In this document: piece by piece, positions 1 through 41,387 of the stretch
Position numbering within the stretch: the stretch's first letter is position 1
Layout of the letters: each line of letters begins with the position of its first letter
NCBI GenBank assembly: GCA_019359075.1
Contig: JAHHIB010000080.1
Span: 1 to 41,387, forward strand
DNA: 41,387 nt
Direction: 5' to 3'
From: Kalymmatonema hyalinum WJT4-NPBG1
Lineage (GTDB): Bacteria; Cyanobacteriota; Cyanobacteriia; Cyanobacteriales; Nostocaceae
Notes under the pieces: generated by a model
Told to the model about the DNA's origin: nothing
The model's database searches: none
Seen by the model: the letters and a program-made list of their open reading frames with translations, nothing else
Position numbers and translations under genes: made by a program

Positions 1-195
1 CAAAACCTTACTGTAGCGACTTTTCGGAAATTTTTATCCTTTCTCTTTTTAAGAAATGAAATGTGGATTGCTCCCACCTTCTTTTGAAGACACAATATTA
101 AATATTTGTCAATGCGTAAGTCCTAGGTTTCTAACTGCATAAGTGAATTTCGCTGACACTTATCTAGTAATGAAACATAAAGGAGAAAATCAACA

Positions 196-444
196 ATGGA
201 ATTTGAAACGCAATCCTCAAATCAAGCTCTAGCTGTTTGTCCTGCAACAATAAAAAAAGGTGCTAGCGGCGCAAACGTCAAACTTTTACAAGAAAAATTA
301 ACTGGTTTTGGTTTTGATACAAAAGTTGATGGTGTTTTCGGAGATAGTACCGTAAAATCTGTCAAGCTTTTCCAAGAACACTATGGTTTGGTGCCAGATG
401 GAATTGTTGGTGAAAATACTTGGCGTAAATTAAAAGTTTGTTAA
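196..444 (+). CDS. Small stand-alone peptidoglycan-binding (PG_binding_1) protein
   Basis: The 82-residue product is almost entirely one PG_binding_1 domain (residues about 19-80). The typical helix-loop-helix repeat signature is visible: 'GASGANVKLLQEKL', 'VDGVFGDSTVKSVKLFQ' and 'PDGIVGENTWRKL'. The family binds murein and usually sits beside a hydrolase domain. Here there is no catalytic domain, no signal peptide and no membrane segment, so any export would be non-classical or the protein acts as a ligand-binding module only. The start is well supported by AAGGAG at about 180-185, 10 nt before the ATG. Cysteines lie near both ends (C15 and the last residue). A transposase remnant begins directly after the stop on the other strand. 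The domain call is secure; the cellular role is unknown. Confidence 0.85.
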   Translation: MEFETQSSNQALAVCPATIKKGASGANVKLLQEKLTGFGFDTKVDGVFGDSTVKSVKLFQEHYGLVPDGIVGENTWRKLKVC

Positions 445-537
445 CTTTAGAAAAAACCGAAAGTCATAGAAGCCTCGGTCAAGGATAAGTAAGGTTTTTG
501 CACTAGCCAGCTCAAGCAAGTCATCAATGGTAGTGTC
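445..537 (-). pseudogene. IS4-like transposase fragment
   Basis: The minus-strand frame reads '...DDLLELASAKTLLILDRG' followed by 'FYDFRFFLKL', which is the strand carrying a catalytic Asp in IS4-type DDE transposases ('LLDRGFYDF.FF'). The frame has no upstream transposase N-terminus and runs into a stop after 'TNF', inside the end of the peptidoglycan-binding gene. It is a decayed scrap. A second fragment of the same motif lies at 11955-12152. Confidence 0.6.
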
Positions 538-725
538 AGGATGCGATGGCACGGAGTGCCCGCCTTCGCAGCGATCGCGTAGTCCCAAGCTCCGATAGTA
601 GGCACTTTGAGCATAGATAGCTGGACTCAACAAGTCTTGCAGATGTTCTGTTATTGCTTCGTTATCTGCTTGTGGGGTATGACGACGGCGAACATGGTCT
701 GGATTTCTTGGCTTCTAAAAAAACT

Positions 726-749
726 AAAAACCCCCATATGGGGGTTTTT
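726..749. terminator. Symmetric intrinsic terminator
   Basis: AAAAACCCCC-ATAT-GGGGGTTTTT is a perfect 10-bp stem with a 4-nt loop, with an A-run on one side and a T-run on the other. It can therefore end transcripts from both directions. It lies 31 nt beyond the ctaE stop codon, so it most likely terminates the minus-strand ctaCDE operon and also blocks plus-strand read-in from the left. Confidence 0.85.
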
Positions 750-780
750 ATCAGTCCTGAGGTGGAGTAAAAACCACTAC

Positions 781-1407
781 TTAAAGCAGATACAGCAAGC
801 CGAAGAGGATGATCCAAATCACATCAACGAAGTGCCAATAAATTTCGGCTGCTTCTATACCAAAGTGATGTTCATCGCTGTAATGACCTTTGGTGCGCGA
901 TCGCCACAACACGGCAAGAATTGCCAAAACTCCGATAGTCACGTGTAAACCGTGGAAGCCAGTCAAGACATAAAATGCACTGGCAAACAAGTTGGTAGTC
1001 AAGCCGAATTCCAGATGGGTGTATTCATACACCTGCCCCACCAAGAAAATAATACCCATTGCAGCAGTTATACCGAACCATATTCGCATTCCCCGCACAT
1101 CGTTCTTTTTGATAGCGGTATCGGCATTATGGATAACAAAACTACTAGCAATCAGATTAATGGTGTTGACTCCGGGTAGCAACAGTTCTAACTCTGGTGT
1201 ACCTTCTGGAGGCCAAGCAGGCAGTGTAGAACGGAAAGCTATATAAGCCCCGAACAACCCTAGAAAAATCATCCCTTCAGCGACTAGGAACATAATCAAC
1301 CCGAAGATGCGATGATCTGGATGTTCTTCGTGATGATCTTCTGCTGTAGTAGCAGCGTGATGATGATTAAGGGCTGTCTTTGCTGGGTCAATAATTTGAC
1401 TTTGCAT
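781..1407 (-). CDS. ctaE: Cytochrome c oxidase subunit III
   Basis: The 208-residue product is a COX3 subunit of an aa3-type terminal oxidase in the thylakoid or cytoplasmic membrane. It has about five membrane segments, beginning with 'IFGLIMFLVAEGMIFLGLFGAYIAFR' and ending in 'YWHFVDVIWIILFGLLYLL', the typical C-terminal COX3 signature. The conserved 'GFHGLHVTIG' is also present. The first 30 residues are His/Glu-rich (HHH, DHHEEHPDH). Length matches the short bacterial five-helix form. The ATG is preceded by GGAAG at a short distance. It is the last gene of ctaC-ctaD-ctaE, 86 nt after ctaD, and is followed by a strong terminator. Subunit III stabilises the core and does not carry redox centres. 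Confidence 0.95.
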   Translation of the reverse strand: MQSQIIDPAKTALNHHHAATTAEDHHEEHPDHRIFGLIMFLVAEGMIFLGLFGAYIAFRSTLPAWPPEGTPELELLLPGVNTINLIASSFVIHNADTAIKKNDVRGMRIWFGITAAMGIIFLVGQVYEYTHLEFGLTTNLFASAFYVLTGFHGLHVTIGVLAILAVLWRSRTKGHYSDEHHFGIEAAEIYWHFVDVIWIILFGLLYLL

Positions 1408-1493
1408 GAATCTTCCGTTTAATGATGAATTATGGCTGATGAATTATGAATGAAGAAATCTTTTAGCATTCATCATTCATAATCCATTATTGA

Positions 1494-3236
1494 TTAGCGT
1501 TCTTCTTTCTCGGCAGTGATGGTGGCATATGGCTCGTCCGGTTCGGCGCGTAACACCGAGTTAGGACCACCAGACAAGGTTGGATCTGGGTCAGATAAGG
1601 GGACACCCTGGTTGGTGTTCTGCAAGCCATAGTCGTAGGGACCAGTCGCGAGTACTGGTAATTTATCAAAATTCTCTATCGCTGGCGGTGAGCTCGTCAT
1701 CCACTCTAGGGTCAATGCCTGCCAGGGATTATTACCTGCTTTGGGTCCGTACATCCAACTCCAAATCGCATTGAAGATGAAGGGGAATGTGGAAACCGCG
1801 AGTATATAAGCACCATAGGTGCAAATTTCGTTGAGAAATGTGAATTTGGGGTCATACTGAGCAATGCGGCGGTTCATCCCCATCATCCCCAGTTTGTGCA
1901 TGGGTAAGAAGGTCATGTTTAGACCGACAATCGTCAGGGCAAAGTGAACCTTACCCCAAAATTCGTTCAGCATCCGCCCGGTCATTTTGGGGAACCAGTG
2001 GTAAATTGCCGCATAAATACCGAGAACACTACCACCAAATAACACGTAGTGCAGGTGTGCCACCACAAAATAGGTGTCGTGAACGTGAATATCAAATGGC
2101 ACTGCTGCCAACATCACGCCACTGATACCGCCAATCACAAAGGTGCCAACAAAGCCCATCGCGAAGAGCATGGCACTGTTGAGGCGAAGTTTACCACCCC
2201 ACATAGTTGCCAACCAGCTGAAAATTTTGATCCCCGTAGGTACGGCGATGATCATCGTGGTGATCATGAAGAACATCCGCAACCAACCAGGGATACCGCT
2301 GGTGAACATATGGTGTGCCCAGACGATAAGCCCTAAAAAGCTGATTGCCAAACTCGAGTAGGCGATCGCTTTATATCCAAAAATTGGCTTACGCGAATTA
2401 ACCGGGATCACCTCAGAAATCGCCCCAAAGAAGGGCAAAATCATAATGTAAACCGCTGGGTGGGAGTAAAACCAGAACATATGCTGGTACACAACTGGAT
2501 CGCCACCGCCAGTCGGGTTAAAAAATGTTGTTCCTGCAAGTAAGTCAAAAGCAAGCAGAATCAGACCGGCGGCTAGCACAGGCGTTGATACCAGAGTCAG
2601 CGCCGAGGTAGCAAACATTGCCCAGCAGAACAAAGGCATTTGAAGGAATCCCATGCCTGGGATACGCATCTTGATCAGGGTGACAAGGAAATTGATCGCC
2701 CCCAAAATCGAAGATGTACCCAGCAGGAGGACACTCATAATCCATATTCCCTCACCCACTTGACCTGTTACCAAGCTCAACGGAGGGTAAGAAGTCCAAC
2801 CCGCATCGGGTGCATCGCCCACCACCAAACTGGCAATCAGCAACAACCCAGCAGGGGGAATCATCCAAAAGGCAACAGCATTCAGGCGTGGAAATGCCAT
2901 ATCCTTTGCCCCAATCATCAACGGCAGCAGGAAGTTAGCAAACCCTGCGCCCGCAGGCACGATCCACAAGAAAATCATAATTGTGGCGTGCAGCGTAAAC
3001 AAACTGTTGTACAGTTCAGGGCTGACAAAATCTGATTCTGGGGTTCGCAGTTCTGTGCGAACCAAGTCAGCCATAACGCCACCAATACAGTAAAAAATGA
3101 ACGTAGTGACCAGGTATTGAATCCCAATTACCTTATGGTCGGTGTTGAAGGTAAAGTAGTCTCGCCAATTTCTTACCCCTGGTTCCTCAATTCGAGCAGG
3201 GATATTGGCTGTTTCTTGTACCTGTGCTTGTGTCAT
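1494..3236 (-). CDS. ctaD: Cytochrome c oxidase subunit I
   Basis: This 580-residue, 12-helix subunit is the catalytic, proton-pumping core that reduces O2 to water. The heme a ligands are H83 ('TLHATIM') and H396. The heme a3 ligand is H394 ('VVAHLHYVLF'). The CuB ligands are H259, H308 and H309 ('WAHHMF'), with the cross-linking tyrosine Y263. The helix VI motif is 'YSHPAVY' rather than 'HPEVY', so the proton-relay glutamate is missing, as in A2-type heme-copper oxidases. The ATG start agrees with family N-termini. It lies between ctaC (119 nt upstream) and ctaE and is presumably co-transcribed with them. The gaps on either side carry short, degenerate 'ATGACTGATGA'-like repeats of no clear function. 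Confidence 0.97.
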   Translation of the reverse strand: MTQAQVQETANIPARIEEPGVRNWRDYFTFNTDHKVIGIQYLVTTFIFYCIGGVMADLVRTELRTPESDFVSPELYNSLFTLHATIMIFLWIVPAGAGFANFLLPLMIGAKDMAFPRLNAVAFWMIPPAGLLLIASLVVGDAPDAGWTSYPPLSLVTGQVGEGIWIMSVLLLGTSSILGAINFLVTLIKMRIPGMGFLQMPLFCWAMFATSALTLVSTPVLAAGLILLAFDLLAGTTFFNPTGGGDPVVYQHMFWFYSHPAVYIMILPFFGAISEVIPVNSRKPIFGYKAIAYSSLAISFLGLIVWAHHMFTSGIPGWLRMFFMITTMIIAVPTGIKIFSWLATMWGGKLRLNSAMLFAMGFVGTFVIGGISGVMLAAVPFDIHVHDTYFVVAHLHYVLFGGSVLGIYAAIYHWFPKMTGRMLNEFWGKVHFALTIVGLNMTFLPMHKLGMMGMNRRIAQYDPKFTFLNEICTYGAYILAVSTFPFIFNAIWSWMYGPKAGNNPWQALTLEWMTSSPPAIENFDKLPVLATGPYDYGLQNTNQGVPLSDPDPTLSGGPNSVLRAEPDEPYATITAEKEER

Positions 3237-3355
3237 AAAAATTTTAGTTGTCAGAAGTCAGGAGGAGGCAGTGCGTTCGGTCGCCAGACTTGAAGCAGCT
3301 GCCGTTCAGGAGTCAAGAGTCAGTAGCTAATGACTGATGACTGATGATGAATAAA

Positions 3356-4438
3356 CTACTTGTGCAGTTGATGTAGCATTTCTGAATGAATTCCCATCTG
3401 ACTCGTGTAAGGAGTGAGAAATTCATGTGGAGATAAATCTGTAGGATTCATAGCAACTGCTTGCTTGAGCTCTTCTGTGCTAGCGACTTGCTGTTCTTGT
3501 ATCCATTGTTCCAACTCTTGCGGCTTTTGAACAACAACTTGTGTTCTCATCGCGCCGTGGTAGGGACCGCACAATTCAGCACAGATCAGCGTATAATCAC
3601 CTTCTTTGCTTGGCGTAAAGCGAATCTCGCTTTGCCGACCGGGGATCACATCCTGCTTCAGGCGAAACTCTGGCACCCAAAAAGCGTGGATCACATCGTT
3701 CGCTGTCATATTGAGTTGTACCTCACGCCCAATAGGAATATGTAGTTCACCAGAAGTGACACCAGTCTCAGGGTAGGTGAAAATCCAGGCATACTGCAAA
3801 CCTGTGACGTTCACCACAAATGCGGGTGCTTTCCCTTCTTTATCGGGAGTAGGACCAATGGTGGGAGAAACTAACCCAGTACCAGGGGCTTCTCGCAGTT
3901 GGGGAATTTGGTCAGCATTGCGGACTGCTGCTGTGGCTGGGTCTTGCATTGCCTCATCAGATCTTTCCTGATTTCGGTTGGGACCTGTACTGGGTGGTGT
4001 ATCGCTTAAAGTTGCTGCTATAGCTGCCCCAGGCATTCTCATCGCTTGTGGCGTCATCGGGGCTTCATGGACGGCATGAGGATTGAAGCCGCCCATTTCG
4101 TTGTAAACGTCGAAACTGTAAACAGAAATACCGATAACGATAACAGCCGGGATCGCTGTCCAAAGGATTTCTAGGGGTACGTTGCCATGTACTGGCGGAC
4201 CATCTGTATTGTCACCAGCACGCCGACGGTATCTGATGGCAGAGTAAATTAAAATACCTTCTACAAGGAGAAATATACCTGTGGAGACGATCATCATCGT
4301 GTTGAATAAACCGTCCACTAAGGTGGCTTCATCAGAGGCTGCTGTTGGTAGTAGACCATGATTTTGACCGTACCAAAGGCTGACTAGGGTCAGCAGGATG
4401 CCAATGAGTAACGTCCAGATTGAACTTGGAATTTTCAC
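3356..4438 (-). CDS. ctaC: Cytochrome c oxidase subunit II
   Basis: The 360-residue subunit accepts electrons from cytochrome c or plastocyanin through the binuclear CuA centre. Two membrane helices (about 7-25 and 43-68, with a third hydrophobic stretch near 90-110) precede the lumenal cupredoxin domain. CuA ligands are visible at H251, C286, E288, C290, H294 and M297 ('CAELCGPYHGAM'). Between the last helix and the cupredoxin fold is a Pro/Thr/Ala-rich insertion (about residues 117-200) that makes the protein longer than a minimal subunit II. First gene of the ctaCDE operon; the 653-nt region upstream is shared with the divergent ctaA. Confidence 0.95.
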   Translation of the reverse strand: MKIPSSIWTLLIGILLTLVSLWYGQNHGLLPTAASDEATLVDGLFNTMMIVSTGIFLLVEGILIYSAIRYRRRAGDNTDGPPVHGNVPLEILWTAIPAVIVIGISVYSFDVYNEMGGFNPHAVHEAPMTPQAMRMPGAAIAATLSDTPPSTGPNRNQERSDEAMQDPATAAVRNADQIPQLREAPGTGLVSPTIGPTPDKEGKAPAFVVNVTGLQYAWIFTYPETGVTSGELHIPIGREVQLNMTANDVIHAFWVPEFRLKQDVIPGRQSEIRFTPSKEGDYTLICAELCGPYHGAMRTQVVVQKPQELEQWIQEQQVASTEELKQAVAMNPTDLSPHEFLTPYTSQMGIHSEMLHQLHK

Positions 4439-5091
4439 GGGTTGGTTGAGTTAACGACTTTACTACGTTGGACAGAGCTGCTCACTTACTACAGTAGTGC
4501 AGCTTAAAAGACTTAGTGGAGCAAGGTATGAAATTTTTATTAATTTTTATGCTAATTTTCTCAATTTTGAACACAAGTAGTTTATGAGATGTACCGCAAG
4601 GTGGATGTCGCTGCAGGGAAAAATTTAAAGGATTTAGAGTAATTACCATCAATCAATGCCTTACCAGAAAAGAACGGGAGCAGGCGCACAGAAGAAACCC
4701 AAAAGGGTTTCTTGCAACTGGGTGTCGAGTTAGGATACAAGCCCTGTATTTATTATTCATGCAGTCTTGTTGAATTCTTCAAATTGATTTGTGGAAACAT
4801 TTTGAATTCTAAGTTTTGTGTCCTAAGTTCTTCTGGTTGCCTGACAACTTAAAAAATCCCTAAAGCTTCAGGCAAAAAGTAGCTAGGGTGATTCACAGTA
4901 TAGTGAGAGCCAGTCTCGAACCCTATTTGTACGCTAGGGTGGGAGATGAGGAGGACACTTGCTTGTTGCCCTTGAAGTTGAAGCGGTCCCGCGCCGCTAC
5001 TCCAAACTTCCTTGCCCTTGCAAGATGTCCGTTTGGTACTGACACATTTTAAACGTAGATAGCTCTCAAAGAGCGACAGAAGGTATCCTTC
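4439..5091. promoter_or_regulatory. Divergent intergenic region between ctaC and ctaA
   Basis: This 653-nt stretch separates the two divergent cox/heme A operons and must hold both promoters. I see no supported coding region or RNA gene in it. The only clear structure is the perfect hairpin at 4692-4713. The ctaA ribosome-binding site (AGAAGG) lies just before the ATG at 5092. I could not pick promoter boxes with confidence. Confidence 0.5.
4692..4713. terminator. Perfect 9-bp hairpin in the ctaC/ctaA leader region
   Basis: AAGAAACCC-AAAA-GGGTTTCTT is a perfect stem with a 4-nt loop. Neither strand shows a long T-run after it, so it is either a weak terminator for antisense or leader transcripts, or a structured leader element of ctaA. 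Its placement mid-way between two divergent promoters is the reason to note it. Confidence 0.4.
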
Positions 5092-6078
5092 ATGAGCGAA
5101 TTTGTCCTAGAACAACAAAACATAACGACTGCGCCGCAGCAGGTGCCACAGGAACGAATTCGTCGCTTGGTGTGGAGAATGTGTGTAGCCACCTTGATTT
5201 TGATGGCAATAGGCAGTGCCACCCGTGTGATGAATGCTGGACTTGCTTGCCCTGATTGGCCTTTGTGCTATGGGGAACTTGTGCCAACCAAGCAAATGAA
5301 TTTCCAGGTTTTCTTGGAGTGGTTTCACAGGTTAGATGCGGCATTGATTGGTGTAAGCGCGATCGCACTCGTTGGAATGTCTTGGTGGGATCGTCGCTCT
5401 TTACCTAGATGGCTTCCTTGGGCATCCACATTCGCCTTATTTTTAATCGTTTTTCAGGGTGTTTTGGGCGGACTGACTGTCACTGAACTTTTGCGGTTTG
5501 ATATTGTCACCGCCCACTTAGGAACAGCGCTGTTATTTTTTACTACCCTATTGGTCATCGGCACCGCGCTCATCCCCTACCAGGGAACCGGAACCGTTGG
5601 TAAGTTGCCGTATGTTGGTTTAACAGCAGCTATTTTGGTTTATTTGCAAAGTCTACTAGGTGCTTTGGTAGGCTCTCGCTGGGCGCTCCATCAATGCTTT
5701 GGCATATCCCAACTTTGTACTGTGATGTATAGCCATATTGCAGGCGTCGTGCCCCCAACAGTAGCAACATTGGCAGTAGTATTTCTTTCTTGGCGGACAC
5801 CAGCACTGCATCCAGCTTTACGGCGACTGGCAAATCTCGCTGGTGGATTATTAATTATACAACTTCTGTTGGGAGTTGCTACTTTCCGGTTGCATCTTCA
5901 AGTCGAACCACTCACCGTCTCTCACCAAGCTATAGGGGCAGCTTTGCTGGGTAGTTTGGTCGCTTTCACAGTTCTCGCACTGCGAGACTGGGTGACTAGC
6001 CGTGGGAGCAACGCTACGAGCAACAAGGAAGAAGCAGGCGCTACAACCGAACAAGCAACCGGTGGATTGAATCCATGA
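5092..6078 (+). CDS. ctaA: Heme A synthase (COX15/CtaA)
   Basis: The 328-residue membrane protein oxidises the C8 methyl of heme O to the formyl group of heme A, the cofactor of the oxidase encoded on the other strand. About eight helices are visible. The first extracytoplasmic loop carries the conserved cysteine pair C53/C59 ('CPDWPLC') and the 'EWFHR' motif with H79, a heme-binding histidine; other conserved histidines are in 'VTAHLG', 'SHIAG' and 'SHQAIG'. The last 35 residues are polar and low-complexity. AGAAGG before the ATG supports the start. ctaB follows after 97 nt, so the two probably form an operon. Confidence 0.95.
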   Translation: MSEFVLEQQNITTAPQQVPQERIRRLVWRMCVATLILMAIGSATRVMNAGLACPDWPLCYGELVPTKQMNFQVFLEWFHRLDAALIGVSAIALVGMSWWDRRSLPRWLPWASTFALFLIVFQGVLGGLTVTELLRFDIVTAHLGTALLFFTTLLVIGTALIPYQGTGTVGKLPYVGLTAAILVYLQSLLGALVGSRWALHQCFGISQLCTVMYSHIAGVVPPTVATLAVVFLSWRTPALHPALRRLANLAGGLLIIQLLLGVATFRLHLQVEPLTVSHQAIGAALLGSLVAFTVLALRDWVTSRGSNATSNKEEAGATTEQATGGLNP

Positions 6079-6175
6079 CAATCGACTTGCTAATTGCTCA
6101 TTTTTGGTTGCTGTTAGCTCTTAGCAGTTAGGCATTAGTGCTTATAAGTTTTGAAAAAAAGGAAATAGTGCCAAA

Positions 6176-7132
6176 ATGATTGAGACTAATGTCTCTCGCC
6201 ACCATCAAACGTTTCTACAAGTTATTCAAAGCTACTACCAGCTCACAAAGCCCAGAATCATCCCTTTGCTACTCATTACCACTGCTGGAAGTATGTGGAT
6301 TGCAGCCAAAGGAGAGGTAGATCCATTGTTATTGCTCGTCACACTGACTGGTGGCACTTTGGCAGCTGCAAGCGCCCAAGCAATCAATTGTGTCTACGAC
6401 CGGGATATTGATTATGACATGGAGCGCACGCGTCATCGTCCACTGCCTTCAGGGAGAATACAGCCGCGTGATGCTTTGATTTTTGCCAGCACTTTGGCTG
6501 TCATTTCCTTTACCTTACTTTCTGTATTTGCCAACCTACTAGCTGCCCTGCTAGCAATGTCTGGTCTTGTTTTTTATGTGCTAGTTTATACTCATTTGTT
6601 AAAACGGCATAGCACTCAAAATATCGTTATTGGTGGGGCAGCAGGGGCAATTCCAGCTTTGGTAGGTTGGGCTGCTGTCACAGGTACGTTAAGCTGGGCA
6701 GGATGGTTAATCTTTGCGATTGTCTTTTTGTGGACACCGCCTCATTTTTGGTCACTCGCTTTGATGATTCGGGATGATTACGCAAAGGTGGGCGTACCAA
6801 TGTTACCAGTGGTAGAAGGCACTACAGTAACAGTACGGCAGATTTGGTTGTACACCTTAATTACCGTAGTAGCAACGTTTTTACTGGTTTATCCTTTGCA
6901 GGTCAGTGGAATCGTTTACGGAGTCACTGCCATCTGCTTAGGAGCTGTATTTATTTACAAAGCTTGGCAATTGTTGCACAACCCAGAAGACCGTAGCTTA
7001 GCTAAAGGTTTGTTTCTCTATTCCATCTCTTACATGATGTTGTTGTGCCTTGGCATGGTCATTGATAGCCTACCTATCACTCATCATGTCATTAACGTTG
7101 TGGTAGATAAAGTGCATCTACTGATAGGTTAA
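6176..7132 (+). CDS. ctaB: Protoheme IX farnesyltransferase (heme O synthase)
   Basis: The 318-residue UbiA-superfamily prenyltransferase adds a farnesyl group to heme B to make heme O, the substrate of CtaA. The first Asp-rich motif is N71-x3-D75-x3-D79 ('[20 protein letters not shown]'). The second is in '[15 protein letters not shown]', near residue 200. Nine or so helices cover the rest. A GGA-type ribosome-binding site lies about 12 nt before the ATG. Gene order ctaA-ctaB beside ctaCDE is the usual cyanobacterial arrangement. No terminator with a T-run was found immediately downstream; a palindromic repeat begins 76 nt after the stop. Confidence 0.95.
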
Positions 7133-7494
7133 AACAAGGCTTGGAAATTTTTGCGATCGCTTAAACGGCGATGGCGTTTCATCGCGCGTACTGAAAAACT
7201 GCGGTGCCTCATTACCAGTTAACTGGTAATGAGCCCACGACCTTTACGGAAAAATCGCCCCGAAAGTACTGGTATACAAAAATCACTATCTTTCATAGGG
7301 CATCAAAAGGAGGCTGGCAGATTTTTCGCTCGTTTTTACCCAACCGCTCCGCGCCCGCCCTTTGGGCGGCTCCCTTTGCTAGCATCGCACGTCGTGAAAA
7401 GATAGATGGGGCGATTGCGATTCGGGGCACAGGCATTGCCAATCGCAATTCCATCAACAAAACGTGTAATAGCTTAAAGCGCTAATTTCACTGA
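7133..7494. other. Repeat-bearing intergenic region
   Basis: The 362 nt after ctaB hold a HIP1 site at about 7153, the palindrome at 7208-7233 and a small hairpin at 7355-7369 (CCGCCC-TTT-GGGCGG). An open frame across 7204-7485 is interrupted by these repeats in composition and has no recognisable domain, so I do not call it a gene. Confidence 0.5.
7208..7233. repeat. Perfect 26-bp palindrome of the CTC(A/G)TTACCAG family
   Basis: Left arm CTCATTACCAGTT and right arm AACTGGTAATGAG are exact reverse complements with no loop. The element at 33702-33730 has the related arm CTCGTTACCAGGTT, so this is a dispersed repeat unit rather than a gene-specific terminator. Confidence 0.8.
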
Positions 7495-7737
7495 TTATCC
7501 AAATAGAAGCTCTAGTAATTCTTCACGGATCAAACCAGCATGGTCAGCAACATCTCTTAATATCGCGTTAAGTGTACCTATCTTGATAGGGTCATGCGCT
7601 GGTACTGTGACGTGATGTTCACCATTGCGTAGGGTAGTTAGCCGAATGTGGCTACCTGTCTGATGACTCACCTCGTATCCAAGACGAGCAAGAGCTTTAA
7701 CTAATTCTCTACCAGATAAGTCTCGTGGGAGCTTCAA
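7495..7737 (-). CDS. hicA: HicA-family toxin (mRNA interferase)
   Basis: The 80-residue product has the HicA/YcfA double-stranded-RNA-binding-like fold: 'SGRELVKALARLGYEVSHQTGSHIRL' with the catalytic histidine H30, then 'HHVTVPAHDPIKIGTLNAILRD'. HicA toxins cleave mRNA when free of their antitoxin. Its ATG overlaps the end of the upstream gene by 4 nt, so the two are translationally coupled, antitoxin first. That order is the reverse of the original hicAB locus but is common in cyanobacteria. The gene lies beside a repeat-rich stretch, in keeping with a mobile stabilisation module. Confidence 0.88.
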   Translation of the reverse strand: MKLPRDLSGRELVKALARLGYEVSHQTGSHIRLTTLRNGEHHVTVPAHDPIKIGTLNAILRDVADHAGLIREELLELLFG

Positions 7738-7943
7738 GAAGCAATAACCTCATCACGGACTATGTGCAAACGAATGACCTTAGGACGGTTTTGTGCATCA
7801 GGAAAATGGCAATGAACCGCATCACGCACCATTTCTCTCAGGGTTTCGATATCATCAGCTTGAGTGAAAATCGATTCCCCTAATGCCCTAGCTGTATAGC
7901 CACCGTCTGGATCTTCTTCAACTAGAAATACAATTTCAGTCAT
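7734..7943 (-). CDS. hicB: HicB-like antitoxin
   Basis: The 69-residue protein has the short HicB/UPF0150 partial RNase H-like fold: 'IVFLVEEDPDGGYTARALGESIFTQADDIETLREMVRDAVHCHF'. It is too short for an added DNA-binding domain, so autoregulation, if any, depends on another mechanism. It precedes and overlaps the hicA gene by 4 nt. No strong Shine-Dalgarno is visible before the ATG at 7943. It is expected to neutralise the downstream HicA by direct binding. Confidence 0.85.
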   Translation of the reverse strand: MTEIVFLVEEDPDGGYTARALGESIFTQADDIETLREMVRDAVHCHFPDAQNRPKVIRLHIVRDEVIAS

Positions 7944-8352
7944 AGCTATTTTCTGTAACTACTAGATTTTACACTCCATAAGCCTTAAGGCGAGAAAACA
8001 CTACACAAGCCCAAGTGATACCAACAATCCTCATCATTTCAACACATGGAAGCTGATCGGTTGGAGCATCTATAGTGAATTTCAAAGGGGTGTAGGGAAC
8101 CCACATTTAAAAGCGTGGGACGCACGGCTGTGGACACCTTGTCGATAATTGGTACAAAATAACTATACGGTTTAGTTTAGCCTGGAAAACATTTACTACA
8201 GATTCACAGTAGTTCCAACAGCAAGAGGTGCTTCCAATATATGGCTATATGGCACCTAACTTATAAAAAAATAAATGTTTTGTTTCTGGAAACGCCAGCA
8301 GACACGTTGAGGATATATGTAGAACACCAATTACAAAATCGAGGAGTAAACA
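7944..8352. other. Intergenic region without a recognised gene
   Basis: About 400 nt with no supported gene, RNA gene or clear repeat. It is the upstream region of both the hicBA pair (minus strand) and the micro-ORF at 8353 (plus strand). Confidence 0.4.
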
Positions 8353-8433
8353 ATGAAAAAAGTTTTAAATTTTATTTATCGCTTAATTGGTCTAGAAACC
8401 GAAGAATCAAAGCTTACTGATTCGTATAAGTAG
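8353..8433 (+). CDS. Possible 26-residue micro-ORF with a broken Cys-rich continuation
   Basis: The ATG is preceded by GAGGAG with ideal 6-nt spacing. The frame gives MKKVLNFIYRLIGLETEESK plus LTDSYK, then TAG. Remarkably the same frame, after one codon and a TGA, stays open to a TAA at 8521 and encodes a Cys-rich stretch, 'KCLDDPKECELCELEEKG' with four cysteines. An 11-bp terminator hairpin follows at 8650. The layout (strong RBS, short ORF, terminator) suggests a real small transcript. It may be a decayed precursor-like gene interrupted by two stop codons, or only a short peptide. I do not recognise a family. The two-stop interruption could also be chance. Confidence 0.4.
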   Translation: MKKVLNFIYRLIGLETEESKLTDSYK

Positions 8434-8649
8434 TCTTGAACAAGCAAGTGCCTTGATGACCCTAAGGAATGCGAATTATGCGAACTGGAAGAGAAAGGGA
8501 AGAGCGCTGATTGCGTAAATTAATGTTTTTTCTGACCTTTTCATTTAAAAACTTCAAACTTTTTCTGACCTTTTAAACCTATGTAAGTTTTACGAATGCT
8601 TGAAATTTAATTTAGGCGATCGCTAGTCTTGACCTCAAAATATACCATT

Positions 8650-8677
8650 AGCACTCAGAGAATCTCTGAGTGCTTTT
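8650..8677 (+). terminator. Intrinsic terminator
   Basis: AGCACTCAGAG-AAT-CTCTGAGTGCT forms a perfect 11-bp stem with a 3-nt loop and ends in TTTT. It would end a plus-strand transcript coming from the micro-ORF region around 8353. Confidence 0.8.
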
Positions 8678-8845
8678 AATTGAAACTTATTTAGAAAACT
8701 ATAAGCAAACTCTGTTTGTGTGAAGTTATCCCATTTCCTTCTATCAAATATCACTCCCCCAACAGTCCATCAGCGCTTTTGCTAACGTGGGGATACAGGG
8801 TTAGTCGCCCTTAAGCGCAAGTGCTTGGGTGAAAGAGGTTTTGAT

Positions 8846-9718
8846 ATGGCTCATTTAAATCTGCGTCGCCCCGAAAATGTCAGTGGCGATTTTTATGTCG
8901 ATACTTCCTGCATTGACTGCGACACCTGTCGCTGGATGGCACCAGAGGTGTTTATTGAAGCTGGGGAACAGTCGGCGGTGCATCACCAACCAGCTAACGA
9001 GGCGGAAAGATTAGCAGCACTTCAAGCTCTTTTAGCTTGTCCTACCAGTTCTATTGGTACTGTTGAAAAGCCTCAAGATGTTAAACTCGCTCAACTCAGT
9101 TTTCCTATTCCTGTAGAGGATAATGTTTACCATTGCGGTTATCACTCGGAAAATTCCTATGGTGCTGCCAGCTACTTTATTGAGCTACCTGAAGGTAATA
9201 TTTTGGTAGATTCTCCCCGGTTTACCCCTCCCTTAGTAAAGCGTTTGGAAAACATGGGGGGAATTCGTTATATGTACCTGACCCACAGAGATGATGTGGC
9301 GGATCATCAAAAGTTCGCGGAGCATTTTCAGTGTCAGCGCATCCTCCATAAAGATGACATCACTGCTGATACTCGCAGTGTGGAAATTCAGCCTACAGGG
9401 ACAGAACCCATTGAGTTGGTTCCCGACATCTTGATTCTCCCGGTTCCTGGACACAGCAAAGGACACACTGTTCTGCTATACAAAAACAAGTTTCTGTTCA
9501 CTGGCGACCATTTGGCTTGGTCTGATGAACTCCACCAGCTCTATGCTTTCCCCGATTACAGCTGGTACTCTTGGTCAGAACAGATTAAATCAATGCGTAA
9601 CCTGGCTAACTACACTTTTGAGTGGGTTCTACCAGGTCATGGACGTAGGTATCATGCTGATGCTGAAACTATGAGAGAGCAGATGCACAAGTGTGTTGCC
9701 TGGATGGAAGCTGTTTAA
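8846..9718 (+). CDS. Ferredoxin-domain metallo-beta-lactamase-fold hydrolase
   Basis: The 290-residue protein joins an N-terminal ferredoxin-like domain to an MBL-fold domain. C22, C25, C28 ('CIDCDTC') and C65 ('ACPTSS') would hold one iron-sulfur cluster. The MBL half (about 90-285) shows 'THRDDVADH' (H147, D149, D153, H154), 'PGHSKGH' (H203), 'FTGDH' (D221) and 'LPGHG' (H265), a full set of metal ligands. The metal site resembles glyoxalase II or flavodiiron-type enzymes. The substrate is unknown. I chose the ATG at 8846 because AGAGG lies just upstream; a TTG at 8825 would add seven residues. It stands alone, with about 200 nt before the next gene. Confidence 0.82.
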   Translation: MAHLNLRRPENVSGDFYVDTSCIDCDTCRWMAPEVFIEAGEQSAVHHQPANEAERLAALQALLACPTSSIGTVEKPQDVKLAQLSFPIPVEDNVYHCGYHSENSYGAASYFIELPEGNILVDSPRFTPPLVKRLENMGGIRYMYLTHRDDVADHQKFAEHFQCQRILHKDDITADTRSVEIQPTGTEPIELVPDILILPVPGHSKGHTVLLYKNKFLFTGDHLAWSDELHQLYAFPDYSWYSWSEQIKSMRNLANYTFEWVLPGHGRRYHADAETMREQMHKCVAWMEAV

Positions 9719-9921
9719 ATTAGTCAATCTTAAATTTGTAGGGTGTGTTACACTGCCAAGAGCGCACCTTTAAACGCCATCAAACTTCTGATGCGGATCA
9801 CAAGCAATTAATAAACATCCTTGCTTACACTTTATTTGACGGTGGTGCAATTGACGTTGTAGCGACTTAACAGGTAAAATTCCGAGGTTTTATAATTATT
9901 TGACCAAAAATCTTTGAGAAT

Positions 9922-11916
9922 ATGAGTGAAATACATAGATTTGACCGTCAGTTTTGGCAAAGATTTTTGGCACTTGTCCAGCCTTACTGGTATCCACTAT
10001 CCGATAGAAGAGGAACTTTTGTGGGGCTGTTGCTGTTGCTAATGGCATTCCTCTTAATAATTTCTTTTATTACTGTCAGCGCAATCAGCTTAGGAGGACA
10101 GCACTATTTTCCAGAAATCCTCAACAGTATTGCTCCAGGTTTAGCAGACTCTGTTACCCAGATTATCCAGTCGCCAGCTATCTATTTCATTGGTTTACTT
10201 TTACTTGCTACAATTGGTGGTTTTGCTTACTACAAGCAACAGTTACAAGAACGTTGGCAACCGTGGTTGATGTCAACGATTATATTGTTGTTGCTGCTAT
10301 CAAGTACGGTGGTGAATGTTTTGAGCAGTTATTTGGGTCGGGACTTGATTACCGTGATGGCTCGACACCAGATATCAAACTATTTTTCCCTGCTCTTACT
10401 TTACAGCACTTCGCTAATCGCAATCGTCCCCTTGATGGTTTTTTCCCAATACATCAAAAAGAAACTCTTTCTCGACTGGCAACAATGGTTAACCAACTAT
10501 TTTCTTGATAAATATCTCTACAATAGAGCCTATTACGAACTCAAGACCAATCTTGATATCGATAACCCAGACCAACGTATCTCTAAGGAAGTTGAATCAT
10601 TTACTCAAACCATCTTGGATTTTTGGGTCGCTATTCTGAATCAAGTTGTTAATCTAATCGCTTACGGAATTGTTCTCTGGACAATTTCTAAACTACTGGT
10701 TACTACTCTGGTAATTTATTCAGTGTTAGCCAACCTAAGCGTGATTTTTTTTAGTAAACGCTTAGTTAATCTTAACGGTGAAAAACTCCAATACGAAGCC
10801 AACTTTCGGTATGGTTTGGTTAGAATCCGCGACAATGCTGAATCTATCGCCTTGTCTGGTGGAGAAAATCAAGAATTGAGTCTAGTAAAGCGGCGATTGG
10901 CTCAACTCATGCAGAACTTGCATCTGCTCGTCGGCTGGGAGCGGAATATAGAATTTTTAACCGTGGCGTATCAAAATTCTATCTTTATCATACCGTACTT
11001 AGCCCTAGGGTCATTATATTTTAGCGGTCAGGTTGAGTTAGGGACAGTAACTCAAGCGAGTATATTGTGCTTTCAGCTTTCGGGGGCGCTTTCAGTGATT
11101 GTACGTAGATTTGATACTCTCAGCTCTCTTGCTGCTGTGGTTAATCGTTTGGCTAGCCTTGCGGAAGTTTTGTCAGCGCCAAAGAAACAAGAAAATGTCA
11201 GCACTATTGAACTAGTGGAGGACAACCGCTTTGCTACAGAAGCAATGACTTTGCAAACTCCTAACGGCGAACGGACATTAGTTAAAGATTTGTCGGTTTC
11301 AGTAGAACCTGGTGAGAGAATACTGATTATGGGGGCTAGTGGTCTTGGCAAGAGTTCTTTGATAAGGGCGATCGCCGGGTTGTGGAACACAGGATGTGGT
11401 CGCATCGTACGACCTAGCTTAGAGGAAATCATGTTTTTGCCCCAGCGTCCTTACATGATTCTGGGTTCTCTACGGGAACAGTTGCTCTACCCCAACGCTG
11501 ATCGTGAAATTCCAGATGAAGAACTGGAGTCAGTGCTGCACCAAGTTAACCTTCCCGAGTTGCTCTCTAAAGTAGGCGGCTTTGATGCAGAACTAGATTG
11601 GAGTAGCGTTTTGTCCATAGGAGAACAACAGCGTCTTGCCTTCGCAAGACTCCTACTCAATCGCCCCCGCTACGCCTTATTGGATGAAGCGACCAGTGCT
11701 TTGGATCTGCAAAACGAGAAGCATCTGTACCAACAGCTACAGGAAAGTGAAACCACCTTTATCAGTGTTGGTCATCGAGAGAGTTTACTGAACTATCACA
11801 AGCTTGTTCTAGAAATCTTGAGTGATTCTAGCTGGCGGCTGATACCAGTACAAAACTTTGTCCCTCAGCTTGATCACCTCCAAAATCCTCAATTCTCTGA
11901 AGTTATTGCTGGGTAG
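9922..11916 (+). CDS. YddA/ABCD-type ABC transporter, permease-ATPase fusion (long form)
   Basis: The 664-residue half-transporter has five to six membrane helices followed by an ATPase. The membrane half carries signatures of the ABC_membrane_2 (SbmA/BacA/YddA, eukaryotic ABCD) family: 'IDNPDQRI', 'EANFRYGLVRIRDNAESIAL' and 'WLTNYFLDKYLY'. The ATPase has Walker A GASGLGKS (471-478), the signature LSIGEQQ (565-571), Walker B ending 'LLDEA' (586-590) and the switch His H618. An extra hydrophobic section near residues 45-130 makes it about 100 residues longer than its paralogue at 15770. There is no C39 peptidase domain. Substrate is not evident; export of the lanthipeptide encoded at 24697 is a reasonable guess from proximity. 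Confidence 0.88.
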   Translation: MSEIHRFDRQFWQRFLALVQPYWYPLSDRRGTFVGLLLLLMAFLLIISFITVSAISLGGQHYFPEILNSIAPGLADSVTQIIQSPAIYFIGLLLLATIGGFAYYKQQLQERWQPWLMSTIILLLLLSSTVVNVLSSYLGRDLITVMARHQISNYFSLLLLYSTSLIAIVPLMVFSQYIKKKLFLDWQQWLTNYFLDKYLYNRAYYELKTNLDIDNPDQRISKEVESFTQTILDFWVAILNQVVNLIAYGIVLWTISKLLVTTLVIYSVLANLSVIFFSKRLVNLNGEKLQYEANFRYGLVRIRDNAESIALSGGENQELSLVKRRLAQLMQNLHLLVGWERNIEFLTVAYQNSIFIIPYLALGSLYFSGQVELGTVTQASILCFQLSGALSVIVRRFDTLSSLAAVVNRLASLAEVLSAPKKQENVSTIELVEDNRFATEAMTLQTPNGERTLVKDLSVSVEPGERILIMGASGLGKSSLIRAIAGLWNTGCGRIVRPSLEEIMFLPQRPYMILGSLREQLLYPNADREIPDEELESVLHQVNLPELLSKVGGFDAELDWSSVLSIGEQQRLAFARLLLNRPRYALLDEATSALDLQNEKHLYQQLQESETTFISVGHRESLLNYHKLVLEILSDSSWRLIPVQNFVPQLDHLQNPQFSEVIAG

Positions 11917-11954
11917 CTTGGTAGCGATTAACAACTAGTGATATCATCAACTGT

Positions 11955-12152
11955 GGGTTCTATGACTTTGAGTTTTTTCTGCGGTTAATTGTCAAACAAG
12001 TCGATTTCATTACTCGTATCAAATCGAATGCGGCGTTTGAAATCGAGGAGATTTGCAGCTACGATTTCAGCTTCAAAGACCGGGTGATTTACTTCAAAAC
12101 TTGCGACAAACACCAACCACTGTTACGGTTGCATTTGGTCGAAGTCCACTAA
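11955..12152 (+). pseudogene. IS4-like transposase C-terminal fragment
   Basis: The frame reads 'GFYDFEFFLRLIVKQVDF' and then 'ITRIKSNAAFEI', ending at a TAA at 12150. This is the stretch after the second catalytic Asp of IS4-type DDE transposases. The N-terminal half and the preceding catalytic 'LDR' are missing. It fills most of the 316-nt gap between the first ABC gene and the methyltransferase gene and shows past insertion at the edge of the transport/tailoring block. Confidence 0.65.
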
Positions 12153-12232
12153 GGTAGAACCTGGCAACCGCTATACACCTCCTGACAAACCGAAAAAATC
12201 CTTAACTTGTCACCGATCATACTCACCGTAAA

Positions 12233-12949
12233 ATGACCATAGATTCTAAGCCTTCTTCCATTTCCGAATTCCACTGGCCATATTACCTTCGCCACAACGA
12301 AAAGCGTCTGGCTCACTTGGCTTCGCTAAATCTGCCTTTAGAGAACAGGACAGTCCTGGAAATTGCAGCTGGTATTGGAGACCATACTCCCTTTTTCTTG
12401 GCGCGTGGATGCTCTGTGACAATTACCGAAGGCAGAGCAGACAATCTTGAGGTGCTTAGGGATAGATACCCGGAAAACCGGATAGTGCAGTTAGATATGG
12501 ATTGTCCCAAATGGGATACAGAAGAATTATTTGATATCGTTTACTGTTACGGCGCACTATATCATTTCTCTAAGCCAGATAAGGCTATTGAGTTTATGTC
12601 CTGCCATTGCCGCGATTTATTGTTAGTGGAAAGCCTCGTATCTTTTGGGGATGGTGAAGAAATTAGCCTTTGTGAGGAACTAGACAATCCGACACAATCG
12701 CTGTATCAGATTGGTTGCCGTCCCACCCGTAAATGGATATATGCACAGTTGCAAAAGTATTTTGAATTTGTGTATCTGCCAATCACCCAACCAGACCATG
12801 AGCAATTCCCCACTGACTGGACAAAGCCCCCTAAATCATCATTAACTAAAAGCCGCGCCGTGTTTGTCGCCTCAAGAGCGCCGATTGATAATCCCTTGCT
12901 AAGTCCGAAACTAGAGAATCACCAGGCAAGGTTTAGCATTGAAACTTGA
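12233..12949 (+). CDS. Class I SAM-dependent methyltransferase
   Basis: The 238-residue product has a Rossmann-type methyltransferase core. Motif I is 'VLEIAAGIGDHTPFF' (about residues 41-55), followed by an acidic strand end ('VTITEGRADNLEVL'), 'QLDMDC' and motif IV-like 'FDIVYCYGALYHFSKP'. The residue after motif I and the 'YGALYHF' loop are typical of small-molecule or N-methyltransferases. No substrate-binding domain is recognisable. No good ribosome-binding site precedes the ATG. It sits between a transposase remnant and the glycosyltransferase gene. In the cyanobacterial divamide cluster a methyltransferase methylates the peptide N-terminus, so a role in lanthipeptide tailoring is possible. 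Nothing in the sequence proves it. Confidence 0.8.
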   Translation: MTIDSKPSSISEFHWPYYLRHNEKRLAHLASLNLPLENRTVLEIAAGIGDHTPFFLARGCSVTITEGRADNLEVLRDRYPENRIVQLDMDCPKWDTEELFDIVYCYGALYHFSKPDKAIEFMSCHCRDLLLVESLVSFGDGEEISLCEELDNPTQSLYQIGCRPTRKWIYAQLQKYFEFVYLPITQPDHEQFPTDWTKPPKSSLTKSRAVFVASRAPIDNPLLSPKLENHQARFSIET

Positions 12950-13056
12950 TTAAAACAAAGATATTCAAGTTGGGTTTTGCGGACTGAATAGCAGATTCTA
13001 AAAGAGTTCGGAACACATTCTTTTCCGCAAGCCTTCCCAGTCTGTGTTTCAATCTA

Positions 13057-13920
13057 CTAAGCCATTCTGAAAGCTTGTTCGTATCCTCTTTGATAAGCAA
13101 CTTTCCATAACCATGCCGCCAAGTGTTCCCTGCTACGGATTTTTACTAAATCTTTAAGCAGAAGTTTCCAGTCTGTTTTTCCATCCGGCAAGGGACCTGA
13201 ATAGATGCCTAATGGTTGATATTTTTTATATAGGCAAAAACTAGACTTTCCATATCCATAAGCCTGACGGTAAATATCAGCTAAGGTATGACGAAGGCGA
13301 TAGTGGATCTTGAGGTCTGGGATATGATGCAGCTTCGTCCCAGCTAGCTGCACTCTCCAACTATAGTCCACATCGTCGCCGATGAGTATGGACTCATCAA
13401 ATCCGCCGATCGCTTCATGGACTGAGCGTTTAATCCCAATAGTATATCCTCCGGCAATGGAGTATTTCACAAAGCTGTTGTCCCTCATAATGCCATCTGC
13501 CCACCCGTCAAGCAGTTGACCACCCATTCTCGCCTTGATTGCCCAGGGTTGGTTAAGTTTCTTTATATCACAATAGCCAGCCACGAAATCATACTGAGAG
13601 AGTGCCTCCCCCATAGCCGCTACCCAACCAGATCCGACTTCGTCGTCAGCCTCGCAGAAGCCAAGTGCTTCGCTTGCAGCAGCTTGTGCGCCCACATTCC
13701 TGCCATGAGCAGCTCCTCGTCGATCCGAGCAGTCAACGACTCGTAAATTCGGTAGCTTTTCCTGATACTGTTGTGCAATTGCTGTGGTGCGATCGCTCGA
13801 TCCGCCATCGGAAATAATTACCTCCCAAGGCTCTGACCAGTGCTGGTTAGCCAAGGCTTCCAATTGAACGGCAATGGTACGCTCTGCATTAAAACAAGGG
13901 ATAATGACACTCAGTTTCAT
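13057..13920 (-). CDS. Family 2 glycosyltransferase
   Basis: The 287-residue GT2 enzyme begins 'MKLSVIIPCFNAERTI' (nucleotide-binding N-terminus), then 'EVIISDGGSSDRT' and 'EADDEV' as the DxD-like metal site, and 'DDVDYSWRVQLAG' as the likely catalytic-base region. No membrane anchor is apparent. I start at the ATG at 13920 because it gives the family N-terminus directly; a TTG at 13992 would add 24 residues of no domain character. It lies 87 nt after the FkbM gene on the same strand, so the two may be co-transcribed and act in glycan or glycopeptide synthesis. The acceptor is unknown. Confidence 0.85.
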   Translation of the reverse strand: MKLSVIIPCFNAERTIAVQLEALANQHWSEPWEVIISDGGSSDRTTAIAQQYQEKLPNLRVVDCSDRRGAAHGRNVGAQAAASEALGFCEADDEVGSGWVAAMGEALSQYDFVAGYCDIKKLNQPWAIKARMGGQLLDGWADGIMRDNSFVKYSIAGGYTIGIKRSVHEAIGGFDESILIGDDVDYSWRVQLAGTKLHHIPDLKIHYRLRHTLADIYRQAYGYGKSSFCLYKKYQPLGIYSGPLPDGKTDWKLLLKDLVKIRSREHLAAWLWKVAYQRGYEQAFRMA

Positions 13921-14007
13921 TTTTCCAAAATTATTAATCAGTTTTCTAATGGATGATTTATTAGTTGAGACAAGTGCTATTTCTAATTCCAAATTCTTAA
14001 ATTGTTG

Positions 14008-15699
14008 CTACTGATTGTTATTCTGACTTAGCTGATTAAGCTGTGAATGCACTACCTCAACTGACTTAAGTTGGTTTTGAAGGTTGCTGACTAATTGCCT
14101 TTCTGCTGCCAGCAATACCTCTAAATTTTTCTGACTATTCTGTAACTCTTGTATAATTTGATTTTTTTCGGCTATTGCTGCATCTGAATTTTCTATCCAT
14201 TGCCGCAACTCATGAGAACTTTGCTTTTCCTGTATTAAAGTTAATTGTAGTTTGGCAGCACTAATTGCCATATCCCATCTAGTAATTATATCCTTAGCGA
14301 CTTCCACAGCTTCAGAATCAGCATTAGCTAGGCGTTCATTTACTTCTTCAACATCCATAACTGCGAATAAATTTGCATAATAATATTGCTGCCTAATTGG
14401 TTCAGGTATCAGGCAAAGATTAGTTGGATCGAAGCGACAAAGAGTGTAACCAAAACTTTCTATAATAGTTCGTAATTCTCTAGTGTTACTGCCAGCAGCT
14501 ACAGCATTTGCTTCGGTAAATTCTATCATCAAAAGCGGAAACTTTCCTGCACGAATTGATTGATTGGCTCCTCTCAAAACCAATGATTCCCATCCTTCAA
14601 CGTCTATCTTAGCCAGGTCTACTCTATTAATATCTAAATTTTGTAATACATCATCTAATGGTAACTGTTCTACTAACAGGTTTTCATTACCTATGTAAGG
14701 ATCTGTTTTCGTCCCTTTTGCAAAAGTGCTAAAAGCAGACATTCCTGGCTTACCTAACAAAAGTTCTCCAAAACCTTTTGTCTCAGACAAACCTAAATTT
14801 AGTGCTGTAAAACAATCACAACCCATATTTTTAAGATTGTGTTCGTACAACTGAAAACATATTGGATTTGGGTCAAATCCTACTATTCTACCAGTATTAC
14901 ATAATCGCTTTGCGGCAATACATGAGAAAAGACCAGTATGAGAGCCGCAATCAAAAAAAGTATCGCCCGGTCGCAAGTAGAGCCATAAAAATGCTTGTTC
15001 AGATCCCTCAAAAATACCTTGCTCCAAGTATTGACCAACACAATCATTTGTTGGAGTACGTAAGACTCCAACATAAGGAACTTTCACATCAAAGTATCCT
15101 AGCTGCTGATTAGCGATTGAGTATCGGTTTATCCTAACAAACTCTAAATTTTCCTTTAGCCCGACGGTTAATGAGGGAGTATAAACTAAGCGGAATCCTT
15201 TATTCGTCAAATATTCTACAATTTCTTCTTTATTTGCCACCTTTTCATAAATGGAATTATTAGAAATTTGAATCAAAATCTTTTGAATGCAATGAATATA
15301 TTTACCTGCACCCTTTAATACCTGGAATTCATAACCAGGGGCATTTATTTTTAGTACATCTATTTCTACAATAGTATTTTGCTTTATGAAATTATCGAGA
15401 CGAGTAACGTTAGCTTTTATCATCTTGAATCCCATTTCTTCAACGTTCGACTCTAAGTTGCTAGTAGAGGATTCAGGTAACAAAAATGATGTGAAATTAT
15501 TTGTATTTACATAAAAATTAGATATGCCTTCTTGCTCTCCCATAGCTGTACAAAAAACATGAAGATTAGGCTTGTTATGTGAGCGAATTTGTTCTACATT
15601 TTCTGGAACCAACTCAATTGCATAAACAATATTGTTAATATCTTTAACAAATGGGAGGGAAAATTTCCCATTATCAGCGCCAACATCAACTATTATCAT
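14008..15699 (-). CDS. Tandem FkbM-type methyltransferase with C-terminal coiled coil
   Basis: The 563-residue protein carries two FkbM-family methyltransferase domains. The first (about 1-180) starts at the SAM motif 'VDVGADNG' (4-11), but its later motif reads 'KINAPGYE' (118-125) instead of the family 'KIDVEG'. The second (about 225-430) has 'FDCGSHTG' (249-256) and an intact 'KIDVEGWE' (364-371). Residues about 480-563 are Gln/Glu/Leu-rich and likely coiled coil. FkbM enzymes O-methylate sugars and natural products. The first domain may be inactive. The start is well placed: AGGAGG lies 8 nt before the ATG. The gene is divergent from the second ABC transporter (71 nt apart). Confidence 0.85.
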   Translation of the reverse strand: MIIVDVGADNGKFSLPFVKDINNIVYAIELVPENVEQIRSHNKPNLHVFCTAMGEQEGISNFYVNTNNFTSFLLPESSTSNLESNVEEMGFKMIKANVTRLDNFIKQNTIVEIDVLKINAPGYEFQVLKGAGKYIHCIQKILIQISNNSIYEKVANKEEIVEYLTNKGFRLVYTPSLTVGLKENLEFVRINRYSIANQQLGYFDVKVPYVGVLRTPTNDCVGQYLEQGIFEGSEQAFLWLYLRPGDTFFDCGSHTGLFSCIAAKRLCNTGRIVGFDPNPICFQLYEHNLKNMGCDCFTALNLGLSETKGFGELLLGKPGMSAFSTFAKGTKTDPYIGNENLLVEQLPLDDVLQNLDINRVDLAKIDVEGWESLVLRGANQSIRAGKFPLLMIEFTEANAVAAGSNTRELRTIIESFGYTLCRFDPTNLCLIPEPIRQQYYYANLFAVMDVEEVNERLANADSEAVEVAKDIITRWDMAISAAKLQLTLIQEKQSSHELRQWIENSDAAIAEKNQIIQELQNSQKNLEVLLAAERQLVSNLQNQLKSVEVVHSQLNQLSQNNNQ

Positions 15700-15769
15700 C
15701 TTTACCTCCTACATTTACTCAAGTAACTATATCATAATAGGTTGTTGAAGGATTCCAGAAGACTTAAAA

Positions 15770-17461
15770 ATGAATCGATTAAACTTGAAACCACTGAAGC
15801 AGTTTTGGGCGATCGCAAAACTTTACTGGCTTGGAGGCGAGAAAATAGGTGCGTTTGGTCTACTCCTACTTGTAGGGTTAGTGTTATTAAGCTACACAAA
15901 TCTGAGCGTAGTATTGAACGAACAACAGGGCACTTTGATTTCCGCCCTATCCCAAAAAAACTCGCAGAGGTTCTGGCAAGCTGTACTCACTTTCTTAGGG
16001 ATTTTAGTGGTTTATGTTCCACTTTTTGCTGGCTACGGTTATTTAGGGAATAAGCTAGGTATCTTCTGGCGGCGGTGGATGACAAGTTATTTTCTAGATA
16101 AATATTTGGAAAAAGAAAATCGGGGGTTTTACTACCTGAATTCAAATAAAGAAATTGACAATCCAGACCAGCGCATTTGTGAGGATATCAAAAGTTTTAC
16201 TCAAGATGCTTTAGGTTTTTTTCTGGGAATCATTAACGCAGTGCTTCAAATAATTGCTTTTAGTGGAGTTTTGTGGAAGATTTACCAGCCTCTAGTCTTA
16301 TTAATCGTAGTTTATGTGTTGCTCGGCATAAGTGTAGTAATTATATTTTTTGGTAAACCATTAGTTAGGCTTAATTTTGAACAGCTAAAAAAAGAAGCAA
16401 ATTTTCGCTTTGGCTTGCTCAGAATCCGGGAAAACTCAGAATCTATAGCTTTTTATCGTGGGGAAGTACAAGAGTTAAGCTATACCAAAAAGCTGTTTAA
16501 TGAGTTATTTGAAAATTTAAATCACCTGATATTACGTGAGTTTCATTTGGTTTTACTAACCAATCCTTATCAATTTTTGACCTACCTTCTTCCAGCAGTA
16601 ATTCTAGCTCCTAAGGTTTTGGCGGGAGACATTGAAGTTGGTAAAGTTTCTGAGTCTATGGGTGCTTTTCTGAATGTTTTCTTAGCGTTGAATTTTATTG
16701 TTAATCGATTTAATTCTTGGACTGGATTTGTGGCTGGAATCGACCGATTGTACACCTTTAAACAGTACCTTGAACAACGAAATAAAGCTAAAAACACAAT
16801 ACAAGTTTATGCACCGACGATCAATATACTCGAAGAGTCTTGCTTGGCTATTAAGCAACTGACGCTGCAAACCCCGAACTATTCAAGAACCCTAGTGGAA
16901 AATCTATCTTTAGAACTGCCCTTGAGACAAGGATTACTGGTGATGGGGGCGAGTGGCTGTGGTAAAAGTTCGCTGTTGCGGGCGATCGCGGGTTTATGGA
17001 ATTCTGGTACAGGGACAATCATCCGCCCTAATCTTAGTGAAATGCTGTTTCTGCCCCAGCGCCCATACATGATTTTGGGTACACTACGCAATCAGCTAAT
17101 TTATCCAAGTACTGAGAGTCAACTGGAGGACGAGCAACTTCGTCGTGTTCTCCAACAAGTCGGCTTGCCAAACTTAGCGGAGAGATTCGGTGGTTTAGAT
17201 GTCGAACAAGATTGGTCTGATGTCCTTTCCTTGGGAGAACAACAGCGGGTTGCTTTTGCCCGTCTGTTTATTACTAGACCTCGTTATGCCATTCTCGATG
17301 AGGCTACCAGCGCTTTGGATATCAAAAACGAGGAAAATCTGTACCAGCATCTTGTGGAAACCGGGACAACTTACATTAGTGTTGGACATCGCCCGACTTT
17401 GGTGAAGTACCACCATTTCTTACTGGATCTGCTAGAAAATGGAAGGTGGAAACTTAGTTAA
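15770..17461 (+). CDS. YddA/ABCD-type ABC transporter, permease-ATPase fusion (short form)
   Basis: The 563-residue protein is a paralogue of the transporter at 9922, sharing 'YFLDKYLEKENRGFYYL', 'IDNPDQRI' and 'EANFRFGLLRIRENSESIAF' in the membrane half. The ATPase has Walker A GASGCGKS (393-400), signature LSLGEQQ (486-492), Walker B ending 'ILDEA' (508-512) and H540 in the H-loop. It lacks the extra hydrophobic section of the longer paralogue and has no peptidase domain. Proteins of this type work as dimers; two paralogues flanking a tailoring block could form a heterodimer. It converges on the lanthipeptide operon with only 68 nt between stops. Its last 33 nt are part of a direct repeat (17429-17536). 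Confidence 0.87.
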   Translation: MNRLNLKPLKQFWAIAKLYWLGGEKIGAFGLLLLVGLVLLSYTNLSVVLNEQQGTLISALSQKNSQRFWQAVLTFLGILVVYVPLFAGYGYLGNKLGIFWRRWMTSYFLDKYLEKENRGFYYLNSNKEIDNPDQRICEDIKSFTQDALGFFLGIINAVLQIIAFSGVLWKIYQPLVLLIVVYVLLGISVVIIFFGKPLVRLNFEQLKKEANFRFGLLRIRENSESIAFYRGEVQELSYTKKLFNELFENLNHLILREFHLVLLTNPYQFLTYLLPAVILAPKVLAGDIEVGKVSESMGAFLNVFLALNFIVNRFNSWTGFVAGIDRLYTFKQYLEQRNKAKNTIQVYAPTINILEESCLAIKQLTLQTPNYSRTLVENLSLELPLRQGLLVMGASGCGKSSLLRAIAGLWNSGTGTIIRPNLSEMLFLPQRPYMILGTLRNQLIYPSTESQLEDEQLRRVLQQVGLPNLAERFGGLDVEQDWSDVLSLGEQQRVAFARLFITRPRYAILDEATSALDIKNEENLYQHLVETGTTYISVGHRPTLVKYHHFLLDLLENGRWKLS

Positions 17462-17536
17462 TTGCATCAGCAAGTTTAATCCGTAAAAAGATGCAATCTG
17501 CTGCTAGAAAATGGAAGGTGGAAACTTAGTTAATTG
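17429..17536. repeat. 36-bp direct repeat, 72-bp period
   Basis: The 36 nt at 17429-17464, which end the ABC gene and include its TAA, recur exactly at 17501-17536 (beginning CTGCTAGAAAATGG). The second copy runs 7 nt into the convergent oxygenase gene and supplies its last codon and stop. This looks like a recent local duplication joining the two convergent genes. Confidence 0.9.
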
Positions 17537-18264
17537 GGCGATTCATTTCCATTACTGTTATTGGTAAATGCTTCTTTTAACGAGCGACTACGCTCATGAT
17601 AAACCGTAGGATTGTCGAATGCTAAAGAAAGATTGATTCGGTGAGACTCCGGTTTCGTATTAGCAAAGCGAAAATCATCAGTTTGATGAAAGGTACTCGC
17701 TGCAAACAAAAGTGCACGATTACATTTGTAACTGACGCTGACCTTTTGACCTGCCGTATGATCTTTCATATACTCCTCTGACCAAAGATATGACAAAGAC
17801 TTACCAGGCGGAGGTTCGGATTCACGTTTGACATCAAAAAAGATCAGACCACCCCCAGAAGAGTCTAAGTTGTACTCCTCTGGCGTTAGCCAGAGGTTCA
17901 AGGTTAAAGACCCAATGTCAGAGTGTACCTTCCCAGATGCATTTTTAGGGTACATGAGCGCCCAATGCTCAATCAACTCATACTCAGAGAACAAAGAGGG
18001 GCATTGGGCTTTGAGGGATTCCGCGATCGTAAAAATTGTCTCGATACTAGGGCCCATATTGCTTACGACAGGTTGCCCCGTGTTATCCTGGTAGCGCCAT
18101 CCTGGGTGAGTCAATAACTCTTGATGAAGCTGCTTGCAAACATCAGGCTGGAGGAAATCGTCTATAACGGCATAATTGTACGGCGCAGAAGCCTCGTAGG
18201 CTGCCAACACCGATTGCCACTCACGTGGAGCGATAGGAGAATACTTTAATAAATCTTTACCCAT
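17530..18264 (-). CDS. 2OG-Fe(II) oxygenase
   Basis: The 244-residue protein has the double-stranded beta-helix iron site of 2-oxoglutarate oxygenases: H114 and D116 ('GKVHSDIGSL'), distal H193 ('STFHQTDDF') and R209 ('SHRINLSLAF') for 2-oxoglutarate. 'NLWLTPEEYN...GGGLIFFD' is the intervening strand pair. AGGAGG before the ATG supports the start. It is the last gene on the minus strand of the lanthipeptide operon, 76 nt after the gene at 18341. It could hydroxylate the lanthipeptide, either at Asp15 or at another residue. The stop codon comes from the second copy of a 36-bp duplication. Confidence 0.85.
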   Translation of the reverse strand: MGKDLLKYSPIAPREWQSVLAAYEASAPYNYAVIDDFLQPDVCKQLHQELLTHPGWRYQDNTGQPVVSNMGPSIETIFTIAESLKAQCPSLFSEYELIEHWALMYPKNASGKVHSDIGSLTLNLWLTPEEYNLDSSGGGLIFFDVKRESEPPPGKSLSYLWSEEYMKDHTAGQKVSVSYKCNRALLFAASTFHQTDDFRFANTKPESHRINLSLAFDNPTVYHERSRSLKEAFTNNSNGNESPN

Positions 18265-18340
18265 GCAAGCCCTCCTTTTCCTTAATAAAAGCAGTCAGAT
18301 CGCAATGACTCACAAAAAAAGTTAGAAAATCATATTGATG

Positions 18341-18718
18341 TTATTGAGAATTAAGTTTTTCGATGCTAATTTTAAAGCCCAGCTTGCTTTCTATCGTCTT
18401 AAGTTCATTAATAGCGGGTACCATATTGGTTTGATCATTCTGCCACTCCAGCAACCGTTTTTCCGACTCTGTCATATCTGTTTGCCCAAACACCGAATTC
18501 AACCAGTTAAACAGACCATCCACGCTCACATCATCACACGGAGTTGCCTGAGCGTGAGCTATCGTTTCAGTTTCAGGAATTGCTAAGGCCATTTCCAACA
18601 ACTGACGTAGCTTACTCTGAGGTGAGAGACACAAACACAGGAACATTAACATCTGTATTTGTCGGATTTCATCTCGATCCAGACCTCTAAACGTACCTTT
18701 TTTCTCGCCTGTATTCAT
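18341..18718 (-). CDS. Hypothetical 125-residue protein, candidate lysinoalanine synthase
   Basis: I recognise no domain. The 125-residue protein is mostly predicted helix ('DEIRQIQMLMFLCLCL', 'KLRQLLEMALAI', 'TESEKRLLEWQN') with a conserved-looking 'VDGLFNWLNSVFGQ' segment and no signal peptide. Lysinoalanine formation in cinnamycin-type peptides needs a small helical protein of about 120 residues (Cinorf7, DurN). This gene is the only unassigned cytosolic protein of that size in the operon, so I propose it by size and position only. The reading frame stays open upstream to 18982, but that part crosses palindromic repeats, so I start at ATG 18718. The N-terminus holds an 8-residue tandem repeat (GEKK-VMNT-GEKK). 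Confidence 0.5.
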   Translation of the reverse strand: MNTGEKKGTFRGLDRDEIRQIQMLMFLCLCLSPQSKLRQLLEMALAIPETETIAHAQATPCDDVSVDGLFNWLNSVFGQTDMTESEKRLLEWQNDQTNMVPAINELKTIESKLGFKISIEKLNSQ

Positions 18719-18797
18719 AACTTTTTTCTCGCCTCTTGGTTTCTTTTGTAGCTGCTGATTATTTAACGGTGAAATTTCGTAATTTTCTCGTTTTTCT

Positions 18798-18907
18798 CGT
18801 TCCCACCTAGAGGGTGGGAACGCAAGTCTTGGAGGCAGAGCCTTCCAAAATTTACCACAAAGACAGTAGCCCTCTAGTAAAGGATTCCCAGGCAAAGCGC
18901 CTGGGAA
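18798..18907. repeat. Cluster of palindromic repeat units (GTTCCCA family)
   Basis: Three hairpin-forming units occur in about 110 nt: CGTTCCCACC / GGTGGGAACG (18798-18822, 5-nt loop), a shorter TGGAGGC / GCCTTCCA pair (about 18830-18847), and TTCCCAGGC / GCCTGGGAA (18885-18907). Such units are scattered through cyanobacterial genomes. They lie between the small secreted protein gene and the 125-residue protein gene and could stabilise or process the operon transcript. Confidence 0.75.
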
Positions 18908-19009
18908 CGAGTCTATGGAGGGTCTTAACTCATATGAATTGACCAACAACATCCTAGAAGGGGTGGGAGCGTCAATTTCCACTTTCTCTAGTTTGCTTTG
19001 CTGGTTGCC

Positions 19010-19303
19010 CTAGTTCGCTTTGTTTGCTTCTGCCTTGTGCTTCTTCGCCTCCTCTTGCAGTTGCTCATAGAATTCTGGAGAAACTGTTGGTAGGATTGTG
19101 GTCATTGTGGGCATTGTGGGCATTATTGTTGTCAGAATTGTTGGCGAAGTTGCTTGCTCTGTCGGTTGTTGTGTTGGCGTTGTTGGCTGCGTCGGTTTCA
19201 TTCCTTCAGCGTTTACAGTCCTCACCTGCAAACCGCAAGCTAAGACAACGGCAAATAACACCGCTAAAATTGCTCGGATCATCGGCTTAATTGTCAGTTT
19301 CAT
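19010..19303 (-). CDS. Small secreted Thr/Pro-rich protein
   Basis: The 97-residue product has a clear signal peptide (about 1-32, 'AILAVLFAVVLACGLQVRTVNA', which I read as cleaved after NA). The rest is a Thr/Pro/Met-rich repeat section ('PTQPTTPTQQPTEQATSPT', then 'IMPTMPTM') and a charged, Lys/Ala/Glu-rich tail ('QEEAKKHKAEANKAN'). AGGGAG just upstream supports the ATG at 19303. I recognise no family. It lies in the lanthipeptide operon between the Nif11-domain protein gene and the 125-residue protein gene. It could be a structural or tethering factor outside the membrane; no enzymatic motif is visible. Confidence 0.7.
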   Translation of the reverse strand: MKLTIKPMIRAILAVLFAVVLACGLQVRTVNAEGMKPTQPTTPTQQPTEQATSPTILTTIMPTMPTMTTILPTVSPEFYEQLQEEAKKHKAEANKAN

Positions 19304-19462
19304 TGTTTTCTCCCTTGTTAGTTCAGGACAAATATAAAGTAGTGACAATATCTACTGCATCTTCTCACCGCTGGCCACTACTTAGAAAATTAACACTTCT
19401 GCGGTGATTTATGGATGTACCTCTGGAAGTTTTTTCATTTTTTTACTTCGGAGGCATCCTAT

Positions 19463-20392
19463 TTAAGAAGACTGCAATAATTTCTCCATCCATTTATTAG
19501 AAACTTGAAACCCAAAACTCCACCTATTTGATTTCGTAGTATTAGCGATGCAATGCCAAAATAATTTGCTTGGCTCGTTTTCGATTTTAAAAAATCTGAC
19601 TACCTTTGGCTTTTCTTCCAGGGTAACTAACTCTTTAGTTGAAGGATTCATGTAGCGGAAAAATGCTTCTCCCTCGTCCTTAGGTTCAAAATAGTCAAAA
19701 TCAACCAGATACATTCGCCAACCCGGTTGGGTTTCGTTGGTATGCCACAATCTATAGGAGTTTGGGGGATACCATAAGCTTCCAGAAAACCTAAATTCAG
19801 TTGCAAAAAAATCTTCTAGGAGCTTGAGCAGCCTCACTTTTGTCCGAAAATAATCTTCATAGAGCGGATGCTCTACATAAACGTCCAGGTTAATTAAATG
19901 AAATGGACGCCACGCATATTCAGGTTGAGGACCGGGGACATCTAAATCCAAATAGGAATTTTGTAATTCTTCATACATCTGCTTAAATGCCGGTGAAGCT
20001 GGGGAGACATATGTAAATTTACAATCTTCTTCCCGAAAGTTTTGTTCATACAAATTTAAATGCACTGTACTGGGCTTAATTTTAAGTTTTTCAAATTCCT
20101 GGGCTATTTCCTCAAACCCTGGAATCTCCGAAAATTCAAACTCATAATGGTAAAACTGGGTAAAATTATTGCTGACGTCAGCATCAGAAGAGTTTGTAGG
20201 GAAAAGAGGTTTGCTATTTTTTCGAGTAGAAGAAGTATTTGCTTGGGTGATATCTTCTATCGTGAAATAGTAGCTATTTCTGGCTCCTAACTTAATAAGT
20301 TCTTCCGGACGTGTGATTGCTTTAATCTCCTGTTTCAATTCTTCTGAATTAAAGATTGCTTCATAGAAGTTAATCACAGCTTCTTTTGACAT
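19463..20392 (-). CDS. Nif11-domain protein with AspH-like oxygenase tail; candidate Asp15 hydroxylase (CinX-like role)
   Basis: The 309-residue protein starts with a Nif11-type domain (about 1-50: 'MSKEAVINFYEAIFNSEEL', 'ELIKLGARNSYYFTIEDI'), a domain normally found in RiPP leaders. The C-terminal half looks like a double-stranded beta-helix: 'SLWYPPNSYRLWHTNE' gives H217, N219 and E220; 'GWRMYLV' gives R226; 'LFWHCI' gives H280; 'NRWSFGF' gives R290. The spacing H280 to R290 fits 2-oxoglutarate enzymes, while the missing Asp (HxN, not HxD) recalls aspartate beta-hydroxylase (AspH), which uses only two histidines. Cinnamycin needs Asp15 beta-hydroxylation by CinX, and the core here keeps Asp15, so this gene is my first candidate. 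GAGG precedes the ATG. The fold call is by eye. Confidence 0.55.
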   Translation of the reverse strand: MSKEAVINFYEAIFNSEELKQEIKAITRPEELIKLGARNSYYFTIEDITQANTSSTRKNSKPLFPTNSSDADVSNNFTQFYHYEFEFSEIPGFEEIAQEFEKLKIKPSTVHLNLYEQNFREEDCKFTYVSPASPAFKQMYEELQNSYLDLDVPGPQPEYAWRPFHLINLDVYVEHPLYEDYFRTKVRLLKLLEDFFATEFRFSGSLWYPPNSYRLWHTNETQPGWRMYLVDFDYFEPKDEGEAFFRYMNPSTKELVTLEEKPKVVRFFKIENEPSKLFWHCIANTTKSNRWSFGFQVSNKWMEKLLQSS

Positions 20393-20434
20393 CGCTACCT
20401 CAAAAAATTCAAGAGTTCAAAAAGGGGAGATTGA

Positions 20435-21223
20435 TTAATTAGTATTGATTCGCATCAAAAGTTTGATAACATTAACATTACCTGCTATGCGAGAGTCGCT
20501 GAAAATCTGATCGAGATAATCTCTGCTAGCATTAACAGCTAAGGTTCGTGCCGTCAAAAATCCAGGGCGACTGTCATCGTCTTTGTTGAGTCCATCAGGG
20601 CATACCAAGGGGGCACCATGACGACACTTTCCTTGAGGAACGCCACAGATCCTGGATTCCAAATCGATGATGAAATATCCAGAAGTTAGTTGCTTTAAGC
20701 CCTCACCGCCTAGAATCGCTGGATCTGTGGGACAGGTTAGGGTTTTTGTATCCGCTCCGGAGAATATTTCCCGTCCTATCTTTGTGTTGATATTCGGGCT
20801 GCTATGACCGAGTTCTACCCAGTTGCTATGTGCATAGAAGTCTTGGATAGTATGTAAAGCAGTCCCTAAATCGTTACGCGCTGAGGTAGCTTGAGGAGAA
20901 TCCGAGGTCACTTTGCTAATGACTCTTTCTTTGAGATCCATGACCCGTTTACTACCACCAAGGAAGTCTTCGCCGTCAAAATGCTTCTCACTGTTAAACT
21001 GATTGGGGAGATCGTCTGTGTCCTTATTTGCTTTCACAATTTGGTCAATAGCATAATCAGTAAATTTGAGTGTCTGCTGACCGCCAGCCACCACTTGGAA
21101 ATCAGCCAACACCTCTCGGGTGATTTGTTCGTGAATTGGCACTTTGAAAGCCAAGGCTGGTGATGGCATTCCTAGTAGGAATCCTAGTAACAACAAGCAG
21201 ACCAAAATAATTGCATTTTTCAT
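20435..21223 (-). CDS. Secreted Het-C-like protein (zinc phospholipase C/P1 nuclease superfamily)
   Basis: The 262-residue protein has a signal peptide (1-25, ending 'SPALA') and a helical Het-C-type domain. Candidate zinc ligands are H31 ('PIHEQITREVL'), H81 and D84 region, and 'GTALHTIQDFYAHSNWVELGH' with H124, D128, H132 and H140, the family's signature. Het-C proteins share their fold with zinc-dependent phospholipase C. Four Cys (in 'TLTCPTD', 'RICGVPQGKCRHG', 'LVCPDG') probably form disulfides. AGGAG lies well before the ATG. It starts 22 nt after the lanM stop and so belongs to the lanthipeptide operon. A role on membrane phospholipid, in line with the PE-binding of cinnamycin-type peptides, is a guess. 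Confidence 0.75.
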   Translation of the reverse strand: MKNAIILVCLLLLGFLLGMPSPALAFKVPIHEQITREVLADFQVVAGGQQTLKFTDYAIDQIVKANKDTDDLPNQFNSEKHFDGEDFLGGSKRVMDLKERVISKVTSDSPQATSARNDLGTALHTIQDFYAHSNWVELGHSSPNINTKIGREIFSGADTKTLTCPTDPAILGGEGLKQLTSGYFIIDLESRICGVPQGKCRHGAPLVCPDGLNKDDDSRPGFLTARTLAVNASRDYLDQIFSDSRIAGNVNVIKLLMRINTN

Positions 21224-21245
21224 TTTTTCTTCACTCCTAAAAAAC

Positions 21246-24200
21246 CTACACCTGTGGAGGTGGGTCGAGTAGCAGAGGCGAAGGAACGCGCTCCGGATAA
21301 GCTAGCCGCAAAAAGTGCATTCCAATTCCTGCGATTCCAAGCATCAAATCAGGGAAAATATCGTTCGTATTCGATCCGCAAATCCAGCACCGCGCTTTCT
21401 CAAAATTACGCCACTGCGCCTGTGCAACCACATTCGCTTCCATCTGTAAATAAGGTTCGTCCTTGAGCTTGGCAATTCGCACGAATAGTTCAGCATTACC
21501 CGCTTTGCCGTGACATAGCGAATCATTACCCAGTTTGTTAAAATTACGCACAGTTGCATTCAGCGCCATGTAAGCATCGCGCAATATATCGTCATCAGTT
21601 TTTCCTAAAGCTGCCCAACTCGCAATCCGGCTCAAACCAATTCCGGCTGCACCGTTGCACCAAGCGTTAGCAAAATGTTTCTGGTTTGGGTCTTCTGATG
21701 TCATCACGGATTTGCGTAAATCATACCAATCGCGCTGCTGTTGATCAAAGTGAGCTGTTTCATATGCAAACGCTTGACGAGCTGCGGTAATGTACTCAGG
21801 CTGATTGAGGTGGCAACCTAGCAAAATCAGCGCCCAACCGATGCCACTGCCCCCATGAGAAAAACCGGTGAGATTGTCTCGCGCTAGTTCTGGTCGTCCA
21901 CCACGCCAACTCAAGGTATCACCTCGGCGAGTTGCCTCCGCAAGCAGGTGTTGAGCGCACTGCACAGCACAATCTATTCCTTTACCGTCAGTCGCTGCTG
22001 CCAAATTTAGCATCACGGGAATAAGTCCGGCGACGCCATGAAGAATATCAAAGTATTGGTCTTGATGAATTCTGGCTTTAACTTCATCACTCAACTCTAC
22101 CGCCAGATCAAGCAGTGCTGGTCGGTTCCACAGTTGAGCTAGATGGGTCAATAAGTAAATCAACCCCCCTGTCCCTTTGTAAGCTCCAACAAACGTAGTA
22201 TCGCGTTGCTCTATGGCGTGCGACAAGGCTCGCTCTGCGGCTTGGCGAAATTCTGGTTGTGGTTGAATAGCATCTAAATAAGCCAAAAATAGGCAGATTC
22301 CAGCAGAGCCATCGTAGAGATCGGCGCTGATATCCACAAGGCGTTTGCCAGTGGCGGTATAGTCACAGGTTTGCCACGGAGCCTTACTGGTGTCAGGTTG
22401 GAGCCGTTCACACAATTGCCAGCCAATTTGTTGAGCATAGTTAACAGCTGAGGCAATGAAATAGGGGCTATTGATTTCCTCAGGAGATAAACTAGTATAA
22501 ATATACTGATTTTGGATGATTCGGTTTTCTGTAGACAACTTCTGAATCCGTCGGCAGGCGTTATCCACAGGGGTAATTGCTACTATATTAGGCAGTGTTT
22601 GTTGATAGTTAGCAATCAAATCTTGGCTGTTGGCGGCTTTGGTAGTAAAGATGGGGACATCTAATTGCCACATTGCTGCTAGCTCCATCTGCGCCAATTC
22701 TCTGTTTTCGTCCCACTGCCGATGGTGTTCGTTTAAAGTATTGAAAAGCAAATCTACTTCCAGTGGTTCGGCAAGACATTTTGGATGTCGTGCAGCAATG
22801 ATTAATTTAGCATATGCCTGTGTTCCCCAATTTAGAAAGCGCACCGAGGAGGATGAGAACAAGTCTTGGATGAGCGCGATCGCCTGGTTCTGGTTTTGTT
22901 GAAACCACTCATAAACTCGGTTAAACCCCTCCACAATCTCGTTTTTATAATCTTGAGGCTGTACAAGCTGATCTTGGTAATAAATGCGATTGGTGGCTTC
23001 AATTTCAATCCGTACCCCGCCTTGATGTTCGATTCCCACGGCAAATGACATGCGATGGTCGTTAACCTTGGGGACAGTATAGGAGAGTTCGTAAGATTCG
23101 CCACCGCTATAGCCGCTAATCCTCATCTGATTGCCATCATCAGCATCATCACGAGGCCATTCCAGCATGGCAGTCTTCAACACTGAATCAAAGATTGTTC
23201 CGAGCGATTTGTCCATGCCATAAGGCACCGCTTCTAAAACCGTTTCACAGTCGCAGATGAAAGCGTTACCATCAGTTGCCAGAATATTTTCATGATGGAG
23301 ATCGCCCCCTCCCAGGATATGGAAAATACCTAAAAATCCACCCAGTTGCTGGTAGAATCGCTCTACAGCTTGCTGGCTTTGGACATCATTTTTTCCTGGG
23401 GGAATAAACTCGGCATACCCATAGTCCTCTTTACAAAGGACTTGATAAGTCGCAAACTTAACAACCTGATGCTGAACCAAATGCTTAAGTAAACCTTGCA
23501 TCGCTGCTTCCGATTCAACACAGCGAGGCTTGTAAACAATAGTGGCGGGTTCGCAATTGTTTAGTTCTAGTTCCACAATCACGACACTCTTACCGCCACC
23601 ATGATAGTCAGAATTGCCTAATTTTAAGGATTTAATCGCTGTAATAGTTTTACCTTCAAAGAAAGTCGCACTCAGTTCATGGCGATCGCAACTCAAACGT
23701 TGCAGCAGTTCTTCCCCCTGATGGCACACAAAAGAGGTGACCTGTGCTAACCAACGTCCCAGCATGGGAAACTGACAATAAAAACGATGATAATCCTCCT
23801 GGGTATGAAAGGTTTTTTCCAGATAGGCAATATAGGCATCAGGATTATCAGTTGATTTGTCAATCTTGTTTTGAGAGCAGTAAATATTGATATTAGCTTC
23901 CAGCGCCCAGGCTAGGTGCATATCAAACCGATTCAGCAAGTAAAGCTCAATATCAGTCACCACCTGCTGATGAATCTGACAATTGTCGCAAGCTGCATCG
24001 ACTGCATCGCAAAACGGCTGCAAAGTTTTGTGCAACAATCGCAAAAACGGTTCGCAAACTTTAGCAAATTTTCCGTAGTAAATCTCTCTTTTGTACCAGT
24101 CAGTTTGGCAAAATTTGTCTTGTGGTAAATCCAACGTTGCCATTGCTGCTTGATACACTGGCAACCATTGACGATGAAGTTCGATGAAAACTAATTTGTC

Positions 24201-24497
24201 TGAATCAGATAAATTGTCTAAATTTCGTTCAGCTAATTTATAGTCAGTGAGCAGCTTTTGTAAATCATCTATGAGCGATTGACTAATGGTTCCTTTCTCA
24301 AAAGCTTCCTTAACTGGCTGTACAGCTAATTTACTTGTTAATTTCTTTATGTTCCAGTTATCCAGAGGACTCAGAGGTGTTTTCCATTCCGCCTGTGTCT
24401 TGCTTTGAAATAGTTCTTCGATGATTATACCCCGCTCTCTTAGGTTACTAGCACGGCACGCTAATTTGAGGAGAAAAGAATCATTGAGCATAGTCAT
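21246..24497 (-). CDS. lanM: Class II lanthipeptide synthetase LanM
   Basis: The 1083-residue bifunctional enzyme dehydrates Ser/Thr in the precursor core and then forms the thioether rings. The N-terminal dehydratase (DUF4135, about 120-500) has a kinase-like active site: 'GGDLHHENIL' (D399, H401/H402, N404) and 'FICDCETV' (D416, E418). The C-terminal LanC-like cyclase (about 700-1080) has 'SHGGSGIG' (H881), C947 ('AWCNGAAGIG'), and C995-H996 ('LCHGKAGN'), the complete zinc set. Length is normal for the family. It follows the precursor gene by 199 nt that contain a hairpin. Two in-frame ATGs (24497 and 24491) precede a weak ribosome-binding site. All catalytic residues I can check are present, so the enzyme should be active. 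Confidence 0.96.
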   Translation of the reverse strand: MTMLNDSFLLKLACRASNLRERGIIIEELFQSKTQAEWKTPLSPLDNWNIKKLTSKLAVQPVKEAFEKGTISQSLIDDLQKLLTDYKLAERNLDNLSDSDKLVFIELHRQWLPVYQAAMATLDLPQDKFCQTDWYKREIYYGKFAKVCEPFLRLLHKTLQPFCDAVDAACDNCQIHQQVVTDIELYLLNRFDMHLAWALEANINIYCSQNKIDKSTDNPDAYIAYLEKTFHTQEDYHRFYCQFPMLGRWLAQVTSFVCHQGEELLQRLSCDRHELSATFFEGKTITAIKSLKLGNSDYHGGGKSVVIVELELNNCEPATIVYKPRCVESEAAMQGLLKHLVQHQVVKFATYQVLCKEDYGYAEFIPPGKNDVQSQQAVERFYQQLGGFLGIFHILGGGDLHHENILATDGNAFICDCETVLEAVPYGMDKSLGTIFDSVLKTAMLEWPRDDADDGNQMRISGYSGGESYELSYTVPKVNDHRMSFAVGIEHQGGVRIEIEATNRIYYQDQLVQPQDYKNEIVEGFNRVYEWFQQNQNQAIALIQDLFSSSSVRFLNWGTQAYAKLIIAARHPKCLAEPLEVDLLFNTLNEHHRQWDENRELAQMELAAMWQLDVPIFTTKAANSQDLIANYQQTLPNIVAITPVDNACRRIQKLSTENRIIQNQYIYTSLSPEEINSPYFIASAVNYAQQIGWQLCERLQPDTSKAPWQTCDYTATGKRLVDISADLYDGSAGICLFLAYLDAIQPQPEFRQAAERALSHAIEQRDTTFVGAYKGTGGLIYLLTHLAQLWNRPALLDLAVELSDEVKARIHQDQYFDILHGVAGLIPVMLNLAAATDGKGIDCAVQCAQHLLAEATRRGDTLSWRGGRPELARDNLTGFSHGGSGIGWALILLGCHLNQPEYITAARQAFAYETAHFDQQQRDWYDLRKSVMTSEDPNQKHFANAWCNGAAGIGLSRIASWAALGKTDDDILRDAYMALNATVRNFNKLGNDSLCHGKAGNAELFVRIAKLKDEPYLQMEANVVAQAQWRNFEKARCWICGSNTNDIFPDLMLGIAGIGMHFLRLAYPERVPSPLLLDPPPQV

Positions 24498-24611
24498 CTC
24501 ATACCAAGTTGCAGTCTAATCTCTAAATTTAGAACCGAGATATTTTCCAATTTTTTTGCGTCTCGATCAACTTTTCAGCTATCTTTCTGACACCAAATGT
24601 TTTTCTTGAAA

Positions 24612-24668
24612 CCTGGCTAGGAACACAAGCGCGTCGTGCTGCTAGCCAGGCGATAGCTTTAGGCTATC
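24612..24668 (-). promoter_or_regulatory. Hairpins between lanA and lanM, possible attenuator
   Basis: Two stems lie in the 199-nt gap. GATAGC/GCTATC (24652-24668, 5-nt loop) comes first in the transcript, and CCTGGCTAG/CTAGCCAGG (24612-24650, 21-nt loop) second. On the minus strand the second stem is followed by TTTC. This arrangement would let most transcripts stop after the precursor gene and only some continue into lanM, as in many lanthipeptide operons, giving excess precursor over enzyme. Confidence 0.55.
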
Positions 24669-24696
24669 AACTACCTTTTTGGATTACTCAACCTAT

Positions 24697-24972
24697 TTAC
24701 TTGGTAGTTCCATCACAGACGATGGTCAGGGGTCCCCCGCTACAGGTAGATTGACACTGTGCCATGATGTCGAGCTGCCCTAAAGCATCGTTTAACAACG
24801 CAACAAAGGACTGGTCCTGCTTCTCGACTGAGTTCGGTAACTCAATGTCAGCATTGATGCCAAACACTTCTGGATGATTCCGAAGCTCATTAGAGAACTC
24901 GGCATCAACCGCAGCCATCTGTAATAGCTGTTCCAAGTATTCTACTGAGGATGTTTGTAAAGTTGTGGACAT
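24697..24972 (-). CDS. lanA: Cinnamycin-family class II lanthipeptide precursor
   Basis: The 91-residue product has a 72-residue leader and the 19-residue core CQSTCSGGPLTIVCDGTTK, which aligns without gaps to cinnamycin CRQSCSFGPFTFVCDGNTK. By analogy I predict C1-T18, T4-C14 and C5-T11 thioether rings, an S6-K19 lysinoalanine bridge and hydroxylated Asp15. The leader matches CinA's in order and spacing: 'VDAEF' (22-26), FG (37-38), LP (45-46), VE (49-50) and QDQ (52-54). It ends 'MAQ', not the 'AFA' motif of CinA. AAGGAGG lies 8 nt before the ATG at 24972; the longer open frame to 25026 has no such site. First gene of a seven-gene minus-strand operon. The family assignment is strong; the mature structure is inferred. 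Confidence 0.95.
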   Translation of the reverse strand: MSTTLQTSSVEYLEQLLQMAAVDAEFSNELRNHPEVFGINADIELPNSVEKQDQSFVALLNDALGQLDIMAQCQSTCSGGPLTIVCDGTTK

Positions 24973-25713
24973 AATTTTGCCTCCTTGTACTACTGAAGAG
25001 AGCCTTTGCTGGCATTTAAAAACCATCTAGTATGATGATTTTTCTCTTCTAATAAAACAATAGATCAAATCCTTCGCCCAACAAAATGTATTCAAAGTTA
25101 CATTATTTATCCTGCTTATCAAAACTCTGGCAAAATACTATAGTTAATAGTAGTTTCCAATTAGACAAAAAGCGAATTTTTACTTTTTACTTAAACATGT
25201 ATATGGTGGAATTACATTAAACTAATAAAAATTAATAAAAATGTAGTCTCTTTACATTTAAAACTAGGTAGTATGTATAACATTAATTCTCAATTTGCTG
25301 CTGGTAAAACTTTAGTACTACGAAAATACAGTAGGAAACGTTTTTTACGACTCTACTCGATATAAAATTCATTGAAAACTGTTACTTTGCAGTACTTACA
25401 AAGAGCATTTGTTGTTTAACAGGAATCAGAAGAATTAATGAGAAGGTAAATTTCCAAAAAATATAGTAAAATATCAAAATTTGCTCATTTTTTAAAAAAT
25501 TTACCTAATTCCCGTCAGGTTGTCTACGTAACTGTCTTATTTGCTATTGCATCTTCACCGCCAGAGCGAGATGACTTTTCACGTCATGTGGAAAAGACAA
25601 GCATGACCTAACCCCCCAGCCCTCTTGAGGTCCGGGGGAGAAATTTAAAGCCTTTCTGCTTGCAGGAGAGAGGAATGGAAGCGAGGTTTTCCAGATAAGA
25701 GTGAAAAGTCAGC
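24973..25713. promoter_or_regulatory. AT-rich upstream region of the lanthipeptide operon
   Basis: This 741-nt region must hold the lanA promoter and it also follows the TrkA gene. It is mostly AT-rich with no supported gene. An open frame of 30 codons at 25273 has only a weak ribosome-binding site. The last 150 nt contain degenerate 'CCCCCAGCCCTCTTGAGG'-like repeat sequence. No hairpin with a T-run stands out, and I could not identify a regulator site. Confidence 0.45.
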
Positions 25714-27441
25714 CTAACTCGCCATCACCTGCGGCGGCGCACTACGCCACAACTGATATAACCGTGTCGCAGGCATAGTCAAATACAACACATCCCCAGC
25801 ACTCAGGCTCGTTTCCAGTAAATCCCAGCCGTGGATGGTTTTGCTGTTGGTTTCTAAGTACAAAGGCACAAAATCAGCGGACATGGCGACATCTTTCACT
25901 GGCTGATCGCAAAAAGGATGTGAGGCTGTAATCAAGGTTGCAAAAGCTACCCAAAGACTATCTGCTGTGATACCGTTACCGAGTACTTCTCCACCAAGTG
26001 CAGCAGCGGCAAAGGCTGGGGCTGCGAGTTCAGCAGGACTCAGAACCGCCTCGAAGTCAAACACCTGTTGGGCCATACGAGCAAAATCCGGCTCTGCGTA
26101 ATGGACTATCACTGGCACTTTCGGTGTCATGCATTTTGCCTTGAGGGCAATCTCTAAGTTAGTCGCGTCGTTCCCTGTGACGGCAAGCACTGCTGCGGCA
26201 GATTCTAAATTGGCAACTTTGAGTGTGGCTGAAAAGCTAGCATCAGCATAAACGACGGGAATACCGACTCCACGGGCAGTGTTGACATATTTGTTATTGG
26301 AGTCACGCTCAATCACTACCACTTCATGCCCGCTAGCATAGAGTTGCTGGACAATTTTTATACCAATGCCACTCAAGCCACAGACGATGTAGTGATGGCG
26401 GTGGGGAACTCGTGCTGCATCCCAAAATTGCTTGAAGCGACTGCCCAAAACAAAATCATTGAGCAATGCGTACAATAGACCAATCACGGCAGCCCCAACT
26501 AGCATCATGAGAACGGTAAATAATTTAATGCTGGCAGGAGCGTTTTCTACGACTTTGTCATTACCACCTGCTCCTGTAATCATGCCTACTGCAAAATATA
26601 AGGCATCAACAATAGAAATATTCGTATTCGTAGAAGTGTAGGTGAGTGTGGCAATCACAATAATGACAAACAGCACAATAGACATTGCCACCACTGATTC
26701 CGCGTGTTTCTTAAACTGCCGCAAATTGGTCAGCACTTTCAACAATTTTGCAATCAGCGATTTGCGGGGGGAACGGACACGGGGTTGAGTACCAACGATC
26801 ACGCGATCGCCCACCTTGAGTTCTTGTCCAGACAACACCGCAGCTACCAAATCGATCTCACCCTTAAGTGGCATATAGTAAATTAGCATCCGCGAACGGT
26901 CATTCCACAAATCAACCAGCTTGCGCCCTAGCCACGGATGATTTTCATCTATATATTCTTCGTGGATCGGCCAAGTTTGTTTGAAAAGCTTGATTTGTCC
27001 AATTGCTTGGTTTCCTAAAGCCGCAAACGTGAAGACGGGTGCTGCCAAACCGGCAACACTCATACTCAAGTGGTTGGGCACAGTTTGATCGAGGCGATCG
27101 CCCAAATTTGTATTAAAAAAGCGGTTGATAATCCGAATTCGCGGATTCAACACCCGCGCTTGCATCATAATTGACAAATTCAGTTCATCGTCAGGTCCAG
27201 CAATCACCAAAGTGTGCGCCTGCTGAATTCCCGCTGCTGTTAAGGTACTAGCTGCGTGCAGTACGCCGACAATCACATCTCCTGCTGATTCCCCTGGGAT
27301 GGGTTTATGATGAATGCCGACGACTAACGCCCCCTGTTGTCGCAACAAACGAAAGATTTTATATCCGGTGCGACTTAAGCCACAGACAATGATTCGAGGT
27401 TTCATGTAATCGCAGCATGACTTACAAAGGAAAAGCTGCAT
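25714..27441 (-). CDS. TrkA-domain / K+ channel-type membrane protein
   Basis: The 575-residue protein has a TrkA-N (RCK, Rossmann) domain (about 15-150), a two-helix ion-channel module (about 250-335), and a second TrkA-N domain (about 345-480). The Rossmann motifs are 'IIVCGLSRTGYKIF' and 'YIVCGLSGIGIKIV'. Between the channel helices the loop reads 'VGMITGAGGND' (near residues 285-295) in place of the usual K+ filter TVGYGD, so selectivity may differ. It would regulate cation flux by nucleotide binding. The first ATG (27441) has AGGAGG 12 nt upstream; an internal ATG at 27405 gives the family N-terminus 'MKPRIIVCG' but no ribosome-binding site. It stands apart from the lanthipeptide operon. 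Confidence 0.82.
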   Translation of the reverse strand: MQLFLCKSCCDYMKPRIIVCGLSRTGYKIFRLLRQQGALVVGIHHKPIPGESAGDVIVGVLHAASTLTAAGIQQAHTLVIAGPDDELNLSIMMQARVLNPRIRIINRFFNTNLGDRLDQTVPNHLSMSVAGLAAPVFTFAALGNQAIGQIKLFKQTWPIHEEYIDENHPWLGRKLVDLWNDRSRMLIYYMPLKGEIDLVAAVLSGQELKVGDRVIVGTQPRVRSPRKSLIAKLLKVLTNLRQFKKHAESVVAMSIVLFVIIVIATLTYTSTNTNISIVDALYFAVGMITGAGGNDKVVENAPASIKLFTVLMMLVGAAVIGLLYALLNDFVLGSRFKQFWDAARVPHRHHYIVCGLSGIGIKIVQQLYASGHEVVVIERDSNNKYVNTARGVGIPVVYADASFSATLKVANLESAAAVLAVTGNDATNLEIALKAKCMTPKVPVIVHYAEPDFARMAQQVFDFEAVLSPAELAAPAFAAAALGGEVLGNGITADSLWVAFATLITASHPFCDQPVKDVAMSADFVPLYLETNSKTIHGWDLLETSLSAGDVLYLTMPATRLYQLWRSAPPQVMAS

Positions 27442-27572
27442 TATTAGACATTTCCTCCTATTCTTGCTTACTTATCTCTAGCAAAACTGTAGCTGACAAC
27501 ACGATAATACCAAATGGCTGGCTAGTTGTAGAGTAAGTTACTTCTAGCACTCGAACTGAGAGCAACGAAATT

Positions 27573-28223
27573 TTATAGGCTAGCTTTCGCTTGTGCTTTA
27601 TCTGTTAATCTTTTGACCATTTGTGCATAAAGCAAAACTTGTTTTGGAGACCAAAAAAGCAATCTTCCTAAATTTAATGCAGCTGTCGTTAAGCTTAATG
27701 CTTCAAAATCTTTTTCATATTCTGCAACTGTTTTCAAATCTCCAAAAAAATTATTGACTGTTGTTTGAGCAGCCGCAACATAAGTTTTCCATCCTTCATT
27801 TATAGCTTCTGCAACGACTGAAGAACAGTTTCTTTTTATCAAATGGTAGGAAAGTTGCTGAGTTTGAAATTCTCTCCAAAATCTTTTGATAGGCTCTTGA
27901 GGAAGGTTGAATAACTCAACTATACAGTCTGCCTCTCTTTTAGAGCCATTTTTACCTAAAATCAAACAATCTTGTTCGTAACTATCACTTTTTATCTGAT
28001 TTAAATGCTGAAATAACAACTGATTAATGTTATTATTTTTATAATTGATTATATTTGTACAAGTAATATTTTTACAAGTATCAGTTGATGAGCGGTTTAA
28101 AACTTCTTTGTTAGGCCAAAAGCTTATATAAGTATCTTCGCCTACCTGCATTGAAGCGTGTCCTAAGAAATCCTTGGGAAGCCAAATGTAGACAGTGATA
28201 ATATCTCTCATGGAGTCACTCAT
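27573..28223 (-). CDS. Permuted papain-like (NlpC/P60-superfamily) protein candidate
   Basis: The protein, about 216 residues from the ATG at 28223, has a possible circularly permuted papain-like fold. The His motif 'LGHASMQVGEDTYISFWP' comes near the N-terminus, before the Cys motif 'KRNCSSVVAEAINEG' in the middle, the order seen in permuted NlpC/P60 enzymes. A Lys/Asp-rich linker lies between them. The C-terminus contains 'RLLFWSPKQVLLYAQMVKRL', possibly amphipathic. A TTG at 28241 would add six residues. The catalytic assignment is by pattern only. It could be a thiol hydrolase, transferase or toxin. The neighbours (K+ channel and LtrA) give no functional hint. Confidence 0.5.
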   Translation of the reverse strand: MSDSMRDIITVYIWLPKDFLGHASMQVGEDTYISFWPNKEVLNRSSTDTCKNITCTNIINYKNNNINQLLFQHLNQIKSDSYEQDCLILGKNGSKREADCIVELFNLPQEPIKRFWREFQTQQLSYHLIKRNCSSVVAEAINEGWKTYVAAAQTTVNNFFGDLKTVAEYEKDFEALSLTTAALNLGRLLFWSPKQVLLYAQMVKRLTDKAQAKASL

Positions 28224-28347
28224 ACTTAATTGCGATTCCAACGCCGCTCATCTTTGGGTATTACTACCCATTTTAAGCAAACAAGCCGCACCGCTGCCGA
28301 AATAGGGGCGCTTGCGCTGCGACTCATTTTCATTGCTAGACTTGAAA

Positions 28348-29529
28348 CTAAATTTCTGGGTCAACTAAGCGGGTTGTAGGACGACTTTGAGACACATCTT
28401 GTACAACTTGTACAGCTGAGACTACGGCGACAAGCCCAATGACCGCAACAGGTAATAAACCTTTACCAAAAATGGCGATCGCCAGCAAAACAACCGCTGC
28501 CCCAACTCTATACTTGGTACGGATTTTACAGTAGAGGATGACCCCCAAACGGTGGAGAATAGCTAAAGCGAGGTAGCACAAAGCAACAGAGCCACAAAGC
28601 AGCCAACGAACGGCATCGGGTAGTGCTAGCATTGGCTTGCTCATCAATACAAGTTCCACAGCAACTCCACAAGCAGCAATGCCAATCACCAGGGGTAGAT
28701 GGGTGTAAAGCCATATATTCAGAATGACCGCTCTTCCCTCTGTCCGTGCCCTCTGAATAGGTGTACCACCAAGGTTATCAAAATAGACCCACCATAGGCT
28801 CAAAGCAATACCCAAACCGAACACAGCAGAAATCACAGTCAAAACATCCCATTTCTGCTCGGAAACTCCCTGAACCACAGCGACAATCGCTTCGCCTAAT
28901 ACAATAATTGTAAATAGCCCAAAACGCTCGGGTAAGTGGGAGGGGTGAGGAGGTAGTTCTAGCATCAACTTGCGTGCCGACAGCGGTGTGGCGAAGTCAA
29001 TGATCAGTCCCAATGCCCAGAATACAAACCGCCAAGGACTCGGTAGAAATGCTGATATAGTCCAAAGGATAGCAGCAATTGCAAAACCTCGGGCGTAACA
29101 AGTTGTCAGGGGACGTGCTTTGGGGATGTGCTGTCCTGCGCGGACGTATTCAACCACAAGCACAACACGACCGAGAACATAGGAAAGGGCAAAGCCAGTG
29201 GAACTTTCGCCCAAGCCGTGATGGACATTAACAGCTAGTGCAGCAATGGCAAGCATTTGTAAAGCAATCAGGAGCCGATGTGCTACGTCGTCGCTATCGA
29301 AGCGGTTGGCGTAGAATGTGGTGCCAATCCAAGACCACCAAACGGGTATAAAAAGAGCCACAAAGCCCAACACTCCTGATAGGGAAACATGATCGTGAAG
29401 ATAGTGGGCGAGTTGAGAGACTGCAACGACAAACACCAAATCATAAAAAAGTTCCAGCCAAGTGGCGCGTCGTTCTTCTTCGCTGTCTTCATTGATGCGT
29501 AATCGTGGTGGTTCTATAAAACTTGCCAT
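28348..29529 (-). CDS. Low temperature requirement A (LtrA) family membrane protein
   Basis: The 393-residue integral membrane protein has the LtrA hallmark near the N-terminus, 'RRATWLELFYDLVFVVAV', and about nine to ten membrane helices ('GFVALFIPVWWSWIGTTFYANRFDSDD', 'FGLFTIIVLGEAIVAVV', and others). LtrA was named from a Listeria cold-growth phenotype; the biochemical function is not settled. The ATG at 29529 gives a family-like N-terminus; a TTG at 29547 would add six residues. A 59-nt gap separates it from the cNMP-binding fusion protein upstream, so the two may be co-transcribed. Confidence 0.88.
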   Translation of the reverse strand: MASFIEPPRLRINEDSEEERRATWLELFYDLVFVVAVSQLAHYLHDHVSLSGVLGFVALFIPVWWSWIGTTFYANRFDSDDVAHRLLIALQMLAIAALAVNVHHGLGESSTGFALSYVLGRVVLVVEYVRAGQHIPKARPLTTCYARGFAIAAILWTISAFLPSPWRFVFWALGLIIDFATPLSARKLMLELPPHPSHLPERFGLFTIIVLGEAIVAVVQGVSEQKWDVLTVISAVFGLGIALSLWWVYFDNLGGTPIQRARTEGRAVILNIWLYTHLPLVIGIAACGVAVELVLMSKPMLALPDAVRWLLCGSVALCYLALAILHRLGVILYCKIRTKYRVGAAVVLLAIAIFGKGLLPVAVIGLVAVVSAVQVVQDVSQSRPTTRLVDPEI

Positions 29530-29588
29530 AAACAATTCAAAATTCAAAATGGTGTAAACAATAGCGCTTCAGCGCTTACTACGAACCA

Positions 29589-32147
29589 TTAACGAGACAC
29601 AATAATTGCCCACAGACTAGCTCCTAGCCCTATAGCTGCTAGGTGTTGCCAAAAAAGCGATCGCATGGGCTGACGAGCAATTTTTTGTGTTAACACCACC
29701 GTTAACAGCACTGAAAAAATCAGGGTGGCACCCTGCAAAAAGGCTATCACCGCTGGATGAGCCAGCAATATAGGTAATTGCTCACCATTCAAACCAAAGG
29801 TTGCAAAAGTCACGGGGAGAATACGCCCTCCTTCACCCAAGCCCAAACGCAGATAATGAGCTAAGTTTCCTCCTAGTACGAGTGGTAAGTAGCCATAGGC
29901 AAGCTCTACAAATCGTCGTGGCTTAGGATTTTGCTGAGTAGATTTTAAACCTTTGTGACTTATATATAGTATTTGCATCACGCCATATGCCAAAAAAGTG
30001 ATAACGACTGGGATAATCAGAGCCAGCAACGATAATCCTAAATGGGGCAAAAACTGAGTTAAATCCAGATGTAGCCCTACCAAAGATTGCAATTCGCTCA
30101 AGCGATGAAGGTATACTCCCCCCAATAGTAAAAACAACAGTGCCACTTCGTAGCTATGCGGTACATGAGTTGTCCACAGTTCCATTCCAGGGGGACGTAA
30201 ATTGAACTCAACCGAACGATGCGGACAAGCCTTAAGACAAGTCATGCACAGCACGCAATCTCTGTTATCTTGCAACTGGGCTGGGTGAGAATACAACGGA
30301 CACCCATCAGTTTCCATCCCCTCGCCCTTTTGTGGTCCACCCTTGTAGCATTGATATGTGGTGCAAGTGGCAGAACAAATACCTTGTTGTGCCCGTAGTT
30401 CGGTCATCGAGAGTTTGGCAAATAAACCATTCATTCCACCGATCGGGCAAAGATACCGACACCAAAAGCGCCGCTCAAAAATGGCAGAGAAAATCATTGC
30501 CCCAGCAGTAATTAAAAGCAGCAAACAAGCAGAAAGGTATGCCGTATTTTCTAAATTCCAGAGTTCTTCCCATAAGAAAATCAGGGTAAACAACCCAAAG
30601 AGAAACCATCCGCCCCATTTTTCCGCTTGTTGCCTCGGCCAGCGTTTGAGTTGTCGAGGGAACAGCCACAGGGATAGCTTTTGCGTGACTTCCCCATAAA
30701 TCATAAAGGGACAGATAGAGCACCAGATGCGACCTAAAAAGGGAAATGCCAGCAGGGAGAAGGGCCACCACCAAGCCCAAAATAAATTTAAAGCGAAATT
30801 GCGATCGCGCGTTTGCGGACCAAGAAACAGCACCCCTACAATCAGGGCAAACGCTGTTAAAGTAAAACCATAGTTGATGCGATCAGGCCACCAAGGGCTA
30901 CGAAGAAACTTTCGCAACCCAGGATAAACATTTAAAAGATTTACCCGAAATTGCTTTTTCTTGGTGTCGGCTGACCAAAAAATTTCTTCTGTGAGTTCTT
31001 TTGCATCCCCAGCTTGGACTACCGCCCTTTCTACCAGACTTTGCAACTCCTTCAAGTTGCCGGGAAAATCATAGGACTGCAAGCGGCGCAAAGCTTCCGG
31101 TGTGACTTTCGGTCGCGCAATACCTCTCGACCGAGTGTAGAGACTGATGTAAAATTCCACCTGCGCTTTGATATCAGCTTTCCGCACCCGCAACGGTGGC
31201 ACTTTGATAACATGACCGACAGCACGCTCAATTCTTTGCTGAGTTTTTTCTGCAACTATCAAGATACGAGCATTACTCATGCGGGGTTCAGCAGTTGATT
31301 CTCCTGAACGAGTGACAGGAGTGTATTGACCTGTTTTTACCAAATTAGCCAATGCTGGCAACAACTCTGGAGGTGTTTCTTGGATATTGTTGAGTACTAA
31401 AGTGCCTTCCCCCAACCATTCCAGTAGTCCTGCTTTGCCCCCAAAGCGACCAAACAAATCTGCACCACTTGTTTGGAGAATACCGCAGTTCACTTTGATA
31501 ATCGATTCTCGTCGGTAAGGAGAACCAAAGTGGATGAGAGCTGCTATGTTGTCTTTTTCTAACCCAGGTTCCCCGAAAATCAACACTGACTTGCGGTTGC
31601 TAGCAGCTTCTCGAATTTCCTCTCGCAAACGCACTGCATAGCGACTGGTCCCTACAATTCCACGTTGCGCCTTGGTCACTAAATATGGTCGCAACGCTGT
31701 GGAACGTTCCTGTTCGTAGGTAAAAGCAGATGTGAGTTGAGCCAATTCTTGTGCCATCTGGCGAGAAACAGCTTGAGAAATTTCGGGGTATTGGGTGACT
31801 AATTCCCGAAATTTAGCTGCAGGCACAACCCACAAGTGGCATTCTGTGACTGTCGTAATTGTACGCTGAGCCACTTCATCCAAAAGGAGTTCTTGCAGGT
31901 GAATGACTGCTCCGGCGAGGAAACCAATAGCTAAGCTTGGGTTGGTTTTATTACTGCTCTCGCTTTCCAGCTTACCTTCAAGGAGAATATACAGCGCTTC
32001 TGGAGGAGTCCCTTCCGTAACTAGACGGTGGTTGGCGCTCAAAACTTGTTCTTCAATAACTTGAGCTAGCGCGCTCAAGGGTTCAGGTGAGAGAATTCCT
32101 AAAGCCGTGCGTTCTTGTAGCCAGATCACTATTTCTTGTGATGTCAT
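29589..32147 (-). CDS. cNMP-binding / sigma-54-type AAA+ (inactive) / polyferredoxin membrane fusion protein
   Basis: The 852-residue protein joins four parts: a cyclic-nucleotide-binding domain (about 15-140), a sigma-54 activator-like AAA+ domain (about 160-390), a membrane section (five to six helices from 427) and Cys-rich ferredoxin motifs (C476/C479, C563/C567, then C631-x2-C634-x2-C637-x3-C641). The AAA+ domain looks dead: the P-loop is GEPGLEKD (192-199) rather than GETGTGKE and Walker B is 'GTLVLNN' rather than 'GTLFLDE'; the GAFTGA loop is also gone. Cyanobacteria have no sigma-54, so the domain is probably a signalling scaffold. The membrane half resembles NapH/FixG-type electron carriers. 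It may relay a small-molecule signal to an electron-transfer reaction. Confidence 0.8.
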   Translation of the reverse strand: MTSQEIVIWLQERTALGILSPEPLSALAQVIEEQVLSANHRLVTEGTPPEALYILLEGKLESESSNKTNPSLAIGFLAGAVIHLQELLLDEVAQRTITTVTECHLWVVPAAKFRELVTQYPEISQAVSRQMAQELAQLTSAFTYEQERSTALRPYLVTKAQRGIVGTSRYAVRLREEIREAASNRKSVLIFGEPGLEKDNIAALIHFGSPYRRESIIKVNCGILQTSGADLFGRFGGKAGLLEWLGEGTLVLNNIQETPPELLPALANLVKTGQYTPVTRSGESTAEPRMSNARILIVAEKTQQRIERAVGHVIKVPPLRVRKADIKAQVEFYISLYTRSRGIARPKVTPEALRRLQSYDFPGNLKELQSLVERAVVQAGDAKELTEEIFWSADTKKKQFRVNLLNVYPGLRKFLRSPWWPDRINYGFTLTAFALIVGVLFLGPQTRDRNFALNLFWAWWWPFSLLAFPFLGRIWCSICPFMIYGEVTQKLSLWLFPRQLKRWPRQQAEKWGGWFLFGLFTLIFLWEELWNLENTAYLSACLLLLITAGAMIFSAIFERRFWCRYLCPIGGMNGLFAKLSMTELRAQQGICSATCTTYQCYKGGPQKGEGMETDGCPLYSHPAQLQDNRDCVLCMTCLKACPHRSVEFNLRPPGMELWTTHVPHSYEVALLFLLLGGVYLHRLSELQSLVGLHLDLTQFLPHLGLSLLALIIPVVITFLAYGVMQILYISHKGLKSTQQNPKPRRFVELAYGYLPLVLGGNLAHYLRLGLGEGGRILPVTFATFGLNGEQLPILLAHPAVIAFLQGATLIFSVLLTVVLTQKIARQPMRSLFWQHLAAIGLGASLWAIIVSR

Positions 32148-32610
32148 GGTAGGTTCTCCCTCTCAGCACTGCTTTATAAAAGGAATTATCCCCGAAACTA
32201 AAATTAAAATACCTGCGCTCAGCTTTAATGTATTAATTTGTAGGGAGCAAGGGTCAACCCCTAAGCCCTGAGCCCTTCGGGCACGGCTTGAGGCCGAACG
32301 GGCACGCTGCGCGTTGGCGGAGCCTGCGCTTTGCGCTTACGGGGAATTCAAAATTCGCTCATTCAAAATTCACGCATTGAAGACCCCACGGATGAATCCG
32401 CTTGCTCGAATAATTAGCTTGTGCATTTTTTCCTGTCCATGACCGAAGTTGGGGGCTTGTATCCGTTCGGAGTTCGGCGAAGGCTCACTCGAGCCGCTGA
32501 GCTCACGGCGAAGCCTTTTCTTTTTCGGTCAGGATACTTGCCGAAACTGTGTAACAAGTTTTAACACGTGATTGACCACTATCGGCGATCGCTGATTTTA
32601 AAATTAGTAT
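32148..32610. other. Repeat-derived intergenic region
   Basis: This 463-nt stretch has GC-rich short palindromic sections typical of dispersed cyanobacterial repeats (around 32270-32340 and 32463-32515). It ends with a HIP1 site near 32585, just before the dioxygenase gene. I see no supported gene, RNA gene or terminator. Confidence 0.4.
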
Positions 32611-33414
32611 ATGACTATCAAACAGTATACCCAACAACAAATTGAATCATTCGCCCAAGCAGTACTGAAAGATGGTTACTGCGTGTTGCCCAATCACTTC
32701 TCCCCGGCAACACTCAATGCTTGGCGCGAAGCTTTCGCACCGTTACTTAAAGAGCACATTGAGCGCCAAGGCAAGCTTCAAAACCGAGGCTCAGCCCGTT
32801 ATTATGTCACGCTTCCGTTTACAACTCCCTTTGCCGATGCAAATATTTACGAAGATGAGGATATTTTGGCGATCGCGGAGCTACTGGTAGGCAAAGACAT
32901 GGTAATGTGCCAGTTGGCAACTGATACGCCATTGCTTGGTTCTGATTATCAAGACGTGCATCGAGATACTTTGCCACTGTTCCCCGAAACGGGTCAAGAA
33001 ACGCCACCATATCAACTAGCAATCAACTTTCCGCTGGTCGATATCACCCTAGAAAACGGTCCAATGGAGATTACACGCGGCACACATATGATGTCCAAGG
33101 AGGAAGGACTGCGCCGTATGGAGTCGGGTGAACTCAAGTTAGAACCAGTGACAATGCAAGCCGGTGACGTGATGATCCGCGATGTGCGGGGTTTGCATCG
33201 GGGTACGCCTAACCACACGTCAACACCACGTCCGATGGTAGTTATTGGCTATAGTCGCCGCTGGCTGTATCGTCCTGAAGTGTCTATTAATATACCACGG
33301 CAAGCCTTAGATACACTTTCCCCTCGCGCTCGTCACTTGTTGCGTTTTAATCCGATTGTCGATTCAGTTGAGGAGAAACCAGAAGTAGAGGTTTATCAGT
33401 CCTTCGCTTATTAA
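32611..33414 (+). CDS. Phytanoyl-CoA dioxygenase (PhyH) family oxygenase
   Basis: The 267-residue protein has the PhyH-type iron site: H117 and D119 ('DVHRDTLPLF'), H196 ('RGLHRGTPNHT') and R207 for the 2-oxoglutarate carboxylate. Also typical are 'GPMEITRGTHMMSKEE' and 'MQAGDVMIRDVR'. The N-terminus 'FAQAVLKDGYCVLPNHFSPATLNAWREAF' is the usual start of the fold. Family members hydroxylate small acids, amino acids and natural-product intermediates; the substrate cannot be read from the sequence. No ribosome-binding site is visible and it stands between repeat-rich stretches with no co-transcribed partner. It lies 7.6 kb from the lanthipeptide precursor on the opposite strand, so a link is unlikely. 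Confidence 0.87.
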   Translation: MTIKQYTQQQIESFAQAVLKDGYCVLPNHFSPATLNAWREAFAPLLKEHIERQGKLQNRGSARYYVTLPFTTPFADANIYEDEDILAIAELLVGKDMVMCQLATDTPLLGSDYQDVHRDTLPLFPETGQETPPYQLAINFPLVDITLENGPMEITRGTHMMSKEEGLRRMESGELKLEPVTMQAGDVMIRDVRGLHRGTPNHTSTPRPMVVIGYSRRWLYRPEVSINIPRQALDTLSPRARHLLRFNPIVDSVEEKPEVEVYQSFAY

Positions 33415-33858
33415 AACTGGTATACCGAACCGTTCTTCTCTCTTCGTTGCGATACACAAAGGAACCTCACCCCCCAACCCCCTCTCCCTCCGGGTTCGCC
33501 AGTCGCCTACGGCGGGAAACCCGCCTACAGCGCTGGACTCACCGCAAGCAGAGAGGGGGAGATGTTTTCCCCTCCTCGCGGTGAGTCCAGCGCAGCCAAG
33601 GAGTGTTTCCAACTGTCACGGCGACTGGCGTAAGCGCAAAGTCCCGCCTTTTCTGGCTCAGATCTTGCAGCATTCTCAATAAGAGCCTCTGGCTCTTATA
33701 TCTCGTTACCAGGTTGAACCTGGTAACGAGGGTTTGGAGGCTTCGCCTCCTGAGTGTTGCAACTCTTGCAAGATCTCAGCTGCGGAACGCACTCGCGTTC
33801 GGCGATCGCATCTTGTAATTTTGCGCTTACTTCGACACTCCATAGAAAATAAAATAAA
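33415..33858. repeat. Repeat-rich intergenic region with several palindromes
   Basis: The 444 nt hold three structures. A 16-bp inverted repeat, GCGCTGGACTCACCGC at 33530-33545 and its exact complement at 33578-33593, brackets a 32-nt spacer. An 'AAGAGCC-TCT-GGCTCTT' hairpin (about 33681-33697) precedes a 14-bp palindrome at 33702-33730, and 'GGAGGC-TTC-GCCTCC' follows at about 33736-33750. No gene is supported here. Confidence 0.75.
33702..33730. repeat. 14-bp palindrome of the CTC(A/G)TTACCAG family
   Basis: CTCGTTACCAGGTT and AACCTGGTAACGAG are exact reverse complements around a single G. The arm shares CTC-x-TTACCAG with the palindrome at 7208-7233, which shows a dispersed repeat family in this genome. 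Small hairpins lie on both sides. Confidence 0.8.
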
Positions 33859-34302
33859 TCAAATCCAACTTTCTACAGGAAATTCCCTAACTTGACGCAT
33901 TCTTTGAAAATCACTATCTGATGTAACCAGAATTAATGAATGGCGTAAAGCTGTAGCAGCAATCCACAGGTCATTTTCACCAATGCCAATTTCTTGTAAT
34001 TGAGTTGTTTTGCGTTTACTCTTTTCTTTTGCTGCAAATCTTTTAATAATTTCAGACTTGAAATCTCCGTAAATTTCTGCCGTCTCATCATCAATTGGAT
34101 AAATATCTATTCTGTTGAGGAATGCTCGAATTTTGATGAGATTTGCAGTTTTTTGTTGGGAGTTTTGTGCCATGAATCTGAGTTCACCTGCGACGATGGC
34201 ACTGCTGGCGAGTCTAACCTTACCTAGTTCCCGAAAGTGATTGACAACTTTTGGTTCACCTTCTATCAGAAAAGTGCAATGATTTGTGTCAAGCAAATAC
34301 AT
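33859..34302 (-). CDS. PIN-domain toxin (VapC family)
   Basis: The 147-residue PIN-domain nuclease keeps all acidic metal ligands: D5 ('YLLDTNHCT'), E40 ('VAGELRF'), D111 ('GENDLWIAATAL') and D129 or D131 ('VTSDSDF'). VapC toxins are Mg-dependent ribonucleases that often cut tRNA or rRNA. Its start lies 2 nt after the stop of the upstream antitoxin gene, which fits a coupled two-gene operon. The stop is followed by repeat sequence, and no terminator is visible. Its match to the family is secure, but its RNA target is not predictable. Confidence 0.9.
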   Translation of the reverse strand: MYLLDTNHCTFLIEGEPKVVNHFRELGKVRLASSAIVAGELRFMAQNSQQKTANLIKIRAFLNRIDIYPIDDETAEIYGDFKSEIIKRFAAKEKSKRKTTQLQEIGIGENDLWIAATALRHSLILVTSDSDFQRMRQVREFPVESWI

Positions 34303-34304
34303 TC

Positions 34305-34544
34305 TTAAAATTCTAGTGGCATACGAGTATCATGAACAAGCTGAAGACATTCTCTAATATCATCACCTTCCCAAGTTCCTGCAAATTCTAGTAAATCTTC
34401 AGCCGTAGAACCGCGTAAGTTATTTTTATTTGACTGTTTTTCTGTATGACTGGTTTTGATTTCTCGAATAAAATTAAGTGCTTCTTTTAGCAACTCTGGT
34501 GGTAAAGTTTCTATTTCTTGGATTAATAATTCTTTAGTAGTCAT
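34305..34544 (-). CDS. VapC-partner antitoxin, DUF2281-like
   Basis: The 79-residue protein begins 'MTTKELLIQEIETLPPELLKEALNFIREI', the helical start of the DUF2281/VapB-like antitoxins that accompany PIN toxins in cyanobacteria. The C-terminal half ('LRGSTAEDLLEFAGTWEGDDIRECLQLV') would wrap the toxin. No separate DNA-binding domain is visible. It precedes the VapC gene on the same strand with a 2-nt gap. Upstream lies AGAAAGAT as a weak ribosome-binding site. The pair is a typical type II toxin-antitoxin unit and sits in a repeat-rich stretch. Confidence 0.8.
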   Translation of the reverse strand: MTTKELLIQEIETLPPELLKEALNFIREIKTSHTEKQSNKNNLRGSTAEDLLEFAGTWEGDDIRECLQLVHDTRMPLEF

Positions 34545-34670
34545 ATTTTATCTTTCTCACTGCTTTTTCATTTTATATTTTACAAGCTGACGACTAGTAC
34601 AGGTGAGTGCTTGAAATCTATCAAGTGACGAATGACTTATGGTTCGGACTAACAAAAAATTAAGAGTTTT

Positions 34671-34691
34671 AAACCCGCGTAGGCGGGTTTT
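34671..34691 (+). terminator. Terminator-like hairpin upstream of the pentapeptide-repeat gene
   Basis: AAACCCGC-GTAG-GCGGGTTT is an 8-bp stem with a T-run (TTTT) only on the plus strand. There is no plus-strand gene just before it, so it may end a short transcript coming from the repeat region or act as a leader hairpin for the gene at 34854. The surrounding 34545-34853 stretch holds no gene. Confidence 0.55.
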
Positions 34692-34853
34692 GTCTGTGTA
34701 GCCGCACCTGTGCCAGGGCTAATATGAATGGATACTTTACATCTAAGTATGTGGACTCATTACGAGTAATATCGATGAAAATTTCACAAAATCGGGAATA
34801 TCCTACAGCAAACTTGTATAAAATCTTTGTAAAAACCTCATACTGACCCAGTT

Positions 34854-36965
34854 ATGCCGCCAGACTACTCCGGTCAAAATCTCCGAGGTCGCTCTTTTAA
34901 AGGTCAAAACCTGAGTAGGGCAAACTTTTGCAGGGCAGATCTTAGAGGGGCAAATTTTACCAACGCTATCCTCAAAGATGCTGACTTCGCAGGCGCTAAG
35001 GCTGGGCTACGGCGTCGTTGGACTATTGCGTTGCTCATAGTCTCATGGTTGCTGTCGGGATTATCTGGGTATTTGTCAACCTATACGGGTGCGTTCGTAA
35101 TATATATTTTTGACACCACAAATCCCAAAAACATGATCGTTGGTGTAGTTCCTATATTTGTGGTGGTAGTTTTTTTCTTTGTCACAATCCGTAAGGGTTT
35201 AACAGCAGGTTTAGGAGCTTTTGCAGTAGCTTTTGCTGTTGCCTTCACTGGAGCTTTTGTTCTAGGCTCCTTTGTCACAAATTTTGCCACTGGCACAGTC
35301 TTTGCTGTAGCTGGGGCAGTTACTGTTGCCTTTGCAATTACTATCGCTGTGGCTGGAGCAGTTACTGTTGCCTTTGCTTTTGCCGGAGCTGTTGCCGGAT
35401 CTGTTGCAGTTGCCTTTGCTTTGGCCATTACTGCTAGCTGGTTCTTCACTTTTGGAAGCCACTCCATAACCACTACAGACGAAGCCTTCGTCGAGAGAAC
35501 TATTACCCTTGCTATTGCCTTTGTTTTCACGCTACTTAACGCCTATATTGGGTTGCGTAGTTTAGCTGTAGATCAGAAAAATGCTTTAATTTGTTCATTA
35601 GCGCTTGCCTTTGCAGCTACAGGTGGAACCAGCTTTCGTAATGCCGATTTAACAAACGCTGACTTTACTAGTGCAACCCTCAAAAACACAGATTTTAGAA
35701 ATGCAAACCTGACGCGCACTCGTTTTTACGAGGCAAAAAAACTTGACTTTGCCCGAGTAGGCAACTCGATATTGGCTAAACGAGATTTTCTCAATTTACT
35801 CGTCACTGGCAATGGTAGAGGAAAATTTTATGCTGGTGCTAACCTGAAAGGCGCAAACCTGATAGGCGCAGACCTGAAAGAAGCTAATCTCAAAGATGCT
35901 GATATTAGTGAAGCCACCTTCCAAGGAGCTTGTTTAGAGTGGGCAAACTTAACTCTCACTCAAGCTGTTGGCACTGATTTTACCAGCGCTCACATGACCG
36001 GTGCTTGTGTAGAAGCGTGGAATATTGAAAGTACAACTAAGTTAGATAACGTAGATTGTCGCTTTGTCTACCTTCTAGAAAACTACAAGCCAGGAACCGA
36101 TGACAGAGAACGCCGTCCCAGTAGTGGCGAATTTCAACCAGGAGAATTTACCAAGCTGTTTGAAGAAGTTTTAAATACTGTTGATTTAATTTTCCGCAAC
36201 GGCATAGATTGGAAAGCTTTTGTTAACGCTTTCCAAACAGTACAAAACCAAAATGAAGATGCAGAATTAGCTTTACAAAGTATTGAAAACAAAGGTGATG
36301 GGGTAGCCGTCGTTAAGGTTGGTGTACCTCTTGATGCCGATAAAGAAAAGATTCATAGTGATTTTACACAAAACTATCTATTAGCACTGCAAGCCGTAGA
36401 ACAAAGATATAAAGGAGTACTACAAGCTAAAGATGAGGAAATACTCTTTCATCGCCAACAAAGTGCAAAGATTCCAGAGATGATTATCTCGTTAGCGAAT
36501 CAGCCTATCAATGTTCAAGTTAACAATAAATTAGAGAATAAAAATATGACTAACAGCAATGATGCCAGCCGCAAAATTGAAATTGGCAGTGTCGGCAGAG
36601 ATTTTAATGCCAGCAGACAAGCTTTGAATTTAGGTGAGATTAGCGGTACGGTAACAAATACCATCAACGAGTTACCATTTGCGGAACCAGAAAAACCGGG
36701 AATTAAGGAATTGTTGACGCAATTGCAAGCAGCCATTGAGGCTGAGAAGGACTTACCCGAAGAAGATAAAGCTGAGGCATTAGAACAAGTAAAAACCTTA
36801 GCAGAAGCTGGGAAAAATCCTCAAGAAGGGGAGAAGCAAAAAGAAGCTAAAACGGCTATGAACATTTTAAAAGGGACAATAGCTGGCTTACCCACTGCGG
36901 CAACATTAGTTGACGCGTGTAGTAAACTGTTGCCGCTGATTTCCAAGTTTCTGGGTTTAAGCTAA
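34854..36965 (+). CDS. Pentapeptide-repeat protein with membrane section and long C-terminal region
   Basis: The 703-residue protein starts with pentapeptide repeats ('LRGRSFKGQNLSRANFCRAD', 'LRGANFTNAILKDADFAGA'), then six or more hydrophobic helices (about 55-270) of very low complexity ('FAVAFAVAFTGAFVLG', 'AGAVTVAFA'), then a second pentapeptide block (about 280-405) and a soluble, Glu/Lys-rich C-terminal region. Residues 566-604 hold a short motif 'IEIGSVGRDFN...LNLGEISGTV' that I recognise as recurring in cyanobacterial proteins but cannot assign a function. The middle helices have tandem GCTGTTGC-like coding repeats, suggesting slippage-prone expansion. Pentapeptide repeats make right-handed quadrilateral beta-helices; the membrane link hints at signalling or scaffolding. 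Confidence 0.82.
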   Translation: MPPDYSGQNLRGRSFKGQNLSRANFCRADLRGANFTNAILKDADFAGAKAGLRRRWTIALLIVSWLLSGLSGYLSTYTGAFVIYIFDTTNPKNMIVGVVPIFVVVVFFFVTIRKGLTAGLGAFAVAFAVAFTGAFVLGSFVTNFATGTVFAVAGAVTVAFAITIAVAGAVTVAFAFAGAVAGSVAVAFALAITASWFFTFGSHSITTTDEAFVERTITLAIAFVFTLLNAYIGLRSLAVDQKNALICSLALAFAATGGTSFRNADLTNADFTSATLKNTDFRNANLTRTRFYEAKKLDFARVGNSILAKRDFLNLLVTGNGRGKFYAGANLKGANLIGADLKEANLKDADISEATFQGACLEWANLTLTQAVGTDFTSAHMTGACVEAWNIESTTKLDNVDCRFVYLLENYKPGTDDRERRPSSGEFQPGEFTKLFEEVLNTVDLIFRNGIDWKAFVNAFQTVQNQNEDAELALQSIENKGDGVAVVKVGVPLDADKEKIHSDFTQNYLLALQAVEQRYKGVLQAKDEEILFHRQQSAKIPEMIISLANQPINVQVNNKLENKNMTNSNDASRKIEIGSVGRDFNASRQALNLGEISGTVTNTINELPFAEPEKPGIKELLTQLQAAIEAEKDLPEEDKAEALEQVKTLAEAGKNPQEGEKQKEAKTAMNILKGTIAGLPTAATLVDACSKLLPLISKFLGLS

Positions 36966-37219
36966 GTATAGGACGAGATGGTTTAGAAGTCGTTTATAAA
37001 GTAAATATCAAGTAGGATGTGTTACGGCTATGTCAGAATTTGAAAGTTTGAGAGAGTCAGAACTTGCCGTAACGCATCGCATTTCTTAGTGCCGTACTCT
37101 GGCTTTAACGCACCCTACAATTCTACAAACTTAGTAAGGTTATTTAATTGGACATGATATAAGATCTGAAATTTGATGAATCCGACGAAAAAAGTTGAAA
37201 TAAAATGTCAAAAAACACC

Positions 37220-37522
37220 TTAAAGACCGCTGGGACGTAGAAAATCTCGGCGGCGTTGTATATCCTGATTTCTCCTTTGGAATTCGACTAAGTATGGTGT
37301 ACTAAACTGCTTGATCTCTTGTGTTTCTCTAAGCGCCTGCTCAACCTTTGTATTAAATTTCTGAATTTGCTGGTTAAGACGTATCCGTAATAATTTCTCA
37401 GAATCTAGTTTTTGCCCGCTTGTTACTGTTAAATCATAAGTTGGTTGCTTTTCTTGTTGTGCCAAAACAGTAGCAGGTGTAAGGGCTAGAACTGTTACTA
37501 ATAATACTGTGGCTCTGATCAT
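37220..37522 (-). CDS. Small secreted hypothetical protein
   Basis: The 100-residue product has a signal peptide (about 1-22, 'MIRATVLLVTVLALTPATVLAQ') and a mature helical part rich in Gln, Arg and Glu ('RIRLNQQIQKFNTKVEQAL', 'VEFQRRNQDIQRRRDFLRPSG'). I recognise no domain. The ATG at 37522 is preceded by GGAGG at 8 nt; a GTG at 37531 would place the start inside that site. It stands alone between the pentapeptide-repeat gene and the MFS exporter gene. Periplasmic or thylakoid-lumenal location is likely. Confidence 0.7.
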   Translation of the reverse strand: MIRATVLLVTVLALTPATVLAQQEKQPTYDLTVTSGQKLDSEKLLRIRLNQQIQKFNTKVEQALRETQEIKQFSTPYLVEFQRRNQDIQRRRDFLRPSGL

Positions 37523-37679
37523 ATTTGCCACCTCCGAAGCGATCGCTTCCGCTAATTATTCTTTGTAAAGCAAAGCTTATTTCCCTTTTATACTTTCATT
37601 ATAGAAAAAATTATAGAAAAAAAGTTGAGGAATTTGTGAAGAAAAAAGCAATAAGCCGAGCGTAACGCACCATTCATCC

Positions 37680-39266
37680 TTACTGTTGCTGCATCTGCCT
37701 TTTACTTCTCCCAATCATTACAAAAGCAACAACTGCACTCGCCAAAGCCAACCCAACAGCAATCAACATCACCAAGCGAAAGCTATCTACAAATGCAAGA
37801 GCGATCGCCTGTCTTATCTTTCCACTCACCTCGCCACTCACACCAGCAGGAACTTCAGCACCCGCTAGCTTGATGCGCTGTTCATCCAATAGTTTTTGAA
37901 CTTCAAGCGGTATGTTCAGCGCTGCTAAACGTTGATTGAGGCTGCGATTAAATGTATTGAAAACAAAGATATTGAAAATGGCGATCGCCATCAACCCAGC
38001 AGTGCGAGCAACAGCATTGTTAATTCCGGAAGCAATACCAGCTTGACGCTGCTTGACAGCACCCATCACCGTTGTTGTCAAGGGGGCAACGCTGATTGCC
38101 ATACCTAAACCTAAAACGACTATGGCGGGGAAAAATGTTGTCCAGTAACTACCGCCTATACCTGCCACAGCAAACAAAGCAAATCCAAGAGCAGCAATGA
38201 TTGGACCAATTGTCAAGGGGAGTTTTGCGCCGTAGCGACTCACCAATCCCCCAGACCAACGTGAAAGGAAGAACATGATTAAAATAAACGGTAAGAAGAC
38301 CGCACCAGCCGCTGTAGCCGAGTAGCGTTGCACTTGAATGAGATTGAACGGAAGAAAGTAAAACACCCCGCCCAAGGCTGAATAAAGCAGCAGTGTGAGC
38401 AAATTTGCACCGCTGAAGGTGCGCGATTTGAATAAAGACAATGGCATCATCGGGGCGCGGTTGTTCGCCTCAACAAAAATAAACGCACTCAAGATAAGTG
38501 CGCCAACTGCTAAGCAAGCTAGAACCAGAGGATGGAATAATCCTAAGTGAGACGATTCGACCAGTCCGTAGACAATCACCCCTAAGCCGAGAGTTACTAA
38601 AGCTGCCCCCCACCAGTCAAGTCTTGCAGACTCTTGATCGCGGCTTTCTGGTACGCGCCAAAACAAAATACCCAGTACGATACCAGCTAGGGGAATATTG
38701 AGAAAAAATATCCAACGCCAAGAGACATTTTCAACTAACCAACCACCTAGAACCGGACCAAGTGCTGAGGTGATGGCTGTGAAACCTGACCAAGTTCCAA
38801 TCGCTTGTCCGCGCTGTTCTTGGCTAAATGAGGCGCTGATAATAGCTAAACTTCCTGGAACTAACAACGCACCACCAATTCCCTGAACTGCCCTAGCAAT
38901 AATGAGTTGGCTTACATTTGGCGATAAACCGCACCAGACCGAGGCTAAGGCGAAGAGAGCAACACCATAGGCAAAGATGCGCCGCCTTCCAAAGCGATCG
39001 CCTAATGACCCACCAACCAAAATTAAAGCAGCAAGAAACAGTGCATAAGACTCCACAATCCACTGCACGTCGGTAGTGGTTGCATTTAGCTCTGATTGCA
39101 AGACTGGAAGTGCGACATTGACAACAGTACCATCAATCATCGCCATGCTCGAACCGAGGATTGTTGCTGCTAGCACCCACCGTCCGGCATTTCTAGAGCA
39201 AGGAGCAGTGCATGGTGCCGAGCGAATCACTCCCTCATCACACGGCTGTTTGACGATGTTAGGCAT
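37680..39266 (-). CDS. MFS exporter, DHA2 (EmrB/QacA) family
   Basis: The protein, about 528 residues from the ATG at 39266, is a 14-helix major facilitator. Motif A is 'GSLGDRFGRRRIFAYGVALF', and the drug-exporter motif C region is 'SGFTAITSALGPVLGGWLVENVSWRWIFFLNIPLAG', both typical of H+-driven multidrug or siderophore exporters of the DHA2 group. An upstream start at 39335 would add 23 residues of no membrane character, so I choose 39266. The proton-driven efflux role is well established for the family; the substrate is unknown. It is divergent from the ECF sigma-factor gene, so co-regulation by that sigma factor is possible. Confidence 0.92.
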   Translation of the reverse strand: MPNIVKQPCDEGVIRSAPCTAPCSRNAGRWVLAATILGSSMAMIDGTVVNVALPVLQSELNATTTDVQWIVESYALFLAALILVGGSLGDRFGRRRIFAYGVALFALASVWCGLSPNVSQLIIARAVQGIGGALLVPGSLAIISASFSQEQRGQAIGTWSGFTAITSALGPVLGGWLVENVSWRWIFFLNIPLAGIVLGILFWRVPESRDQESARLDWWGAALVTLGLGVIVYGLVESSHLGLFHPLVLACLAVGALILSAFIFVEANNRAPMMPLSLFKSRTFSGANLLTLLLYSALGGVFYFLPFNLIQVQRYSATAAGAVFLPFILIMFFLSRWSGGLVSRYGAKLPLTIGPIIAALGFALFAVAGIGGSYWTTFFPAIVVLGLGMAISVAPLTTTVMGAVKQRQAGIASGINNAVARTAGLMAIAIFNIFVFNTFNRSLNQRLAALNIPLEVQKLLDEQRIKLAGAEVPAGVSGEVSGKIRQAIALAFVDSFRLVMLIAVGLALASAVVAFVMIGRSKRQMQQQ

Positions 39267-39399
39267 CTTAAGGTGGGAAAAACATTGTCCTAAGTGCAAA
39301 TAGGATTTTGCACTTAGGACAACCCTACCACACATGAATGTTCTTGGAATTTATTGGAATTTATCTGTTACGAATTAGCGTCCTACTACGACTGATTAT

Positions 39400-40050
39400 A
39401 TGAAGCGTGTAAAAGACGCATCTACATCATTATGTAGGACATCCTGGATGAATAATCCTCAATCTTCTATTCCCAGGCAACGTCTCCATTCGGAGGTTTC
39501 GACAAAACCAGACAACATTTTGGCAATGGATGCCAAACACAATCCTTCTGCTTTCGCCGAACTCTATCGCCGTCATTTGAAAAATGTCTATAGCTACTTT
39601 TTCATGCGAGTTGGAGATGTACACCATGCTCAAGATTTGACGACTCAAACGTTTCTGGCGGCAAAGGAGTCGATTGCCAGTTACCAAGGTCGCGGCTCGT
39701 TTGCCGCTTGGCTGATGGGCATAGCCCGTAGGAAAGCAGGCGATCACTTTCGTCACAACCGGGAAACACTGCCATTAACAGTTGTTGACCAGCTATCGTC
39801 TCCCTCTCCCTCAATAGAGGAAGAAATTGACCGACAGTTGCAATTAGAGCAAATTGCTCAATGTGTCAAGACTATTCTGACTCCAGATCGAGCTGAAGCC
39901 GTTGCCCTAAGAATCTTTGGAGGCTTAAGTACTGCTGAAGTCGCTCAGGTGATGGGAAAGAGCGAGGCAGCAGTGAAAATGCTGATTCATCGAGCCATAG
40001 CTGATTTGCAACAACACCTGGCTCCTCATGCAAAAGGAGAAGAGCAATGA
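39400..40050 (+). CDS. ECF-type RNA polymerase sigma factor
   Basis: The 216-residue protein has sigma region 2 ('FAELYRRHLKNVYSYFF', 'DLTTQTFLAAKESI', 'GSFAAWLMGIARRKAGDHFRH') and region 4 ('LTPDRAEAVALRIFGGLS', 'VAQVMGKSEAAVKMLIHRAI') of an ECF sigma factor. The first 45 residues have no domain, so the true start may be the ATG at 39448 or even 39526. The next gene overlaps its stop by 4 nt and encodes a membrane anti-sigma-like protein, so the sigma factor is probably held at the membrane until a signal releases it. The divergent MFS exporter gene is a possible target. Confidence 0.9.
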   Translation: MKRVKDASTSLCRTSWMNNPQSSIPRQRLHSEVSTKPDNILAMDAKHNPSAFAELYRRHLKNVYSYFFMRVGDVHHAQDLTTQTFLAAKESIASYQGRGSFAAWLMGIARRKAGDHFRHNRETLPLTVVDQLSSPSPSIEEEIDRQLQLEQIAQCVKTILTPDRAEAVALRIFGGLSTAEVAQVMGKSEAAVKMLIHRAIADLQQHLAPHAKGEEQ

Positions 40051-41210
40051 CACCTGAGAACCACCCAAAAAGTCACGAAATGCAGTTAGCTGAGGACTTA
40101 GACACATTCCTCAGTGCTCAACTGGCAGCAGAGAGTGTCTCTGCACCACCGACCCTATCACAATCTGAAACGGACATAGCTGCAATGCTAGTCGCTGTCT
40201 CTAAAGAAATACAGCCAGATCCTGCTTTTGCCGCAGAACTAGAAACACGATTGCTGGGAGCGAATGTGGTGGACGCCTCTGGGGTTTTCCCAAATCAGAA
40301 AACTGAGGAGTTGCCGGAAACTCAGCAAAACAGGTCGCGCTTTTCTCCATCTCTAAACGTACTCATACAAGGAACCAGAACTATGAAGTTAGCTGTGTTA
40401 CGTTCTCGTCCTATTCACCGATTTTCTATAGCTGCAATGGCTTTGCTCGCTATTTCATCAGTCGTAGTCGTATCGACACCTTCGTTGCGTTCTCTAGCAC
40501 AGACAATCTTTGAACATTTTATCCGCACTAGCAGCGATAGTATTACATCTACAGGTGGAACGCCGAAAGTCGTACCCGATACAGCAAAACAGAGGCGACA
40601 GATAGAACAGGTAGAACAGGAGTTCCGAAACACTAAAACTGTTAGAGAAATGGAGATAGAAAGAGGTTTTGACTTGAAGGAGCCTACTTATCTACCCACT
40701 GGCTTTATCTTACAGGATGTAGGTTCTGCTTACGGAAATCTTGTCATTTTGCCTTATGAAAATCCTCAAACTAAGGCTTTGATCCTGATTGCTCAACAAC
40801 GGCTTGATGGAGAACCATTATTTGGTCCCATCTTTTTTGCAACAAAAGAAGGCTTTTCTGCACCAGAAGCAGGAAGCACCTCAAAGGAACAAAAGTCACG
40901 TGTTATGTTGTCGTGGTCAAAAAAGACAATCATATCAAAGCAGGAGCCAGCATTGCAACAACCTGGTAAAAGCCCTGTAGGTGCTAGTGCAAAGATTGAG
41001 TTGGTTCAAATTGGTAACTGGACTGGTCAGTATGTTGAGGGAGGTTGGGAGCCAATTTTTCATCAAGGCTCTCTTGATGGGATGCGATGGGATCAAAACC
41101 CCCAGGCACGACAGATCCAGTGGCAAGAAGGGGATATGCTATTTCAGATCTGCACTCCCAGCGGAGTCAGTCGAGACGAACTGTTGGCGATCGCCCGCAG
41201 TATGCAATAA
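40047..41210 (+). CDS. Membrane-bound anti-sigma-like protein (DUF4367-type C-terminus)
   Basis: The 387-residue protein starts with an ATGA overlap with the sigma-factor gene, a sign of translational coupling. The N-terminal 130 residues are soluble and acidic, then one membrane helix (about 129-146, 'FSIAAMALLAISSVVVVS'), then an outer domain with 'EPTYLPTGFILQDVGSAYG', a DUF4367-like signature. It lacks the common zinc-binding HxxxCxxC motif of ZAS-type anti-sigma factors, so its sigma-binding surface may differ. It would hold the upstream ECF factor and release it on an outer signal. A weak terminator-like GC stretch follows, and the window ends 177 nt later. Confidence 0.82.
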   Translation: MTPENHPKSHEMQLAEDLDTFLSAQLAAESVSAPPTLSQSETDIAAMLVAVSKEIQPDPAFAAELETRLLGANVVDASGVFPNQKTEELPETQQNRSRFSPSLNVLIQGTRTMKLAVLRSRPIHRFSIAAMALLAISSVVVVSTPSLRSLAQTIFEHFIRTSSDSITSTGGTPKVVPDTAKQRRQIEQVEQEFRNTKTVREMEIERGFDLKEPTYLPTGFILQDVGSAYGNLVILPYENPQTKALILIAQQRLDGEPLFGPIFFATKEGFSAPEAGSTSKEQKSRVMLSWSKKTIISKQEPALQQPGKSPVGASAKIELVQIGNWTGQYVEGGWEPIFHQGSLDGMRWDQNPQARQIQWQEGDMLFQICTPSGVSRDELLAIARSMQ

Positions 41211-41387
41211 GCCCTTTTTGGGGTTTTGTGATTTTTTGCAGTTTTGACTGCTGGCTTTCAGTGACATTCTCCCCACCCTACCAAAAGGATTGAGGGTGGG
41301 GCTTCTCCAAGTCGCCTTGAAGAAATTTCCTGCTTCATTGGTCGCGTCTAGATAGGCGCGATTTGCATCCCCCTATCCCCGGCAACG

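Follow-up and report, generated by a model that had tools for sequence, protein, structure and literature searches.

The window, meaning the whole stretch of DNA analysed (41,387 nucleotides from the cyanobacterium Kalymmatonema hyalinum WJT4-NPBG1), very probably carries a cinnamycin-type class II lanthipeptide cluster whose product would be assembled by the pathway proposed below, would target PE and would spare a producer in which that lipid is absent. As far as the core genes A, M, X and N go, the cluster is of the ordinary cinnamycin kind, and to these are joined cyanobacterial additions of open function; judged from the sequence, the gene set for such a peptide looks complete. Relatives are identified below by locus (L) or genome (G) number.

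Precursor, enzymes and proposed pathway

The precursor gene, lanA, lies on the minus strand from its ATG at 24972 to 24697, exactly where the original prediction had placed a 91-residue precursor. The sequence AAGGAGG ends 7 bases before the ATG, and the L027 precursors share this start position. The translation, which ends CQSTCSGGPLTIVCDGTTK, is matched from residue 12 or 13 to residue 91 by two profiles, PF19398 (DurB-like; 96.1 bits, cut-off 26.6, E 1.6e-27) and NF033431 (cinnamycin_RiPP; 104.1 bits, cut-off 35), and by this sequence measure its match to the cinnamycin family is not a chance one. The PDB yielded a single match to the precursor, the 22-residue peptide of 6c0h (E 0.2), which is weak because the peptide is so short. 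The gene is present once in the genome (8.4 Mb in 174 contigs, 95% complete).

The 19-residue core (24700-24756, minus strand) fits the pattern C-x-x-[ST]-C-[ST]-x4-T-x2-C-D-G-x-T-K and, as had been predicted, aligns with cinnamycin without gaps. Twelve positions are identical (C1, C5, S6, G8, P9, T11, V13, C14, D15, G16, T18 and K19), position 4 is T where cinnamycin has S, and G7, L10 and I12 stand where cinnamycin has F7, F10 and F12. The leader landmarks also follow the predicted order, that of CinA, with VDAEF, FG, LP, VE and QDQ in the window and VDADF, FG, LP, VE and QDQ in S. cinnamoneus (L018). The leader ends in MAQ instead of the AFA of CinA, so that the cleavage site may be shifted upstream by one residue; an AFA-like end is common in the class without defining it. 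The original expectation of five dehydration or bridge steps did not hold: four dehydrations (T4, S6, T11 and T18) are expected, together with three methyllanthionines, one lysinoalanine and hydroxy-Asp15, and the computed monoisotopic mass of the 19-residue predicted product is 1813.78.

Downstream on the same strand follow lanM (21246..24497; 1083 residues), for a class II lanthionine synthetase (TIGR03897, 614 bits); lanY (20435..21223; 262 residues), for a CinY-like protein of the VWA7_N/Het-C type (PF25107, 98.8 bits) with a signal peptide apparent by eye; and lanX (19463..20392; 309 residues), for a CinX-type Asp hydroxylase with an N-terminal Nif11 domain (PF07862, 41 bits). Next come a small Thr/Pro-rich ORF (19010..19303; 97 residues) with a signal-like N-terminus, similar to an ORF of L075 but with no counterpart visible between the X and N genes of L027, and lanN (18341..18718; 125 residues), for a DurN-type lysinoalanine synthase (PF19375, 95.4 bits) that matches the solved lysinoalanine synthase 6c0g at E 1e-16; its internal ATG start was picked by comparison with L027. 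The minus-strand series closes with OX2 (17530..18264; 244 residues), considered below. On the plus strand, divergent from the cluster, lies a gene for an SbmA/BacA-like ABC transporter, probably the exporter (15770..17461; 563 residues; PF06472, 187.8 bits), and a transporter of this type also stands beside the clusters of L027, L028 and L075. A, M, X and N are thus identified at the level of sequence, and with LanM, a CinX orthologue and DurN adjoining the precursor the predicted membership of the cinnamycin class is upheld. Nif11 domains are otherwise known from RiPP leaders; one stands at the start of all seven CinX-type hydroxylases scanned (window, L007, L008, L011, L012, L018 and L079). 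The CinX-type residues H217, D233, H280 and R290 are invariant in 34 aligned rows, and the PDB holds no relative of CinX that we could find.

Several neighbouring genes were observed besides. A second SbmA/BacA-like ABC transporter gene lies at 9922-11916, and similar ones are found near the clusters of L027 and L072. A glycosyltransferase gene and an FkbM-type methyltransferase gene (13057-15699 together, the latter at 14008-15699) adjoin the cluster, the L027 cluster also having a glycosyltransferase gene beside it, and another methyltransferase-like gene occupies 12233-12949.

In the proposed pathway, LanM would dehydrate T4, S6, T11 and T18 and close methyllanthionine rings 1-18, 4-14 and 5-11, LanX would hydroxylate Asp15, and LanN would hold the peptide such that Lys19 can add to dehydroalanine-6, giving the lysinoalanine bridge. 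The leader would then be removed, and the neighbouring ABC transporter would probably export the product. OX2 would probably add a further oxidation. We expect the mature peptide to bind the PE of competitors, its producer being protected by membranes that probably lack PE. We infer the ring pattern, the order of steps and PE binding by analogy with characterised relatives; the exporter role, the action of OX2 as a peptide hydroxylase and immunity by target absence are proposed in this analysis only.

Between A and M there is an attenuator-like hairpin (24611..24651, minus strand), recognised by fold stability and comparison. The 199-base gap folds with a z of -3.0, none of 200 shuffles being as stable. 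When the most stable 60-base stretch of the gap was taken from each of 15 loci, a similar hairpin was seen in six; when these six alike cyanobacterial loci were aligned, both partners had changed in four of 15 pairs, while in six of the 15 one or two rows have a gap or no pairing, a covariation to be read as selected evidence because the other nine loci lie outside the alignment. At the same place in cin, an inverted repeat is described as a transcriptional attenuator (PMC5408092).

OX2 is probably a 2OG-Fe(II) oxygenase, to judge from its residues and one annotated match. Enzymes of this kind have HxD...H ligands and a distal Arg; H114, D116, H193 and R209 of OX2 are invariant in all four aligned rows, the window included and the L069 copy outside the alignment. 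OX2 is distantly related to a cyanophage protein annotated as a 2OG-Fe(II) oxygenase (E 2e-6, 27%) and to plasmid-encoded proteins of Aminobacter, Cupriavidus and Thioclava (26-31%). No NCBIfam model matched it, no Pfam model matched any of four members at E 5, and the PDB searched by sequence held no credible relative; among viral contigs 198 stretches fitted a pattern and none was confirmed as a relative, and the structure model (pLDDT 33.7) was too poor for the fold to be read. PHROGs gave matches at E 1e-9 to phrog_274, whose label is DNA endonuclease V, and at E 6.5e-5 to a minor coat protein family; both were rejected as identifications, an oxygenase being indicated by the HxD...H...R residues as well as by the annotated phage match. 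The gene is present in the window, L008, L027, L028, L069 and L075. L009 has a 55-residue fragment of it, and all 28 actinomycete loci lack it. Clusters with OX2 have P9 in six of six cases against two of five cyanobacterial X-bearing clusters without intact OX2 (Fisher p 0.06, in a post hoc test that ignores kinship and counts L009 once as P9 though its second core has V9), a hint, and only that, of OX2 as a Pro9 hydroxylase.

Known clusters and distribution of relatives

The S. cinnamoneus locus (L018) was taken as the cin cluster because it has the exact cinnamycin core and a CinA of 78 and a CinX of 325 residues, the lengths given in a published table (PMC6974636). The precursor family, LanM, orthologues of CinX and CinN (DurN), a CinY-like gene and the A-M hairpin are common to window and cin, with BLASTP identities of 46.7% for M, 41.3% for X, 36.7% for N and 36.8% for A. 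The clusters differ in that N follows X in the window and precedes A in cin; in that the window cluster contains OX2 and stands beside an SbmA/BacA-like transporter gene, whereas cin has CinTH; and in that neither CinKR nor a SARP was found among 14 window proteins scanned. The cyanobacterial div cluster of Prochloron didemni is described with divA, divM, divX, divN and a transporter gene, and divamide with a GTTK core motif, three MeLan, Lal and OH-Asp (PMC9505594); in that description OX2 and CinY-like genes are unnamed and two div genes are of unknown function. Kyamicin shares Thr4 with the window core, and the kyamicin and duramycin clusters, as tabulated, share the N, A, M and X genes but differ in possessing regulators, an immunity gene and exporters of the CinTH type; for duramycin, though not for kyamicin, the table also lists a Y gene (PMC6974636). 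The literature covered, mainly titles, abstracts and passages with subscription papers mostly outside it, contained no report of the window cluster, nor of a cinnamycin-type cluster in cyanobacteria besides Prochloron, which is no proof of absence.

The kinship of lanY to CinY is real but weak and patchy, because just one of nine whole genomes was matched, that of S. cinnamoneus (E 7.6e-4), with two Oscillatoria and six other actinomycete genomes giving no match, and because relatives occur elsewhere on plasmids of Scytonema and Nostoc. Against the gene that occupies the inferred CinY place in S. cinnamoneus, after two transporter ORFs, lanY aligns at E 2e-5 with 30% identity, and H and D residues are conserved between the two; that gene scores 23.8 bits with PF25107, below the cut-off of 27.5. 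A PDB search with the CinY-like alignment gave nothing credible, and a zinc-dependent phospholipase-C-like role, presumed from the H/D pattern, is our guess. CinY is described as dispensable for cinnamycin production and without known reason to sit in cin (PMC5408092). CinY-like genes recur in four of 18 cyanobacterial loci, against only one of 28 actinomycete loci.

PF19398 matched three of 386 genomes drawn from the phylum, seven of 217 from the window organism's family, 13 of 388 from its order, 22 of 250 from the family of Actinomadura atramentaria (21 above cut-off) and one of 297 from the family of S. cinnamoneus, namely S. cinnamoneus itself, in draws that overlap and contain their centre genomes. 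With 12 of the 13 matches in the order above cut-off and spread over six families, the claim of one further cyanobacterial lineage was correct but understated. Named relatives (12 loci altogether) are Cylindrospermum sp. FACHB-282, Oscillatoria sp. PCC 10802, O. princeps RMCB-10, Dolichospermum sp. ST_sed8, five Actinomadura, one Nocardiopsis, S. cinnamoneus and one actinomycete MAG. After the Cylindrospermum cluster there are haem-oxygenase-like and FGE-sulfatase-like genes (L005:15853-18576 and L006:2650-3603), and the Dolichospermum cluster, too, has after it a gene that by eye resembles the latter. The precursor's relatives as found are cinnamycin-type, S. cinnamoneus with its exact cinnamycin core among them, and the objection that the original prediction had allowed for, namely nearest homologues of another lanthipeptide kind, therefore fails. 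Kinship with non-cinnamycin lanthipeptides or prochlorosins was likewise rejected, the window LanM being at most 30% identical to the ten plasmid LanMs listed out of 155 records (five of the ten cyanobacterial) versus 47% to CinM. Among 72,556 plasmid records, none matched the precursor.

A careful LanM tree, built with 32 rows chosen from 44 (L077, L076 and ten others left out), separates cyanobacterial from actinomycete rows by a branch with 100/100 support, and a quick tree of all 44 agrees (support 97), with L077 on a very long branch. The L027 and L075 clusters are syntenic with that of the window. The closest LanM is that of L075, from another family, with 94% protein identity, and the DNA of the two clusters is alike in pieces of 87.5 to 92.9% identity. 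This similarity ends at 24986, at the Shine-Dalgarno sequence, although a further 9.7 kb of L075 was available, and suggests transfer of the cluster between families.

Core residues and enzyme content

Scanning of 48 loci left 46 distinct ones (18 cyanobacterial and 28 actinomycete) once the duplicates L070 and L071 were set aside, and a precursor is present in 45 of them, L077 being without. Enzymes were counted in the 43 loci with usable LanM, leaving out L013 (at a contig end, with N present and no X in view) and L074 (LanM in two frames). X and N are found together in 32 loci, X only in two, neither in nine and N only in none. With core classes assigned by reading of the core alignment, 32 of the 33 loci whose core has S or T at position 6 and K19 possess DurN, versus none of the ten whose core does not. 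The exception is L028 (G420), with T6; DurN has no match genome-wide there or in G893 (L069, N6), two apparent natural losses of the lysinoalanine step, as far as sequence can tell. Three actinomycete loci (L079, L080 and L091) combine T6 with DurN, so the S6 rule is not strict. The core trait changed just three times independently on the tree (sign test p 0.5), and the statistics of the association are therefore weak once kinship is counted. Hydroxy-Asp15 is the base in the DurN mechanism. Gene content that tracks core chemistry fits the substrate-assisted mode of action described for DurN (PMC10373908). Locus L074 (G981), with S6, K19, a C-terminal extension and DurN 27 kb from the precursor, has the look of a decaying or scattered cluster.

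Four precursors contain two cinnamycin-like repeats each: L025 (9420-9764; repeats, for example, CGRTCVSGFTILCDGSTQ and CRRTCVSGYTIRCDGVTV), L026 (9733-10092), in which the first repeat is without its first Cys, L073 (from 9779) and L076 (from 9760). To our knowledge no two-core cinnamycin-type precursor has been described, a literature search on multi-core lanthipeptides having been uninformative. The repeats have one residue fewer separating the second Cys from the third, and L067 has a single core of this shortened type. All five loci lack Ser6, Lys19 and any X or N, and DurN has no match in four of the five genomes, the one in G934 belonging to another cluster of that genome. The LanMs of L067, L073, L025 and L026 fall into one clade (support 100/100), sister to L028 (100/99); in the quick tree L076 joins this clade. 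In L025 and L026 a gene of 318 or 333 residues, without a Pfam match, lies between A and M. As a separate observation, actinomycete loci L094-L097 combine a cinnamycin-type leader with an unrelated core (ACPATHQCIHTHVCRKTY-like) and LanM, with no X or N in the locus.

Target lipid, immunity and alternative readings

Cinnamycin-type peptides bind PE. S. cinnamoneus is described as methylating its own PE by means of CinL/Cinorf10 (PMC5408092), and this type of immunity, found in cin, dur and kya, is not class-defining. The window genome, a 95%-complete draft, has no match to PS decarboxylase (PF02666) and none to CinL at E 1e-5. These two null results in the assembly suggest immunity through an absent target lipid; the organism is probably without PE and in no need of CinL, and the self-protection gene of the classic producer may thus be unneeded. 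PG is called the sole phospholipid of cyanobacteria in one source (PMC5701814), and a literature search on PE in cyanobacteria found no papers.

A PS decarboxylase match was found in one of 14 distinct cyanobacterial cluster genomes (G908) and in seven of 23 actinomycete ones, in a count without G1030, G1091 and G1009 and with G560 and G561 treated as duplicates of G934 and G922. CinL had no match at E 1e-5 in 11 cyanobacterial cluster genomes, and G908, which is among them, stands by its sequence as an open exception, with PS decarboxylase yet no CinL. Strong CinL homologues (E < 1e-40) occur in the same seven actinomycetes as PS decarboxylase and in none of the 16 others, four of which have weak matches (E 2e-9 to 8e-6). 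The homologue of G1164 has one in-frame stop; those of S. cinnamoneus, G1191 and G1220 alone lie within about 12 kb of the precursor, the other four being on another contig or far from it. The agreement (7/7 versus 0/16) amounts to two independent contrasts and mostly concerns PE methyltransferases outside the clusters, and may for these reasons just reflect the lipid chemistry of the lineages.

It is unlikely that the cinnamycin cage has been kept for another purpose, the peptide recognising a different lipid or serving as a signal. Replacement of F7, F10 and F12 by G, L and I in the window core may weaken PE binding, and positions 7-10 vary among relatives around fixed cage residues (G-G-P-L in the window, A-K-I-F in L007, A-S-I-F in L010, F-G-W-V in L068), as a change of target would lead one to expect; but the window retains Gly8-Pro9, Val13 and Asp15 together with the hydroxylase, and a change at P9 is described as likely to disturb the PE pocket (PMC5408092). 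The absence of PS decarboxylase does not decide on the target, because it is expected of cyanobacteria in general. Improbable too is a divamide-like product, cut after ...IMA so that Gln precedes Cys1, with later conversion of the N-terminus to pyroglutamate or its methylation. Such a cut would suit leaders ending in Q (IMAQ in the window and L075, AAQ in L069, VAQ in L009 precursor 2) beside others ending in VA or MA (L007, L008, L009 precursor 1, L010, L028 and L068), div is itself cyanobacterial with an N-trimethylated Glu described in divamide (PMC9505594), and the two methyltransferase-like genes noted above are nearby. However, neither of these genes is known to be part of the cluster, L027, otherwise syntenic, having no DNA match to the FkbM gene, and the leader end seems simply variable, because MAG (L027), AAS (L072) and VGQ (L074) also occur.

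It is very unlikely that the cluster is silent or in decay and yields no product. No pathway regulator was found among the 14 window proteins scanned by profile, and decayed relatives exist, such as L074 with its LanM in two frames and L009 with its OX2 fragment; the window ORFs, however, are intact, LanM and the cluster DNA are conserved across families to the extent given for L075, and the A-M hairpin shows paired changes. The reading preferred here remains that of a PE-directed cinnamycin-type peptide.

Interest lies in the comparative picture more than in the precursor alone. We tentatively suggest, as a possibility short of an even chance, that cinnamycin-type peptides are mainly weapons of bacteria free of the target lipid and for that reason self-immune, PE methylation being an add-on in PE-making actinomycetes, and that cyanobacteria have reworked the system, OX2 (perhaps as a Pro9 hydroxylase) joining it and an offshoot losing Ser6, Lys19, DurN and CinX on the way to two tandem cores. 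The survey makes two questions testable: is DurN required solely where a reaction between residue 6 and Lys19 is possible, and can producers that lack PE do without an immunity gene? The natural cyanobacterial variants, together with a candidate tailoring oxygenase, widen the cinnamycin scaffold.
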